Shown piece by piece: positions 1 through 64,000 of a DNA stretch of 64,000 nucleotides (the first letter of the stretch is position 1; the number at the start of each line of letters is the position of its first letter). The DNA lies in contig CAJXUQ010000001.1 in the NCBI GenBank assembly GCA_913061145.1, positions 62,001-126,000 of the forward strand. The letters are read 5' to 3'. The DNA is from an uncultured Haliea sp. (GTDB taxonomy: Bacteria; Pseudomonadota; Gammaproteobacteria; Pseudomonadales; Halieaceae). The notes beneath the pieces were generated by a model. The model was given only the letters and a program-made list of their open reading frames with translations. It did no database searches and was not told the origin of the DNA. The position numbers and the translations under genes were made by a program.

Positions 1-1
1 A

Positions 2-283
2 GCGGGCCAGCAAGGCAGCGCTATTTCACTGGTGTGCGTTGATGAGCTGAAATTGCTCAAGGATATCGAGAAACTCCTGGGCAAGCCCATCGAGAAAGTG
101 CACGCACCGGGGTATGACGTTGACCCCAGTATCAAGGCCGAGGTGATTCAAAACGGCAGCAACCGCGGCAGCGGACGCAACCAGCCGAGCGGCCGGGGCA
201 GATCGCAGGGCCGCAGTCGCCCCGGCGCGCCAGGGAATTCTACCCGAGCTCGCTCCGCCAGTGGCAACCGGCACCCCGGCTGA
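2..283 (+). CDS. rhlE: DEAD-box RNA helicase RhlE, C-terminal fragment
   Basis: The reading frame enters from the left edge, so the helicase core (Q motif, Walker A, DEAD) lies outside the window. The visible part reads [16 protein letters not shown], followed by [12 protein letters not shown], the usual end of the second RecA-like domain of RhlE-type helicases. A low-complexity basic tail rich in Gly, Arg, Ser and Asn follows ([19 protein letters not shown]), as in RhlE proteins, where it binds RNA non-specifically. The family unwinds short RNA duplexes in ribosome assembly and RNA turnover. The identification rests on the C-terminal 90 or so residues only. Another DEAD-box paralogue is possible. 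Confidence 0.8.
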
Positions 284-300
284 TTGCGCACGACAGGCGA

Positions 301-1581
301 CTACAGGTTCAGTTTCAGAACATCACGAGCTTCGCGAGCCAGCGCTTCGCGAAAGCTCGGGTGGGATATCGCCACAAGATCCCTGGCACGCTCACACAGT
401 GAACGGCCTCGCAGCTTGGCAATACCGTATTCTGTTACTACGTAGTCAACCTGCGCTCGTGTGGTCACAACCCCTGCTCCACTGGCGAGCGCTGCGACGA
501 TACGCGTGGCCTGACCGTCGCGCGCCGTGCTGGGCAACGCAATGATACTCTTCCCGTGATCTGAGTAAGTGGCACCGACGACGAAATCGACCTGTCCGCC
601 CACACCGGAATAGATGCGGTGACCAATCGAATCGGCGCAAATCTGCCCGGAAAGGTCTATCTGCAAAGCGCTATTGATTGAAGTCACACGGGGATTCTGG
701 GCGATGACTGTAGGGTTGTTGACGAACTCCACATCAAGAAACACAGCCTCCGGATTATCGTGCACAAAGTCGTACAAAGCCTCACTACCCAGCACAAAAC
801 TGGTCACGGTTCTGCCGCGAGCAATGCGCTTGAGTGAGTTGTCAATTACGCCGCTCTCTATAAGAGGCAAAACGCCGCTGGAAAACATCTCCGTATGAAT
901 TCCCAGATGCTGCCGATCTTTGAGGCAACGCAGGGCGGCATCCGGAATGGCACCGATACCCATCTGTAAACAGGCGCCGTTTTCGACCAGGGACGCGACG
1001 TGCGCTCCGATACGGTCTTCTGTATCACCCGTTTCTCGCTCACTCACCTCCAGCAGCGGCTCATCCAGCTCGAATGCGGTATGAATGTTGCGGATATTGA
1101 TAAAACCATCGCCGTGCGTTCGCGGCATACGCGGGTTGATGTGCGCGATTATTCGCCCCGCAACCTCGCAGGCTGCTAACGTCGCCTCCACTGAAATTCC
1201 CAGAGAGCAATTGCCATGACGGTCAGGCGAGGATACCTGTACCAGCACGGTATCGATCTTCTGTTCCCGTCGGCGAAACAGCTTGGGTAACTCAGACAGA
1301 AAAAGCGGTACGTAATCTGCTCTGCCCTGATTGATCAACTCACGGGTTTGCTTGCCGGCGAAAAAACAGCGGTGTCGCAGATGCCCATCAAGCTCAGGCA
1401 CCGTGACGGTGTCCGCATGCTCCAGATGCAGCTGCATCAGTGTGATGTTGCTGTGGGATAGTGCGTGGCGAGCGAGCGCGTCGAGAAGGCGTGTAGGCGT
1501 AGCCGCCATGGAGTGGCACCAGACAAACTCATTGGAACCGATAGACTCAACCGCCTGATCAGCACTTTCTACACGTCGCAA
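301..1581 (-). CDS. acetyl-CoA hydrolase/transferase family protein (4-hydroxybutyrate CoA-transferase-like)
   Basis: A 426-residue protein of the Cat1/4-hydroxybutyrate CoA-transferase family, which moves CoA between carboxylic acids through a glutamyl-CoA intermediate. Family features are visible throughout: an N-terminal domain, the GIHTEMFSSGVLPL segment about residue 230 carrying the candidate catalytic Glu, the glycine-rich GVGGQVDFVVGA loop about residue 330, and VDYVVTEYGIAKLRG near the C-terminus. The start chosen is a TTG at 1581 with GGGAG six bases upstream. The first in-frame ATG (1509) would remove conserved N-terminal residues. Its acyl substrate cannot be read from sequence. 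It is a single gene, downstream of and co-oriented with the N-ATPase operon, separated from atpG by about 120 bp with no clear terminator. Confidence 0.8.
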   Translation of the reverse strand: MRRVESADQAVESIGSNEFVWCHSMAATPTRLLDALARHALSHSNITLMQLHLEHADTVTVPELDGHLRHRCFFAGKQTRELINQGRADYVPLFLSELPKLFRRREQKIDTVLVQVSSPDRHGNCSLGISVEATLAACEVAGRIIAHINPRMPRTHGDGFINIRNIHTAFELDEPLLEVSERETGDTEDRIGAHVASLVENGACLQMGIGAIPDAALRCLKDRQHLGIHTEMFSSGVLPLIESGVIDNSLKRIARGRTVTSFVLGSEALYDFVHDNPEAVFLDVEFVNNPTVIAQNPRVTSINSALQIDLSGQICADSIGHRIYSGVGGQVDFVVGATYSDHGKSIIALPSTARDGQATRIVAALASGAGVVTTRAQVDYVVTEYGIAKLRGRSLCERARDLVAISHPSFREALAREARDVLKLNL

Positions 1582-1703
1582 TTTTGTCTCCCATTAAAAA
1601 CGCTGGAACGATCGCATTGCATCACTCGTTCAGCATCGACATTTGGCGTTGCCTAGCCTATGCACCGTCGTCAGCCGTAAAGAGATGAGCCGCAAGGTAT
1701 CAG

Positions 1704-2576
1704 CTACCTCTTTAAGGCTTCAAAGCCAATGATGACATCCATCAGCTCATTGGTAATCTCCGTCTGCCGACCTGAACTGAGTTCAGCTTTCACCTGTTCC
1801 AGACGGTCGTCAACAGATTGTTCAGCCTGCTGCATCAGTGCGAGGCGCGCGGCATTCTCCGTGGCCATGGCCTCCGCCGAGGCCCGGAACACGCTGGCAT
1901 AAATATGGCTGCGAATCAACGAAGCGAAAAGCGCATCGGGTGCCATACTGTAATCTGGCAGAGTGCGTGATTGCCAGCGCGTTGTGGGCCGCAGCAACTT
2001 CTCTTCAAGCGGCAACAATCGACGCGTTACCGGTTCCCTCAAACCGTGTTCACCGCGCTGTGTAAAAGCCAGCGTAACAGCAACGCGAGAAAGTGGCCGC
2101 CGCCGTGTAACGAGATCAAGTCGCGTCACAATTTCTCCAGCCATGCGTCCAATACCATCCACAGAAGCTGGCGGGAGAAGGACTCCTTCGCCGCGCAATC
2201 CATGATCCAACAGGGCATCGTTCATCTTCTGGCCAATAACCAGAAGACGCTTTTCAACGTGGGGCAAAGACTCGCAATACTCCTTTACCAGCTTCGCGAC
2301 GATTTCATTGTAACTGCCACACAAGCCGTGATCGGATCCGAACACAACCAGCCATCGCTCCCCTACATGCTGCGATCGCTCCGCCATTCTTGCCGTAGAG
2401 TGTGAAAAAGCAGCCAGGCTGCGCAGGACGGTCGCATGGTACGCCTCTATAGCGCGAACAACCTGCTCGTAAGGCCGCGCGTTGATGGCAGACAGCGTTT
2501 TCATGGTATGTACGATGCCGCGAATACTTTTCAACGTCGCGTTGTGGCGGCTCAGTGCTTCAAGCGTCTGCGGCAT
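1704..2576 (-). CDS. atpG: N-ATPase F1 gamma subunit
   Basis: The central stalk subunit, which couples rotation of the c-ring to the alpha3beta3 head. At 290 residues it has the usual length. Both terminal helices that form the rotor coiled coil are recognisable: N-terminal [16 protein letters not shown] and C-terminal [17 protein letters not shown]. The centre is more divergent than in housekeeping gamma subunits. I chose the ATG at 2576 because AGGG lies eight bases upstream. A GTG at 2585 is also in frame. It overlaps the 3' end of atpA by 17 bases and is the last gene of the operon, the position gamma holds in N-ATPase operons. Confidence 0.9.
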
Positions 2577-4173
2577 CGCCTGCACCCTGCAAAGCGTTCA
2601 TGGCGACGCTCACTACCTGAGCCCGCTCATCTGCACTGAGCGCGCGGTCCTCGACAAAGGCCCGCTCGATGGATCCCAACTCTTCCTTCGCGGCCAATCG
2701 GACTGCCAGCATCGCGCTGCCGAGTTGATGCTCTGGTATCTCATCAAACAAACCCTCCATCGCGACGATCAATACGCTGAGTTGCTCCAGCGCAGACATC
2801 GGATCACGTTCAGCCTGCCGCAGCGCTGCACGGACTGCTGCACCACGAGCCAGACGCGCCCTGGTCGAATCATCAAGACGGGTACCGAAGCGGGCAAAAT
2901 CCTCAAGCTCTTCAAATTGTGACAGCGTAATACGCAGGTTGCCTGCAACCTCACGGAGAGCGCGGCTCTGGGCTTTACCCCCAACCCGGGAAACCGACAA
3001 TCCGAGGTCTACTGCCGGGAACTGGTTCTTACGCACCAACCTGGGAGACAGGTAAATCTGTCCGTCGGTAATGGATATGAGGTTGGTAGGGATATAGGCG
3101 GACAGGTTTTCTGCCTGTGTTTCCACCACCGGCAGTGCAGTGATCGAGCCACCTCCTGCCTCCTGCGTAAACTGCCCTGCTCGCTCAAGTAACCGCGCAT
3201 GCACATAGAATATGTCACCTGGAAAGGCCTCCCTGCCCGGTGGCCTGCGAAGCAGGAGTGACAATTCCCTGTAAGAGCGGGCGTGATGCGTTAGGTCGTC
3301 GAACACCACGAGAACATCCTGCCCCCGATCAGAAAAATATTCGGCCATGGTCATGGCCGCATAAGGCGCGATATAAGCCAGCCCCGGGGTTTCCTCGTCG
3401 CCAGCTGCCACGACCACACAACGACTCAACATCTCACGCTCTCTCAGTGCCCCGACAACCCGGGCCACGGCATCGCCGCGCTGGCCGATTGCGCAATAAA
3501 TACACAATAGCTGCGAGTCTTTCTGGTTGAGTATGGTATCGACCGCTATTGAGGTTTTACCCGTCTGACGGTCGCCAATGATCAACTCACGCTGCCCCAG
3601 ACCGACGGGTACGGCAGCATCAATGACCTTGATACCAGTCGCTAGTGGTCGAAAAATTGCGGAACGGCTCAGAATGCCCGGCGCCTCGGCCTCAATCGGA
3701 TGATGCGCGATCGCTGTCACGGCACCCAGGTCATCAAGGGGGCGCCCCATGGCACTCAGTACCCGACCCAACAACCCGTCTCCCACCGGCACGCTGACCA
3801 CCTTGCGTGTCCGGCGCACCTCTTCACCAAGGGTGATGAGTTCTGATGGGCCAAGCAACACGACCCCCAGACGACCCGGCGCCAGGTCAAGTACGATACC
3901 CTGCACTCCACAGTCAAACACCAGCAGTTCGTCAGCGAGCGCACGAGCCAGGCCTGTCACAACCGCGACACCATCAGCCACCTCAATCACTTTGCCAACT
4001 TCGGTCAGCAGCGGCGCTGGCGCCGGCGTCGCCAGCAGAGCTTGATGCCAGTCAGTGAATTGCTCGTCGGGAAACTGCCCGGACGTCAAGCCCGCCCGCC
4101 TGCGCTCGGTTTCCGCTCTGTCGTCGGCCATTGCTTCAGGCTCGTCCGGAGGATCTGGCTGCCAGGTGTTCAT
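2560..4173 (-). CDS. atpA: N-ATPase F1 alpha subunit
   Basis: The non-catalytic nucleotide-binding subunit of the F1 head. Walker [10 protein letters not shown] lies at about residues 200-208. Further family motifs are [32 protein letters not shown] and [15 protein letters not shown]. The N-terminus is not certain. The ATG at 4173 overlaps the end of atpF by 38 bases, while another ATG at 4131 starts just after the atpF stop, and neither has a strong ribosome binding site. The first 45 or so residues are acidic and Pro-rich, unlike housekeeping AtpA, and a long divergent N-terminus is common in the N-type enzyme. It sits between atpF and atpG, as in other N-ATPase operons. Confidence 0.9.
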
Positions 4174-4891
4174 CAAGGCGCGCGTCAAACTCATCAATGT
4201 AGCTGTCCACAGTCCACGCCACCTGAGCACCACCTACACGTAATACCAGCCCCGGAGACTGAGCGGAATCCGTTGTGAAGCGTAGCGAGCAGTCCGGCAA
4301 AAGAAGCCTCAGCTCGGACTCCATTTTCTGCCGTGCCGCCTCAGGCAGGGGATCACGCGTTGTCACTACCGCTTCCTTGGCACTGCCTGCCGCATGCGCC
4401 AGGTCCTTTGCCAGAGGCCGCAAACGCGTAGCCAAATGCCGAACAATAGCTTCCTCCAGCGTTTCATCGGCCAGATCAAGCAGCGCTTTGCGAGTCAGCT
4501 CCAGCAGTGTTTCCGAACCGCTGCGTTGCAGCTGGGAAATGAACCTGGTGCGCTCACGCTCGAGATGGCGGTGCCAGTCTTTCTGCTCCTGTTCAAGCTT
4601 CGCACGCGCATCAGCCAAGAGCGCATCACGTTCCTGTTCAGACTCTGCCAGCGCTCGTTTAATGACCGCGTCCTGCTCTGTCAGCAACTGCGTTTTCAGA
4701 TTTCTGTAACCGTTTTCAGAAGCTTCTGCCTTCTTTTGCGCTTCACCTGCTTCAGCCATACGACGCGATATTTCCGCCTCGCGAGCATCTATCCCATCCA
4801 GAATCGGCCGATAAAGGAAACGCTTCAATAACCAGACCAGCAACAGGAAGTTTGCGATCTGGGCGATGACCGTAATCCAATCAATGGACAT
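4136..4891 (-). CDS. atpF: N-ATPase peripheral stalk subunit b with delta-like C-terminal part
   Basis: A 251-residue b subunit, about 95 residues longer than a housekeeping b. Residues 5-25 form the single membrane segment ([19 protein letters not shown]). A long charged coiled coil follows to about residue 150. The last 80 or so residues contain [20 protein letters not shown], which resembles the C-terminal region of the delta subunit (consensus GG-RVGD-V-DGSV). No separate atpH gene occurs in the operon, in line with the N-ATPase family, so this extension probably does the work of delta. GGGAGG lies about 10 bases before the ATG. Confidence 0.88.
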
Positions 4892-4930
4892 AGTCTGTAC
4901 GCCTCCCTGTCAACAAAACCGACACGCCCT

Positions 4931-5215
4931 TCAGCCACCCCCGCCAGCGGCAACCTGTAACGAATCCCAAAATGGATTGGCAAAGATCAGAATCATTGCA
5001 ACGACAAAGCAATAAATAGCGGTGGATTCAATCATCGCCATACTGACAAACAGTGTCCTCGACAAAGTTGGTGCGGCATCTGGCTGTTGCGCCATGGCCG
5101 CGATCGCGGCTGCGGCGGCGCGGCCTTCCCCGAGCGCAGGACCCAACGACCCTATGGCGACCGTGAGACCTGCAGTAAATATGGAAATGGCAGCTATAAT
5201 CGTGAGTTCTGTCAT
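4931..5215 (-). CDS. atpE: N-ATPase rotor ring subunit c
   Basis: A 94-residue two-helix hairpin proteolipid. Helix 1 carries the glycine-rich GSLGPALGEGRA and helix 2 carries MIESTAIYCFVVAMIL. Glu63 is the ion-carrying carboxylate. Ser64, Thr65 and Tyr68 match the ligand pattern E-S-T-x-x-Y of sodium-type rings. Helix 1 also has Glu30, where sodium-type rings such as that of Ilyobacter have Gln32, so two carboxylates face each other. This is the N-ATPase pattern. The start ATG overlaps the atpB stop (ATGA), so the two are probably translationally coupled. Confidence 0.93.
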   Translation of the reverse strand: MTELTIIAAISIFTAGLTVAIGSLGPALGEGRAAAAAIAAMAQQPDAAPTLSRTLFVSMAMIESTAIYCFVVAMILIFANPFWDSLQVAAGGGG

Positions 5216-5949
5216 CGTTGTTCCTCGCCTGACCTGGGTGGATGGGACTGATGGGGTATCGAGTATTCTCGAATGCCCGAGGACTCTGACTCTGCGGTTG
5301 CCGATGATATGTAGACGGTTGCCAAAATGGAAAAGATGTAGGCCTGAATCAGGCCAGTCAGAAGCCCGAGCATATTCATCACTACGGGAAAGAAAAATGG
5401 AGCAACACTCAATAGAATTGCGGCAATAACCGCACCACTCATAACATTACCGTAAAGACGGATCGCAAGAGATATACCGCGTGAAAACTCACCAATAATG
5501 TTGAACGGCAACATGATCGCCGAAGGTTCGATATAACGCCTCAGGTAACGCACGAGGCCCCCACTGGCAATTCCGAAGAGCGGTACAGCAACCAGCACGG
5601 AAAACGCCAAAGCCGCTGTCGTTGATAGCGAAGCAGTAGGCGGCAAGAACCCAGGGACAACCAACAGCAAATTCGACAATGCAATGAAAAGAAATAGCGT
5701 GCCGGCAAAGTACATGACATGCCGCGCAGATTTACGTGTTATTTCTTCTATCTGTGTCTGAATCGACTGCACGATCACTTCCAGCGCAGTTCGCCAGCGA
5801 TTGGGCGGCACGTCCGCGCGCAGGTTGCGGGTCACGATCATGGAGATACCCACCAGCAATGCCATTATAATCCAGGTGTTGACAATGGTCGCGTTGAGTG
5901 GGAACCCCCATATGCGCAATAGAATAATGTCGTCCGGCGTAAGCTGCAT
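5212..5949 (-). CDS. atpB: N-ATPase Fo subunit a
   Basis: The stator channel subunit, 245 residues with about five or six hydrophobic segments. The essential arginine is Arg164 in ISLAIRLYGNVMSG. After it comes the long C-terminal helix region with LIQAYIFSILATVYISSA, where Gln and Tyr line the half-channel. It lies between atpR and atpE, as expected. The gap to atpR is 13 bases and the overlap with atpE is 4. Confidence 0.93.
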   Translation of the reverse strand: MQLTPDDIILLRIWGFPLNATIVNTWIIMALLVGISMIVTRNLRADVPPNRWRTALEVIVQSIQTQIEEITRKSARHVMYFAGTLFLFIALSNLLLVVPGFLPPTASLSTTAALAFSVLVAVPLFGIASGGLVRYLRRYIEPSAIMLPFNIIGEFSRGISLAIRLYGNVMSGAVIAAILLSVAPFFFPVVMNMLGLLTGLIQAYIFSILATVYISSATAESESSGIREYSIPHQSHPPRSGEEQR

Positions 5950-5962
5950 TGTTCATTCCCTG

Positions 5963-6259
5963 TTATCGTGAATCCTGCGCAACGGCAACACGAACCGACT
6001 GTATCGCCCACGTTCGTATAAGTAAAAAGCCCACTGCATAGCCAACAGCAGGCCACACGTTACCGACATGTGCCGTAATGCCGTAGCCAATCCATATCAG
6101 CAGCGAAATCCTACAAATCGCGCTGAAAAGAATTACCGCCATCGGCTTGCTCGAGCGAAGCGCAACATGCATACCCCATTTCAACCCGAGAAAAAAAACC
6201 GGGCTCACCAATAAACCCGCGGCAAGCCCCAGTAACAGGGATTCCCAGTGCAGTGCCAT
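5963..6259 (-). CDS. atpR: N-ATPase-associated membrane protein AtpR
   Basis: A 98-residue protein with three predicted membrane helices and scattered Arg residues (AICRISLLIWIGYG, IRTWAIQSVRVAV). This family is found only in N-ATPase operons, in this position between atpQ and atpB. It is thought to act in assembly or with the c-ring, but I know of no firmly established function. The start ATG overlaps the atpQ stop by one base (TGATG). The assignment leans on gene order as much as on sequence. Confidence 0.8.
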   Translation of the reverse strand: MALHWESLLLGLAAGLLVSPVFFLGLKWGMHVALRSSKPMAVILFSAICRISLLIWIGYGITAHVGNVWPAVGYAVGFLLIRTWAIQSVRVAVAQDSR

Positions 6260-6584
6260 CAGCTCTCTCCACCGGCATCACCTGACGCCCCGGATTCCTG
6301 TCGCGGCTGCAGACTCTCACGGGAAATCCAGTTCCACGCAATAATGCCGCCCACAACGACTCCGCCGAGAATCAAGGCAATTGGCCATGAAAAACTCTGT
6401 GGGGCCACCTTGTTCAACCATAAACCCAGAAATGCACCGCTGACGACAGGCACAGCAACAGACCAGCCGATAATGCCAAAGACCCCGAAGCCAAGCAGCG
6501 GACTGGCGCCCGGAACGCTCCGCGCAAGCTTCATACGTTCTGCATGACGCCGGATGTCGTTTGCTGTTCGATCATCTTTCATCG

Positions 6585-6588
<4 letters not shown>
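6259..6588 (-). CDS. atpQ: N-ATPase-associated AtpQ (AtpI-like membrane protein)
   Basis: A 109-residue protein with a charged N-terminal part (about 35 residues), then two membrane helices (PLLGFGVFGIIGWSVAVPVV and WPIALILGGVVVGGIIAW), as in AtpI, the assembly factor of c-rings. The C-terminal tail is hydrophilic. The start is a GTG at 6588 that overlaps the atpC stop, or an ATG at 6582. Placed between atpC and atpR, it fits the N-ATPase gene order exactly. Confidence 0.8.
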
Positions 6589-9972
<3,384 letters not shown>

Positions 9973-10207
9973 GTCTTGTTCCTGGTGGCTGTGAGTAGAT
10001 GGGGGTTCGTAGAACCACAGAGTATACGTGAGCGGACCCTCGAACGCTGTTTCTTCGACACCGCATACGGATGCATTCACCCGGCCAGGCGCAGGGACCG
10101 CCCACCGGGCTGGCATCCGCCACCTGCCATCGCTCGCAATCATTGCCTTGACGCTGCCCCCGGCGAAACCTAGTCTCGACCCTTTGCCGAGCAGGGATGC
10201 CGATTGC

Positions 10208-11509
10208 ATGCGCCGATCCAATGAAACACCCTCGGCCGGGACGCCGCCGGTCAGCGACCCGGCGCGCCATCCAGCAACCTTGATGGCCATCATCGCCTTT
10301 CTGGCCCATAACGCGGCCGTCGGACTGTGTTATGGCTCCTTCGGGGTGCTGGTCATGGAGTTCGAACGTCATTTCAGTGCCGGTCGTGCACAGACCTCCC
10401 TCGCATTCTCCCTGGTCGTACTGGCCAGTGGCCTCATGGCGCCCTTCGTCGGCGCGCTACTGGGCCGGACGCACATCCGCTCCGTCATGATCAGCGGTGC
10501 ACTGCTCGCCAGCGCCGGATTCTTCTGCCTGCCGTTTACCCAGCACCCGTCTGTAATGCTCGCCTGCTTTGCGCTGCTGATCGGCCCGGGTATCAGCCTG
10601 CTTGGGCTGCTGCCTGCCGTCACCCTGGTAAACAACTGGTTCAGTCATCGCCAGGGGCTGGTACTCGGCCTTGTGATGATGCCCGTGGCCGTCACCGTGG
10701 TGCCACTGATTGTGGTCAAACTGCTGCCGATCCTGGGCTTTGAGACCGTGCTGCGCGGCATCGGCCTCGTCTATCTCGCGGTCATACCGATACTGCTGAT
10801 GGTCAAGGACAGCCCGGAACACTGGCAAGCGAGCAGAGGGAACACCGGCGGCACAAAGGCTGTCGCGCCCGCCACTGCGAAACCGCAACGACCGACCGTA
10901 TCTGCTGTGCTCTGGCATCCCGCGTTCCTGCCACTGGTCATCGCGACCGGCCTGATGATGGGGGCCGGTGTTGCCAAGAACACCCATATGGTTCCGCTGC
11001 TGGTGGAGGGCCAGTGGTCCATGGAGCAGGCAACCCTGTTACTCGCCGTATCTGGCGGCTGCGCGGTGTTGGGATCACTGCTGCTGGGCTGGCTGGCCGA
11101 CCGCCATAACGCGGCAGCCGTGATTGCCTGCAACGCCCTGCTACAGTCCGTAGTCTGGCTCATCCTCATCACACCCGCCTCGTTCACACTGCTGTTGCTG
11201 GATGCGGTGCTGATCGGCATGTGTATTGGCGGGCTGTCCACGGCCAAGGCCGTGGTTGTGTCCCGCGTGTTCGGCCGTCGTCAGTTTGCTTTTGTCAGCG
11301 GGCTGATGGGGTTCTGCACGTTGCCGCTGCTGTTCACACTGTCGCCACTTATGGGGCTGCTGCGACAAACCAGTGGCGGCTACACACTACCTATCTCACT
11401 GATTATCGGCGGATTTTTCGTTGCAGCGGGCTGCATGTGGCTGGTCAGCCGTCTGGAGCGCCAGGCGCCCCAGCTCTTGAGCGCAGAGCCGGCATCAGCA
11501 ACACTGTAG
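10208..11509 (+). CDS. MFS transporter
   Basis: A 433-residue major facilitator protein with about twelve hydrophobic segments in two halves and a hydrophilic central loop (about residues 200-220). The second half has the family loop GWLADRHNAAAV after the eighth helix. It looks like the monocarboxylate/oxalate-formate type of MFS (N-terminal AHNAAVGLCYGSFGVLVMEF), but the substrate is unknown. The ATG at 10208 was chosen. The open frame upstream is not hydrophobic and probably not translated. The dioxygenase gene follows 89 bp downstream, and a shared catabolic role is possible. Confidence 0.85.
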   Translation: MRRSNETPSAGTPPVSDPARHPATLMAIIAFLAHNAAVGLCYGSFGVLVMEFERHFSAGRAQTSLAFSLVVLASGLMAPFVGALLGRTHIRSVMISGALLASAGFFCLPFTQHPSVMLACFALLIGPGISLLGLLPAVTLVNNWFSHRQGLVLGLVMMPVAVTVVPLIVVKLLPILGFETVLRGIGLVYLAVIPILLMVKDSPEHWQASRGNTGGTKAVAPATAKPQRPTVSAVLWHPAFLPLVIATGLMMGAGVAKNTHMVPLLVEGQWSMEQATLLLAVSGGCAVLGSLLLGWLADRHNAAAVIACNALLQSVVWLILITPASFTLLLLDAVLIGMCIGGLSTAKAVVVSRVFGRRQFAFVSGLMGFCTLPLLFTLSPLMGLLRQTSGGYTLPISLIIGGFFVAAGCMWLVSRLERQAPQLLSAEPASATL

Positions 11510-11598
11510 GCAACCTGCAGGCAATGGCTGGATTTGACGCCTGCAACCCCCTACTCTATTCGACCACCGGGTATCGCCCAAAACACAGAGAACGAACG

Positions 11599-12504
11599 AT
11601 GCAGCACTTTGACATAGTCCCACTGGCAGGCGGTATCGGCGCCGAGGTTCGCGGGTTGGACCTCAGCCACGAGATCAGCCCCTCGCTACGGGATGCCATG
11701 GTGGAGGCCTGGCTGGACCGCGGTATTCTGCTGTTTCGCGGCATCGGCGACAGCCCGGAGAAGCAGCTGATGCTGAGCCGCGCTTTTGGCGAGTTGGAAG
11801 TGCACCCCATCGAGAATATTCGCGTCGATGGCTACCCCGAACTTATCTGGCTATCGAACCGCAAGAGTGATGAAACGGCGCCGGTTTACCACTACGACGG
11901 CGTCGCTACGGTCGGTCGCATTCCCTGGCACAGTGACCTCGTTTACACCACCACACCCAACCGGGGCGCGCTGCTGCGCATGCTGGAAATGCCCTACTCC
12001 GGTGGCCAGACGGGGTGGATCGACACCGCGGCGGCCTACGATGCCCTGCCGGAGGACACCAAGCAGCGTATCGAGCAGCTTGAGGCACGCTTCCGCTTTA
12101 TTGCCGACCCTCGCGAAATGCGCTTTGGACGGCCCAACGTGGAACGCCACGACGAAACCAACCTGGAGAGGGAAAAAGCGTTCTATCCCTCGTTTCCGGA
12201 CACCATCCACCCGCTGGTCTGGAGACATCCGGTGAGCGGACGCAAGGCCTTGTGTGTCAGCCCACTGCACCTGCGCGAGGCCATCGGACTACCAGCAGAC
12301 GAGGGCGATGCGCTGCTGCACGACCTGGTGGCACACGCGACCGATGCGCGCTTCAGTTACGTGCATCACTGGGAGCCGAACGACATGGTGCTCTGGGACA
12401 ACCTGCGCACCATGCACCGCGCATTCGGCAACCCGCCCGATGCCTCCCGTCTGGTGCACCGCACTACCCTGAAGAGCACGGTGGTTATGGGACGGCTGGC
12501 CTAG
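11599..12504 (+). CDS. TauD/TfdA family Fe(II)/2-oxoglutarate dioxygenase
   Basis: A 301-residue non-haem iron oxygenase. The iron ligands His111 and Asp113 (WHSDLVY) and the distal His273 (TMHRAFGNPP) are present, with Arg288 as the expected 2-oxoglutarate carboxylate ligand. The family hydroxylates substrates such as taurine, 2,4-D or carnitine precursors. The substrate here is unknown. The ATG at 11599 starts the conserved N-terminal strand (FDIVPLAGGIGAEVRGLDL). A longer open frame upstream overlaps the MFS gene and lacks family similarity. The neighbouring transporter may supply the substrate (inference). Confidence 0.88.
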   Translation: MQHFDIVPLAGGIGAEVRGLDLSHEISPSLRDAMVEAWLDRGILLFRGIGDSPEKQLMLSRAFGELEVHPIENIRVDGYPELIWLSNRKSDETAPVYHYDGVATVGRIPWHSDLVYTTTPNRGALLRMLEMPYSGGQTGWIDTAAAYDALPEDTKQRIEQLEARFRFIADPREMRFGRPNVERHDETNLEREKAFYPSFPDTIHPLVWRHPVSGRKALCVSPLHLREAIGLPADEGDALLHDLVAHATDARFSYVHHWEPNDMVLWDNLRTMHRAFGNPPDASRLVHRTTLKSTVVMGRLA

Positions 12505-12604
12505 GCCATTCAAAGCAGGACGTGGCGGGCATCTGCCACTGTTCCTGCACCGAATGTAACTGCTAAACTCTGCGGCACCAGCCCTCGACGCGTCCCTGAC
12601 TCCC

Positions 12605-13684
12605 ATGCCCTATCCGCCTCTCCCCGCGGTCGCCATGCGCGTTGTGCGCATCACCTGTGGGGCAGCTTTGCTCGCTGTAACTGCGATTGCGGTAACGGCC
12701 AGCGAGGGAGCCAGGTATACCGACAGTCACCTGCACACCGTTGATTTTTTCCAGCAAGGCGCACCGCTGGAGACCCTGCTCAGCGCCATGGATGCGGCGG
12801 GTGTCGGCAAAGCCATGGTATCCGGCATGCCGCTGATGAAGAAATGGCACGAAAACGAACCCAAGCGCCCTGACACATACGCAGGAGATGATGCCGGCGT
12901 GTACTGGTTCAGCGCTACCGATGCCTATCTGGCCGAGTCGCTGGAGGCCCTGGCACCCGAGCAGCGCGACCGCCTGCATCCCTTCCTGAGCGGCTTCAAC
13001 CCCACCGACAAGAACGCTGACCTGCACTTGCAGAAGATGACCGAGCTCTACCCTGGGCTCTGGCAAGGCATCGGTGAGGTGATCACACGGCACGACGACC
13101 TGACTGCGTTGACCGAGGGCGAAACACCTCGCGCCAACAGTGACGCGATGTTCCGGGTCTATCGCTATGCCGGGCACAACGGGCTGCCGGTCCTGCTGCA
13201 CAGCAATATCACCTCCAAGCGGGAGCGCAACCCACTCTATGCAGGAGAAGTGGAAGCCGCCCTGACCCGGTTCCCGGACGTGAACATCATCTGGGCGCAT
13301 GCAGGAACCAGCAAGACCCTACACCGGCATCAGGGCACGATGCCTTTTCTGCTGCCAGAGATCACGCGCATGCTGGAAACCTATCCCAATCTTTACATCG
13401 ACCTGTCCTGGAGCGTACTGCGGCCCTATTTACTGGACAGCAACGACCAGCCCGTAAGCGGCTGGGTCGCTCTGGTCTCGCGTTTTCCCAACCGGTTCAT
13501 GATCGGCTCCGATCTGCTGGGTAAATACGGCAGGCTGGGGGAGAAGCTGGCAGAGTTTGAACCTTTCCTGCAGGCGCTGCCCACAGAGGTGGCGCATCAG
13601 GTAGCGCGCAGCAACTTCCTCGCCCTGCTGCCGACCCGGGGCGTTTGTCCCCAGCACGTAGCACGCTGTAGCCAGGCGCGCTGA
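12605..13684 (+). CDS. exported amidohydrolase-related protein (TIM-barrel, amidohydrolase 2 type)
   Basis: A 359-residue protein with a signal peptide (VRITCGAALLAVTAIAVTAS). If translation begins at the ATG at 12635, this becomes a standard 25-residue leader. The metal-binding H-x-H is in YTDSHLHTVDF. Later barrel landmarks are LPVLLHSNI, NIIWAHAGTS and RFMIGSDLLG, giving His and Asp ligands in the family order. The family includes hydrolases and decarboxylases. Substrate unknown. The C-terminus has two cysteines and does not look like a membrane anchor. Confidence 0.78.
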   Translation: MPYPPLPAVAMRVVRITCGAALLAVTAIAVTASEGARYTDSHLHTVDFFQQGAPLETLLSAMDAAGVGKAMVSGMPLMKKWHENEPKRPDTYAGDDAGVYWFSATDAYLAESLEALAPEQRDRLHPFLSGFNPTDKNADLHLQKMTELYPGLWQGIGEVITRHDDLTALTEGETPRANSDAMFRVYRYAGHNGLPVLLHSNITSKRERNPLYAGEVEAALTRFPDVNIIWAHAGTSKTLHRHQGTMPFLLPEITRMLETYPNLYIDLSWSVLRPYLLDSNDQPVSGWVALVSRFPNRFMIGSDLLGKYGRLGEKLAEFEPFLQALPTEVAHQVARSNFLALLPTRGVCPQHVARCSQAR

Positions 13685-13777
13685 GTACAAGGCACGCCAA
13701 AGCGGAGACTGGCGGACGTCACGACGTACTTCCGTTAAGAAGCACGGGTACATCGTTTTTCAGGGAGCACGCAACGG

Positions 13778-14761
13778 ATGCCGAAGGCACTCGTCATCGG
13801 AGCGGGACCCGCCGGGATGCTTGCGGCAGTGCAGCTCAAGCGAAGCGGCTTCGAGACCGACCTCGCCGATCCATCGCCGGGATCAGGCCTGCGGACACGC
13901 CCGCAGAGTGGCCATGTGCACCTCTTGCAGCCCGCTACGCTGGCGCTCATAACACGGTGGCTGCCACAGCTGTCGGCCCATACCAACCCGCAACTCTGTC
14001 GGACAACATTTGACCAGTTGCTGTGGACACTGAGCCTCCAGTATATCGACAGCGTACACACCGCCCGCATTAAATCTGTCATCTTCAGGGGTAACAAGGT
14101 GCTGGTGCATGCTGCGGGGCAGATCAAGGAATATAATCTGCTGATAGACGCCAGCGGCGCCGCACGCGCAACCGCCGGGAGCGTGGCGCGCCAATGCAAC
14201 ACTGCGCTGCCCCTGGACTCCGGGCCTGCCTCCGGCGACTACGCTACCCTGAAGCTGACGAACTTGAGCGAGGAAACCAGGCAGATCATCGCTGTGCGCG
14301 ACAACGATTCAGGTTACGGCGCGTTATTGCAGCACACCGGCAACGGGAGGGGGTTACTCACGTTGCAGGCGCCCGTCGAGGAGCGACCACCCGAGGATCT
14401 GACGACTGCCCTGCGTGTTTTGAGGGGCTTTGCCGACCCACGGCCGTGGGCGGCTTGCCACAAGTCGCGCGCGCTGGGGCGCACCGTGATTTTTCGCGGC
14501 CGTCCGGCCACGCGACTGGCGCTGGAGCAGGTGACCGACCTGCCGGCGAACTGGCTGCCGATGGGAGACTGCCTGCTGACTACGCAGCCCTACCTGGGCC
14601 AGGGCTTTGAGCAACTCACCGAACATGTCGTGCTGTTGGAGCAGGGGCTCGCCGAAGGGCGGAGCTGTAGGCAAATTCGGAACCAACTAGTCCACCGGGC
14701 ACGCCAGCGATGGTGGAACGCCACCTGGCGCGACGCCATGCAGGCCTGTGCACTTTCCTGA
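13778..14761 (+). CDS. FAD-dependent oxidoreductase/monooxygenase-like protein
   Basis: A 327-residue flavoprotein. The dinucleotide-binding GAGPAG is at residues 8-13 and the second FAD motif GDCLLTTQPYLGQG is near residue 270. The segment SGHVHLLQPATLALI resembles the G-H-x-H-x-LL region of epoxidase or aromatic hydroxylase type FAD monooxygenases. At 327 residues it is shorter than most such enzymes (about 400), so part of the substrate domain is reduced. GGGAG lies about ten bases before the ATG. A small exported protein with Tyr-rich repeats follows 77 bp downstream on the same strand. A functional link between them is my inference only. Confidence 0.75.
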   Translation: MPKALVIGAGPAGMLAAVQLKRSGFETDLADPSPGSGLRTRPQSGHVHLLQPATLALITRWLPQLSAHTNPQLCRTTFDQLLWTLSLQYIDSVHTARIKSVIFRGNKVLVHAAGQIKEYNLLIDASGAARATAGSVARQCNTALPLDSGPASGDYATLKLTNLSEETRQIIAVRDNDSGYGALLQHTGNGRGLLTLQAPVEERPPEDLTTALRVLRGFADPRPWAACHKSRALGRTVIFRGRPATRLALEQVTDLPANWLPMGDCLLTTQPYLGQGFEQLTEHVVLLEQGLAEGRSCRQIRNQLVHRARQRWWNATWRDAMQACALS

Positions 14762-14838
14762 AGATGGCGCGGACAGTGGCGGAAAACGCCTTCGATCTGC
14801 GTTATGGGGTCAGTACTGGCAACCAGCGGAGCTCCACA

Positions 14839-15396
14839 ATGAAGATCTATCAACGGCGTCAGGTGGTCATGGGTCTCGCGACTCTGGTCGGAGGCGCACT
14901 CACGAGCACCTCCGGGCACAGCGCATCAAAGAGCAAGAGTGGCACACAGCTGCGTCTGGTGGTCGAGCGCGCGGAATCACTGCAAGGGCTCAGTGGCAAG
15001 GCACTCCAGCGGGCGCTGCTGAAACAGGTGCGCATTCGGATAGCGGGCACCGAGGATACTCAGGCCGTCGCGCTGTGCGCCGTGCGCGTAGAAAAAAACC
15101 GGGCCGTCGACACCTTCCTCTCACAGCCCTTCAAAGCGGCACCGGGTGACGTCTATCTGCCCGGCGACATGTATCTGCCAGGCAGCGACTTTCTACCTCA
15201 ATGCCTCCCGGGTGATATGTATCTGCCCGGTGACATGTACTACCCCGGAGAGAGTATCAGCGCCTTTGCGGCGAGCGCTGCGGAAAGTTCAGTCCGTGAA
15301 GCCGGCGCGACCAGCGGTCTTTTCCTAGTAGCCGTAGCAATGACGGATAGCAAAACCGCGTCACGGGGGTCGGCATTGACCTCAGATAGCTGCTGA
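14839..15396 (+). CDS. exported protein with PGDMYLPG repeats, function unknown
   Basis: A 185-residue protein I do not recognise. The N-terminus (YQRRQVVMGLATLVGGAL) is a signal sequence with a twin arginine, possibly Tat-type. Residues 35-95 are a charged alpha/beta segment. Residues 102-139 hold repeats of P-G-D-M/V-Y-L/Y-P-G, interrupted by SDFLPQC. The last 45 residues are Ala/Ser-rich. The ATG at 14839 was chosen because it starts the signal sequence. An open frame extends further upstream, into the flavoprotein gene. It is probably co-transcribed with that gene and convergent with the kinase gene. Confidence 0.65.
   Translation: MKIYQRRQVVMGLATLVGGALTSTSGHSASKSKSGTQLRLVVERAESLQGLSGKALQRALLKQVRIRIAGTEDTQAVALCAVRVEKNRAVDTFLSQPFKAAPGDVYLPGDMYLPGSDFLPQCLPGDMYLPGDMYYPGESISAFAASAAESSVREAGATSGLFLVAVAMTDSKTASRGSALTSDSC
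15142..15255 (+). repeat. in-gene repeat coding PGD(M/V)Y(L/Y)PG units
   Basis: Four copies of a degenerate unit of about 18 bases, P-G-D-x-Y-x-P-G, arranged as two doublets: PGDVYLPGDMYLPG, then SDFLPQCL, then PGDMYLPGDMYYPG. Adjacent units share the PG. The codons differ between copies (for example ctgcccggc and ctgccaggc), so the repeat is kept at protein level and is not a recent DNA duplication. Confidence 0.85.
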
Positions 15397-15422
15397 CGGT
15401 TTGCCGGGGAACGGTCGTCCTC

Positions 15423-18158
15423 TCAGAGCAGCATTGTAACCGGTGGCGGCAGAGCCCTCTCTCCTGCAGCCAGCGCGGTTGTCCACCGGTGCATGGCTAC
15501 AACGTCTGCGTGCCCGTCGCCGTGAACCTCCGCCAGTATGGCAACGCCCTCCGCGCCGAACTCAATGGCACGGGGTATGTCTCCCCGATGCCAGTACACC
15601 GCCGCGAGCCGCCGCAGAGTATCACCTGCCAATTCATGTCGCTCACCCAGCAGCGTGCGGAAAATGCCCAGTGAACGTAGCAAAAGCGCTTCGGCCTCGT
15701 CGTACCGTGTCTGGCCATTGCGAGCGGCCGCGAGGTTGACCAGATCAATCGCCAACTCCCGACTCTGGGGGCCCAGTACACGCTCATCAATGGCCACAGC
15801 TTGTGCGAGGTAGGTAGCCGCCTCGTCAAACTCGCCAAGCTTAAGGTATGCGGTGCCAAGGCCACTGACGGCCGCCGCAATAGCCGGGCTATGTTCCTCA
15901 TGGTTTTCCCGCAGGATTTCCACCGCGCGAAGCAGATACGCGATGGCACCCTGCGGATCGCCCAGCTCCCTTCGGGCTGAGGCCAGTTGATTCAACAATA
16001 CGGCGAGGCTTGGATGACGCGGGCCCAGCACCTGCTCATCCACTGCCAGGGCCTGCTGCAGGTGATCCGCTGCTGCCGCGGGATCACCGGACTCCAGCAG
16101 GGCGATACCCAAGTTTCCTCTGGCGACAGAGGTCTGTGGATGGGTGTCGCCAAACAGGCTGCGGCGCATGGCGTAGGCATGCTGCAGCATGTCTATCGCC
16201 TCACTGTGGCGCGCTTCACGCGACAGCAGGGTGCCCAGAGCATTCAGGGTGGTGGCATGAGGCGCGCTGTCGATCGCAGCCCGGCGATGAAAGGTCAGCG
16301 CCTCAACCAGCAGATCTCGAGCTTCCGCATAGCGGCTGGTGACGATATGAACAATGCCAAGATTGGTGAGTGTTCGCGCGCGCCGCGCCAGCTCATCTTC
16401 TGGCAGCGTCGCCAGGGCGCGACGATGGTAGCCCTCGGCAACATCCAGCCGACCCAGCTGGAAGTTGGCTTCGCCAAGTTCCGCGAGCACATCCGCCTGC
16501 ATCAGGCGGCTGTTGTCCACCTCCCTTTCGAGCAGCGTCAGTGCCTGCAACAGAAGCTCATCCGACTGCTGGTACCGACCGAGGCTGCGGCTCACCTGAC
16601 CCAGCACATGGAGCATGGTGGCCTGCAGTGCAGTATCGCCGTGGATTGCCCCTGCCCGCTCGATGCCGCGATCAACCAACTGAATGGCAGTCACGTCACC
16701 ACCCCGCGACTCAGCCGGATCCGCGGCGCGGAACAGATCCACCAGATAGCCGCTGATCTGCTGCGCCTTCGCGGCTTCCCGCTCTGCCAGCAAGGCAGCG
16801 GCAGCCGCGCGATCGCGCTCGGTGGAAAGTCGCTCAACATGTGCGGCCAATGCCGCCAGCACGACAAGCGGCACGACGAGAGACGCGGCTACCGCCAACG
16901 CGTTTCTGCGCAGGAAACGACCGGCTCTGTAGCGCCGGTTGCCGGCCCGGGCGAGCACCGGCAGGCGCTCGCGGTAGCGTTGAATATCGACGCTCAACTG
17001 TTCTACCGAGGCATAGCGGTGCTCCGGCTCCTTGCGCAAAGCCACCTGGCAGATGGCATCAAGGTCGCCCCGCAGCGTGCGGGCCAGCCGCTCGGGAGTG
17101 CTCGCCCTGGCTGCCGCGAGTTGCCGGGGGTCTTCGTCATCTGCGTCCCGGGCCAGAACTCGCTCAGGCAAACTGGGCGGCACCTGGTGCAGAATCGCAT
17201 CCTGGAACAGAGCGGGCTGGCCGTCGCGCACGCGGTAGGGTGAGCGCCCTGCGAGCAGCCTGTACAGCAAGACACCCAGCGCATAGACGTCAGTGGCGGT
17301 TGAAACACGCTCACCCAGCAACTGCTCGGGGCTCGCGTAAGCCGGGGTCAGCAGCCGTCCACCGGGCTCCGTCAGCTCGTTCCCCGGGGTGGAAGCGGCG
17401 TCGGACTGCAGGACTTTTGCAATGCCGAAGTCGAGCAGCTTCACCTGTCCGGCGTCGGTCACCAGGATGTTGCTGGGCTTCAGATCCCGGTGCACCACCA
17501 GCCTCTGGTGGGCATACTGCACCACCTGGAAGACCTGTTCCAGAAGAGTCAGTCTCTGTGAGACATCCAGCCGTCTGCGGTCACAGTATTCCGTGATGGG
17601 TGTGCCATCGACATATTCCATGATGAAATAGGGCCAGCCGTCATCCGTGACGCCGCCGTCCAGCAACCGAGCCAGATTGGGATGCTCGAGGGATGCCAGA
17701 ATCCTGCGTTCTTCGCGAAATCGTTCCACAGATTCATCGCTGTCCAGCCAGCGACGGAGCACCTTGACAGCGACCGTTTGCTGGAACTCGCCGTCGTCTC
17801 GCTCACCCTTCCAGACAACGGCGGTGCCGCCCTTGCCCAGGCATTGCACAAGTTTATAAGGGCCTACGTGGCTTACGGTCGCGGGGCTTGAATCGTCGCC
17901 GGATGGCTCCCGCAAAGCTGCAGCTGCCAGCATGGCAACCGAGGCGGGGGCTCTGTCAAACAGGGCATGGGAGCGCGCCTCCGCATCCAGCAGACGGCCT
18001 ACCGTTTCTGCCAATGCGGGGTCATCTTCACGGCAGCGAGCCAGCTGGGAGGCACGCTCCGCTGCGGGCAGATCGAGCAATGCACTAAACAGAGCATCTG
18101 CACGGACCCACTCCCCGGTGAGGGCAGCGCGCGATGGTATCGCATGTCGCGGTGACAT
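15423..18158 (-). CDS. transmembrane Ser/Thr protein kinase with C-terminal TPR repeats
   Basis: A 911-residue Hanks-type kinase. An N-terminal segment (about 1-95) resembles those of sigma-factor-linked kinases. The kinase domain (about 100-390) has the glycine loop GKGGTAVV, Lys132 (VAVKVL), catalytic Asp225 (HRDLKPSN) and DFG at 243-245, so it should be active. One hydrophobic segment, RNALAVAASLVVPLVVLAAL, lies near residue 430. The rest is a long array of TPR units (about 500-880), probably outside the membrane. AGGAG lies seven bases before the ATG. A matching ECF-like sigma factor is encoded nearby at 18735-19259, a pairing known to work through sigma-factor phosphorylation (EcfP/PknT of Vibrio parahaemolyticus). 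Confidence 0.9.
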   Translation of the reverse strand: MSPRHAIPSRAALTGEWVRADALFSALLDLPAAERASQLARCREDDPALAETVGRLLDAEARSHALFDRAPASVAMLAAAALREPSGDDSSPATVSHVGPYKLVQCLGKGGTAVVWKGERDDGEFQQTVAVKVLRRWLDSDESVERFREERRILASLEHPNLARLLDGGVTDDGWPYFIMEYVDGTPITEYCDRRRLDVSQRLTLLEQVFQVVQYAHQRLVVHRDLKPSNILVTDAGQVKLLDFGIAKVLQSDAASTPGNELTEPGGRLLTPAYASPEQLLGERVSTATDVYALGVLLYRLLAGRSPYRVRDGQPALFQDAILHQVPPSLPERVLARDADDEDPRQLAAARASTPERLARTLRGDLDAICQVALRKEPEHRYASVEQLSVDIQRYRERLPVLARAGNRRYRAGRFLRRNALAVAASLVVPLVVLAALAAHVERLSTERDRAAAAALLAEREAAKAQQISGYLVDLFRAADPAESRGGDVTAIQLVDRGIERAGAIHGDTALQATMLHVLGQVSRSLGRYQQSDELLLQALTLLEREVDNSRLMQADVLAELGEANFQLGRLDVAEGYHRRALATLPEDELARRARTLTNLGIVHIVTSRYAEARDLLVEALTFHRRAAIDSAPHATTLNALGTLLSREARHSEAIDMLQHAYAMRRSLFGDTHPQTSVARGNLGIALLESGDPAAAADHLQQALAVDEQVLGPRHPSLAVLLNQLASARRELGDPQGAIAYLLRAVEILRENHEEHSPAIAAAVSGLGTAYLKLGEFDEAATYLAQAVAIDERVLGPQSRELAIDLVNLAAARNGQTRYDEAEALLLRSLGIFRTLLGERHELAGDTLRRLAAVYWHRGDIPRAIEFGAEGVAILAEVHGDGHADVVAMHRWTTALAAGERALPPPVTMLL

Positions 18159-18324
18159 CCGTGATCTCCTAACGTGGTGACGCCTTATCCTAGCTCAACA
18201 AGATCGTTGCGGGCGATAGCAAACATCGCACCGCTCACAATCCCCGGGCGAGCCGAGACGCCTGGGGCTGGCGGAGACCCGGCACGGATTGCGGTACTCC
18301 AGGTACCACCCGGAGGGAATTGCC

Positions 18325-18699
18325 ATGCTTTACCGAAAGTTACTCGTGGCGTTGGTCACCATGGTCAACGCCAGTACTCATGCCGCGGATACACAGGCGG
18401 TCTTTGGCGAGTGGGCCATGGACGCCGCGACCTGCAGTGAATCGCGCCTCACATTCACCACCGAATACCGGCATGAGGCACTGATGGCTGAGGGCAATGA
18501 ATGGTTGATACTGGCCTCTGCCGATTTCACTTTTGAGGGCGATGTGATTCTGGTGAAAACCAGCGAGTATCAAAGTCACCAACGCCTGCGCGTAATCGTC
18601 GCCACAGAGAGCGCCCTGCAACTGCGCACGGAAGACGCCGCACGCGCGGAGGCGATTGGCACTGATACCCTGTCACTGGTTCGCTGCCCTCCTCGCTGA
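18325..18699 (+). CDS. small exported protein, function unknown
   Basis: A 124-residue protein with a signal peptide (MLYRKLLVALVTMVNASTHA) and a mature part beginning DTQAVFGEWAMDAATC. The mature domain is mostly beta strands with two cysteines, one early and one at the end (VRCPPR), which could form a disulfide. GGAGGG lies eight bases before the ATG at 18325. It lies between the kinase and the ECF-like sigma factor genes but on the opposite strand. Small secreted domains starting G-x-W are common and diverse, so I assign no function. Confidence 0.65.
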   Translation: MLYRKLLVALVTMVNASTHAADTQAVFGEWAMDAATCSESRLTFTTEYRHEALMAEGNEWLILASADFTFEGDVILVKTSEYQSHQRLRVIVATESALQLRTEDAARAEAIGTDTLSLVRCPPR

Positions 18700-18734
18700 C
18701 GCCCACTTTGCTCTACAGCGAGGGCCGCTGCGGC

Positions 18735-19259
18735 TCAGGCCGGATTCAATGCATCCATCAGGTAGGCGCGGGCCCGTGACCAGTCGCGTTCCAGTGAGCG
18801 CATGGGGCGCTGCAACACCGTGGCGGCCTCCTGCATGGTCATCCCCGCGAACAGGCGGCACTCGGCGAGTGTCTCCAGGGCTGGATCCAGCTTGCCGAGT
18901 TCGCGCATTGCAGAATCGATTGCGATAACGTCAACGACGGACGTGGCCAGGCCATCGCCGTGGGAATCCGGGTCGAGTTCCAGCGGCACAGCACCGCCGC
19001 CTCGTTTCACCGCGCCGCGACGACGGGCGTAGTCGACGATAAGCTGACGCATCGCGGTAGAGGCCAGCTTCAGAAATTCATCTCTGGGCAAGGCGGCGTG
19101 TGCCTCATCGGCGCTCAGACGAATCCAGGCCTCATGCACCAGTGCGGTGGTATTCAGCGTCGCACCGGGACGGTAGCGCCGGAGCTGACGGTGCGCCGCC
19201 AGCCGCAGACCGCTGTACAGCGCGTCCAGCCGGCCTTCTACCAACGCTTGTGTTGTCAC
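18735..19259 (-). CDS. ECF-like RNA polymerase sigma factor (TIGR02999-type)
   Basis: A 174-residue sigma-70 family protein with region 2 (LNTTALVHEAWIRL, STAMRQLIVDYARRRGA) and region 4 (AECRLFAGMTMQEAATVLQ, then RSLERDWSRARAYL), the helix-turn-helix that reads the -35 element. The sequence follows the subfamily usually encoded beside Ser/Thr kinases. These lack the usual acidic patch in region 2.2, here replaced by NTTALVHEAW, and have no obvious anti-sigma factor. In the characterised relative EcfP, threonine phosphorylation replaces that charge. Thr residues in this segment are candidates here. The start is a GTG at 19259. Confidence 0.87.
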   Translation of the reverse strand: MTTQALVEGRLDALYSGLRLAAHRQLRRYRPGATLNTTALVHEAWIRLSADEAHAALPRDEFLKLASTAMRQLIVDYARRRGAVKRGGGAVPLELDPDSHGDGLATSVVDVIAIDSAMRELGKLDPALETLAECRLFAGMTMQEAATVLQRPMRSLERDWSRARAYLMDALNPA

Positions 19260-19349
19260 TGCATTGCCATCCCCGATCGCCTTCGCGGTGTCGAGGATTA
19301 TACCCGCTCGTCACGCCGTCACAAGTGACCGCGTCACGGGGCGACAGCG

Positions 19350-20381
19350 TTACTCGGGTGCAGTTAAGCGTCGCTTTTCTTCTCTGCGCAGAATGTCCCG
19401 TTCACGGCGCAACTGATCGTAGCGAATTTTGATCTGGCGCTGCTGCTCGGCCGCCTCCGTCATCTGCCGCACGGCCTCCTGGCGCACCGGGTCAGCGGCG
19501 CCGCCGGCCTGCAGCAATCCGGGGTTCAGCATGCGCTGCTGTGACTCCAAGGCCTGCAGTTCGCTACGCTCCTGCCACTCCAGCGCAAAGTCCTCATCCA
19601 GATTCCTGCGCTCCCATGCTCGCAGCTTGGCGCCATGAAGATAGTCGCCCAGCAGCCCGAGATGCCGCTCATGCAATCGCTCTACCTCGCGCTGTTCGCG
19701 TTCATTCCACTGCAGTTCAGTCCGCGTCAGCTCACCGCCGATGGGGCTCGCGATTATCGGTTGTGGCGTCTGCATCAGCCCAAGCGCCTTCGCGCGATTG
19801 AGCACCCGCTGATCGCGCTCGGACAGCAGAGCATCCTTGCGCTCTTCCGCCGCCAGCTGCGCCTCATGCACGCGCATGGCACCGCTCTTGCGCGCAGCAA
19901 ACACCGCATCCTGATGCGCTGCAGTCTCCTCCTCCATGGCACTCAGCCGATTGAGTAGCTCCGCCTCCGAGGCCGCTGTGAGCGTGCCCGCCAGCCGCTT
20001 CTGTAACGCCGCTTCCAGGGCGGCCACTTCGCTCTCTGTCGCAGCTTCCAGCCGAACGCGCTCCAGGTCGAACTCCGTGTCCACCGCCCTGACGCGCTCC
20101 TGGTAATGCGACGCCATATCGCCCACCTCCAGACGCAAGGTCGTCACCGCGTCGTTGAGCTGCTGATTGCGCGCTTTGCGCAGCGCCCGGCGTTCTCGCT
20201 GCGCATCGCGACGCAGTTCCTTCAACTGGCGTTCGTCAAGGCCGGTATCGGCTCGAACGCTGACCGCCGGCAGCGCGGTGGTCAGCGTGACGGCCAGCGT
20301 CGTCACCGTCAGCATGAGCGCACTGCTCAGCAGCGCGGCAAAGATCGGGGTTTTCATGCTTGAACGTTGCAGATATCTCAT
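19350..20381 (-). CDS. exported coiled-coil protein, function unknown
   Basis: A 343-residue protein. A signal peptide (MKTPIFAALLSSALMLTVTT preceded by MRYLQRSS) leads to a mature chain that is almost wholly charged helix, rich in Glu, Arg, Ala and Gln, with heptad-like spacing (ERVRLEAATESEVAALEAAL). A break near residue 220 has TPQPIIASPIGGELTRTELQ. The ATG at 20381 has GGAGAG six bases upstream. An ATG at 20399 overlaps the previous stop but would give an unusually long leader. It is the last gene of a three-gene set with the two membrane proteins upstream. It may be a periplasmic structural or scaffold protein, but that is a guess. Confidence 0.65.
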   Translation of the reverse strand: MRYLQRSSMKTPIFAALLSSALMLTVTTLAVTLTTALPAVSVRADTGLDERQLKELRRDAQRERRALRKARNQQLNDAVTTLRLEVGDMASHYQERVRAVDTEFDLERVRLEAATESEVAALEAALQKRLAGTLTAASEAELLNRLSAMEEETAAHQDAVFAARKSGAMRVHEAQLAAEERKDALLSERDQRVLNRAKALGLMQTPQPIIASPIGGELTRTELQWNEREQREVERLHERHLGLLGDYLHGAKLRAWERRNLDEDFALEWQERSELQALESQQRMLNPGLLQAGGAADPVRQEAVRQMTEAAEQQRQIKIRYDQLRRERDILRREEKRRLTAPE

Positions 20382-20395
20382 CGTGTTCTCTCCGG

Positions 20396-20881
20396 TCATG
20401 CCGTCTTGTTGTTCATCTCGCCATCGCGCCAGATTTTCAGCCACGCGTTGATGGTGTCCGCCAGATAACCTGCATCGCCCCCGGATACTGCCCACCCCAC
20501 CAGCGGCACACGCGTGGCCGGGCTCGTGATGGAGAACACCAACCGCAGGTAGCGATCAGTCACTTCTGCACTGTCAAGGCTCTGCAGCGGGAACTCGAAG
20601 GTTTTGACTTCGAGACTGGAGACGCGGCGGATCAATACCCGCCCCGGCCCTGCCTCAAGTCGCAGCCGGGTGCTGCGGGTGAGAAAGAAGTGGCCCATAT
20701 AGGCGAGCAGCGCGAGGGTCAGCCCCCAGGCAATTCCCTGCAGGAACTCGCCACCCAACAACTCGGCGAATGCGATGAGGCCGCCGATACCGACAACCGG
20801 GCCCAGCATAAACCAGAGAAACAGGCGTGGGAGTTCCAGCACCAGCTCCAGCGTTTCAGGGGTGTTCTTCAGGACTTTCAT
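20396..20881 (-). CDS. small membrane protein, function unknown (paralogue-like of next gene)
   Basis: A 161-residue protein with two membrane helices near the N-terminus (LFLWFMLGPVVGIGGLIAF and GIAWGLTLALLAYMGHFFL), then a soluble beta-rich domain (LRLEAGPGRVLIRRVSSLEV...FPLQSLDSAEV), ending in an amphipathic helix (LADTINAWLKIW). This is the layout of small membrane proteins with a PH-like domain. The upstream gene product (20878-21405) has the same layout, including a terminal ST-LNSWLDQ helix, so the two look like diverged copies. The start ATG overlaps the upstream stop (ATGA). Confidence 0.65.
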   Translation of the reverse strand: MKVLKNTPETLELVLELPRLFLWFMLGPVVGIGGLIAFAELLGGEFLQGIAWGLTLALLAYMGHFFLTRSTRLRLEAGPGRVLIRRVSSLEVKTFEFPLQSLDSAEVTDRYLRLVFSITSPATRVPLVGWAVSGGDAGYLADTINAWLKIWRDGEMNNKTA

Positions 20882-21405
20882 GTCAACGCGCCCTCCACAC
20901 CCGAGCCGGGTTGCTCCGGCACAGATTCAGACTGATCGAGCCAGCTGTTCAGGGTGCTCACGGCGTACAGCAGATCCAGCGGGTCCGGGCGGAACAGATC
21001 CAGCGGCACTCGGGACAGCGTGTCACCCTGCGCAAGCACCAGGAGCAGCCGATACTCCGGCAGACTGTGCCGTCGATTGTGCTGCGTTTCCACCTCCAGC
21101 TGCTTCAACGCCGGCAACGGATATTCGGCCACCTGATCCCCGAACACCGCTCGGGAGCGAATGCGGAGCGTGCCCGCATGCCGATCGGCATGGAATACGA
21201 CCTGGCGCAGAATCTGCGTCATCAGGATCCATCCCAGAGCAGCCAGCAACAGGCTGCTCATGATGATTCCGTTCAAGGCGCCTTCAAACAGGGCGCGCAG
21301 AAACGTAATGCCCAGAATCGCCGCGACGCCTCCAAGGCCTACCAGCCAGTCGATCGGCATATGGGTCATCTCGAGTTCGGCAGTGGACTGTTTAATCACT
21401 CTCAC
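20878..21405 (-). CDS. small membrane protein, function unknown
   Basis: About 175 residues if it starts at the GTG at 21405, which has GAGGG nine bases upstream. An ATG at 21369 is the alternative. Two or three hydrophobic segments (IDWLVGLGGVAAILGITFL, IIMSSLLLAALGWILMTQIL) precede a beta-rich domain (AGTLRIRSRAVFGDQVAEYPL) and a C-terminal helix (LLYAVSTLNSWLDQ). The fold plan mirrors the downstream gene, with which it overlaps by four bases, so they are probably translated together. It is divergent from the 692-residue exported protein at 21571. Confidence 0.62.
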   Translation of the reverse strand: MRVIKQSTAELEMTHMPIDWLVGLGGVAAILGITFLRALFEGALNGIIMSSLLLAALGWILMTQILRQVVFHADRHAGTLRIRSRAVFGDQVAEYPLPALKQLEVETQHNRRHSLPEYRLLLVLAQGDTLSRVPLDLFRPDPLDLLYAVSTLNSWLDQSESVPEQPGSGVEGALT

Positions 21406-21570
21406 GATGGGTATCCCTCGGCTGACGCAGCATGATCGTCGGGGCTTTCTTTGCAGCTTACTTCGCCTAACGCAATACACGGCCCACTTCCGCCAGCAAA
21501 AACCCCGCTGGCGGAATATTTGCACGCAATCCGTTATACCTGCAGAAACCTTACGTGAAGGCGGAACACC

Positions 21571-23649
21571 ATGTCGAAACTCTGTGCCCCGGGCACGTAT
21601 CCGGACCCTATCCGCAGGCCGCGCCGCGTTGCGGGCGAGTGGCAGAGTGGACTCTGTGCGCTGCTTTTCCTCGTCGGCATGTGGTGCCTGTTACTGGCAC
21701 CTGACCTTGTGGCCCAACCCGAGGCGCCCCAGGCGCCCCCTGCCCCCGCGCCCGGTGAGGCAGCGGCCAGTACGCCCTTGCAGTTCAACACACCCTACGC
21801 GCTCGATGGAACCAAGCGACTGCAATTCACCCTGACACGGGCGCAATACGCCCTGGGCTGGACGGATCATGTCGCGACCAAGAGCGGTGGCGCCAACGCA
21901 GATGAAAAAATGCTGGTGATTTTCTTCACGGTTGAGAATACCGGCGCCGAGGAGATACGATTCCGCGACAGCACGCTGGAATTCCTGGTGATCGACGAGC
22001 AGGGATTGGTGCATGAACGCACTGCACCCATGGAGATTCGCACCGCGCGTTTCACCGCCGCTGCAGCGGCGGCTGATCACCAGCTCAAGGAAACCCTGTT
22101 GCGGCCGAACTCGCCTCTACTGCTGTATACCGCGGTGCTTGTGCCGAAACGTCTGCGCATGAGCCAGTTGCTGGTGAGGCAAGGCAACAGTGAGCTCAGC
22201 TTTCCACTCTCCGGCCAGATTGAGCCACTACCGCCGGCCTTTCAGGAAGGACACCCCGAGGTGGTCCGTGAAGACATCGAAGTGGGCCCAGGGCAGTTTC
22301 TTCCCGGACCCTCGTTCGATATCCGTATCGACCGCTCCGAGGTCACCGATGACCCGGCGCGTGTCGGGCGCAAAGCGGCCCAGGGTAGTGAGCGCTGGGT
22401 ACTGGTGAGCATGACCGTACGCAACCGGGCAGAGCGCGCACAGAAATTTTCCCGCGGCAGCTTCCGGGAAACCCGCATTGTCGACACCAGGGGCGAATGG
22501 CACGAGCCACGTCTCGTGCTGCACGCAGAGCGCGCGGAAAAATACGGCACGCCTATCGAGCCGGCAAAAAGTGATCGCTTCATCGTCGCATTTCGACTGA
22601 CCGAAGACGCCGCGCCCAAGACACTGAGGCTCCAGGTTACGGGTGCCGACGGCAATCTATCCCATCGTTTCCTGGTAGGCCTTGATGGCGGTCCGCGGCT
22701 GAGCGACGCCGGGGAGGCACCGGTCGCGCCGGGGGTTCTGTATGTGGGTGCCTACGCCCTGCTACAGGCAGACGCCCCGCTGACCACGGTACTACCGGCG
22801 ATACAGGCCGATGAAGCGGAGGCGGAGCCGGCGCCGCCCCCTGTCCCCTGGAACTGGGGTAGCGTGCCGGGCTACACCGAAGCCAGCGAGGCAACCGAGG
22901 AAGGCAGTGCATCCAGCGATACGCCGGCTCCGACGCCACTGCAAAACGTTGCGATGTCCCTGGACAGCATCGAGGGCTGGTCGGTGACGGAGACCGACGG
23001 CGATGAGCCGTATCTTGTGGTCTGGAGTTTTCGCGGCAGCCTCGCACCCCAGGGCTACGGTACCGGCGTGGTCGTCCTTTCTGCGCCGATGGTGACACTG
23101 GGCAACACCGGCTTTCTGTCGACAGGAGGTGTTCCCTACGCGCCGGACAGCGACCAGTTCCGACAACGCTTTCCCTACACGTTCAACACTGTGCAGCCCT
23201 ATGAGTTTTACGGCCTCGTGGTCACGCTGGCAGAGGCCGACAGCAGTTCCCACAACAGTCGACGCGCCTTCGGTGAACGTCTCGGGCAGGCAATGGACAC
23301 GGTCATTCGCAGCCACGTCAATGGCGCCGCAGCCATTGATACCCGCGACGGCAGCAAGACAACCCAGGAAGCCTACCTGCAGCGGGTGCAGCAGATGCTC
23401 AACGCCATGCGCAGCGTGCGGGTGAACAACATCTTCAGCGCCACGGCGGGTGCCAGCGGCGTCAACAGTGACGACTACCTCGCAACACGGGTCTATGCCG
23501 GTGTGCACCTGCCGGCACTGGGTACAGGAGGGTCCAGTGCTACCGTCATGCGCGGCTCGAAGACCTGGTCGGAACTGATCGAGGCTGGGTCGAATATGGG
23601 GCTGCCTGTCCCCTACGAGCTGCTTTGGCGGCACACAGTAACGCCGTAG
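21571..23649 (+). CDS. large exported protein with two DUF4352-like beta domains
   Basis: A 692-residue protein. A hydrophobic segment at about 28-48 (LCALLFLVGMWCLLLAPDL) acts as signal or anchor, followed by a Pro/Ala linker. Two related beta-sandwich segments follow, about 80-210 and 240-370. Each has the pattern of an acidic or polar strand, then W-x-x-V-x-MTV-N, F-R-x-x-x-L/F-x-x-x-I-x-D and a final strand, as in DUF4352/telokin-like domains (KMLVIFFTVENTGAEEIRFR and RWVLVSMTVRNRAERAQKF). A Glu/Pro-rich linker at about 410-460 precedes a C-terminal alpha/beta domain. Function unknown. Confidence 0.65.
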   Translation: MSKLCAPGTYPDPIRRPRRVAGEWQSGLCALLFLVGMWCLLLAPDLVAQPEAPQAPPAPAPGEAAASTPLQFNTPYALDGTKRLQFTLTRAQYALGWTDHVATKSGGANADEKMLVIFFTVENTGAEEIRFRDSTLEFLVIDEQGLVHERTAPMEIRTARFTAAAAAADHQLKETLLRPNSPLLLYTAVLVPKRLRMSQLLVRQGNSELSFPLSGQIEPLPPAFQEGHPEVVREDIEVGPGQFLPGPSFDIRIDRSEVTDDPARVGRKAAQGSERWVLVSMTVRNRAERAQKFSRGSFRETRIVDTRGEWHEPRLVLHAERAEKYGTPIEPAKSDRFIVAFRLTEDAAPKTLRLQVTGADGNLSHRFLVGLDGGPRLSDAGEAPVAPGVLYVGAYALLQADAPLTTVLPAIQADEAEAEPAPPPVPWNWGSVPGYTEASEATEEGSASSDTPAPTPLQNVAMSLDSIEGWSVTETDGDEPYLVVWSFRGSLAPQGYGTGVVVLSAPMVTLGNTGFLSTGGVPYAPDSDQFRQRFPYTFNTVQPYEFYGLVVTLAEADSSSHNSRRAFGERLGQAMDTVIRSHVNGAAAIDTRDGSKTTQEAYLQRVQQMLNAMRSVRVNNIFSATAGASGVNSDDYLATRVYAGVHLPALGTGGSSATVMRGSKTWSELIEAGSNMGLPVPYELLWRHTVTP

Positions 23650-23714
23650 GCGCTATAACCCGTCGGTGCAGCGCTGCGCCGCCGGTCCCGCCACCCCCGC
23701 TTGTCCACCCGCCG

Positions 23715-23764
23715 ATTACGGCATATCCTCTGCCATTATAATGTGGCACAGTGTATGCCGTAAT
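23715..23764. promoter_or_regulatory. promoter framed by perfect 11-bp inverted repeats, upstream of TonB receptor
   Basis: ATTACGGCATA at 23715-23725 and its exact reverse complement TATGCCGTAAT at 23754-23764 are 28 bp apart. Between them a TATAAT hexamer at 23737-23742 would serve as -10 element for the receptor gene, whose ATG is at 23791. The upstream arm covers the expected -35 position and the downstream arm covers the likely transcription start and the start of the leader. This is a good layout for a repressor that binds both arms. Confidence 0.7.
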
Positions 23765-23790
23765 TACATAATAATGCGAGGACTGCCACC

Positions 23791-26043
23791 ATGCAGACAA
23801 TACGGCCACTGGTCGCCGCGCTCTCCCTGTGCAGCTGCGGTGCGCTTGCCCAGGCTGGCGTATTGGAGGAGGTCATTGTGACGGCGACCAAGCAGGCCGA
23901 AAGCCTGCAGGACATCGCCGTCACCGTCAATGTCTTCACTGAGGACGCCATTCAGCAGGCCAATATTCGCGATGCTTCGGATATCGCCATCCTGACGCCT
24001 GCGCTGAATATCAATGCCAATATCAGCCCCTTCAGCAGCCGCATTTCCATACGCGGCATCGGCACCCCCGGGTCCTCGTTTCTTGAGCCCTCCGTTGGCA
24101 CCTTCGTCGACGGGGTTTACCTGAACCGCTCGGGCCTTGCCGTGTCGGACCTGGTCGATGTAGCGCGCATTGAAGTGCTGCAAGGCCCACAGGGTACGTT
24201 GTACGGCAAAAACACCAACGCCGGGGCCATCAGCATCACCACGAAACGCCCCAGCTTTGAGGCGACCGAGGGGCACCTGGAGGCCACCGCCGGCAACTAT
24301 GCGATGGGGCGCCTCACCGGCGCACTCTCGGGGCCGCTGAGTAACACCCTCGCCTATCGCGTCGCGGGCAACGTGCATCAACGGGATGGCTACCTGCAAA
24401 ACCTGGCCGGAAAGGACCTCAACGATGCCGATGAATGGAACCTCGTTGGCAAGTTGCTGTGGGAACCCGATGATCAGTTTTCCATGCTGGCCAAAGTCAG
24501 CCATGTGCGACGCGATATGAACTGCTGCGCACCGGATTCAGTGCACGACCCGCGGGCCGAGCAGGCGATTATCGACCGCGGACTGCCCCCGCTGGGCACT
24601 GACCCCTTCGACCAGAGAACCGCGCAGGACACACTGACCCCGTTCAAGCAGGAATCCAGCGCCGTCTCCCTACACATTGACTACGACACTGGCTGGGGAA
24701 CGCTGCAATCGATTACCGCCTGGGACGACTACGACGTCGATTCGTCACAGGAGACCAGCCGTTCGGTGCTGGACACCACCTTCCTCAATCAGCCGCAATC
24801 CGGCGACAGCGTTTCCCAGGAATTGCGTTTCAGCAACAGCAGCGACCGCATTGACTACATGGCAGGCCTCTACTATTTCCAGCAAACCACCCGCGAGTTC
24901 GAGGGCGAACTCAGCGCGCTGGTGGGTGACGATGTCGGTGTTGGCACACAGATTTTCGGCCCGCAACTCGGGTTTATCGCGGCACCGGGCGACAGCGCAA
25001 TCCAGGAAAACGTGTTCGACACCGATACGGTTGCCCTGTTCAGTCGCGCCACCTGGCACGTGGGTAGTGACTGGCATCTCACCGGCGGACTGCGCTGGAG
25101 CCGGGAAAGGAAAGAGGCCGACCTGTTTGTGGCGGTGGAATCGACTGCACTGACTGCCCGGGACCCTGCCACGCTACCGGCGCCGCTGCTTGCGTTGCTC
25201 GCACAGCAGGGCATTTTCCCGCCCTTCTCGCTGCTGGCTGCCGCACGCCCGGAAATCGATGAACGTTTCAGCCGCGAGTCCGAGAATGTCGACTGGCTGG
25301 CCAGCGTCAGCTACGACCTCAACCTGGACACGCTGTTGTTCGCCAGCGTCTCCACCGGCACCAAGTCCGGAGGCTTCAACGGCGTGGCAGGCGCAACGGA
25401 TGAACGGGAGTTCGATGACGAAGACACCACCAGCTATGAACTGGGCGTTAAAAGCACTCTGCTGGATGCGCGCCTGCGCATCAATTCAACGCTCTTTTTC
25501 ACAGCGATCACCAACCTGCAGAGCTCTCAACAGGCGGCTTCAGGTCTCGGGCAGGTGACCCGCAATCAGGGCGAGGCAGAGGTGTCGGGCATTGACCTGC
25601 AGGTGGACGCACTGCCGCTGCCCAATCTTACCCTCAGCCTCGGGCTGCAGTACCTCGATACCTACGAATTCACGGCCGGACCTGACGAGGGACTGAACCT
25701 GCCCTTTGTCGCGGAGCTCAGCGGCAGTCTGGCGGCAACGCTGGTGTTCCCGCTTGCCCATGGCAACCTGTACCTGCGCGGCGACTACAACGTCATGGGA
25801 GACCACTGGACCAACTCCGCCAGCGCGGCACAGCTGGAAGCCAAGGACGAGCAGAACCGCGAGAACCTCAACATGGCGCTGGGCTGGCGCAACGACCAGT
25901 GGAATATCAGCCTGTGGGGCAAGAACCTGGGCGATGAAGCCTATGCCGTGCAAACCCTCACGCCCTACCCGGTAACGGATATGGATGCCTACTTCCTGAC
26001 ACCGCCCCGAACCTGGGGCCTGACCCTGCGCTACGATCTCTAA
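23791..26043 (+). CDS. TonB-dependent outer-membrane receptor
   Basis: A 750-residue receptor. A signal peptide (residues 1-22) leads to the TonB box region (LEEVIVTATKQAESLQDIAV), the plug domain with GPQGTLYGKNTNAGAISITT, and a beta barrel ending in an aromatic strand (RTWGLTLRYDL), as needed for BAM insertion. It belongs to the large group of receptors of marine and sphingomonad-type bacteria for hydrophobic, aromatic or steroid-like compounds, without a clear siderophore signature. The sulfatase and hydrolase genes next to it suggest uptake of a sulfated organic compound (inference). GAGG lies nine bases before the ATG. Confidence 0.92.
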   Translation: MQTIRPLVAALSLCSCGALAQAGVLEEVIVTATKQAESLQDIAVTVNVFTEDAIQQANIRDASDIAILTPALNINANISPFSSRISIRGIGTPGSSFLEPSVGTFVDGVYLNRSGLAVSDLVDVARIEVLQGPQGTLYGKNTNAGAISITTKRPSFEATEGHLEATAGNYAMGRLTGALSGPLSNTLAYRVAGNVHQRDGYLQNLAGKDLNDADEWNLVGKLLWEPDDQFSMLAKVSHVRRDMNCCAPDSVHDPRAEQAIIDRGLPPLGTDPFDQRTAQDTLTPFKQESSAVSLHIDYDTGWGTLQSITAWDDYDVDSSQETSRSVLDTTFLNQPQSGDSVSQELRFSNSSDRIDYMAGLYYFQQTTREFEGELSALVGDDVGVGTQIFGPQLGFIAAPGDSAIQENVFDTDTVALFSRATWHVGSDWHLTGGLRWSRERKEADLFVAVESTALTARDPATLPAPLLALLAQQGIFPPFSLLAAARPEIDERFSRESENVDWLASVSYDLNLDTLLFASVSTGTKSGGFNGVAGATDEREFDDEDTTSYELGVKSTLLDARLRINSTLFFTAITNLQSSQQAASGLGQVTRNQGEAEVSGIDLQVDALPLPNLTLSLGLQYLDTYEFTAGPDEGLNLPFVAELSGSLAATLVFPLAHGNLYLRGDYNVMGDHWTNSASAAQLEAKDEQNRENLNMALGWRNDQWNISLWGKNLGDEAYAVQTLTPYPVTDMDAYFLTPPRTWGLTLRYDL

Positions 26044-26055
26044 CGGTGCCCGCGG

Positions 26056-27864
26056 CTAACGCGGCGCCGAGCGCCTCATGCGGTAGGCAACGTAGAACGG
26101 CAGCAGTACCAGCAGGGACACCAGCAGCACCCCCAGCGCATCCGCGTAGCGCGCCTTGACTGTGTTGGTCAGCAACTGGCCCATCTGGGAGTAGCCGGGC
26201 GGCAGCGGCAGCACGCCGTTTTCGGCTTGAAAACGCTGATAGCGTAACTGCATCGCCCGGAAGCGATCGGGCTGCTGCGCGGCAAGGTCGACGACTTCCC
26301 CGGGATCGCTGACGATGTTGTAGAGCCGCCACTGCCCATCACCCAGGGGCGGCCGGTTCAGCACCAGTTTGTAGTCGCCCTGGAACAGGGCCGCATGGCC
26401 CGTGAGTTCGTACCCCACCGCGTCATGCTCTGCATAAACGCGTTCCCTCTCGCCGGTCAGCAGCGGCGTCAGATCCCGCCCCGTGATCGGCTGCACGGGC
26501 TTGCCGGCGTAGCGTGCGCCCGGCAACGGCGTGCCGGTCAGGGAGAGAATGGTCGGCGTGATGTCCGTCGCCCAGGCGAAGGCCGGCGTCAGTGTGTTGT
26601 GTCGCGGCAGCAGATCGCCGGCGATGATTAGCGGTACTCGCATGCCGCCTTCCCCGGTATAGAACTTGTAGAACGCCAGGGGGCTGGCGGCGGCGCTGGC
26701 GAAGCCGGGGCTGATGGTGTTGTAGCTGCCCTGGAGGCCCAGGCGTTCGTAATCCACATGGTACCCCATCATGGCAGCACCGAAACGTGATGACAGGGCC
26801 TCCTGATCCGCCGGGCCACTGCCCTCACTGCCGTTGTCGGAGGTAAAAATGAACACCGTGTTGGCGTATTCACCATGGGCCCTGAGGTAATCCACAAGGC
26901 GACCAATATGAAAGTCCATGGCTTCAATCATGCCGGCATACACCGCCATGCGCTTCGCTTCGTAACGTCTGCGGTCTGCCGTGAGCGCGTCCCAGTCACC
27001 GCGGGATTCCATCCACTGCAGCGCGGTCTGCGGCGGCACGATCCCCAGAGCGATGGCCCGCTGCAGGCGCGCCCGACGCAGCTCATCCCAACCTCCATCA
27101 TAAACGCCGCTGTAGCGGTCAGTGAACGCCTGCGGCGCCTGCACCGGCATGTGTACCGCCATGAAGGGGATATAGGCAAAGAACGGCTTGCCGTCCTGCA
27201 GGTTGCTGTCGATAAACTCGATGGTTTTATCGATCAGGAAGCGCGATGAATAAAAGTCCTCCGGCAGCGTGGTGGGTTCACCATCAGCGAACCAGTTGGC
27301 CCGGTCATACAGCGGCAGGTAGGGGCGCTGCTCCCAATTGTCGGCACCGGAATCCATCAGTGCGACGGTGCGGGAGAACCCCCTGCGGCTGGGGCGCTTG
27401 TCTGCGCTGGCCCCCAGGTGCCACTTGCCCGCCATGTACGTGTGATAACCCGCGTCTTCCAACAGGGTGGCCACGGTCACCACGTTGTCGCCCAGCACGC
27501 CCTGGTAGTGCGCGTGCCGGCGCTGCTCCGGCGCCAGCATCTCCGGGATATTGGGCACGCCAGCCAGATGGTTGTTGACGCCGGTCAGCAGCATGGCCCG
27601 CGCAGGGGCACAGTTGGCGGCAGTGTGGTAGTTGGTGAAGCGCACCCCCGTTTCAGCAAACGCGCTCAGCGTTGGCGTTTGCACCTCGCTGCCAAAAGGC
27701 GCGATATCGGTGAAGCCGAGGTCGTCGGCAAGAATGAACACAATATTCGGCCGCGGGTCGCCTGCATCGGGCGACACCGCCTCTGCCGCAAGCACGTTGG
27801 GCAGGCCTGCGGCGAGCGCCAGTCCCGCCAGCGTTGCGCACCAGCGCCTGCGGCGGTCTGCCAC
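26056..27864 (-). CDS. type I sulfatase (arylsulfatase family), membrane-tethered
   Basis: A 602-residue sulfatase that hydrolyses sulfate esters with a formylglycine residue. Signal peptide 1-27. Calcium ligands lie in ILADDLGF (Asp46-Asp47). The modification motif C-x-P-x-R is CAPAR at Cys85. Further landmarks are GKWHLG and FTSDNGSEG. An unusual point is the C-terminal hydrophobic helix LGVLLVSLLVLLPFYVAY followed by RMRR, which would anchor the enzyme to the inner membrane. The start is a GTG at 27864 with GAGG eight bases upstream, right after the stop of the upstream membrane protein gene. Confidence 0.9.
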   Translation of the reverse strand: MADRRRRWCATLAGLALAAGLPNVLAAEAVSPDAGDPRPNIVFILADDLGFTDIAPFGSEVQTPTLSAFAETGVRFTNYHTAANCAPARAMLLTGVNNHLAGVPNIPEMLAPEQRRHAHYQGVLGDNVVTVATLLEDAGYHTYMAGKWHLGASADKRPSRRGFSRTVALMDSGADNWEQRPYLPLYDRANWFADGEPTTLPEDFYSSRFLIDKTIEFIDSNLQDGKPFFAYIPFMAVHMPVQAPQAFTDRYSGVYDGGWDELRRARLQRAIALGIVPPQTALQWMESRGDWDALTADRRRYEAKRMAVYAGMIEAMDFHIGRLVDYLRAHGEYANTVFIFTSDNGSEGSGPADQEALSSRFGAAMMGYHVDYERLGLQGSYNTISPGFASAAASPLAFYKFYTGEGGMRVPLIIAGDLLPRHNTLTPAFAWATDITPTILSLTGTPLPGARYAGKPVQPITGRDLTPLLTGERERVYAEHDAVGYELTGHAALFQGDYKLVLNRPPLGDGQWRLYNIVSDPGEVVDLAAQQPDRFRAMQLRYQRFQAENGVLPLPPGYSQMGQLLTNTVKARYADALGVLLVSLLVLLPFYVAYRMRRSAPR

Positions 27865-28251
27865 TCAGTCAGCCTCGGGCAGATAGCGTGCGGCGACCAG
27901 TAGCAGCAGCGCGATGATGACCTCGGGGGCGATCAGCTGCAGGGCCAGCGCGGCGTCGTGCAGCAGCCATGCCAGTACGCGGCCCACTGCGGCAAAGGCG
28001 AGCAGCATGATTGCCGGGTAGTACCAGAGGCGACGTCCACTGATCAGCGCGATCAGCATGCAGGCGCCCAGGGTCAGGAAAAACCCCGCCAGGTCCCCGA
28101 TCTGGGAACTGAGGCCGATACCCTCCTCGAGGGTCAAACCAAGCATGGGCGCGACGCCGGCGGGCGCAATCAGCCAGCGCACGCCGGTAACGATGAACAG
28201 CAGCGCTGGTACCAGTACCAGCACGCGCAGGGCGTTTTGTGTGATGGGCAT
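27865..28251 (-). CDS. small integral membrane protein (DUF4345-like)
   Basis: A 128-residue protein with four hydrophobic helices. The first is LRVLVLVPALLFIVTGVRWL. After a short loop with APMLGL come two more, and the last is LIAPEVIIALLLLVAARYL. The pattern resembles DUF4345 proteins, which have no known activity. The ATG at 28251 has AAGGAGG seven bases upstream, a strong site. The sulfatase gene begins on the next base after its stop codon, so the two are co-transcribed and probably coupled. Confidence 0.65.
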   Translation of the reverse strand: MPITQNALRVLVLVPALLFIVTGVRWLIAPAGVAPMLGLTLEEGIGLSSQIGDLAGFFLTLGACMLIALISGRRLWYYPAIMLLAFAAVGRVLAWLLHDAALALQLIAPEVIIALLLLVAARYLPEAD

Positions 28252-28307
28252 GGACAAGCCTCCTTGGCTGCGGCCCGCAGCAACATGGCCCGCTGGCCGC
28301 GTACTTT

Positions 28308-28336
28308 TTGACATGACTTGTGTCATTATGTAGCCT
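28308..28336 (+). promoter_or_regulatory. sigma-70 promoter with overlapping TGACA-N7-TGTCA dyad
   Basis: A perfect -35 TTGACA (28308-28313) is followed after 17 bp by TAGCCT (28331-28336, 3 of 6 to TATAAT), correctly placed for the metallo-hydrolase gene at 28383. The -35 is part of an inverted repeat, TGACA (28309-28313) and TGTCA (28321-28325), and ATGAC/GTCAT arms at 28313-28326 form a second overlapping dyad. TGTCATTAT (28321-28329) is the reverse complement of ATAATGACA found in front of the TetR gene, so TetR is the likely binder (inference). Confidence 0.6.
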
Positions 28337-28382
28337 GATCTGTGACCAGTCCACACCGCCTGCGCGGAAACCGGAGAATGCC

Positions 28383-29453
28383 ATGAAAAGGTCTGCCGTC
28401 GTTATCGGTGTCGCACTTGTCCTGGCCGCCATCGCCTACAGCCAGCGCGCCAACATTGTCGCCCGGGTGCTGGAACAGGGCCTTGCATCACGCCTGGGTG
28501 CCAATGCGCTGGCAGAACTCGAGGATGGCCTGCACCTTGCCCTCTGCGGCGCCGGTGGCCCACTGCCTGCCCCCGATGCCTCGGGGCCCTGCGTCGCCGT
28601 GGTGGCCGGCTCAGCGCTGTACGTGGTTGACGCAGGCACGGACGGTGTGCGCAACCTGAACCGCATGGGCTACCCGGTCGGCGCCCTGCAGGGCGTATTC
28701 CTGACCCACTTCCACTCCGATCACATCGATGGGCTGGGCGAGATGGGCACCCTCCGCTGGGCCAGCGGGGATAACCACAGCCCGCTGCCGGTGTACGGCC
28801 CTCCCGGTGTGACAGGGGTTGTGGATGGATTCAACCTCGCCTACGCACAGGACTTCAACTACCGCCACGAACACCACGGCGACAGCGTCGCTCCGCTGCG
28901 CGCGGCGGGCCTGAGCGCCATACCGTTCGCCATGCCTGCCCTGGGTGAACTCACCACGGTGCTTGAGGCCGGTGGGTTGACCGTTGAGGCGCTGGCGGTT
29001 GACCACTCGCCCGTGGAGCCCGCGGTGGGGTATCGTTTCAGCTACAAGGGGCGTTCGCTGTTGATCACGGGTGACACGGTGAAACTGGCCAATATCGCGC
29101 AGTTTGCCCAGGGGGTAGACCTGCTGGTGCACGAGGCGCTGGCGCCCAACCTGGTTAACCTGATGCACGAAGCCGCCCTGCAGAACGGCAACAACATACT
29201 GGCGAAGATCACCCACGACATCCTCGACTACCACGCCAGCCCGGTAGAGGCGGCTGAAACGGCGCGCAGCGCGGGTGTCGGGCACCTGCTCTACTACCAC
29301 ATCGTGCCGCCGCTGGTCGTCCCCGGGCAGGAGGCGCTGTTCCTCAACGGCGCCGAGGACATTTTCCCCCGTTACACGGTCGGCAAAGATGGTGTGTCGT
29401 TCTCGCTGCCGGCGGGCACAGACGTCATCGTGCAGACCCGCAGCGGACTCTGA
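28383..29453 (+). CDS. exported metallo-beta-lactamase-fold hydrolase
   Basis: A 356-residue protein with an N-terminal hydrophobic leader (SAVVIGVALVLAAIAYS) that is either a signal peptide or an anchor. The metal motif H-x-H-x-D-H is THFHSDHIDGLG (His109, His111, Asp113, His114). Further ligands lie in AVDHSPVEPAVGYRF, LLITGDT and the late YYHIVPP. This is the RNase Z/arylsulfatase-like branch of the fold. GGAGA lies four to five bases before the ATG at 28383. It is divergent from the membrane protein/sulfatase pair and probably acts on the same class of compound. Confidence 0.83.
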   Translation: MKRSAVVIGVALVLAAIAYSQRANIVARVLEQGLASRLGANALAELEDGLHLALCGAGGPLPAPDASGPCVAVVAGSALYVVDAGTDGVRNLNRMGYPVGALQGVFLTHFHSDHIDGLGEMGTLRWASGDNHSPLPVYGPPGVTGVVDGFNLAYAQDFNYRHEHHGDSVAPLRAAGLSAIPFAMPALGELTTVLEAGGLTVEALAVDHSPVEPAVGYRFSYKGRSLLITGDTVKLANIAQFAQGVDLLVHEALAPNLVNLMHEAALQNGNNILAKITHDILDYHASPVEAAETARSAGVGHLLYYHIVPPLVVPGQEALFLNGAEDIFPRYTVGKDGVSFSLPAGTDVIVQTRSGL

Positions 29454-29458
29454 CGGCA

Positions 29459-30844
29459 TCAAGCCGCGTCCGGCGCGCCGCGTTGCAACTGCCGCTGTAT
29501 CTCGCGTGCAAACAACCACAACCTGTCCTGCCCCCATAGCGCGAGCAATGAAGCGCCCTGCGCGTCAAGCAACCTGAAGCTCGGCACACCCCACAGCCCA
29601 GCCGCGTACATGGCCAGGCGGTTTTCCTCCAGCAGGGGCTCCCATCCCGGCTGCCCCAGGTGCGCACTTGCGGCCCGCCAGTCGAGATCCGCTCCTTCCA
29701 CTACCTTGCGCAGACCGCGGTCATGGCAGGTGTTGGTGCCAAGCGCAAAGGCGTGACGCAGGAAGCTCGACAGCAACGCATTGCCCTTGCCCTGCTCTGC
29801 AGCCCAGGGATACAGCGAATAGCAGCGCCTGGCAGGTTCTCCAATCGGATCATAGAAGTTGCCGTAGGCCACCCCGGCCGCTCGGGCTTCGCGGGCGGCA
29901 TCCATGAAAATATAAAAGCCTTTCTCGCGTGTGGCGGGCACGCCGCGCATGACCATGGGCAGGACCGGTCGCACCTGCAGTGTGACGCCGGTGTCGCGGG
30001 CCAGCTGCACGGCCCGGTCAAACACGATCGCGGTGTAGGGGCTGCGCAGGGATGCGTACATTTCCAGCGTGAGTGTACCGCTGTCGCGCAGCTCGCCCAC
30101 GTCGACCTCCGGTCGCGGCACGAGCATTGGCTCACCTGGCTGCCGATCCGCACCGAGGGCCGCGAGGCGCTTTTCCAGGTGATACAGGCGATCCACACCC
30201 CAGTACCATTCGCCCCCGTAATACAGCATGGCGCCGGAATAGTGCTTCAATTCCGCACGCCGCTGGTTCCCGGCATCGAGCGCAGCACGCACCTGCTGGA
30301 CCGGCGCCTGTCCGTGGTGCCTAGCGAGTGACGCCAGGGCCTCCGCATCGCGCGCCCACAGCGCACTCCCCACAGCCGCGGCGAGCGTGGTGAAATCCGC
30401 CGATGGCTGGGCCGCAAGAATCGATGACGCCTGTTCTACCAACGCGGAAGCCGGTGGCTCCGGGTGGCGAGGAAACGCCAGCCCATACTCCGGCGCAACG
30501 TGACAGGCATCGTTGCGCGACAGTTGCAGCAGCAACTGGGGCTCAGCCACGTTACGGCCCTGCGGCCCCTCTACCAGATGACAGTGCAGTTCGATGGCAT
30601 AGCGCGCGACCAGTCGCGGCAGCACCTGGGCCATAAGGTGGCTGTATCCGTCATCGACCTGATGGAAATACTCGACCCGGTGGGGTGCCCCTCGCCTGAC
30701 GCGTCGTTTTTCTGCTTTGGCACGGCGCCTGTCGACAGTGCCGGGGCTGAACAGTTGGGTCATCAACGTGGAGGTGATCCACCGCGCCACGGGGCTCGGA
30801 TCCATCGTGGCAGCGCCACCCTGTTCCCTGAATTGCTCGGCCAT
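29459..30844 (-). CDS. tandem DsbA-like (HCCA-isomerase type) thioredoxin-fold protein
   Basis: A 461-residue protein built from two DsbA-like halves. The first (about 55-230) begins RVEYFHQVDDGYSHLMAQVL and the second (about 255-450) begins LTLEMYASLRSPYTAIVFDR. Each has the strand-helix start of a DsbA-type thioredoxin fold with an inserted helical domain. Neither has C-x-x-C: the active-site positions are DDGYS and LRSPY. That is typical of 2-hydroxychromene-2-carboxylate isomerase-like or kappa-class GST-like members, so a glutathione-dependent isomerase or transferase is more likely than a disulfide oxidase. GAGGG lies six bases before the ATG. It follows the TetR gene by 20 bp. Confidence 0.72.
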   Translation of the reverse strand: MAEQFREQGGAATMDPSPVARWITSTLMTQLFSPGTVDRRRAKAEKRRVRRGAPHRVEYFHQVDDGYSHLMAQVLPRLVARYAIELHCHLVEGPQGRNVAEPQLLLQLSRNDACHVAPEYGLAFPRHPEPPASALVEQASSILAAQPSADFTTLAAAVGSALWARDAEALASLARHHGQAPVQQVRAALDAGNQRRAELKHYSGAMLYYGGEWYWGVDRLYHLEKRLAALGADRQPGEPMLVPRPEVDVGELRDSGTLTLEMYASLRSPYTAIVFDRAVQLARDTGVTLQVRPVLPMVMRGVPATREKGFYIFMDAAREARAAGVAYGNFYDPIGEPARRCYSLYPWAAEQGKGNALLSSFLRHAFALGTNTCHDRGLRKVVEGADLDWRAASAHLGQPGWEPLLEENRLAMYAAGLWGVPSFRLLDAQGASLLALWGQDRLWLFAREIQRQLQRGAPDAA

Positions 30845-30864
30845 GGGCTACCCTCTGTGGCGAT

Positions 30865-31455
30865 CTACCGGTCGGGGATCAGACCCCGAAGAAGTTTCGT
30901 GACAATGGCAATGCTGTTTTCCCTGCTGAGCCCCTGATGCTCACGCAGGCGATGCCACATTTCAAACGAGGCGATCGCGTCGACCGCCTCCCGCTCATCG
31001 GCTGGCAGCGCGTGCAGTTCAGGGAGCCAGTCATTGAGGTTGTGTCGCAATCCACGCAGGGCGCGCGCATAGTTCCTGCGCAGGAACTCATAGCGCCAGC
31101 GCTGGGCAGCGGTGGACAACATCACATTGCAGATCTGCTCATAGGCATCCGCATAGCACTCCACCGCGTGCACCAGGCGTTCATCCAGCGTGCCCGCACG
31201 GTCGCCGCCCGTGAAGAGATTTTTCCAGGTTTCACCGAGTTGCTCATTGACTGCTTCAGCGAGCGCACCCATATCCTCAAAGTGACGGAAAAATGAGCGA
31301 ATGCCGACACCCGCTCGCTGGGCCACCTGCTGCGCCGTGGGCACCAGCACACCCTCCTCCATGAGGGCGACCGCGGCCTCGATAATGGCGTTGCGACTGC
31401 GCTCACTGCGCAGACGACGCCCGTCAACGACGGTTGTCCGTACCGCTTCACCCAT
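30865..31455 (-). CDS. TetR-family transcriptional regulator
   Basis: A TetR-type repressor of about 196 residues. The N-terminal helix-turn-helix (TAQQVAQRAGVGIRSFFRHF) is clear, preceded by RSRNAIIEAAVALM. The C-terminal ligand domain is all helical and has its own sequence. I prefer the ATG at 31455. An upstream in-frame ATG at 31497 sits right next to the putative operator and has no ribosome binding site. It probably controls its own operon (with the DsbA-like gene) and the divergent sulfatase/metallo-hydrolase promoter. Confidence 0.85.
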   Translation of the reverse strand: MGEAVRTTVVDGRRLRSERSRNAIIEAAVALMEEGVLVPTAQQVAQRAGVGIRSFFRHFEDMGALAEAVNEQLGETWKNLFTGGDRAGTLDERLVHAVECYADAYEQICNVMLSTAAQRWRYEFLRRNYARALRGLRHNLNDWLPELHALPADEREAVDAIASFEMWHRLREHQGLSRENSIAIVTKLLRGLIPDR

Positions 31456-31487
31456 GATCGTCCATAGCTGGATTGCCGCCTCGGGAT

Positions 31488-31529
31488 ATAATGACATTTA
31501 ATATGCAATATTTTGCCACGATTTGTGGC
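31488..31529. promoter_or_regulatory. putative TetR autoregulatory region with three short motifs
   Basis: Upstream of the TetR gene are ATAATGACA (31488-31496), shared exactly in inverted form with the metallo-hydrolase promoter; AATAT-GCA-ATATT (31500-31512), a perfect dyad; and GCCAC-GATTT-GTGGC (31515-31529), another perfect dyad. Any of these may be the operator. The first is the best candidate because it recurs. Confidence 0.45.
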
Positions 31530-31596
31530 CATTGCCTATTTGGTGCGGAAATGCCGACGCAACATGATCACCGAGCGAGGGTTCGGGCCACAGTGC

Positions 31597-31935
31597 TTAT
31601 CGCCCAGAGCTGCCGGGGCGCAGGCAAACGGCGGCCCCCCAACAGCGCAAGATAGCGGGGCGCCAGGCAAGAGCCATTGCCACCGCCAGCGCCGCCGGCA
31701 CCAGCAGCATAACCCAGACCAGCACCGCCATGGTCGGCGCATCCGCACGCAGACAGGCGGCCAGTGCAGTCGCCAGCGCTAGCCACCCGAGACAGCGCAA
31801 TACGAGAGCGGGGTGTCTGCGCGCAGCCGTGGCGGACATCACCTGAGCCCAGTGTACCGGCTTGGCCAGCGCCAGCCACACCGCGCCGCTGAAGCAGCCC
31901 ACGGCAGCGAGCCACAACCAGGCCACATCAGCCAC
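31597..31935 (-). CDS. DUF3325 membrane protein of iron locus
   Basis: A 112-residue protein with three hydrophobic helices (WLWLAAVGCFSGAVWLALA, LRCLGWLALATALAACL, MAVLVWVMLLVPAALAVAMA). It matches the DUF3325 family, which is nearly always encoded beside PepSY and DUF3649 proteins in TonB/iron-related loci. It starts at a GTG that overlaps the PepSY gene end by eight bases and is the third gene of the locus. Confidence 0.75.
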   Translation of the reverse strand: MADVAWLWLAAVGCFSGAVWLALAKPVHWAQVMSATAARRHPALVLRCLGWLALATALAACLRADAPTMAVLVWVMLLVPAALAVAMALAWRPAILRCWGAAVCLRPGSSGR

Positions 31936-33610
31936 GTGACGCCTCCACAGGTTCTACAGCGCTGCTGGCGGCCTCTGCACCCCGCCCGTACAACCTCACT
32001 GCCGCCGTGAACGCGATGACTGCCACTGCCAACAGACTGGCATCCACGCCGGCGACCGGCCAGTAGCCCGTTGTGACCGTGTGCCACAGGTGATCCCCCG
32101 TGGTCACCCAGTTGAGCGTCACCGCCAGCACCGCGAGCGCGGCAATGCCGATACATTGCTCACGCCAGGCCGGTGACACGGCACCCCCGAGCAGCGCGGT
32201 GCTGCGCACCCAGGCGTGCAGCAGAGCGCACAGCCAGGTGTACCAGAACGCCCGCTCCTCCCATCCGGCGCGCGCCGGAAGGTCAATCGGGAGCACCCGA
32301 TTGGCAACCAGCATGCCCAGCACCGCCAGCACCATCCCCGTGACCGCCGTCACCGCGAGGGCGTCCACGCTACGCAGGGACTGCGGTGAGTGATGGGCCC
32401 ATTGGCGCTTGCGCTTTTCCGTAAAAAAGATAAACCCCGTCGCAATACACACACAGCCAACCAGACCGCCAAGGACATAGAGCCAGCGCAGCAGCCAGTG
32501 ACGGAAGTGCTGAAGATGCAGGCCAGTGAGAAACTCGCTGACCGCATGCACGGCAGACGGCGCGGGATCTTCATGCAGGATCTCACCGGTGCGTGCGCTG
32601 AAGTGTATCCCCTCGCCGACCAGCGCCACGCGGTCACTGCCGGCCCGGAAAATACTGACATAGCCATTGAGATCACCCATGTGCTCGATGGTCAGGAAAC
32701 CCACCTCCCCCGGTATGCCCCGCTGCGCCCAGCGCGCCTTCGCCTGCGCCACCATGGCGTCTACCGAAGCGAGCGGCGCGGGCACGCCTGCGGGCTCATG
32801 GGGCAGGCCCGTTTGCGCCGCCTCCAGAACCTCGTGTTGCCTGTCCAGGGGCCGCAGCAGCGAGTCGTGCACGGGCAGGTAGATGGCGGCAAAGATCAGC
32901 AGACCGGTCAGGGCAAAGAAAAAATGAAAAGGCAGCGCGACCACACCCGTCAGGTTGTGCAGGTCCAGCGTGCTGCGCTGGCTACGTTTGTGGGGCCGGA
33001 AGGTAAACAACTCGCGCAGCAGGCGGCGGTGAATCAGCAGTCCGGTAACCAGCGCTGCCAGCATGGACATGGCCGCCAGCCCAACCACCCAGTAGCCGAT
33101 GATCGCCGGCGAGGCGTTCAGACTGTAGTGCATGGGGTAGAAGAAATCGGTGCCGATCTGCAGCCGATTCTCGGGCAGAAACGCCCCGCTGCGCGGATCG
33201 ACCTGGGCTCGCCCATGCGCATGCAGGTGATCGTCTGCCGGGTCCAGCGGCGCATTGGGTACACCGAACTCCGCGCCCACCAGCAGCACCGGGTCGCGGT
33301 GCGTGGTGTAGGCAAACAGCGACACCAGCGGCAGGCTGGCCACATCCGGCAGTTCACCCGTCACCCGGCGCGCGATGCGCTCAAGGTCAGCAGGATCCGG
33401 GCGCAGGCGCTGATACACCGGTGCCAACACCCGATCAAAGGACGGCATGGGCTGCACTGCAAAGCGGGTTTCCGGGACCGCCCAGCGGTCGATCTCGCGA
33501 TCGAACACCGACAGGGTGCCAAAGAAAAACACCACCATCAGCACGTAGCCCAGCACCAGACCGAAACCCGTATGGACCCAGGCCATGGCCTGGCGAACCG
33601 TATCAAACAT
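31928..33610 (-). CDS. PepSY-associated transmembrane protein (iron locus)
   Basis: A 560-residue membrane protein of the PepSY_TM family. The first helix is near the N-terminus (FGLVLGYVLMVVFFFGTLSV), three or four more lie in the centre (MSMLAALVTGLLIHRRLL, LPFHFFFALTGLLIFAAIYL, LRWLYVLGGLVGCVCIATGF) and further ones at the end. Conserved histidines in the central helices could bind haem. Such proteins are induced by iron starvation and are thought to help reduce ferric iron from siderophores in the periplasm. That role is inferred from the family. The ATG follows the DUF3649 stop by three bases. Confidence 0.85.
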   Translation of the reverse strand: MFDTVRQAMAWVHTGFGLVLGYVLMVVFFFGTLSVFDREIDRWAVPETRFAVQPMPSFDRVLAPVYQRLRPDPADLERIARRVTGELPDVASLPLVSLFAYTTHRDPVLLVGAEFGVPNAPLDPADDHLHAHGRAQVDPRSGAFLPENRLQIGTDFFYPMHYSLNASPAIIGYWVVGLAAMSMLAALVTGLLIHRRLLRELFTFRPHKRSQRSTLDLHNLTGVVALPFHFFFALTGLLIFAAIYLPVHDSLLRPLDRQHEVLEAAQTGLPHEPAGVPAPLASVDAMVAQAKARWAQRGIPGEVGFLTIEHMGDLNGYVSIFRAGSDRVALVGEGIHFSARTGEILHEDPAPSAVHAVSEFLTGLHLQHFRHWLLRWLYVLGGLVGCVCIATGFIFFTEKRKRQWAHHSPQSLRSVDALAVTAVTGMVLAVLGMLVANRVLPIDLPARAGWEERAFWYTWLCALLHAWVRSTALLGGAVSPAWREQCIGIAALAVLAVTLNWVTTGDHLWHTVTTGYWPVAGVDASLLAVAVIAFTAAVRLYGRGAEAASSAVEPVEASRG

Positions 33611-33613
33611 ACC

Positions 33614-33949
33614 TCAACCCCCGGCCAGAAGCCTGAGCTGCCAGTGGGCCGCGAGTGCCGTGGACGCTGCGCCCACGCCGAACAGGCACAACCAAACCCG
33701 CAGCAGGCTGCGCGCAATGTACGCCCAGAGGAATAGCGCGAGAAAGCCGGGGAAGGCCACCAGCATCGCCACCATCCAGGCTTCGTCCCAGGCTATGCCG
33801 CCCGCCACCTGCGCCACAATCAGCAGGCTGCTGGCGCCCCAGACAAACGTGTAGCTGCCGAACAGGCTGACGAAGACCCGCGCTGCCAGCGCGCTACGCC
33901 GAAGCGGCTCAGCGGCCGACCGATAGTGCAACGGGCTTTCCGACATCAT
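33614..33949 (-). CDS. DUF3649 membrane protein of iron locus
   Basis: A 111-residue protein with three hydrophobic helices (VFVSLFGSYTFVWGASSLL, MVAMLVAFPGFLALFLWAY, LRVWLCLFGVGAASTALAA). It belongs to DUF3649, the usual first gene of this iron-regulated trio. AGGAG stands directly before the double ATG (33949/33946). A Fur-box-like sequence lies 24-42 bases upstream, so this is the first gene of the transcript. Confidence 0.78.
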   Translation of the reverse strand: MMSESPLHYRSAAEPLRRSALAARVFVSLFGSYTFVWGASSLLIVAQVAGGIAWDEAWMVAMLVAFPGFLALFLWAYIARSLLRVWLCLFGVGAASTALAAHWQLRLLAGG

Positions 33950-33972
33950 GGCTCCTGATCGCTTAACGACTT

Positions 33973-33991
33973 AATGATAATTATTCTTATT
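33973..33991 (-). promoter_or_regulatory. Fur box
   Basis: On the minus strand the 19 bases AATAAGAATAATTATCATT match the Fur consensus (GATAATGATAATCATTATC) at 13 of 19 positions. The AT-rich tract contrasts with its GC-rich surroundings and lies just upstream of the DUF3649-PepSY-DUF3325 genes. Iron-replete Fur would block this promoter. Confidence 0.75.
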
Positions 33992-34136
33992 TGAAAACCG
34001 ATGTCAAGTGCGGCGCACACGCTCGGTGAGTGCAGGCGCGCGGCCTGCTTTCTTGATCCGTGGCAAGCCAGACGCAATACGGATATGTAATCATGCTTCC
34101 CTGTCTGCCGGCATGACGATACGGAGGAGCGGTGGC

Positions 34137-35519
34137 ATGAGCATCATCGATGAGATAGGCGCGGTGGTCGGGCCCAAAGGAATATTGCTGGGCGCCGATG
34201 TCCGTGCCAGGCCAAATCACAGCTGGGGCCAGGGCAGCTGCGAGGCGCAGGCCATCGTGCGCCCTGCCAGCACGGCTGAGGTGTCGGAGGTCATGCGCAT
34301 CTGCCACGCGCACAACCAGAGCGTGGTGCCCTGGGGCGGTCTCAGCGGCCTGGTGGACGGCATCACCTGCTCGGCGAGTGACATCGTCTTGTCCCTGGAG
34401 CGTATGCAGGCTATCGAGCACCTCGACGACGGCGCCGGGGTGATGACGGTACAGGCCGGCGCTATTGTGCAGACCGTGCAGGAGACGGCAGCGGAAGCCG
34501 GCTGGCTGTTCGCGGTGGACTTCGGCGCGCGCGGCAGTGCGCGCATCGGCGGGATGATTGCCACCAATGCCGGGGGCAACAGCGTGGTTCGCTACGGTAT
34601 GGCCAGGGAGCAGGTACTGGGGCTGGAGGCCGTGCTGGCCGATGGCACCGTCATCAGTTCCATGAACGAGATGCTGAAGAACAATGCGGGCTACGACGTG
34701 AAGCATCTGTTCATTGGCTCCGAGGGCACGCTGGGCATTGTTACGCGGGCCGTATTGCGCCTGCGCCCCGCCCCGCGGGCGACACAAACCGCCTTTGTCG
34801 CGGTGGACGAGTTCCCCTCTCTGCTGCAACTCCTGCGGCGGCTGGGCACCGAACTGGAGGGCAAGCTCAGCGCGTTTGAGGTCATGTGGAACAGCCACTA
34901 TCACCTGCTGGTGGAGGAGACGCAGCGGCATCAGGCATTCCTGCCGACACACCACCCCTACTACGTACTGATCGAGGCGCAGGGTGCCAATGCGGATCAC
35001 CTGGAGGCGCAATTCACGGATGTCATGGCTGCCCTGCTCGAGGACGGCCACGTGGTGGACGCCGTCATCGCGCAGAGCGGCCAGCAGGCGGACCAGCTCT
35101 GGGCGATGCGTGATGATGTGGAGGGACTTGTGCACAGCATCAGCCCGATCGCCGTCTTTGATGTCAGCCTGCCGATTCGGCACATGGACAACTATATCAA
35201 CGAGCTCAACGCCGCACTGGCAGAGCAGTGCCCGGAGGCGAGGCTGGTCTGCTTCGGCCACATGGGCGACGGCAACCTGCATCTGGGCGTTGGGCCCGCC
35301 AACGACCGGCATCGCGTAGAGCGCATTGTGTATGAACACCTGGTGCCGCTGCAGGGCTCGGTTTCAGCGGAACACGGGATCGGCCTGGAAAAGCGCGAGT
35401 TTCTGTCCTGCAGCCGTTCGCCGGCCGAAATCGCCCTGATGCGCACCCTGAAACAGGCACTGGACCCGAAAAACCTGCTCAATCCCGGCAAAGTGCTGGC
35501 GCCCGATCCTGTACCGTAG
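34137..35519 (+). CDS. FAD-binding oxidase, GlcD/D-2-hydroxyacid dehydrogenase type
   Basis: A 460-residue enzyme of the VAO/GlcD family that oxidises 2-hydroxyacids such as D-lactate or glycolate with FAD. The FAD domain has VVPWGGLSGLVDG, the GSARIGGMIATNAGG stretch and LFIGSEGTLGIVT. The C-terminal half has the conserved CFGHMGDGNLHLG, and SAEHGIGLEKREF near the end. The ATG at 34137 has GGAGGAG seven bases upstream. The frame stays open further upstream without family similarity. It is divergent from the iron locus. The electron acceptor and exact substrate are unknown. Confidence 0.87.
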   Translation: MSIIDEIGAVVGPKGILLGADVRARPNHSWGQGSCEAQAIVRPASTAEVSEVMRICHAHNQSVVPWGGLSGLVDGITCSASDIVLSLERMQAIEHLDDGAGVMTVQAGAIVQTVQETAAEAGWLFAVDFGARGSARIGGMIATNAGGNSVVRYGMAREQVLGLEAVLADGTVISSMNEMLKNNAGYDVKHLFIGSEGTLGIVTRAVLRLRPAPRATQTAFVAVDEFPSLLQLLRRLGTELEGKLSAFEVMWNSHYHLLVEETQRHQAFLPTHHPYYVLIEAQGANADHLEAQFTDVMAALLEDGHVVDAVIAQSGQQADQLWAMRDDVEGLVHSISPIAVFDVSLPIRHMDNYINELNAALAEQCPEARLVCFGHMGDGNLHLGVGPANDRHRVERIVYEHLVPLQGSVSAEHGIGLEKREFLSCSRSPAEIALMRTLKQALDPKNLLNPGKVLAPDPVP

Positions 35520-35603
35520 CGCTGCCCTGCGCAGACTGCCGGCTTGCCCTGGAGACCGGAATCGCGCAAGACTGGACACTGACCCTGACAGAAAGACACG
35601 ACG

Positions 35604-35987
35604 ATGAAGTTCTATTCGCGCAAGTGGATCAAACCGGAAAACCTCAACCCCCACGGCAGCCTGTTTGGCGGGCAGCTGCTGAGCTGGATCGATGAGGAGG
35701 CGGTGATTTATGCCATGAGCCAGTTGGGTGGAAACCGGCACCTGGTGACCAAGTTCATGTCCGAGATCAATTTCGTCAGCTCCGCGCACCAGGGCGACAT
35801 TGTCGAGATGGGGGTGGAAGTGACCGCCTGCGGTCGCACCTCGGTGACGTTGCGGGCAGAGGTCCGCAACAAGCTCACCAAGCAGACCATTATCTCTATC
35901 GATCGCATAGTGTTCGTCAATCTCGACGCCCAGGGTTCGCCACTACCGCACGGCTACACGTGGCCCGGACAGGAAGCCACCGGGTAA
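35604..35987 (+). CDS. acyl-CoA thioesterase, YciA-like hotdog protein
   Basis: A 127-residue single hotdog domain. The long helix starts PHGSLFGGQLLSWIDE, in which Asn-Pro-His-Gly and the Asp are typical of the YciA/BACH family. The second part, SAHQGDIVEMGVEV, gives the dimer strand. Such enzymes hydrolyse medium to long acyl-CoAs in the cytoplasm. It lies 84 bp behind the FAD oxidase and may share its transcript. Confidence 0.85.
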   Translation: MKFYSRKWIKPENLNPHGSLFGGQLLSWIDEEAVIYAMSQLGGNRHLVTKFMSEINFVSSAHQGDIVEMGVEVTACGRTSVTLRAEVRNKLTKQTIISIDRIVFVNLDAQGSPLPHGYTWPGQEATG

Positions 35988-36016
35988 CGCGCCAGCACCA
36001 GCAGCACAGCGGCTGT

Positions 36017-36739
36017 TCAACCGGTGCCCGACGGTCCCACCCGGGTATCGCTGACGATACGCCCATCCACGAGATCGATCGTTCTGTCGCAGGCCGCGGA
36101 CAGGCGCGGATCGTGGGTCACCAGCAACACCGCACAGCCCACCTCGCGGCCAAAGCGCCGCATCAGCTCGAACACATCCGCTGCGGTACGCGTATCAAGA
36201 TTGCCCGTCGGCTCATCTGCGAGGAGCAGCGAGGGCTGGGTGACCAGCGCGCGGGCAATGGCAACCCGCTGCTGCTGGCCTCCGGACAGTTGGTTGGGAC
36301 GCGTCTGCGCATACTTCTCCAGACCCATGGCTGCGAGCAGGCCCCGTGCACGGTCAATCGCCGCAGGGCCCGGACGGCCGTGACGCAGCATCAGCGGCAT
36401 CAGGACGTTATCCAGTGCGCCAAAGGCCTGCACCAGATGATGGAACTGGAACACAAAGCCAATGGACTCACCGCGTAACCGTGTACGTCCGGCATCGTCC
36501 ATGGTGCTGGTGGGCTCACCCAGCAGGTACAGCTCCCCGGCACTGGGCTGGTCCAGCAAGCCGATCAGGTTCAGCAGCGTGCTCTTGCCGGACCCCGAGG
36601 GGCCGATCAAGGCGGCGAAATCATCGCGCTCGATGACAAGGTCGAGGCCGTGCAACACCTCCGTCTCATTGGACAGGCCGACATTGTAGGATTTGCGCAG
36701 CCCCACCAGACGCAGTACCGCTGCCTCGGCTTCAGACAT
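36017..36739 (-). CDS. ABC transporter ATP-binding protein (MacB/LolD type)
   Basis: A 240-residue ATPase. Walker [10 protein letters not shown], signature LSGGQQQR, Walker [14 protein letters not shown] and the switch His (LLVTHDPRL) are all intact. The [10 protein letters not shown] form and the size are those of the MacB/LolD/FtsE group, which pair with FtsX-type permeases. It overlaps the permease gene by eight bases and is the last gene of a three-gene export operon. Confidence 0.92.
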
Positions 36740-37970
36740 AGCGAATGGCCACTACCGGGTCCAGCATCGCGGCACGCCGTGAGGGCACCGCCGCAGCGAG
36801 CACGCCAACCACCGTGGCCAGCACAAGGGCAAACACGACCAGGGTGTTGGCAACGGGAATGTAGAACAGGCCGGGACCAAAGGTATTGAATACCCAAACG
36901 AGTACGTAGGCACCGGCAATGCCCATCAGGGCACCGAGCAGGCCATACAGCGCACCCTGAATCAGAAAGACCTGCAGGACCTGCTGACGACCGGCGCCCA
37001 TGGCACGCAGAATGCCGATTTCCCGCGTTCGCTGTACAACACTCACCGACAGCACACTGGCAATACCAAACGCCACGGACAGCGAAACAAATACGATAAT
37101 CATATTGGTGGACAGGCTTTGCGCGCTCAGCGCATTCATCAGCTGGGCATTCTTTTCCATCCAGCTTTCGGCCTCCAGCCCGGTCAGGCGGGCAATGCGC
37201 CGGGCAATTGTGTCGGCGGCAAAAATGTCGTCCACCACCAGGTCGAGCTGGGTCACGCCGCCGGGGAGCCCGAGCAGTGCCTGGGCCTGTTTCAGGCCAA
37301 GGTAGACGTTGCGCGCATCGAGTTCCCGCACGCCGAGCTCAAAGACGGCCACGACGTTCACCACCGCCGGATTGTCGCGGCCCGTGTCCAGGCGCAACTT
37401 GTCGCCCACCCGCAGACCGAGTGTCATGGCCAGCTCACTGCCGATCATCGCCTCACCCGGCTCCAGTCGGGCACTGCCATCGATAATGTAGTCCGGCAGC
37501 GGGATAATCTGCTGGTAACGTTGCAGGTCGATGCCGGTCAGCGCAACGGACTCCAGGGCGGCGCCGCGGCCCGCGAAGGCCGGCCCGGCGATCACCGGCG
37601 ACACCGCCCCCACCGAGGGCAGTGTATCCAGCGTTGCGACCACCTGCTGCCAGTTGTTGATGGAGCGGCGCCGTTGGGCGCGCTTGTCTTCCCACACCAG
37701 CTGCAGCGTGTCCTTTGCGACCACCGGCTGCCGGTTCACCTCATCCGGGGCCAGCACGCGGATATGGGCCTGGGTACCGAGGGTGCGCTGCACGATATTC
37801 GACTGCAACCCCTGGATCAGGGCGCTGACAAACACCACCACCGCGACACCTACCGCCACACCCACCAGGATGGTGACTGTCTGCCCGCGACCATCGCGCA
37901 GAAACTGCAGCGCCAACACCCAGGCTGTCCACAGCCGCGCGACCGACGTCTTGACCGGGCCCTCAGTCAA
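36732..37970 (-). CDS. ABC transporter permease (FtsX/MacB type)
   Basis: A permease of about 412 residues with an N-terminal helix (TVTILVGVAVGVAVVVFVSA), a large periplasmic domain (about 60-280) and three C-terminal helices, among them IVFVSLSVAFGIASVLSVSV, followed by QRTREIGILRAMGAGRQQV, the cytoplasmic coupling segment of FtsX-type proteins. The start is not certain. I give a TTG at 37970 overlapping the adaptor stop. A GTG at 37919 is possible. It works with the ATPase and the adaptor protein. Confidence 0.86.
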   Translation of the reverse strand: MTEGPVKTSVARLWTAWVLALQFLRDGRGQTVTILVGVAVGVAVVVFVSALIQGLQSNIVQRTLGTQAHIRVLAPDEVNRQPVVAKDTLQLVWEDKRAQRRRSINNWQQVVATLDTLPSVGAVSPVIAGPAFAGRGAALESVALTGIDLQRYQQIIPLPDYIIDGSARLEPGEAMIGSELAMTLGLRVGDKLRLDTGRDNPAVVNVVAVFELGVRELDARNVYLGLKQAQALLGLPGGVTQLDLVVDDIFAADTIARRIARLTGLEAESWMEKNAQLMNALSAQSLSTNMIIVFVSLSVAFGIASVLSVSVVQRTREIGILRAMGAGRQQVLQVFLIQGALYGLLGALMGIAGAYVLVWVFNTFGPGLFYIPVANTLVVFALVLATVVGVLAAAVPSRRAAMLDPVVAIRYV

Positions 37971-39198
37971 ACTGCACCGGCAGTTCGTTGCGGCTGCTGT
38001 CCGCGGCGGCGCTCTCGCCCACGGGCAGTGGCCAGCGCTCGACACGCACTCGCGTGCCCTCGGCTAACGCAACGCCGGGATCCGCCAGTATCTGGTCCCC
38101 CGCCGTCAGCCCGGCCGTCACCTCAGAGAACGCCATGCCGCGCAGACCCAGCTCAACGGTGACACGCTGCAGCCGACCGTCGCTGACGCGAAGCACCTGC
38201 GCGCGGCCTCCCTGAACGCCAGCGAGGGCATCGTTGGGCAACGCGAGCGCGCTATCGCGACGACCCGTCAGAACGCTCACCGAGACCGTCATGTCCTCGC
38301 GCAGGAAGTCCGGGGCCTGCGCCACCGACAGGTGGGCCTCCACGGTACCGCGCTCCGGGTCCACACGGGGCGCCAGAAAGCTGAGGCGCGCGTCAAAGGG
38401 CCGCTCGGGATAGGCATCAGCCACCACCACCGCCGGCTGCCCCAGCGCGAGAAACGCGAGATTTTTCTCATCCAGCGGCACGCGAATTTCGGTTTCGCCG
38501 TCGCGTGCCACGGTGAACAGCACCTTGCCGGGCTGCACCAGGTCACCCGGCTCGACATCGCGGGTCAGCACCGTACCGGCCACCTCCGACCGCACGATGG
38601 TCTTTGCCAACTGGGCCTGCAGCGACGCCAGTCGGGCACGCAGCACGGCCTCCTCGGTACCGCCCGGCGCGACAGCCGCTGCCGCCACACGCGCCGTCGC
38701 AGCCGCATTCTGTGCCAGTGTTTCCGCCTCCTCCGCCTGTTCCAGCGCCTCCCGTGACAGCAGGCCACGCGCGGTCAGGTCGCGGCGTCGCTCTGCCTCA
38801 CGACGCGCCTGCAACAGCGTTGTTTCTGCGCGGGTCAATGCCAGCTCGGCCTGCGGCCGGGTCGCCGTTTCCAGCTGTTGCAACGCCACTTCCGCCTGCC
38901 GCACCTGCGCCGCCAGTTCATCGGGCCGCAGCACCAGCATCACGTCACCTGGGGCAACGCGGTCACCCTCCCGCACACGGCGTTCCAGCACCACGCCGGT
39001 TATCTCCGCACCCACCTGCGCCCGCGACACCGCCGCCACACGACCGGAGGCAACCACGGTCTGCTGCAAGGGCATGACAGCAAGCTCGTAGGCGGGGAGC
39101 GCGGGGCCACGCCACCACAACCAGAAGACGAAGGCGAAAGCGCAGGCCGACAGCAGGAGCGCGATGAGATTTCTGGACAGGATCAAAGACGAACCCAC
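37963..39198 (-). CDS. HlyD-family periplasmic adaptor (membrane fusion protein)
   Basis: A 411-residue adaptor. An N-terminal anchor (LIALLLSACAFAFVFWLWW) leads to the lipoyl half-motif (TVVASGRVAAVSRAQVGAEI), a helical hairpin (about 100-200) rich in Ala, Glu and Arg, the second lipoyl half (GDLVQPGKVLFTVARDGETE), then beta-barrel and membrane-proximal domains. It would connect the inner-membrane ABC permease to an outer-membrane channel encoded elsewhere, as in MacAB-TolC. The start is a GTG without a clear ribosome binding site, so the N-terminus may need revision. Confidence 0.85.
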   Translation of the reverse strand: MGSSLILSRNLIALLLSACAFAFVFWLWWRGPALPAYELAVMPLQQTVVASGRVAAVSRAQVGAEITGVVLERRVREGDRVAPGDVMLVLRPDELAAQVRQAEVALQQLETATRPQAELALTRAETTLLQARREAERRRDLTARGLLSREALEQAEEAETLAQNAAATARVAAAAVAPGGTEEAVLRARLASLQAQLAKTIVRSEVAGTVLTRDVEPGDLVQPGKVLFTVARDGETEIRVPLDEKNLAFLALGQPAVVVADAYPERPFDARLSFLAPRVDPERGTVEAHLSVAQAPDFLREDMTVSVSVLTGRRDSALALPNDALAGVQGGRAQVLRVSDGRLQRVTVELGLRGMAFSEVTAGLTAGDQILADPGVALAEGTRVRVERWPLPVGESAAADSSRNELPVQFD

Positions 39199-39432
39199 TC
39201 ATGAAGGGTGTTTACTGGAAGACTATCACAGTCACCTTTCCAGAGGTGCAGCAACCGGAACCCGCGTCAGACACGACAATACGGGGTGTTTGTTACACTG
39301 ACCGCGAGCCATCAATACAAGGGGCAGCCGGAGGACATATTGATAGTTGAGGCGGACGCGCGGGACGGCGGTATACTTGTCGGCACACTGCGCTTCGCGA
39401 AAACCTTTTTGCTACCCGTTTGAGGAGCTGAC

Positions 39433-41883
39433 ATGACTGCCAGAGATGCACCCGACGCCGCACCCGAACGGGAGCTGCGGTTGGCCCTGGTGTGCTATGG
39501 CGGCGTATCGCTCGCTGTGTACATGCATGGCGTGACGCGGGAAATCCTCAAGCTGGTACGGGCGTCCAGGGCCTATCACGCTGTGCCCGAGGAGTCGGCT
39601 GCTGCCGCACAGTATGTTGATGCAGCGCCGCACCGCGGCGAACTGGATACGGAAACCGTTTACTTCGAACTGCTGCAACAGATCGGCGGACACGTGCGCC
39701 TGCGGGTGCTGGTGGACGTGATCGCAGGCGCATCGGCCGGCGGCATCAACGGCATCATGCTGGCGCGCGCGCTGGCCTTTGACCTCTCGCTGGACGCGCA
39801 TCGCAGGCTATGGCTGGATCTTGCCGATATCGAGGCACTGCTGGACCCCGCCGCGCGACCCTCGCAACTCTCAAAACTCTACATGCGCCCACTGTTCTGG
39901 CTGGCCGGGCTACTGCGCAGACGCCACAATCGACGCGCGGGCATCACCCGTGAAGATCCGGAAGTGCTGCGGAACCTGTCACTGTTCATGCGCTCCCGCT
40001 GGTTCGAGCCACCCTTCTCCGGCTCCACAATGAGCAACATGATGCTCGATGCCCTGGAAGCACTGGGCGAGGAGCAGGCCGACGGCTGCCAGTCGCTGCT
40101 GCCGCCGGGACTGCCACTGGAGCTGTTCGTTACCACCACGGACTTCTGGGGCTCACCGCAAACTATCCCGCTGCACGACCCCGCGACGGTGCGCGAACGC
40201 GAACACCGCCACACCTTCCACTTTCACCACCAGTTCAATCAGAACCGCGACCTGCACCCCTCTACGCTGGGCCGCGATCATCTCCCGTCGCTGGCGTTTG
40301 CAGCGCGCGCCACCAGCAGTTTTCCTGGCGCCTTCCCGCCGCTGCGCCTGGCGGAAATGGATGCGGTACTGGAGCAGCGCAGCACCCGCTGGGAAGGCCG
40401 CAATGCCTTTATCACACGCCAGCTGCGCAGCGCCCGCCGCGCGGGCGAGCGTGCAGACGAGGCGGCTTTTATCGACGGCAGCGTACTGATGAACAAGCCG
40501 GTCTCGGTAGCGCTGGACGCCGTACAGCGCCATCCGGCCCACCGGGAAACAGATCGCCGACTGGTCTACCTGGAGCCCAACCCGGAACCGGAACGCGAAA
40601 CCGCGCGCGAGGCGCCCGGCTTTTTCACCACCCTGCTGGGCGCGCTCTCCAGCATTCCACGCCACCAGCCGATTCGCGACGACCTGGAATGGATTGCCGA
40701 GTTCAACAACACCGTACAACTGCATCGTGAGGTCGCCGATGGTGTGCGCGCGCAGGTGCTGGCCACTGTCGGCAACCAACTGGACGATACGCTCAATAAG
40801 GCGCCCTCTGCGGCCACCATTGCCACCTGGGGCAAGAACGCCAATATGCGCGCCGCCGTCGATGCCGGCTACGCCTATGAGGGCTACTCGCGTTTAAAGG
40901 TGCTCGGGCTGCTGGATGAGTTGGCAGAGCTGTTCCAGCGCAGCACGCGCGGGCTCACCCGGTCCGAAGCCGTCAACCGGCTACAGGCCTGGGCGCGCAT
41001 GACGCGCATCCGACCCATGGGTGACACCGCCAGCAGCGCACGCTTTCAGGAAGCGACCCCCTGGGTGCAGTTCCTGCGCAACTACGATATCCGTCACCGG
41101 CTGCGGCGGGTCATGCTGCTTATCCGCCGTGCGAATGAACTGTATACCGACCCCGACACCCTGCGCATTCCACGCTATCGTGAGCATCTCGACCAACTCA
41201 AGTTACGGCTGTACGGCCGCGCAGAAACCCTGCGCGAGCACATGGACTGGCGCGGCGCACATCTGGAGCGTCCCGGAGAAGACTGTCTGGACGACCACCT
41301 GAACGCCTTCCTGGTGCGCGTTCGGGAACGGCTGAACCTGGTGGAGTTCGATACGGCGCTGGAGAGCGAACTGGCAGACTGGTGCCAGGCGGCGGGCGCC
41401 ATGCATCTGGTTCGCGAGGTGCTCACCAGCTACCTGGGCTTCGCCCACTACGATGTGCTGACCTACCCGATGAGCCAAAGTCGGCAGATGGACACACTGG
41501 AACAGATCAAAGTCGATCGCATCGCTGTGGACGACGCGAACAGCCTGCGCCACGGTGGCGCGCGGGATATTCTGAAAGGCGTGCAGTTTGGCAACTTTGG
41601 CGCCTTCTTTTCACGGCGCTTTCGCGAGAACGACTATCTCTGGGGGCGCCTCACCGCGGCCGAGCGGCTGGTGGACATTGTCGGCAGTGCAGCGCCTGAG
41701 GCGGTTGCCGCCGGGCTCGACCTGCAGGATTACAAGCGCCGGCTGTTCCTCGCCATACTGCGCGCCGAAGCCCCCCACCTCACCCACATCGCTGAGATGA
41801 TCACTGAACTGGAAGCCGTTGCCCGCGACATGGGCAACGGCTCCGATGTCGCCTCAACGGGTCGGTCGGTACCAGACCGGTGA
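39433..41883 (+). CDS. large patatin-like phospholipase family protein (TIGR03607 type)
   Basis: An 816-residue protein. The N-terminal patatin domain has ELRLALVCYGGVSLAVYMHG (oxyanion segment), the nucleophile elbow GASAGG with Ser101, and the dyad Asp about residue 346 in FIDGSVLMNKP. The remaining 450 residues form an alpha-rich region (DUF3376-like) of unknown role. The family is expected to be a lipid acyl hydrolase. GAGGAG is six bases before the ATG. Its 3' end overlaps the convergent DUF3604 gene by 30 bases. Confidence 0.87.
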   Translation: MTARDAPDAAPERELRLALVCYGGVSLAVYMHGVTREILKLVRASRAYHAVPEESAAAAQYVDAAPHRGELDTETVYFELLQQIGGHVRLRVLVDVIAGASAGGINGIMLARALAFDLSLDAHRRLWLDLADIEALLDPAARPSQLSKLYMRPLFWLAGLLRRRHNRRAGITREDPEVLRNLSLFMRSRWFEPPFSGSTMSNMMLDALEALGEEQADGCQSLLPPGLPLELFVTTTDFWGSPQTIPLHDPATVREREHRHTFHFHHQFNQNRDLHPSTLGRDHLPSLAFAARATSSFPGAFPPLRLAEMDAVLEQRSTRWEGRNAFITRQLRSARRAGERADEAAFIDGSVLMNKPVSVALDAVQRHPAHRETDRRLVYLEPNPEPERETAREAPGFFTTLLGALSSIPRHQPIRDDLEWIAEFNNTVQLHREVADGVRAQVLATVGNQLDDTLNKAPSAATIATWGKNANMRAAVDAGYAYEGYSRLKVLGLLDELAELFQRSTRGLTRSEAVNRLQAWARMTRIRPMGDTASSARFQEATPWVQFLRNYDIRHRLRRVMLLIRRANELYTDPDTLRIPRYREHLDQLKLRLYGRAETLREHMDWRGAHLERPGEDCLDDHLNAFLVRVRERLNLVEFDTALESELADWCQAAGAMHLVREVLTSYLGFAHYDVLTYPMSQSRQMDTLEQIKVDRIAVDDANSLRHGGARDILKGVQFGNFGAFFSRRFRENDYLWGRLTAAERLVDIVGSAAPEAVAAGLDLQDYKRRLFLAILRAEAPHLTHIAEMITELEAVARDMGNGSDVASTGRSVPDR

Positions 41884-43710
41884 GGTATAGGCCCGCTCCT
41901 GCAGGGTGGCTGGATAACCCTCGGCCTCCTCCTGCTTGAGCGCCAGCGCGTCGAGCAGGGAATGGCGCGGTGTCGGAATCTGCAGCACGCGCACGTAATA
42001 AAACGCGTTCTGGGACGGATCGAAATCCGGGTCCTGCCAGAGCGTCGCGAGACGCGCCGCACCGATGCTGTTGTCCCACTCACCGGTCGCCAGATTCACG
42101 GTGTTACCTACCGCGGGCAGTACCCCGGCTGCATCCAGCTCCCGCGCATCAGACCAGGCAACATCGTAAATGCGCTCATGAGTGGCCCCCGCCGCATCAA
42201 TCCAGCCCTTGATGACCTGAATCCGGTCGAGATTGGCGCCCACCGGGTCGCGCGAGGCCTGCACCAGAATCTGCGGAGCGGTGTCTGTAGGCGCTGTGGG
42301 CAGCTCGCCGCCCATCGGCACACCCGCCGCAGCGGCCGCCTGCCAGTCTTCCGCACTGTCTGCGCCAAGCACAGGCAGGTTCCAACCGGCATACAGTCTC
42401 ACGCCGATACGCGGACCACTGGTGGCATAGACTTCTCGTCGGCGCAGGGCCTCCAGAATGGATTCCCGGGTGTTTTTCTCCGCCCAGACTGCAGCAAGCC
42501 CGGAGGCCGACATTGCCCAGCCGCTGGGGCCCTCCTCGTCAGCCCAGCGATTCTGCTTGTTGGCCGGGATGGAATCCGTGGCCAATTTACCGTGGAAGTT
42601 GTTCTCCTCCGCCGAGGACAGGCTGGTGTGGGAATCGGTGGAGCCGATAAAGCCCAGCTGGTAGGGGTTCACGCCAAGTTCAGCTTCCAGTGCCAGCCCA
42701 CGGAGCAAGGCCGGGCGCAGAAAATCACCGGCCGCGGGGGTGTAATCGCTCGCACCCTGCTGAATGTAGAACGGGTAGTTTTCAAACGCCGCAAAGGAAT
42801 CATCGGGCGACAGCGCCGGATGGGTTTCTGAATCGCCCTTGATCTGCGTAATCTCCGCCACCGGCTCCCAATAACTGCGCACGCTGGCCAGCTCCTCCGT
42901 CAGTGGCTCCCCCCGCAGCGTGGTTTCGTCGAACATGAAGCCCTTGGAAATGTTGGAGTTGTGGGGAATCGCTATGAAATCATCACCGGTTTCCTGCGCG
43001 GTGGCGGCCAGCCACTGCCACAGGTCCTCAGGGTACTGGCTGTCATCCAGGCCGAAGGGCTGGTATTTGCGCGCGCTGCGCGCATCCCCGTCCGTGACCA
43101 CCACGCGATGCAGATTGGCACCGCCGGGAATCGAACTCCACTCCCAGCCTATCAGCGCCGTAAAGCGTCCCGGCTGGTTGTACCGGTCCGCGGTCTCGGC
43201 AATGTGTCGCCAGGTGTCGGTTTCCACGGATGGCATGTCCGGTATCATGCTGGAGCCAACACGCAGACTCTTGGCGGCCTCGCGGGGATCGTCGGTGGAC
43301 TTGGGCAGAACCGACACGAACAGTTCACGGCCGCGTCCCTCGTCTACCCGGCGCCGCAGCAGCCAGCCGACAAAATCAGCTTTCAGCCTGTCGACAAGGC
43401 CCAGGTTCACACCGTCCGAGCCGCTGTAATACAGATGGCGAATCACGCCCATGTACTCGGCGTGGTCAGACACCACGAGAAAGTCCAGCGGCGTTTCGAT
43501 CTGCAGGCGTGCGCCGTGATACGGGTGCACCACAGGAAGGCCTTGCGCGTAACGGTAGGCGGTGTCCGGGTCCGCAAGCAGGTTGTTGTTGGCAAAGGCG
43601 TCGGAGGAATAGGTGGTGTGGAGATGAGTGTCACCCCACAGCAGGGTTTTCTCCTGGGCGCTGGCCACGACAGGCAGTAGCAACAGAGCGAGAAAGACGG
43701 CGTGACGCAT
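41854..43710 (-). CDS. exported DUF3604 family protein (PHP-like)
   Basis: A 618-residue protein with a signal peptide (MRHAVFLALLLLPVVASA). The mature part begins EKTLLWGDTHLHTTYSSDA, where H-x-H resembles the metal site of PHP phosphoesterases. VVSDHAEYMGV, IPHNSNISKGF and FIGSTDSHTSLS supply more His and Asp. This is DUF3604, a widespread family in marine bacteria with no proven activity. The P450 gene follows upstream by 35 bp on the same strand, so they may form one transcript. Confidence 0.85.
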   Translation of the reverse strand: MRHAVFLALLLLPVVASAQEKTLLWGDTHLHTTYSSDAFANNNLLADPDTAYRYAQGLPVVHPYHGARLQIETPLDFLVVSDHAEYMGVIRHLYYSGSDGVNLGLVDRLKADFVGWLLRRRVDEGRGRELFVSVLPKSTDDPREAAKSLRVGSSMIPDMPSVETDTWRHIAETADRYNQPGRFTALIGWEWSSIPGGANLHRVVVTDGDARSARKYQPFGLDDSQYPEDLWQWLAATAQETGDDFIAIPHNSNISKGFMFDETTLRGEPLTEELASVRSYWEPVAEITQIKGDSETHPALSPDDSFAAFENYPFYIQQGASDYTPAAGDFLRPALLRGLALEAELGVNPYQLGFIGSTDSHTSLSSAEENNFHGKLATDSIPANKQNRWADEEGPSGWAMSASGLAAVWAEKNTRESILEALRRREVYATSGPRIGVRLYAGWNLPVLGADSAEDWQAAAAAGVPMGGELPTAPTDTAPQILVQASRDPVGANLDRIQVIKGWIDAAGATHERIYDVAWSDARELDAAGVLPAVGNTVNLATGEWDNSIGAARLATLWQDPDFDPSQNAFYYVRVLQIPTPRHSLLDALALKQEEAEGYPATLQERAYTSPVWYRPTR

Positions 43711-43745
43711 GCAGGTTTCCTTTTATTTTGCTGGTTGGCCGTTGG

Positions 43746-44942
43746 TCAGGCGGCTTGCAGACGAACCGGCATCTGTTTGAAAGCGTGAATACTGTTGGAG
43801 CGGATAAACACCGGCTCTCCGGTACGCTCTATGCCGGCGAAGGCGCGAAAAAATTCCTCAAAGAAAATTCGCGCTTCCATGCGCGCCAGGTTGGCACCGA
43901 GACACAGGTGAATGCCGTGACCAAAGGCGAGATGCGGATTGGGGGAACGCGTCACATCAAAACGCATCGGATCGGTAAACACCTCCTCGTCAAAATTGCC
44001 CGAGCTGTACAGCATCACAACGCGCTCACCTTCACGTATCAGCTGCCCGCGCACCTGCGTATCGCAGGTGGCCGTGCGACGGAAATAATGCAGGGGGCAG
44101 GTCCAGCGCAGCATCTCTTCTATCGCGAGTGGCAGTGCACCAGGGTTGGATGCCAGCTGCCGATACAGCCCGGGGACACGCAACACCTGATCCATGCCGG
44201 AACTGATCAGGCCGCGGGTGGTTTCGTTGCCGGCCACGGCAAGCTGCACGAAGAGCGAGGCAAACTCCATCTCCGACACCGTGTGCCCGTCGATCTCCTG
44301 ATTGACCAGCAGCGAAACGAGGTCTTCACCCTTGCCATCGCGACGCTGTGCTGCCAGTGAATAGCCGTAGGACCCCATATCGATGGACGCCTGTGTCACC
44401 TCTTCCGGCGTACCGCCAAGATCCGGATCCGACCCGGAGGTCTGCACGTCCGACCAGCGACGTATCTGCGGCCACATGTCTTCCGGAATATCCAGCAGTG
44501 AGCAGATCACGGCGGTGGGCAGGTCACCCGCCAGGTCGTCGACAAAATTGATTTCCGTGCCGCACTGCACACCGGACATGATGCGTCGCGCAATGTCCCG
44601 AACCCTGGGCTCGAGCTCGGCAAGGCGCCGCGATGTAAAGCGCGTGATAACGGCGCGACGAATCGGGCCGTGATTGGGCGGATCCAGGCCGAGCAGCTGG
44701 TTCTGCACCATGCCGAGAATGTCCGGCGGCATGTCGTCCACCATGACGAAGCCGCGCTGGGCAGAAAAGGTTTTGAAGTCCCGCGACACGGCAACGATGT
44801 CCGCGTGCTTGCTCAACACCCAGTAACCACCTCCGTCCGGGTGCGGATGCCAGTACACCGGCGCGTGTTCGCGCAGCCAGGCAAACTGTGCATGCGGAAT
44901 GCCCTGCACGTAGCTGTCGGGGCTGTAAATATCGATCTCCAT
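43746..44942 (-). CDS. cytochrome P450
   Basis: A 398-residue soluble P450. The haem-binding loop FGHGIHLCLG has its Cys at about residue 347. The I-helix has AGNETTR near 240. The ExxR of the K helix is in LPLAIEEMLRW. The N-terminus lacks a membrane anchor, as in bacterial class I P450s. The ATG at 42 bases from the line start (44942) has GGGG five to six bases upstream. A GTG at 44948 overlaps the cupin stop. It likely uses a ferredoxin encoded elsewhere. With the upstream cupin oxygenase it suggests oxidation of a hydrophobic or aromatic compound (inference). Confidence 0.92.
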   Translation of the reverse strand: MEIDIYSPDSYVQGIPHAQFAWLREHAPVYWHPHPDGGGYWVLSKHADIVAVSRDFKTFSAQRGFVMVDDMPPDILGMVQNQLLGLDPPNHGPIRRAVITRFTSRRLAELEPRVRDIARRIMSGVQCGTEINFVDDLAGDLPTAVICSLLDIPEDMWPQIRRWSDVQTSGSDPDLGGTPEEVTQASIDMGSYGYSLAAQRRDGKGEDLVSLLVNQEIDGHTVSEMEFASLFVQLAVAGNETTRGLISSGMDQVLRVPGLYRQLASNPGALPLAIEEMLRWTCPLHYFRRTATCDTQVRGQLIREGERVVMLYSSGNFDEEVFTDPMRFDVTRSPNPHLAFGHGIHLCLGANLARMEARIFFEEFFRAFAGIERTGEPVFIRSNSIHAFKQMPVRLQAA

Positions 44943-44944
44943 AG

Positions 44945-45391
44945 TCACCCCATCAGCACGTTGGGTCGCGGCAGACCCTGTTGCTCACACATGGCAAGGT
45001 AGAACGCCAGGGTGAGTGCACCATCCACCACCGAGGTGATATTGCCCGCGGCATCAAGGTTGATGTTGGAGCCCGTCATATGGAACCACACCCGAGTGTT
45101 GTCCTCGATGCACTGCAGTGTGTGTACCGAGCCCGCGGGCTCATAGAGGAATGAGCCCGCGCGGTTCACGTAATCATATTCCTTGTACTTCCAGGCGCCA
45201 CCGGTTGTGAAGCCATACACCGGCCCGGTGTGGCGGTGGGTTTCCACTTCGTAGCCTGCCTGGAAAATATTCTCGATGACCCAGATGCCTTCATCCGGTT
45301 TCACCTGCAGCACCTTGAGTTGGCTGCCATCGCCGATGTCGACGAAGGGCAGATCGTTGTTGCCGATGTGAACGGCGAGGGGCATATCCAT
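44945..45391 (-). CDS. cupin dioxygenase-like protein (2,4'-dihydroxyacetophenone dioxygenase type)
   Basis: A 148-residue single cupin. Its metal-binding pattern is TEHRHTG-like (VETHRHTGPVYGFTTGGAW) with a second His in EPAGSVHTLQC, giving a likely three-His site. The sequence resembles the 2,4'-dihydroxyacetophenone dioxygenase family, which cleaves a C-C bond next to a ketone. The natural substrate here is unknown. GGAG lies eight bases before the ATG. Its stop lies next to or overlaps the P450 start, so the two are coupled. Confidence 0.78.
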   Translation of the reverse strand: MDMPLAVHIGNNDLPFVDIGDGSQLKVLQVKPDEGIWVIENIFQAGYEVETHRHTGPVYGFTTGGAWKYKEYDYVNRAGSFLYEPAGSVHTLQCIEDNTRVWFHMTGSNINLDAAGNITSVVDGALTLAFYLAMCEQQGLPRPNVLMG

Positions 45392-45557
45392 GGCAAGGCT
45401 CCGCTGCGTGCTGTTGGAGGGCGACGATGCTACCGGCGACTAATTCTTGTTAGCCGAGGATACTGCTTGCCTGCCCCGGCAACAAGTGCGCGACCACCGC
45501 TGGACAGCGCGAAGGGAGCGCGTATGGTTGCAACAGCGCCCCGTATAGAGGATCAAC

Positions 45558-46367
45558 ATGCCCAGTCCAAGCAGCCTCCTGAACAGCCTCGCCAACTGCC
45601 TGTGGGTGCTGGCGCCGGGTTCGCGCACCCCGTTGCGCGGTCGTGAAGTGCGACTCGTCGCACACCGGGGGGCGCACGGCCCCGGACTCGCGCAGGAAAA
45701 CACGCTTGAGGCCTTTGCACTGTGTGCCAGGGCTGGCGTGTGGGCAGTGGAAACCGATGTACGGCTCACGGCTGATGGGCACCCGGTGATCTGTCACGAC
45801 CCGCATTGCGGCCGCCTGCACGGGCGGCCCGACCTGGTGATTGCCGAATGCACACTGGAGAGGCTGCGCGCCGACATTCCCGCGATCCCGAGACTCTCCG
45901 AACTCGTGCACCACCTTGGCGGCCAGGTGCACCTTATGCTGGAACTCAAGGAATCATGGCGCCAGCGCCCCGAGTACCCGGCGCGTGTGCTCGCCTGTCT
46001 GACCGAACTGCAACCGGTGTGCGACTTCCACCTGCTGTCGCTGGTGCCCGACCATCTCGAGGGTTTCCCGACAGTGCCCCGCGCCGCCTGTGTCGACGTC
46101 GCCTGGATGAACACCCGCCGCATCATTGCGGAGAACGCGGCCCTCGGCCACGGCGCAGTCGCCGGGTCCTTCGCACTGCTGGGGCGTCGACGCCTGCGCC
46201 AGTTGCAGGCCAGCGGGCGACAGGTGGGCACCGGTTTCGTCAGCCGGGCAGGCGCGCTGCGCCGCGAGGTGTATCGCGGTGCAGACTGGATCTTTACCGA
46301 CCATGCACTGGCCCTTCAGTCCCTGGTTCACAGCGAGGCGCCGCCTGCATCCGCGCACACCGACTGA
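45558..46367 (+). CDS. glycerophosphodiester phosphodiesterase
   Basis: A 269-residue GDPD-domain protein. Catalytic His35 (VAHRGAHG), then ENTLEAF with Glu and Asn, VETDVRLTADG with Glu and Asp, and the second catalytic His in VICHDPHCG, so the active site is complete. The family splits glycerophosphodiesters into alcohol and glycerol-3-phosphate. A hydrophobic N-terminal stretch (LLNSLANCLWVLAP) is too weak to call a signal peptide. GAGG precedes the ATG. Confidence 0.88.
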   Translation: MPSPSSLLNSLANCLWVLAPGSRTPLRGREVRLVAHRGAHGPGLAQENTLEAFALCARAGVWAVETDVRLTADGHPVICHDPHCGRLHGRPDLVIAECTLERLRADIPAIPRLSELVHHLGGQVHLMLELKESWRQRPEYPARVLACLTELQPVCDFHLLSLVPDHLEGFPTVPRAACVDVAWMNTRRIIAENAALGHGAVAGSFALLGRRRLRQLQASGRQVGTGFVSRAGALRREVYRGADWIFTDHALALQSLVHSEAPPASAHTD

Positions 46368-46449
46368 GGCTGCGCGATACCCGTTTGCCTGTGCATGGCC
46401 GCTGGCGCAGAATGGACCGGTACCGCCACCACACCGCAGGGAGAGACAC

Positions 46450-46896
46450 ATGGCAGAATCGGTCACAGCGCTGGCCAGCATCATCCAGATTGCCGTCGCA
46501 CCGGTATTTCTGCTGGCGGGCATCGCCGGCTTCCTGAACGTGATGTCCGGACGGCTGGGCCGCATTGTCGATCGCGCCAGGGTGCTCGAGCGTCGGGCGA
46601 ACAGCTTCAGCGACGAGAGCAAACTGGCACTGGCCAGCCGGGAATTGCGCACATTGTGGCGGCGGGTCAGGATCATCAACTGGTCCATTGGCATGTGCAC
46701 CGCCTCTGCCCTGATGGTGTGTATTGTTGTGGTCAGCCTGTTCATCGGTGATTTTCTGGCAATACACATCGAAACCTTTGTGGTCGTCGCCTTCGTGCTG
46801 GGCCTGCTGCTGTTGATCGTGGCACTGGTGCTGTTCCTCAAGGAGGTGCAGCTGGCTACCCGGGTACTCGTTGCGGGGCTGGAGTACAGCGACTGA
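46450..46896 (+). CDS. DUF2721 membrane protein
   Basis: A 148-residue protein with three hydrophobic helices. One is N-terminal (IAVAPVFLLAGIAGFLNVM) and two follow a charged amphipathic loop (LGRIVDRARVLERRANSF), ending LLLIVALVLFLKEVQLATRVL. This is the layout of DUF2721, a family without known function. GGGAGAG lies a few bases before the ATG at 46450. The stop overlaps the in-frame start region of the peptidase gene. Confidence 0.8.
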   Translation: MAESVTALASIIQIAVAPVFLLAGIAGFLNVMSGRLGRIVDRARVLERRANSFSDESKLALASRELRTLWRRVRIINWSIGMCTASALMVCIVVVSLFIGDFLAIHIETFVVVAFVLGLLLLIVALVLFLKEVQLATRVLVAGLEYSD

Positions 46897-46922
46897 TGAC
46901 CTCGTTGATAAGGAGAACCACT

Positions 46923-48245
46923 GTGCAGACTGTTTTTCGTACCGGCCTGCTGGGCGCAGCGTCACTGCTCTGGGCACTGTCCACCCACGCCCTGACCGCG
47001 ACACCCGACCCCGTTGAGCAGCGCCTGCTGGCCCACATCGACCGGCAGGAGGACGCCGCCCTGGACCTGCTGATACGCAGCGTCAATATGAACAGCGGCA
47101 CCATGAACCTGTCCGGCGTACGCGCCGTGGGTGAGCTGTTCGGGGAAGCCTTTGCCCGGGAGGGGTTCGCCGTGGAATGGATAGACGGTGCGGGCTTTCA
47201 GCGGGCGGGCCACCTGGTGGCTCGCCACACCGGTGCCGAGGCGCGGCGCAAGGTGCTGCTGATCGGCCACCTCGATACAGTGTTCGAGCCGGACAGCCCG
47301 TTCCAGCGCTTTACCCGTATCGACGAGCACCATGCCACCGGGCCGGGTATCGCCGACATGAAAGGCGGCAATGTGATTATGCTGCAGGCGCTCGCGGCAC
47401 TGCGTGTAACGGGCGCACTGGAGCGGCTGGACGTCACCGTTGTGCTGACCGGGGATGAAGAGCTGAGCGGCAGGCCGCTGGCCCAGTCCAAGCAGGCGCT
47501 GGTGGACGCAGCGCGTCATGCCGACATTGCGTTGGGCTTCGAGAACGGGGATGGCGACTACCGCACGGCAAACGTCGCGCGCCGGGGCAGCGTGGGTTGG
47601 CAACTGAGGGTCACGGGCACCCCGGCCCATTCATCCCAGGTCTTCCGGGAGGACATTGGCTCCGGCGCAATTTATGAGGCGGCGCGCATCCTCAACGCGT
47701 TCCACGATGACAGTGTGTTGCGCAATGAACAGTATCTGACCTTTAACCCGGGGCGCATTGCCGGCGGCACCACGCTGCGCGACGAACCCGCGGAAAACAC
47801 CACCAGCGCCTACGGCAAGAGCAACGTCGTGGCGGAATCCGCGCTCGTGGACGGCGATATTCGCGCGCTCTCGACAGAGCAGTTGGTACGCGCCAGGGCG
47901 CGCATGCAGGCGATTGTTGCGGAGCATCTGCCACACACCAGCGCGGCAATCACCTTTGATGAAGGCTACCCCCCTATGGCGCCCTCGGCGGGCAACCAGC
48001 GGCTGCTTGCACTGTACTCAGAGGTCAGCGAGGACCTGGGTTTTGGGCCGGTCACGGCCGTCAACCCGTTGCGCGCCGGTGCCGCCGATATCGCCTTCGC
48101 GGCGGCGCATGTCGACATGGCCCTCGACGGCCTCGGCATGAGCGGCACGGAGGGCCACACGGTGAATGAAACCGGCTACCTGCCGGCACTGACTTTGCAG
48201 GCCAAGCGCGCTGCCGTACTGCTCTATCGGCTAGGGCTTGAATGA
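46923..48245 (+). CDS. exported M20 family metallopeptidase
   Basis: A 440-residue zinc peptidase. Signal peptide MQTVFRTGLLGAASLLWALS. Metal ligands lie in LIGHLDTVFE (His), GPGIADMKGG (bridging Asp), TGDEELSGR (catalytic Glu and metal Glu) and the late TEGHTVNETGYL (His). A dimerisation domain lies about 190-320. I place the start at the GTG at 46923, which has AAGGAG seven bases upstream. An ATG at 46896 overlaps the DUF2721 stop but would add nine residues before the leader. It probably hydrolyses peptides in the periplasm (family inference). Confidence 0.86.
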   Translation: MQTVFRTGLLGAASLLWALSTHALTATPDPVEQRLLAHIDRQEDAALDLLIRSVNMNSGTMNLSGVRAVGELFGEAFAREGFAVEWIDGAGFQRAGHLVARHTGAEARRKVLLIGHLDTVFEPDSPFQRFTRIDEHHATGPGIADMKGGNVIMLQALAALRVTGALERLDVTVVLTGDEELSGRPLAQSKQALVDAARHADIALGFENGDGDYRTANVARRGSVGWQLRVTGTPAHSSQVFREDIGSGAIYEAARILNAFHDDSVLRNEQYLTFNPGRIAGGTTLRDEPAENTTSAYGKSNVVAESALVDGDIRALSTEQLVRARARMQAIVAEHLPHTSAAITFDEGYPPMAPSAGNQRLLALYSEVSEDLGFGPVTAVNPLRAGAADIAFAAAHVDMALDGLGMSGTEGHTVNETGYLPALTLQAKRAAVLLYRLGLE

Positions 48246-48264
48246 CGCCAGGACGCGACAGCCG

Positions 48265-49617
48265 CTAACCCACGAAAGCACTGTAGATTGACCGCAGCGC
48301 CGCCGCGTAGTCCTCCGGTGCGACCCCCACAATGATGTTCAACTCTGATGCGCCCTGGTTGATCAGCCGCACATTCACACCCGCGGCCGCCAACGCGCCG
48401 AAGACCTTGGCCGCAATGCCCGGTGTGCGCGCCATTTCCTCGCCGACAATCGCGATCAGGGCGATGTTCGGCACAAACTCCAGCTCGTCCGGTTCCAGTG
48501 TGCGCCGAATTTCATCCAGCAGGCTATCAACGCGCCCTTCAAGCCAGCGCGCCTCCACGACCACGCTGACGCTGTCAATGGCGGACGGGCAGTGCTCAAA
48601 GGGTATGCCGTTATGCTCGAGCACCCCCAGCAGGCGATAGACAAACCCCACCTCACGATTCATCAGGTGCTTGCCGATGGTGATCATGGCGAAGCTCGCC
48701 TTGCCCGCGACCCCGGCGATCTGCGTGCTCTGGATAACCTCCGGTGAGAGCTCGGCCACAATGCGTGTACCGGGATGGTCTGGCTCATTGGTATTGCGTA
48801 TGTTCACCGGAATGCCCACTTCCCGTACGGGTGCCATGGCCTCTTCGTGCAACACGCTCGCCCCCATATAGGACAGCTCACGAATTTCCGCGTACGTCAC
48901 CTCAGCCATGGGCCGGGGGTTGGGCACGATACGTGGGTCGGCCATCAGCAGGCCGGACACATCCGTCCAGTTTTCGTACAGCGAGGCATGCGCCGCACGC
49001 GCGGCAACCGCGCCACTGACGTCGGAGCCGCCACGGGAGAAGGTACGCACTTCGCCGCTGGCATCACGCCCGTAGAAACCCGGCACGACATAACGACGGG
49101 CGCTGTCTTCCAGGCGCGCGCCCAGCAACGGCCAGGTCGCAGGATCCACCAGACCGTTGGCACCAATCACCACGCACTCCGCCGGCTCCACAAACTCGGC
49201 ACCCAGCCAGGCCGCCAGTAACAGGCCGGAGAAGTGCTCGCCGCGGGAGGCCGCAAAATCGGCGCTGACGCCCGCGGCCAGCTGGTCGCGGAACCGCTCG
49301 AGGTGACCCTGAATCATGGGCTGCATGCCGAGCTCCCGCTCGATGGCCGTGAAACGCTCGGTAATCTGTGCCAACGGTGCACTGAAATCGCTGTTCATGC
49401 TCGCCGCGTGATGGCACAGATACAGCAGATCGGTCACTTTGGTGTCGGCTGGGTCGCGCTTGCCGGGCGCTGACGGCACGATGATACTGCGCCGCGGGTC
49501 AGCCTCGATAATCGCGCGCACCTTGAGCAACTGCTCGGCACTCGCCAGGCTGGACCCACCAAACTTGCATACAATACGCGGTACAGCTGCCTCACGCGCC
49601 ACAACCGCCTGATCCAT
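48265..49617 (-). CDS. aspartate kinase
   Basis: A 450-residue aspartokinase, first step of lysine, threonine and methionine synthesis. The kinase motif KFGGSSLASAEQ opens the chain, then IIVPSAPGKRDPADTKVTDLL, RTFSRGGSDVSGAVAA and two C-terminal ACT domains (about 300-450). The phrase SAPGKRDPADTKVTDLL, with a long insert before VTDLL, differs from the short LysC of gammaproteobacteria. The ATG at 49617 is preferred. An upstream in-frame start (49680) adds residues with no similarity. No other pathway gene is nearby. Confidence 0.88.
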   Translation of the reverse strand: MDQAVVAREAAVPRIVCKFGGSSLASAEQLLKVRAIIEADPRRSIIVPSAPGKRDPADTKVTDLLYLCHHAASMNSDFSAPLAQITERFTAIERELGMQPMIQGHLERFRDQLAAGVSADFAASRGEHFSGLLLAAWLGAEFVEPAECVVIGANGLVDPATWPLLGARLEDSARRYVVPGFYGRDASGEVRTFSRGGSDVSGAVAARAAHASLYENWTDVSGLLMADPRIVPNPRPMAEVTYAEIRELSYMGASVLHEEAMAPVREVGIPVNIRNTNEPDHPGTRIVAELSPEVIQSTQIAGVAGKASFAMITIGKHLMNREVGFVYRLLGVLEHNGIPFEHCPSAIDSVSVVVEARWLEGRVDSLLDEIRRTLEPDELEFVPNIALIAIVGEEMARTPGIAAKVFGALAAAGVNVRLINQGASELNIIVGVAPEDYAAALRSIYSAFVG

Positions 49618-49788
49618 TTCCGTCACTGCCTCGACCCCATCGCTGACGCACCGCCGGCGTGGGGTGCGATAAAGCCGCACAGTTTACTGGATAGGCGGGG
49701 CAGAGCTAAAGAGCAGGTCGCTGGCCTCAAGCCGGCCACTACGCGTACACTCGGCTAGCCAACAATGAACTGCAAGGATGACAACAGC

Positions 49789-50460
49789 ATGCTCACACTG
49801 CACGGCTTCTCGGCCAGCAACTACTACAACATCGTCAAGCACAGCCTGTTACTCAAGGGAGTACCCTTCACCGAGCACCTGGTCTATCCGGGTTCCCCCG
49901 AGCTGCTCGCAGTCAGCCCGGCAGGCAAAGTGCCCGCCATGACGACCGAGCAGGGGACCGCGCTCTCGGAAAGCAGCGTGCTGCTGGAGTACATCGAGGA
50001 CGCCTATCCGAACAAGCCCCTGCTGCCCGCCGACCCGGAGCAGCGGGCCCGGGTGCGGCAGGTGATGAAGGTCGCGGAGCTTTACCTGGAACTGGCCGCG
50101 CGACGGCTGCTGCCCGCCGTACTGGCCAATGCACCGGTATCCGACGCGGTCAAAGGCGAAGTGCGCGCCACGCTGGACAAGGGCACTGCCAGCCTCACTC
50201 AGCTGGCGCAGTTTTCACCCTGGGTCTGCGGTGAAGAGCTGACACTCGCTGACATCTACCTGCGCTATGCGCTGGCCATGCCCAAACTGGTAGGCCCCAG
50301 CCAGCTGCAGTGGGACATTCTGCCCGCTGTGCCCGGCCTTGCTGAGTGGGACGCACGCATGGCGGAGGAGCCCGTGTCGAAACAGGTGGACGCGGACCAG
50401 GCGGCCAATATGACGGATTTCATGGCGTACGTCAGCAAGGCGATACAGCGCGCAAAATAG
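49789..50460 (+). CDS. glutathione S-transferase family protein
   Basis: A 223-residue GST with the N-terminal thioredoxin-like domain (LTLHGFSASNYYNIVKHSLL), the glutathione-binding SP-x-GKVPAMTTEQG and LSESSVLLEYIEDAYP, and a helical C-terminal domain (VCGEELTLADIYLRYAL). The active residue is probably Ser or Tyr in SASNYYN. The ATG at 49789 is preferred over 49765, because AAGGA lies ten bases upstream of it. It is convergent with the acyl-CoA synthetase gene. Confidence 0.85.
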   Translation: MLTLHGFSASNYYNIVKHSLLLKGVPFTEHLVYPGSPELLAVSPAGKVPAMTTEQGTALSESSVLLEYIEDAYPNKPLLPADPEQRARVRQVMKVAELYLELAARRLLPAVLANAPVSDAVKGEVRATLDKGTASLTQLAQFSPWVCGEELTLADIYLRYALAMPKLVGPSQLQWDILPAVPGLAEWDARMAEEPVSKQVDADQAANMTDFMAYVSKAIQRAK

Positions 50461-50466
50461 TCGAGG

Positions 50467-51993
50467 TTACCGCGGCGCGCCGCCCCCGGCCCGCAACGCT
50501 GGCTTGTCGACCTTGCCGGCTGCGTTCAGGGGCAGCGCCTGCACGCGACGCCAGGCCTTCGGGGTTTTGTAACCTGCGAGAAGGCTGCGGCAATGGGCAG
50601 CCAACTCCTCGTCACTGGCTGCCCCATCCAGCACCACCACTGCCGCGACCTGCTCCCCCCAGCGCGGATCCGGCAAACCGATCACCGCGCAGTCGCGCAC
50701 GGCGGGGTGCAGACGCAGGGCTTCTTCCACTTCGCGTGACGCCACGTTCTCGCCACCGCTGATGATCATGTCCTTCTTGCGGTCGACAATACTCAGATAA
50801 CCCTGCTCGTTGAAGCGCCCGATATCTCCGGTATGCAGCCAACCATCCACCAGCGCGCTGGCAGTGGCCTCAGGCTGTTGCCAGTAGCCGCGCATGCACT
50901 GCGGCCCTCTTACCAGTATCTCGCCGGCCACGCCCGTCTCGCACTCACAACCCGCCTCATTCACCACCTTTACCTGCACCGTGGCCAGTGGCCTGCCCAC
51001 CGTGCGCAGCAGCTCGGGCTGGCCCGCCACTGCCTGCTGGTGGTCTTCCACTGTGAGAAAGGCCGCGCTGCCGGACAACTCGGTCATACCGTAGCTTTGG
51101 CAGAGTCCCACACCGGTTTCCGTCAGCAAACGCCGCAACAGCGTTTCCGGCATGGCCGATGCACCGTAGCCAATCGTGCGCACCGACGCGAGGTCTGCCG
51201 GGGAAAACGCGGGATCGTCCAACAGCATGGCAATCATCGTGGGCGCCAGGGACAGCGTGGTGACGTTCAGCTCACGGCAGGCGCTAAGGGTGGCCGCCGA
51301 CGAAAATGCGCGCAACAGCACCACCGCAGCACCGTACTGGTGCTGCAACAGCACATTGTGCGCCGCTACGTGAAACAGCGGGAAGGGGTACAGGAAGATA
51401 TCGCCGGACAAGACGGGGCGCGCCAGGGCGGCCGACGCCAGACCCGCCAGGAAAGACTGGTGGGTGAGTACAGCGCCCTTGGGCCGCCCGGTGGAACCCG
51501 AGGTGTAGAGAATCCATACTGGATCCTCCGCCCCGGTGACCGGCAGCGACGCCCGCGGCCCGTCGGCAACCCAGGCACGGTAGCCGTTCTGTATGTCCAC
51601 CATGGGCAGGGACGGCGCTTGCGGATGCGCCCTCAGCGCCTGCAGCAATGCCGTATCGCCAAACAGCAGGCTCACGCCGGCAGCCTCCAGCTGATAGACC
51701 CACTCGGCGGGGGCCAGCCGCGCGTTCAGGGGTACCAGGATGCGACCACTGGCGGCCGCGGCGTAGATCAGTTCGAGGAATTCGGGCCCATTGAACGCGA
51801 GCACGCCGATGCGCTCGCCCGTTTCACCCACGCTGGCCAGACGCCGCGCCAGCTGCGTCACACGCTGCTGCAATTGCGCATAGGAGATTGCCCTGCCCTG
51901 CCACCACAGCGCTGTGGCCTCGGGCTGCCGTTGCGCCTGCAGGGCCAGCAGCTCATGCAGCCGCGCTGCCCCGGGTATCGGTTCGCTGTTCAT
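50467..51993 (-). CDS. AMP-dependent acyl-CoA synthetase
   Basis: A 508-residue adenylate-forming ligase. The phosphate loop ILYTSGSTGRPKGAVLTH, the core motifs QSYGMTELSG and GWLHTGDIGRF, and the final catalytic Lys near the C-terminus (LNAAGKVDKPAL) are present. The set points to the fatty acid or aromatic acid-CoA ligase class. It activates a carboxylic acid to an acyl-CoA through an acyl-adenylate. Substrate unknown. Confidence 0.9.
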   Translation of the reverse strand: MNSEPIPGAARLHELLALQAQRQPEATALWWQGRAISYAQLQQRVTQLARRLASVGETGERIGVLAFNGPEFLELIYAAAASGRILVPLNARLAPAEWVYQLEAAGVSLLFGDTALLQALRAHPQAPSLPMVDIQNGYRAWVADGPRASLPVTGAEDPVWILYTSGSTGRPKGAVLTHQSFLAGLASAALARPVLSGDIFLYPFPLFHVAAHNVLLQHQYGAAVVLLRAFSSAATLSACRELNVTTLSLAPTMIAMLLDDPAFSPADLASVRTIGYGASAMPETLLRRLLTETGVGLCQSYGMTELSGSAAFLTVEDHQQAVAGQPELLRTVGRPLATVQVKVVNEAGCECETGVAGEILVRGPQCMRGYWQQPEATASALVDGWLHTGDIGRFNEQGYLSIVDRKKDMIISGGENVASREVEEALRLHPAVRDCAVIGLPDPRWGEQVAAVVVLDGAASDEELAAHCRSLLAGYKTPKAWRRVQALPLNAAGKVDKPALRAGGGAPR

Positions 51994-52030
51994 GCAGCCG
52001 CGCGTCGCGCTCGCGGGATGCCGGCCGCCG

Positions 52031-53212
52031 TCACAGGCTGACCTTAATGGCAGCGGTCACCTGCAGCGCTTTCTGCACCGCGGTCTCAATACTGTCCGCA
52101 CGGGCCAGGCCCACGCCAAGACGACGCTCACCGCGCACCTCCGGCTTGCCAAACAGCCGCAGGTCCGTGTCCGGTTCGCGCAACGCCTCGGCGAGATTGG
52201 CATAGCGCATCTCGCTGGAATCGCCCGCCACCAGCAGCACCGCAGAGGCTGAGGGCCCCCACTGGCGAATGAGCGGTATGGGCAAACCGAGGATCGCCCG
52301 GGCGTGCAAGGCAAACTCGGACAGGTTCTGGGAAATGAGGGTCACCAGGCCCGTATCGTGTGGTCGCGGGGAGACTTCACTGAAGATGACGGTGTCCCCT
52401 TTGACGAACAGCTCGACGCCGAAGAGCCCGTGACCACCCAGTTCACCGGTCACCGCCGCCGCAATGCGCTGCGCGTCCGCCAGCGCCGTAGCGCTCATCG
52501 CCTGGGGCTGCCAGGACTCGCGGTAGTCGCCTTTCTCCTGCCGATGGCCAACGGGCTCGCAGAAACTGGTGCCATCGCGGTGACGCACGGTAAGCAGCGT
52601 GATTTCATAGTCGAAATCGATGAAACCCTCGACGATCAGCTTGCCCCCACCGCTGCGTCCGCCCGATTGCGCATAGTCCCACGCTGCCTGCACATCGTCC
52701 GGGGTGCGCACGGTGCTCTGGCCTTTGCCGGAGGAAGACATGATGGGCTTCACCACACAGGGCATGCCGATCTCGGCCACGGCTGCGGCGTACTCCTCCT
52801 GCGTTTCCGCAAAACGGTAGGGCGAGGTTGCCAAGCCGAGTTGTTCCGCCGCCAGGCGGCGGATGCCTTCGCGGTTCATGGTCAATTGCGCGGCGCGAGC
52901 AGAGGGCACGACGTGCCAGCCTTCGGCCTCCATCGCCACCAGTTCATCGGTGGCGATGGCCTCAATTTCGGGGACGATCAGCTGCGGACGTTCCCGCTCG
53001 ATCAGGCCGCGCAGCGCCGCGCCGTCCAGCATGTTCACCACGTGCGACCGGTGCGCCACCTGCATGGCCGGCGCATTGGCATAGCGGTCCACTGCGATCA
53101 CCTCGCAACCGAAGCGCAGCAGTTCAATCGCCACCTCCTTCCCCAGTTCGCCGCTGCCCAGCAACATCACGCGTGTGGCCTGGGCCGTCAGGGGAGTTCC
53201 GATTGTGGTCAT
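52031..53212 (-). CDS. purT: formate-dependent phosphoribosylglycinamide formyltransferase
   Basis: A 393-residue ATP-grasp enzyme that makes formyl-GAR from GAR, formate and ATP, the third step of purine synthesis. Landmarks are [55 protein letters not shown], and the PurT-specific [19 protein letters not shown]. The ATG at 53212 gives the normal length. A start at 53251 would add 13 residues. Length and motif order leave little doubt. Confidence 0.95.
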
Positions 53213-53257
53213 GGCGGGTGCGTCCTGTCCTGAAAAGCCGCAGTTTATCATCCGTGA

Positions 53258-54397
53258 TCAGAACTGCAGCGGATATTGCGCCGGAGCGGGTTCCGCCACC
53301 CGAGGGGCCAGGGACCCTGAGGGTGGCTCAAATCCGGACAGGCTGAGGCCGAGCAGGCGCACCCCCAGCGGCACTGGCAGCAGGCACCCCAGTATTGATC
53401 GCGCCACTTCATCGAACTGTTGGCGCTCGAGAATCGGCGCGGGCAGGGAGCGCGCCCGGGTGACCTGGCGGAAATCCGCGTACTTCATCTTCAAGGTCAG
53501 CGTTCGTCCCTGCACGCCCTGCTGTGCGACCCGCTGCCAGACGATGTCGATGATCTCGTCCAGCGCGGCATGCAACTCGGCGCTGGACAGCAGGTCGCGC
53601 GCGTAGGTGCGCTCACCCCCTACCGACTTGCGTACCCGATCGGGGCGCACCGGTCGATCATCCTCGCCGCGGCTGGCTTGATACAGATACAGCGCCGACT
53701 TGCCAAAATGCTGCTGCAGAAAGCCGAGGCTCTGGGCCCGCAAATCCGCACCCGTGTGGATACCCAACTGCGCCATGCGCTCGGCGGTGCGGGGCCCCAC
53801 CCCGTAAAAACGTCGCGCCGGCAGCGCGGCCACAAACGCCGCACCGTCCTCCGGGAGTACCACAAACTGCCCGTTGGGCTTGTTCTGGTCCGACGCGACC
53901 TTGGCCAGGAATTTGTTATAGCTGATGCCGGCGGACGCCGTTAACCCGGTCTCCGCGAGAATATCCCTGCGGATACTCGCCGCGACACGAATAGCACTCC
54001 CGATGCCCAGACGATCTTCAGTCACGTCCAGATAGGCTTCGTCCAGCGACAGGGGCTCCACCAAACCGCTGTAACGCGCGAAAATCGCGCGAATCTGCCG
54101 CGACACCGCCTTGTACACGTCAAACCGCGGCTTCACGAAGATCAGCTGCGGGCAGCGCCGTTTCGCGCTCACCGAAGGCATGGCGGAACGCACGCCGAAC
54201 TGCCGCGCTTCGTAACTGGCAGCCGCGACCACACCGCGCTCGGCGGACCCACCCACGGCGACCGGCTGGCCGCGCAGGGCCGGGTTATCGCGCTGCTCAA
54301 CGCTGGCGAAAAACGCGTCCATATCGATGTGAACTATCTTGCGCTGCAGTGTTTGCTCCCACGCTGGTGAACTCTGGAAACGGCCAGACCGGAACAA
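53258..54397 (-). CDS. dinB: DNA polymerase IV
   Basis: A 379-residue Y-family translesion polymerase. The palm carries IVHIDMDAFFASVEQRD and SLDEAYLDVTED with the metal-binding acids. The little-finger domain follows (RPDRVRKSVGGERTYARD). The C-terminus is short and lacks a typical beta-clamp motif that I can see. It begins at TTG 54397 with GGAGGG nine bases upstream. The ATG inside the HIDMDAFF motif would delete the first strand. The amidase gene starts 68 bp away on the other strand, so a shared promoter region is likely. Confidence 0.93.
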   Translation of the reverse strand: MFRSGRFQSSPAWEQTLQRKIVHIDMDAFFASVEQRDNPALRGQPVAVGGSAERGVVAAASYEARQFGVRSAMPSVSAKRRCPQLIFVKPRFDVYKAVSRQIRAIFARYSGLVEPLSLDEAYLDVTEDRLGIGSAIRVAASIRRDILAETGLTASAGISYNKFLAKVASDQNKPNGQFVVLPEDGAAFVAALPARRFYGVGPRTAERMAQLGIHTGADLRAQSLGFLQQHFGKSALYLYQASRGEDDRPVRPDRVRKSVGGERTYARDLLSSAELHAALDEIIDIVWQRVAQQGVQGRTLTLKMKYADFRQVTRARSLPAPILERQQFDEVARSILGCLLPVPLGVRLLGLSLSGFEPPSGSLAPRVAEPAPAQYPLQF

Positions 54398-54465
54398 TAA
54401 ACTGAACCCTCCATGTCACAGCTCTGGGTTATATTGCCTCAACACTGCTACCGAGGACACCCGAA

Positions 54466-55977
54466 ATGGACGACCCATCCCGCCGCACACTCATCAAACA
54501 GGGCCTGCTCGCCGCCACCACTGCAGCCCTCGCACCCGCCCTGCGCAGCGCGCCCACCGGGGTGTCATTTGCAGACTACCAACAGTGGGACGCGCTGGAC
54601 ATTGCCGAACGGGTGCGCAGCGGAGACGTCTCCGCGCAGGAGGTGCTTGAGGTCGCGATTGCGCGCGCCAACGCGGTCAACCCCACCCTGAATTGCATCG
54701 TGGAAACCCTGTACGATCGGGCGCGCGCTGTCGCCGCCGGGCCCTTGCCGGACGGCCCCTTCCGCGGCGTGCCGTTCCTGCTCAAGGATCTGGGCATGAT
54801 GCTTGAAGGCACGGTCACCACCGAGGGTTCGCGCTTCTTCCGCGACAATGTCGCCGACTACACCAGCACCGTGGTCACACGGTACCAGGCAGCAGGGCTC
54901 GTCATCATGGGCAAGACCCACAGCCCCGAGTTCGGCGGCACGGGCAGCAGCGAGTCCATTCTCTTCGGCGACACGCGCAACCCCTGGAACCTGGCACACT
55001 CGGCCGGTGGCTCCTCCGGCGGTGCGGCGGCGGCGGTGGCCGGCGGTATCCTGCCCATCGCCAATGCGACTGACGGCGGAGGCTCCATTCGCATCCCCGC
55101 ATCCGCCTGCGGCCTGTTCGGCATGAAGCCCAGTCGTGGCCGGGTGCCAGCCGGGCCGCGCACGCTGTCGTCGATCATGTCTGTCACACATGCCGTGTCG
55201 CGCAGCGTGCGCGACAGCGCCGCGCTGCTTGACGCCACCAGCGGCCCCGAGCCGGGACAGACGGTGATCGCACCGCCCCCCGCAGGCAGCTTCCTCCAGG
55301 CGGCGCAACAGGCGCCGGGGCGACTGCGCATTGGCCTGGTCACTACGCCACTCACTCACACACCCGTGCATGCAGAGTGCATCAGCGCCGCACGCAATGC
55401 CGCAACCCTCTGCAGTGGGCTGGGACACGCCGTTGAAGAAGTGGCGCTGCCCGTCGATCCGCGACGTTTTTTCGCGGCCTTCGGACCCATCATGGCCGCC
55501 GGTACGGTCGAGCGGATTCGCGCCAGGGAAAGGGCGCTGGGGCGGGAAGTCACCGAGAACGATCTGGAGCCACTGATCTGGGAGCGTTACCAGGCCGATC
55601 GCAACAACAGCGCCGAGCAACTCTACGCGGCGATGCAGGATATTGAGCGGATAACGCGGGATGTGGCGCTGCTGCAGGAAACATACGATGTGCTGCTATC
55701 ACCCACCCTGACCAGCCCGCCAGCAAAACTTGGGGAACTGAGCCTGAATCAGGAAAAGGCGCCCTACGAGCAGGCCGCCATCAGTGTATCGGCCTTCACC
55801 AGCCTGTTCAATGCAACCGGGCAGCCCGCCATGTCGGTGCCGCTGCACTGGAGCGCCGACGGCCTGCCGATTGGCGTTATGTTTGCGGGTCGCTACGGCG
55901 AGGAAGCACTGCTGTTCCAACTCGCCGGGCAACTGGAAAAAGCAGCGCCCTGGTTCAACCGATTGCCAAAGGTGTGA
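54466..55977 (+). CDS. exported amidase signature family hydrolase
   Basis: A 503-residue amidase. The Ser-cisSer-Lys triad is complete: Lys107 (FLLKDLG), Ser183 (SAGGSSGGAAAA) and Ser207 (TDGGGSIRIPAS). The spacing matches known family members. The N-terminus (PSRRTLIKQGLLAATTAALA) has a twin-arginine signal, so the enzyme is probably folded in the cytoplasm and sent out by Tat. Substrate unknown; the family includes hydrolases of aryl and peptide amides. Confidence 0.88.
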   Translation: MDDPSRRTLIKQGLLAATTAALAPALRSAPTGVSFADYQQWDALDIAERVRSGDVSAQEVLEVAIARANAVNPTLNCIVETLYDRARAVAAGPLPDGPFRGVPFLLKDLGMMLEGTVTTEGSRFFRDNVADYTSTVVTRYQAAGLVIMGKTHSPEFGGTGSSESILFGDTRNPWNLAHSAGGSSGGAAAAVAGGILPIANATDGGGSIRIPASACGLFGMKPSRGRVPAGPRTLSSIMSVTHAVSRSVRDSAALLDATSGPEPGQTVIAPPPAGSFLQAAQQAPGRLRIGLVTTPLTHTPVHAECISAARNAATLCSGLGHAVEEVALPVDPRRFFAAFGPIMAAGTVERIRARERALGREVTENDLEPLIWERYQADRNNSAEQLYAAMQDIERITRDVALLQETYDVLLSPTLTSPPAKLGELSLNQEKAPYEQAAISVSAFTSLFNATGQPAMSVPLHWSADGLPIGVMFAGRYGEEALLFQLAGQLEKAAPWFNRLPKV

Positions 55978-56056
55978 ACCCCATCACCTAAGCGATCTGG
56001 CGCGCGCTGCTTGCCCTGCGGTACTCTGGTTTCAGACTACCGACAAGCGCCGCGCC

Positions 56057-57835
56057 ATGAGCACACCTGTTCCTGTAGAACTTCGCATCCCTCCGCAAGA
56101 CGGTGCTCCCTTCACCCGTTTTGCGACCCGCTTGTCGGCCGCGGCCGCGTGGTGCGATGCGCTACCGATGGCGGATCCCTCGGGTGTGGCAAAGACACTG
56201 CGCGACACACTGAACGAGCTCAATCGCGCGCCAGTGGATCCGGAACTCCGCTACGAACTGCTGGAAACCCTGCGGCCAAGCCTCACCCAAACGCTGACCC
56301 TGCTCGACCGCATGCTGGTCAATCAGCCCCTGGTGATGGCACCGCGGTTACAGGCACTGGCGACTTTGTCCGACCAGATCGGTGGACTGGCCTGCACCGC
56401 CTATTCCATCTGCGTCATGCAGGCCGCGCGGGAGCCCGCCAGGATTACGCGCCGCGCGCCCGCCAGACTGGTCTGCGAGGCGTTGGAGCATGCCCTGCAC
56501 TACGCGGCGCACAAGGTGGTGCTGGCGCTCAACCTGCAGCTGCCCATCGAGTCACGCACCTGGTCGACGCTGCACCAGACCTACCTGTTGGGAGAGCGCT
56601 ACCGGCTGACGGAGCTGATGGTACCCGGAGCAGGTGGTGGGGAGAGCAGCATTCGCAATACCTGGCTGGTGCCGCTGCTTCTCGCCTGCTGCCAGACAGG
56701 CCAACTGCTGCGCAGCGACATTGCCGTGTTGCATGCCGCCCTGCGAGAGTCAGTCGGCGGCTGCCGGCTGCGACCCGGCACAGAGGCCGAGGGCCTGTTT
56801 GCCGTCGACCTCAATGGCGCCAGCCCTCCGGTCTATCGCAGCAGCATGGCGGTGTCAGGCAAGCAGGTGCGGTTACTGGACACCTCCGACCTTATCGCCT
56901 CAGCAACAAGAGCGAGGGATACGGCGCGCAAGGCGAGCCGCAGTGCCGCGTTGCTGGGTGAAACACGCGTGCCCCTGCCGTTGCTGGACCACCTGCTGGA
57001 CTGCCTGGGTAGCGAGCGGGAACGGGCAAATCGCCGAGTCATCGTGAGCGAACCCCTGCAAGCCGTGCTGGGCTTCAGTGCGGCACACTTCCATCTCGCC
57101 GGCGAGCGCACGCTTGAGGACCTGGTGCAGAAGCCCCGCAACCGGTCTGCCAGCAACAGCAAAGAGAACCCCTTTCTGGTGGAGCGCAAGGACGATGACC
57201 CCTGGGCGGCCACACACGACACCGACCGCAGCCACTCATCGCTGAATCGTGACGGCAGCATCAACGTTCTGGCCCGGGCCCGAACGGAACGGGAAGCGCC
57301 CACCGAACTGCCCGCCAACTACAGCATCGTGCGCGTCACCACGGTGGACGCCAGCCCCGGAGGCTACTGTCTGGATTGGGGCGCAAACGCACCCGGCACC
57401 GTGCGCAATGGGGAGCTACTCTGCTTACGCAGAGACCAGAAAGATCCCTGGCTGCTTGGCGTCGTCCGCTGGACCCGTCGGCGCCACGCCAGCAGCACGA
57501 CCACCGGCGTGGAAGTGCTGGCCTCTCGCGCGGAATCCTGGGCGTGCCAGACCTTGCGCGACGGCGCCAGCCAGGCCGCTTCCCTCCGGGTCATGATCCT
57601 GCCGCCGAATCGCCTGTCGCAAGGCCGGGAGACTATCATTACACCACGCACCGGCTTTGCATCCGGGCATCACCTGCTGCTGCAGCGCGGTCAGGAGCAA
57701 CGCACAGTCACCCTGGGCAAGCAGATGGCATTCAGTTCCGGGATGAGCCAGTTTGAGATACGCGAGGGGTTACTGGCTGCGGAGCCGCCTGAGGCGGCTG
57801 TCGCGGAGAAAGGCGGGATTGACTACACGCCCTGA
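56057..57835 (+). CDS. PilZ-like regulatory protein, function unknown
   Basis: A 592-residue protein. The N-terminal part (about 1-400) is helical and resembles the uncharacterised family in which ALPMADPSGVAKTLRDTLNE is a hallmark. The region about 415-520 resembles a PilZ domain (VDASPGGYCLDWG, then GELLCLRRDQK, VVRWTRRRH, TTGVEVLA), which in other proteins binds cyclic di-GMP. The classical R-x-x-x-R is not clear, so binding is unproven. The ATG at 56057 is preferred; the open frame further upstream overlaps the amidase gene. The last 13 bases overlap the convergent nucleotidyltransferase gene. Confidence 0.7.
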   Translation: MSTPVPVELRIPPQDGAPFTRFATRLSAAAAWCDALPMADPSGVAKTLRDTLNELNRAPVDPELRYELLETLRPSLTQTLTLLDRMLVNQPLVMAPRLQALATLSDQIGGLACTAYSICVMQAAREPARITRRAPARLVCEALEHALHYAAHKVVLALNLQLPIESRTWSTLHQTYLLGERYRLTELMVPGAGGGESSIRNTWLVPLLLACCQTGQLLRSDIAVLHAALRESVGGCRLRPGTEAEGLFAVDLNGASPPVYRSSMAVSGKQVRLLDTSDLIASATRARDTARKASRSAALLGETRVPLPLLDHLLDCLGSERERANRRVIVSEPLQAVLGFSAAHFHLAGERTLEDLVQKPRNRSASNSKENPFLVERKDDDPWAATHDTDRSHSSLNRDGSINVLARARTEREAPTELPANYSIVRVTTVDASPGGYCLDWGANAPGTVRNGELLCLRRDQKDPWLLGVVRWTRRRHASSTTTGVEVLASRAESWACQTLRDGASQAASLRVMILPPNRLSQGRETIITPRTGFASGHHLLLQRGQEQRTVTLGKQMAFSSGMSQFEIREGLLAAEPPEAAVAEKGGIDYTP

Positions 57836-58896
57836 GGTCCACGCAGGGCAACCAGACTCTGGTGAGCAAGATGGCGCAGCAACATCCCCGGTGGCATGCG
57901 TACCCAGTGTGAGCGCAGGTACAGCACCTGCTCGGCCACTGCAGTGCGCCAGGGCTGGTCGATCCGCGGCGCAAGGTGCCAGCGTATCAGGGTGCTCATC
58001 GCACGATCGACAGGATACGCCGGCCGCGCCTCCCGCACCATTGACCAGACACTCTCCGGGACCTCCAGGGCGAACAGCTCCCGGGCGGCAGCCAGCACAT
58101 AATAGAGTGGCCGCAGCAGCTGCAGTGCACGCCCGTGTGCAGCCAGATCATCCCAGAAGCCGGCATCCTCCGCAGCCGCCAGTCGGCACAGCGCGTAAAT
58201 ATCGTAAAGATCGCGAATGCCCCCCCGCAGTTCATCGCTCATCAGCAGGTGCAGCGCGCTGTGCAGAACCCTGTCCGGTGCTGCCAACACATGAAACGGC
58301 GTTCCCGCCACCGGTTGGGCACGAGCGATCAGCGGTGCCGCCTCCAGAGCGCTGCGGCTGGTCACCTGAATCAGGTTGTGGTGCACATCGAGTTCCAGTG
58401 ACGAATCCGGGTGGCGCATGGGGGGCAGTTCGTGCGACCACGCCCGATAATACTGATCATCATAGGCAGACAGGGAAGGATCAAATTCCCAGCCGGCCGC
58501 AAGCAATCGCCGCTCGAAATCATCCAGTGCATCACGCGGCACCAGCACATCAATATCGCTGAGCCCGCGGCCCGCCGCCAGTGGCAGCTGCGCCGCCAGG
58601 TATGCCGCCCCCTTCAGCAGTATCACGGGGTAATCCACCTGTGCGGCGACGGCGCCAATCCGGCGCAGTTCGTTGCGCACCAGCACATGCATATGGGCAA
58701 CGTAGTGTGCGTGGCCGGACAGCATATCCCGAGCCCCCACAGGCTGGGGCAGATCGGGCACGCTCTGCGCCAGCAGGTGATGCACACGCGCCAGCATCCG
58801 GGTGCGCCGCCCCTCGCCCAGCAAGGCTTCCCAATCGGCTGGGGTGAAGTGACGGGCACTCGCCGGGTCGCGCAACACGGCAATCAGCGCCTTCAA
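57823..58896 (-). CDS. nucleotidyltransferase family protein of HPr-rel-A type locus
   Basis: A 357-residue protein. The nucleotidyltransferase signature is LAAGRGLSDIDVLVPRDALDD about residues 108-128, with the two acids of a G-S/x-D-x-D motif, and a further acidic strand is ELDVHHNL. The C-terminal half is helical. This is the NTP_transf_5-like family commonly encoded next to HprK-related kinases and PqqD proteins. It starts at TTG 58896, overlapping the HprK-like stop (TTGA). It is the last gene of the operon. Confidence 0.82.
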   Translation of the reverse strand: MKALIAVLRDPASARHFTPADWEALLGEGRRTRMLARVHHLLAQSVPDLPQPVGARDMLSGHAHYVAHMHVLVRNELRRIGAVAAQVDYPVILLKGAAYLAAQLPLAAGRGLSDIDVLVPRDALDDFERRLLAAGWEFDPSLSAYDDQYYRAWSHELPPMRHPDSSLELDVHHNLIQVTSRSALEAAPLIARAQPVAGTPFHVLAAPDRVLHSALHLLMSDELRGGIRDLYDIYALCRLAAAEDAGFWDDLAAHGRALQLLRPLYYVLAAARELFALEVPESVWSMVREARPAYPVDRAMSTLIRWHLAPRIDQPWRTAVAEQVLYLRSHWVRMPPGMLLRHLAHQSLVALRGPQGV

Positions 58897-59810
58897 GACC
58901 GGCGCTCCTGTACCAGGCGTTCGATGGCGGCCACAGCGTCATCCAGGCTGCCATTGGTCAACTGATAACTGGCGCACTCGCGCACCAGCCTGCAGAGTGA
59001 GCGAAAACCCTGCGCACCGCTCACACGGTAATTGAAGGAGTTGTTTACCAGGCGCGTCATGGCCACTTCCGGCGCCTGCTGCTGCACCTGCAGGGCGGCA
59101 CCGGCCTCATAGCGGGGGAACACGATGAGCTGCGGCCGGTCGGCTTCCGCCTGCCGCTGCAGACTCTCTGATGGCGGGAACATATGCACCACATCACCCT
59201 TGCGGGTTTTGTCAAAGCGGGGACCGAAATCGAGGTGCGGCGCAAAGTCGCGCAGCAGGGGGATCGAGGCGTTCTTCAGGGGAGCAGCTCGCGGCAGTGG
59301 CAGGAAACAGCCATCCGCATGGCGCAGAATACCAAATTCGTCCGACAGCAGGCGCCAGCCACGCCCGACCAGCGCGGCACACAGGGTGCTCTTGCCGGAG
59401 CCCGGTTGCGCCGGCAGCACCACCGCACAGCCATCGCGCTCCACCACCGCACTGTGCAACATCAGGTAGTCGTGGGCCGACATGGCGATACACCAGTTCA
59501 AACCCCACTCGAACATGGGGAATGCCTGGTCCAGCGGATAGGGGTCGAAGGGCGTCAGCTCCTCTACGCGAAACACCACCTGTGGGCGATACCAGCGGCG
59601 CACGCCCTGCTGGCGCTCTACCGCAATGCGAAAGTGGCAGACCGTGTCATCAGGCAGTATCTCGAGTTCCGCATAGCATTGCTGCCAGGTAGCGGCGAAG
59701 CTGGGGATGTTGCTGCGCAGGCGCACATGGAAGGGCCCAGAGGCGACACACAAGCGCTGCGCTCGCAGCCTCGCCCGCAGTTCCTCATCGGGGAGTTCGC
59801 CCAGCTTCAA
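58893..59810 (-). CDS. HprK-related kinase A
   Basis: A 305-residue kinase similar to the C-terminal domain of HPr kinase/phosphorylase. Walker A AQPGSGKS is at 134-141, preceded by DYLMLHSAVVERDGCAVVLP. LLSDEFGIL follows as the second metal-binding acid region. The N-terminal part (1-110) is its own domain. The set of HprK-like kinase, PqqD protein and nucleotidyltransferase is a recognised group beside exosortase A/PEP-CTERM loci. Its phosphorylation target is not known. It starts at TTG 59810, overlapping the PqqD gene stop (TTGA). Confidence 0.87.
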   Translation of the reverse strand: MKLGELPDEELRARLRAQRLCVASGPFHVRLRSNIPSFAATWQQCYAELEILPDDTVCHFRIAVERQQGVRRWYRPQVVFRVEELTPFDPYPLDQAFPMFEWGLNWCIAMSAHDYLMLHSAVVERDGCAVVLPAQPGSGKSTLCAALVGRGWRLLSDEFGILRHADGCFLPLPRAAPLKNASIPLLRDFAPHLDFGPRFDKTRKGDVVHMFPPSESLQRQAEADRPQLIVFPRYEAGAALQVQQQAPEVAMTRLVNNSFNYRVSGAQGFRSLCRLVRECASYQLTNGSLDDAVAAIERLVQERRS

Positions 59811-60088
59811 TGTGCCAGGTGCTCGACAAGCTGAAGGGCCCGTAGACGCTCGAGCACTTCACTGACCTGCGCCACCCAGGCGTCCGCCGGTTCATCCATA
59901 ACATCGGCAATCAGCGCGGCAATCTCGCTACCAGAGCACGGCGCGGCATCTACGAGAAATTTCAGGACTTCTACAGGCAGGGCGTCGAGCAGGTGCGTAT
60001 CACCGGTCGCGCCGGAGTACACGGCATAACAGTCACCCACGTGCTCGATAAGGAGTGAATCAGCTGATACGGGTTGCCATTGCTGCAT
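59807..60088 (-). CDS. PqqD family protein of HPr-rel-A type system
   Basis: A 93-residue protein with the PqqD-type winged-helix fold: a beta hairpin with VSADSLLIEHVGDCYAVYSG, the stretch LLDALPVEVLKFLVDAAPC and a C-terminal helix (SEVLERLRALQLVEHL). PqqD-like domains recognise the leader of peptides being modified, so it may present a substrate to the kinase or nucleotidyltransferase. It lies 39 bp behind the Tat-signal protein gene and overlaps the HprK-like gene by four bases. Confidence 0.82.
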   Translation of the reverse strand: MQQWQPVSADSLLIEHVGDCYAVYSGATGDTHLLDALPVEVLKFLVDAAPCSGSEIAALIADVMDEPADAWVAQVSEVLERLRALQLVEHLAH

Positions 60089-60127
60089 TGCCGCAGTCTA
60101 CCACGGCTTTAAATGCTTCAGGCTAAC

Positions 60128-60652
60128 TCAGTTGTAGGCGCGAAGGTTCGACGGATTGAGCGAGGTCCAGCACGAACCCGTCATGGGCGTAGCGTGCATG
60201 TCGTTGAAGCTGGACTCGGGAATCTGCGGCCAGTACCCAACGATCTCCGGCTTGCCACCGCTGACATCGAAGAGCACGAGCACGTGGCGCGTTGACTCCT
60301 CGTACCCGTGACTCAACAACTCATCGCGATTTGTCGCGTACGGGGTTCCACTGTTGTGATAGTAGACACCGTTGATGTCATACAAATTGTTGGCCAAGCC
60401 CTGCACACTCGGGCCCTGCTTCTTGAAATAGGGCACTTCCATGCGCACGGCCGTGTCGCCTTGCAGGCTGTTGCCCTGGCTGGCCGATTTCATGTTCGAG
60501 AAGTTCCCGCCAGAGCACTGTGCTGCGCTGGACATGGCGAGCGCGGCATTCGGCGTGAGTGAAGCAAGCAAGGGGGCCGCGGCAGATGCCTTCAACAGGC
60601 GGCGCCGGGTGGCGTCTACCGACCTCTTGTCACCTGTTTGATTATTCTCCAC
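60128..60652 (-). CDS. Tat-signal exported protein heading the HPr-rel-A type operon
   Basis: A 174-residue protein I cannot assign to a known family. The N-terminus (DATRRRLLKASAAAPLLASL) is a Tat signal peptide, probably cut after NAALA. The mature part is mostly polar with two cysteines (AAQCSGG and TGSCWTS). It contains RHVLVLFDVSGGKPEIVGYW, a strand pattern. The start is the GTG at 60652, with AGGAG seven bases upstream. An ATG at 60724 is upstream of the sigma-54 promoter and cannot be used from it. First gene of a four-gene operon. It is the best candidate substrate for the PqqD/HprK-like pair (inference). Confidence 0.72.
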   Translation of the reverse strand: MENNQTGDKRSVDATRRRLLKASAAAPLLASLTPNAALAMSSAAQCSGGNFSNMKSASQGNSLQGDTAVRMEVPYFKKQGPSVQGLANNLYDINGVYYHNSGTPYATNRDELLSHGYEESTRHVLVLFDVSGGKPEIVGYWPQIPESSFNDMHATPMTGSCWTSLNPSNLRAYN

Positions 60653-60699
60653 GACACTACTCCTGTTATCACCACGACCATCTGCGTACAGTATGCTGA

Positions 60700-60715
60700 A
60701 GCAAAAACCACGCCA
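60700..60715 (-). promoter_or_regulatory. sigma-54 promoter of the Tat protein/PqqD/HprK-like operon
   Basis: On the minus strand the bases are TGGCGTGGTTTTTGCT. The GG (-25/-24) and GC (-13/-12) are separated by ten bases, as in the consensus TGGCAC-N5-TTGCW. Transcription should begin near 60690, about 38 bases before the GTG at 60652. The 19 bases CTGGCNNGGTTTTTGCTTC recur in front of the PEP-CTERM gene. Confidence 0.85.
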
Positions 60716-60962
60716 GATTTGCAAGCCGCTGATTTTTCAACATTAATTCCCAAAGGTTACCGGCCAAGGCCTCCAGTCTGTAAAAATATTCGACAGCTGA
60801 CAGCTGGAATGCGCGCCACTAACCCAAGGACACCTTCATCCAATGGACCGCTAATTACACACAGAAAGACTAGCACAGGCTCGCGCGAGACACTGCGCAC
60901 TGGTTCACAGATTTACAACGCCCTGAGTAATCTCAGACTCCCGCCACAAACTTCGCAGGAAC

Positions 60963-60992
60963 AAAAAAGGGAGGAAGCTCGCGCTCCCTCCC
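60963..60992 (-). terminator. intrinsic terminator of PEP-CTERM gene
   Basis: On the minus strand GGGAGG (60992-60987) pairs with CCTCCC (60974-60969), with inner AGC/GCT pairs, and is followed by six T (60968-60963). It is 35 bases after the PEP-CTERM stop codon. It should prevent read-through into the Tat-protein operon, which agrees with that operon having its own promoter. Confidence 0.85.
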
Positions 60993-61026
60993 CCTTAAAT
61001 TTGCGATGTACCGCCAGATTTCGCGA

Positions 61027-61692
61027 CTAGGCTTTACGACGCCCGCCGACAGAAGCTCCAAGACCAATCAGCCCCAGACCCAGCAAAACCAGCGTGCCGG
61101 GTACGGGCACTGGCGTGGAGCCTGTGCGCGACGTGGTGTAGGCCAGATCATCGGAGGCGATCTCCTGCCCGGAGATGAGCAAAGACTGGATTGCGGTGTC
61201 CGAAGTCACGCTGATGAACTCCATGGTGCCATTGCCGGGGCCGAAACCAGCCGGGCGGGAGATGACGCCGAGAGACTCATTGCCTGCACCGAAGAACTCG
61301 ATGGACTCCGCACCGGGCCCTGCGGCGCTGAACCAGCCGCTAAAGCCGAAGATGCCGCCCAGACCGCTGAAATCCAGCCCGTACGTGCCATCGCCGAAGC
61401 CGGTTCCGAAGCGCGACCCGGAGACCGGGACAATCGCCGAACTACCGCGAAAATCGACCCAATTACCCGCGTCCACCGAGGCGTGGTTTACCGTTCCCGC
61501 GACAACACTCACCGACCCACCAAACAGAGAAGTCAGGAAGGTGCGCCCACCGGGAGTGCCCTCGTAATCCTCCACCGCATCAGCAACGAAGGTGCCCTCG
61601 ATGATCGGGGCTGCCTGCAGGCCGAGGGCACCGAAGGTGAGTGAGACCGCAAGTGCGGCCTTGCAAAATACCGTTTTTCCTATGTTCATCAT
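61027..61692 (-). CDS. PEP-CTERM sorting domain protein
   Basis: A 221-residue secreted protein. A signal peptide (CKAALAVSLTFGALGLQA) precedes a Gly/Ser/Phe-rich beta-type mature domain, and the C-terminal sorting signal is PVPVPGTLVLLGLGLIGLGA followed by SVGGRRKA. In exosortase systems such proteins are cut and passed to the outer surface, often with an exopolysaccharide or floc matrix. The classical PEP is here VPVPGT, so Glu is replaced by Val. Start at ATG 61692 or 61689, with GAGAG upstream. A sigma-54 promoter drives it. Confidence 0.88.
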   Translation of the reverse strand: MMNIGKTVFCKAALAVSLTFGALGLQAAPIIEGTFVADAVEDYEGTPGGRTFLTSLFGGSVSVVAGTVNHASVDAGNWVDFRGSSAIVPVSGSRFGTGFGDGTYGLDFSGLGGIFGFSGWFSAAGPGAESIEFFGAGNESLGVISRPAGFGPGNGTMEFISVTSDTAIQSLLISGQEIASDDLAYTTSRTGSTPVPVPGTLVLLGLGLIGLGASVGGRRKA

Positions 61693-61740
61693 CGTGTTTC
61701 TCTCTTCCGAAGCGGGCTGATTTTCTGACGGTTTAAACGA

Positions 61741-61756
61741 AGCAAAAACCTTGCCA
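61741..61756 (-). promoter_or_regulatory. sigma-54 promoter of PEP-CTERM gene
   Basis: On the minus strand the sequence is TGGCAAGGTTTTTGCT, with GG and GC ten bases apart (-24/-12). The expected start near 61730 gives a leader of about 38 bases. Upstream, CAGTATCAA (plus-strand reading) occurs at 61755-61763 and again at 61801-61809, about 70 bases before the start, and may be an activator site. Confidence 0.85.
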
Positions 61757-61877
61757 GTATCAAAAAATTACTATGAAACAAATGGTTACAAACCCCTTCA
61801 CAGTATCAACCCGGTCCCGTGTAAAAAAACTGGACAGTACACTCCGGCACGCGCACTGCATGCAGGAGAGCGGCCGA

Positions 61878-64000
61878 TCAATGGCCCCGCAGCTTCTGCG
61901 CCAACGCCCTCGCCGCCTCCGCTTCCGGGAACGGGGGCCCCTTCAGCAGCGTGTCCAGCAGTTCCAGCGCCTCGGCGGGCCGTTCAGCAGCCGCCAGTAT
62001 CTGGGCGCGGTGAAAACGGAACTGCGGCGAATCGGGGGCCACTTCCAGTGTCTTCTGGTTCACGGCCAGTGCTTCGCTTAAGTCACCATTCTCCATCAGG
62101 ATCATGGCGTAGGTGTCCTGGATGGCGGCATTGTCGGGCACACTCTGCAGCGCCTTCTGCACCAGTTCCAGCGCACGGGCAGTGTTTGATGAACGATAGG
62201 CCCAGGCCAGGTTGTTCATGGCCACCACATCCTCTGGCGCCAGTCGGTGCAGGGTTTCAAACACGCCCGCCGCGTCCTCATCCCGGCCCTGCGACAGGTA
62301 GAGTGGTCCGAGCGTGCTGAGCACGACCACGTCCTCCGGTGCGCTTTCCAGCCACCCTTCCAGCATCCGGTAGGCTTCATCTCGCTTGCCCTGCTGCAAC
62401 AGCGTCGAGGACAGGAAAACCAGCGAGTTGCTGGAGGGCGCTGCGCCGTGCGCCTTGCGCAGCAGCGCCTCGGCTTCGTCCAGGTCCCCCTGGGTCAGGG
62501 CCAGTCGACCCCGCGCGAGGTTCAGCTGGGGCTCGGGCACCACGCCGGGCGGCAGCTGCGCGAGTTCCTCGCTGGTTTCCGCCAGCTTGTTCTGCTGCAA
62601 CAGCACCTCTACGAGCATCTTGCGTGAATCCACATCCTGCGGCTGTAGCTCCACTGCCTGACGCAGGCGGCCTTCCGCCGCCGGGAGGTCGCCATTGGCC
62701 CGCTCAGCCTGCGCGGCCAGACGCAGCGCGCGTACGTTGTCGGGCATCAATTCAAGCAGGCGACGGGTGGCATTCACTGCCGCACCCGGCTGGTCAAGCG
62801 CGAGAAATGCCCCGGCCAACAGCTGGTGCACGCGGGGATCACCGTTGTGTTCATCGCGCACCGCGGTCAGCAGGTCCACGGCCTCACCGGGCCGCTGCTG
62901 TGTGAACTGGAAGCGTGCCAGCATCAGGCGGGGCTCCAACGCCTTCGGATGCGCGGCAATGGCGCGCTCCAGCACAGCGACCATTTCGGTGGTTTCACCG
63001 CGCTGCTCGTGCACGGCCGCCAGATTCATCATGCCCTGGAGGTCATCGGGCTGCGCCGCCAGGCTTTCATTGAGAATAGCGAGTGCCGCGGCGGAATCAT
63101 CATTGAGCATCGCCAGCGATGCCAGTCCGGTGCTGGCCTGGGTATTGCCCGGGTCCAGTGCCAATGCCGCGCGGTAGTTCTCCGCAGCGCCTGACCGGTC
63201 GCCCGCATCCAGTGCCAGCTGTGCCGCCAAAACGCTGGGCAGCGGATCCTCGGGCGCGCTGTCACGGAACGCCTGCAACTCGGCATTTGCAGCCTCGGCA
63301 TCACCGCCGGCGGAGAGGGCACGCACCAGGCGATAGCGGATTTCTCCGTCCGCCGGATCGAGGTCACGCGCAGCGCGCAGCGCCGCGGTACCGGCGTCGA
63401 GGTCACCGGATCGCACCAGTGAGGTGCCCAGTTCCATCTGCACCTGCGCGGACTCCGGCGTGACCGACGCCATGTCCTGGTAGACTGCGGCGCTCGCGCC
63501 ATGCATACCCTGCGCGGTCAGCGCCAGCGCGAGTATGTTCATCGTAGGGACGTTCATGGGCAGTTCCTCCAGCAACTTGCGGGTGATGGTTTCAGCACGT
63601 CCGGGCTCACCCATACGCAGGTACACCGCCGCGAGCATCTGCCGCGCGTTGATATTGCGCGGTTGCGCCGCAAGGAAGCGGCTCAGCTGGTCCTCGGCGG
63701 TGGCCAGGTTGCCCTCGCGGAAGTTGGCATTCGCCGCCAGGTACAGGCTCGGCAGGTGGCTCGGGGCGACATTCAGCACTTTGGCCAGCTCACCGAGCCC
63801 GGCACTTGCGTTGCCCTGCTCGATCTGGATGCGGGCCTGGGCGTAATTCACGCCGGGATGATCGGGGATAATCTTCTCGAGTTGTTCCAGCTCTTTCGCG
63901 GCTTCCGTATGCTTGCCCTGCTCCACCTGCACCGCCACCATGCTCAGGCGGTCGTTGAGGCGGAAGCGATTGAGTGAGCTGGCCGTGGCGAAGGCCTGCT
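61878..64000 (-). CDS. prsT: PrsT-like TPR protein of the exosortase A/PEP-CTERM system (5' end outside window)
   Basis: The reading frame stays open to the right edge (codons from about 63998), so the N-terminus lies beyond the window. The visible part is about 707 residues, made of at least 17 TPR-like units of 34 residues, such as NSLVFLSSTLLQQGKRDEAY. TPR proteins called PrsT (TIGR02917) are regular members of XrtA/PEP-CTERM loci, probably as periplasmic or lipoprotein scaffolds in export of polysaccharide or sorted proteins. It lies directly upstream of the PEP-CTERM gene. A general TPR protein cannot be excluded from this fragment alone. Confidence 0.82.
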   Translation of the reverse strand, partial: QAFATASSLNRFRLNDRLSMVAVQVEQGKHTEAAKELEQLEKIIPDHPGVNYAQARIQIEQGNASAGLGELAKVLNVAPSHLPSLYLAANANFREGNLATAEDQLSRFLAAQPRNINARQMLAAVYLRMGEPGRAETITRKLLEELPMNVPTMNILALALTAQGMHGASAAVYQDMASVTPESAQVQMELGTSLVRSGDLDAGTAALRAARDLDPADGEIRYRLVRALSAGGDAEAANAELQAFRDSAPEDPLPSVLAAQLALDAGDRSGAAENYRAALALDPGNTQASTGLASLAMLNDDSAAALAILNESLAAQPDDLQGMMNLAAVHEQRGETTEMVAVLERAIAAHPKALEPRLMLARFQFTQQRPGEAVDLLTAVRDEHNGDPRVHQLLAGAFLALDQPGAAVNATRRLLELMPDNVRALRLAAQAERANGDLPAAEGRLRQAVELQPQDVDSRKMLVEVLLQQNKLAETSEELAQLPPGVVPEPQLNLARGRLALTQGDLDEAEALLRKAHGAAPSSNSLVFLSSTLLQQGKRDEAYRMLEGWLESAPEDVVVLSTLGPLYLSQGRDEDAAGVFETLHRLAPEDVVAMNNLAWAYRSSNTARALELVQKALQSVPDNAAIQDTYAMILMENGDLSEALAVNQKTLEVAPDSPQFRFHRAQILAAAERPAEALELLDTLLKGPPFPEAEAARALAQKLRGH

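Follow-up and report, generated by a model that had tools for sequence, protein, structure and literature searches.

An HPr-rel-A operon shares a predicted PrsK/PrsR-RpoN control region with PEP-CTERM genes

Gene Content of the Locus and Its Genome

The window, i.e., the whole 64,000-nucleotide stretch of DNA analyzed here, corresponds to bases 62001-126000 of a 274,751-base contig (C1) in a draft genome of 3.52 Mb and 53 contigs. Its minus strand carries prsT followed, at successively lower coordinates, by a PEP-CTERM gene and a four-gene HPr-rel-A operon (Table 1). The operon is assigned to that system on the basis of HprK_rel_A and PqqD_rel_X, which both scored over their cut-offs. The fields of these two models (TIGR04352 and TIGR04353) mention no promoter, regulon, or Tat cargo, and our literature search found no paper bearing the HPr-rel-A names. 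A 683-aa frame converging on the NTP_transf_5 gene (window 55784-57835, plus strand) matched no Pfam or NCBIfam family at the thresholds used. The full gene set sought for the regulon was present in the genome, namely RpoN (TIGR02395), PrsR and PrsK (TIGR02915 and TIGR02916), and PrsT (TIGR02917). The PrsK and PrsR genes adjoin each other on the same contig, approximately 58-62 kb past the window end and close to XrtA-type exopolysaccharide genes.

Table 1. Features of the PEP-CTERM/HPr-rel-A locus, in window coordinates
Feature	Position	Strand	Basis
prsT, XrtA/PEP-CTERM system TPR protein, continuing past the window end	61878..64000	-	TIGR02917, 431.3 bits (cut-off 312.2)
17-bp box (Haft motif 1, predicted PrsR site), PEP-CTERM gene, TGTCCAGTTTTTTTACA	61820..61836	-	motif and matrix scans
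Sigma-54-type -24/-12 promoter, PEP-CTERM gene, TGGCAAGGTTTTTGCT	61741..61756	-	exact consensus
PEP-CTERM protein, 221 aa	61027..61692	-	PF07589 (C-terminal PEP-CTERM domain), 22.8 bits (cut-off 20.7)
17-bp box (Haft motif 1, predicted PrsR site), HPr-rel-A operon, TGTCGAATATTTTTACA	60779..60795	-	six-genome alignment, motif and matrix scans
Sigma-54-type -24/-12 promoter, HPr-rel-A operon, TGGCGTGGTTTTTGCT	60700..60715	-	exact consensus, kept in orthologues
Putative Tat-signal cargo protein encoded by the first operon gene (174 aa, GTG start)	60128..60652	-	sequence pattern
PqqD_rel_X, HPr-rel-A system PqqD-type peptide chaperone, 93 aa	59807..60088	-	TIGR04353, 40 bits (cut-off 35)
HprK-related kinase A, 305 aa	58893..59810	-	TIGR04352, 370.7 bits (cut-off 200)
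NTP_transf_5 nucleotidyltransferase, 357 aa	57823..58896	-	PF14907, 145 bits (cut-off 31.2)

Two Sigma-54-Type Promoters at the Locus

An earlier note on this DNA had described twin sigma-54 promoters before the two transcription units, and that description held. The 19-mers at 60698-60716 (GAAGCAAAAACCACGCCAG) and 61739-61757 (GAAGCAAAAACCTTGCCAG) do differ at only 2 of 19 bases, the GG and GC are ten bases apart in both when read on the minus strand, and both are exact -24/-12 matches by sequence. The distance of 38 bases given in the note fits the leader, which would be approximately 37-38 nt if transcription started 11-12 nt past the GC; the interval from the -12 GC to the start codon is 48 and 49 nt at the two promoters (first base of the GTG of the Tat gene, 60652; first base of the ATG of the PEP-CTERM gene, 61692). 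The GTG is preceded by AGGAG, and the ATG by a weaker purine stretch.

Exact matches to TGGC-N2-G-N4-TTGCW (TGGCNNGNNNNTTGCW) were confined to these two sites in the 64-kb window, where 23 matches to TGGCNNGNNNNTTGCW with up to one mismatch were recorded vs. 16.4 expected. Across the whole genome, TGGCNNGNNNNTTGCT matched 23 times and the reversed pattern 4 times; hence, a bare -24/-12 match is no proof, and bare matching was dropped. One other exact -24/-12 match, on the minus strand of contig C20 (C20:43035-43050, L019), lies approximately 110 bases upstream of the rpoN match (C20:43162) and is directed away from it. Orthologues of the Tat gene were recognizable in 6 of 58 related genomes, comprising five of the eight genomes of the genus and one from another genus, and the -24/-12 site was found upstream of all six. 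This retention, together with the second element described next, exceeds what chance would explain.

A 17-bp Box Completes a Composite Control Region

When the sequences preceding the Tat gene in these six genomes were aligned, two conserved blocks emerged, the -24/-12 promoter and, approximately 80 nt further upstream, a 17-bp box, TGTC-N5-TTTTTACA, a TGT-N11-ACA dyad. This second element, unseen in the earlier note, is common to both promoters of the window and starts exactly 80 nt from the promoter TGG in each. A CTGTGAACCAGTGCGC...TGTGCTAG stretch (window 60870-60910, minus strand), approximately 100 nt upstream of the box, is also well conserved in five loci of the same genus, though not in G028.

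The arrangement corresponds to the control region described by Haft et al. 2006, in which a 17-nt motif 1 ending in TTTACA is separated by a spacer averaging 62.8 nt (32-92) from a sigma-54 motif 2 (PMC1569441); at both window promoters the spacer is 63 nt. That study located the region in front of 99 of the 167 PEP-CTERM genes from proteobacteria and, in a few instances, in front of genes of other kinds; its species profile matches those of PrsK, PrsR, and PrsT, so that the assignment to PrsR is a prediction from species profiles (PMC1569441). The PEP-CTERM half of the regulon is thus already known from the literature.

When the whole window was scanned with a box-plus-promoter matrix, the two sites scored 41.4 and 36.2, and no other locus reached 22. 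Genome-wide, exact matches to the box numbered four, before the HPr-rel-A operon and three PEP-CTERM genes. Allowing up to one mismatch gave 11 matches against 7 for the reversed pattern, so that the box by itself is unspecific. The combination of box and promoter is specific. Seven of the 11 were followed 80-91 nt on by a -24/-12 site (up to two mismatches) and the other four were not; of these seven composite sites, six precede genes with PEP-CTERM-type tails and the remaining one precedes the HPr-rel-A operon. Pfam matches to PEP-CTERM over cut-off numbered seven in the genome and lie behind six composite sites, one of which is common to two matches on contig C15, while a seventh composite site lies before another gene, whose tail is PEP-CTERM-like (L024:6284-6961). 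Two PEP-CTERM matches below cut-off (L033 and L034) had composite-matrix scores of 15.0 and 6.8, i.e., no site. The regulon predicted for this genome comprises seven PEP-CTERM-type promoters and the HPr-rel-A operon.

Occurrence of the Composite Site in Related and Distant Loci

Occurrence of the site was determined in two sets of loci that come from related genomes, so that the counts below are not independent. The first set consisted of the 58 related genomes, 18 of which encode HprK_rel_A. At all 18 HPr-rel-A loci the box and promoter together scored higher than 21.05, the 99th percentile for 756 controls, one of which, at 37.5, was higher than 12 of the 18 loci; by mismatch counting, the box was found at 18 loci and the box plus promoter at 16. 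Exact composite sites in the relatives numbered 42, in 17 of the 58 genomes, against none for the reversed control. Thirty of the 42 were inspected as loci, with 19 located before genes with PEP-CTERM-type tails, five before the HPr-rel-A Tat gene, and six of unclear assignment.

The second set comprised at least 79 distant loci, retrieved by scanning a genome collection with the kinase alignment and mostly belonging to Gamma- and Betaproteobacteria by title, with Duganella and Massilia among the genera represented; at least two (L110 and L169) are apparently repeats from the first set. The matrix used here was trained on 18 sites, all preceding genes with PEP-CTERM-type tails, and HPr-rel-A sites were kept out of the training. 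These 18 came from an exact-consensus search, and the tails were judged by eye, one (L065) lacking a canonical PEP tail. Among the matches listed, 76 loci had at least 1,000 nt upstream and were scored. Forty-four of these exceeded the 99th percentile and 38 exceeded every one of 760 controls, while 32 had no site over the threshold with this PEP-CTERM-trained matrix. An earlier, strict mismatch count, made before the matrix was adopted, had given up to three mismatches in 32 of the same 76 loci, compared with none in three kinds of control (minus-strand, reversed, and shuffled, with 76 loci apiece) and four of 75 in the downstream control. Rescanning these loci showed that PEP-CTERM-tailed and cargo genes carry their own sites outside the tested stretch. 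In 789 kb from the 79 listed loci, 51 sites scored above 22.9; 37 precede the operon and three precede a Tat cargo gene that is either an additional copy or located beyond the kinase gene on its downstream side (L150, L160, and L177), giving 40 of 51 followed by the operon or another Tat cargo gene. A further nine precede eight PEP-CTERM-tailed genes, and two are located elsewhere (L127 and L164). One genome has an additional cargo gene (L221) before which no site was found, which argues against every cargo gene carrying one.

Distances between box and promoter fell into groups near 67-70, 78-82, 88-95, 99-104, and 111-115 nt, plus a single case of 126 nt, and the grouping was alike for PEP-CTERM and HPr-rel-A genes. 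Across 44 sites of the listed distant loci, helical phasing gave an R of 0.58 at a period of 10.5 and a best value of 0.71 at 11.3, whereas the maximum among 2000 uniform random sets was 0.52. Best periods were 10.9-11.3 and not precisely 10.5, and we treat the phasing as supportive evidence only, because the best-scoring distances of related loci were used. Such stepped distances would suit an activator confined to one face of the DNA.

Co-occurrence of HprK_rel_A with PrsR

PrsR scored over cut-off in 28 of the 58 relatives, and none of the 17 genomes carrying an exact composite site or of the 18 encoding HprK_rel_A fell outside these 28. Across the class, 106 of 369 genomes encode PrsR and 41 encode HprK_rel_A; 40 of these 41 have both, and the sole exception (G065) is 75% complete. 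For the listed distant loci, 49 genomes were searched, of which 44 contained PrsR. By site status, again among the matches listed, PrsR was found for 15 of 15 loci with a site (the search covering 15 of the 44 site-positive loci), 27 of 31 scored loci without one, and two of three unscored loci. The missing sites are thus mostly not due to the absence of PrsR; candidate causes are divergence of the box, relocation of the cargo gene, and real loss. Relatives of HprK_rel_A also occurred in genomes titled Phycisphaeraceae (L179) and Alphaproteobacteria (L184); a PrsR match was present in the latter and none in the former.

The Cargo Protein, the Kinase, and Their Partners

A Tat-type first gene was identified by script in 66 of 79 loci among the matches listed and by eye in five more (L132, L158, L167, L180, and L187). 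Two loci have the cargo gene elsewhere (L150 and L160), and six of the 79 listed have no clear cargo gene, three of these with short upstream DNA. In 33 cargo proteins chosen from the 66, R25, C51, S55, S59, and C71 are invariant and R24 nearly so, with the invariant Cys and Ser located directly behind the signal peptide. No NCBIfam or Pfam family accounted for the 33 proteins scanned, for which three weak matches, each to one member, were recorded; TIGR01409 matched one of the 33. The cargo of the window is a divergent member of this group. It matched no NCBIfam family, and its putative Tat signal is a pattern (RR, hydrophobic core, and AxA-type site) recognized by eye and script, the Pfam TAT_signal match (E 0.088) being under cut-off. 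A structural model of the L129 cargo, built with 33 sequences, had a mean pLDDT of 80.4 and a pTM of 0.73, and a fold search of the PDB with it returned no usable match (best E 2.3). The cargo model had a single match in 31 of 36 chosen genomes of distant loci. In two genomes, its TPGYWK...ALLNA core was found as a module of large SdrD_B-repeat proteins (L219:2-6607 and L220:1915-6309), which hints at a role outside the cell.

Among the matches listed, TIGR04353 was matched by 54 of 65 scanned PqqD-type proteins, and a lasso PqqD model by five of the 65. Downstream frames numbered 75 at these loci, of which two oversized ones were excluded; 67 of the 73 proteins scanned matched PF14907, a family that we take to include PsmN of the lasso-peptide systems. 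A sequence search of the PDB with the NTP_transf_5 protein returned no relative at E <= 1. In the kinase, H119, K140, D157, and E158 are invariant in 18 of 18 relatives. Lasso-peptide kinases carry a His-Lys-Asp-Asp motif (PMC9266682), so that the fourth catalytic position, by our reading of position equivalence, is Glu here vs. Asp there. In such systems (the PadeK/ThcoK kinases and PsmK/PsmN), the kinase phosphorylates a Ser of the precursor, and hexoses are added where a companion nucleotidyltransferase is present (PMC9266682). The possible likeness lies in a kinase and an annotated nucleotidyltransferase acting on Ser of a gene-encoded precursor. Unlike lasso precursors, the cargo is a Tat-type protein of approximately 90-300 aa and not a short peptide, and the NCBIfam and Pfam scan of the operon's four genes found no cyclase or leader peptidase; hence, we do not class the operon as a lasso system.

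Alternative Explanations

The two genes are neighbors and their 16-mers nearly identical, so the likeness of the promoters might be a local accident, e.g., a recent copy of the PEP-CTERM promoter placed before the Tat gene. This is contradicted by conservation in relatives and distant loci, since the pair lies upstream in 18 of 18 relatives' loci and in 44 of the 76 scored distant loci among the matches listed, many with other sequences, spacings, and neighbors; the DNA between box and promoter is, moreover, unlike between the two window copies. We give a local copy next to no weight. Alternatively, the sigma-54 promoters may be real and the box read by another NtrC-type protein, for which the genome offers four candidates besides PrsR, each matching the PrsR model with E <= 1e-100 but under cut-off (five matches in all). 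All 17 relatives with an exact composite site, however, fall within the 28 PrsR-positive genomes of 58, and the same profile match was reported by Haft et al. (PMC1569441), leaving a different activator very unlikely.

A further alternative accepts the operon as a regulon member but holds that HprK_rel_A regulates HPr or another cell protein, as a true HPr kinase does, with the Tat cargo left unmodified. HPr kinase/phosphorylases are indeed the only solved relatives of the kinase profile at E <= 0.01 (E 0.0015, ~60 residues). Against this stands the company that the kinase keeps among the matches listed, i.e., a PqqD-type protein (54/65), a PF14907 protein (67/73), and a cargo-type first gene (66/79); Glu for Asp at the fourth catalytic position favors neither side. 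We regard such a role as unlikely, though less so than a different activator.

Discussion

Taken together, the box and promoter found upstream of both genes identify the two sites as probable control regions of one PrsK/PrsR-RpoN regulon that includes the HPr-rel-A operon, a reading to which we assign a probability of roughly 0.9 on the strength of sequence comparison. The earlier note's suggestion that the operon belongs with the PEP-CTERM genes is supported by the same box and spacing, their retention in many Gamma- and Betaproteobacteria, and the occurrence of HprK_rel_A almost only with PrsR. We infer that PrsR binds the box and that both promoters depend on RpoN. The note's appeal to control by RpoN and PrsK/PrsR elsewhere stands in part: RpoN dependence was demonstrated for one gene, pepA of Aquincola tertiaricarbonis, with an rpoN mutant and a mapped start (PMC9850573), whereas PrsK/PrsR control is a prediction (PMC1569441). 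An Aquincola prsK mutant formed no flocs, although complementation failed (PMC9850573). Like pepA, the PEP-CTERM gene studied here lies beside prsT and has a -24/-12 promoter and a predicted enhancer; unlike pepA, its regulation is read from sequence and not from experiment, and the accessible text of PMC9850573 names no HPr-rel-A operon. Likewise, the region of Haft et al. was tied, in the accessible text, to PEP-CTERM genes and a few unnamed others (PMC1569441), whereas the loci examined here point to a lasting member that is not a PEP-CTERM gene and to helical steps in distance. Apparent membership of the HPr-rel-A operon in the PEP-CTERM regulon, kept across species, is well supported and new, this branch of the PrsR regulon not having been met in the literature searched.

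Under the mechanism we propose, the membrane kinase PrsK would phosphorylate PrsR, which would bind the 17-bp box a set number of helical turns upstream of the promoter and activate RpoN polymerase at the -24/-12 site. The tailoring kit and its exported cargo would thereby be switched on together with the PEP-CTERM proteins. In the cytoplasm, the kit (PqqD-type chaperone, HprK-like kinase, and nucleotidyltransferase) would bind the cargo leader and phosphorylate, perhaps further decorate, Ser residues just behind the signal peptide, and the product would exit by Tat to join the PEP-CTERM/exopolysaccharide surface layer. Tailoring of the cargo by the HPr-rel-A kit before export is suggested by the analogy with lasso-peptide kinases and nucleotidyltransferases, and we propose it tentatively, at somewhat under even odds. 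More doubtful is the complete matrix protein-tailoring and export route, in which the PqqD-type chaperone would present the cargo to the kinase acting on the invariant Ser residues, NTP_transf_5 would modify the phosphate with a nucleotide or sugar, Tat would export the folded product, and PrsK/PrsR would fire the route with the exosortase/PEP-CTERM proteins. If true, one signal would deploy two differently exported matrix proteins, one of them perhaps anchored to exopolysaccharide by a phosphate-linked sugar.

As the earlier note had anticipated, it is reasonable to tie the operon's role to the surface matrix; since many relatives keep the shared switch, the operon probably helps build the outer layer. 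A lasting place in the PrsR regulon gives the HPr-rel-A system a likely signal, time of expression, and destination, and names a cargo family that is absent from Pfam and NCBIfam. These data suggest that PrsR control extends beyond the PEP-CTERM genes, a point of relevance to the formation of flocs and biofilms.
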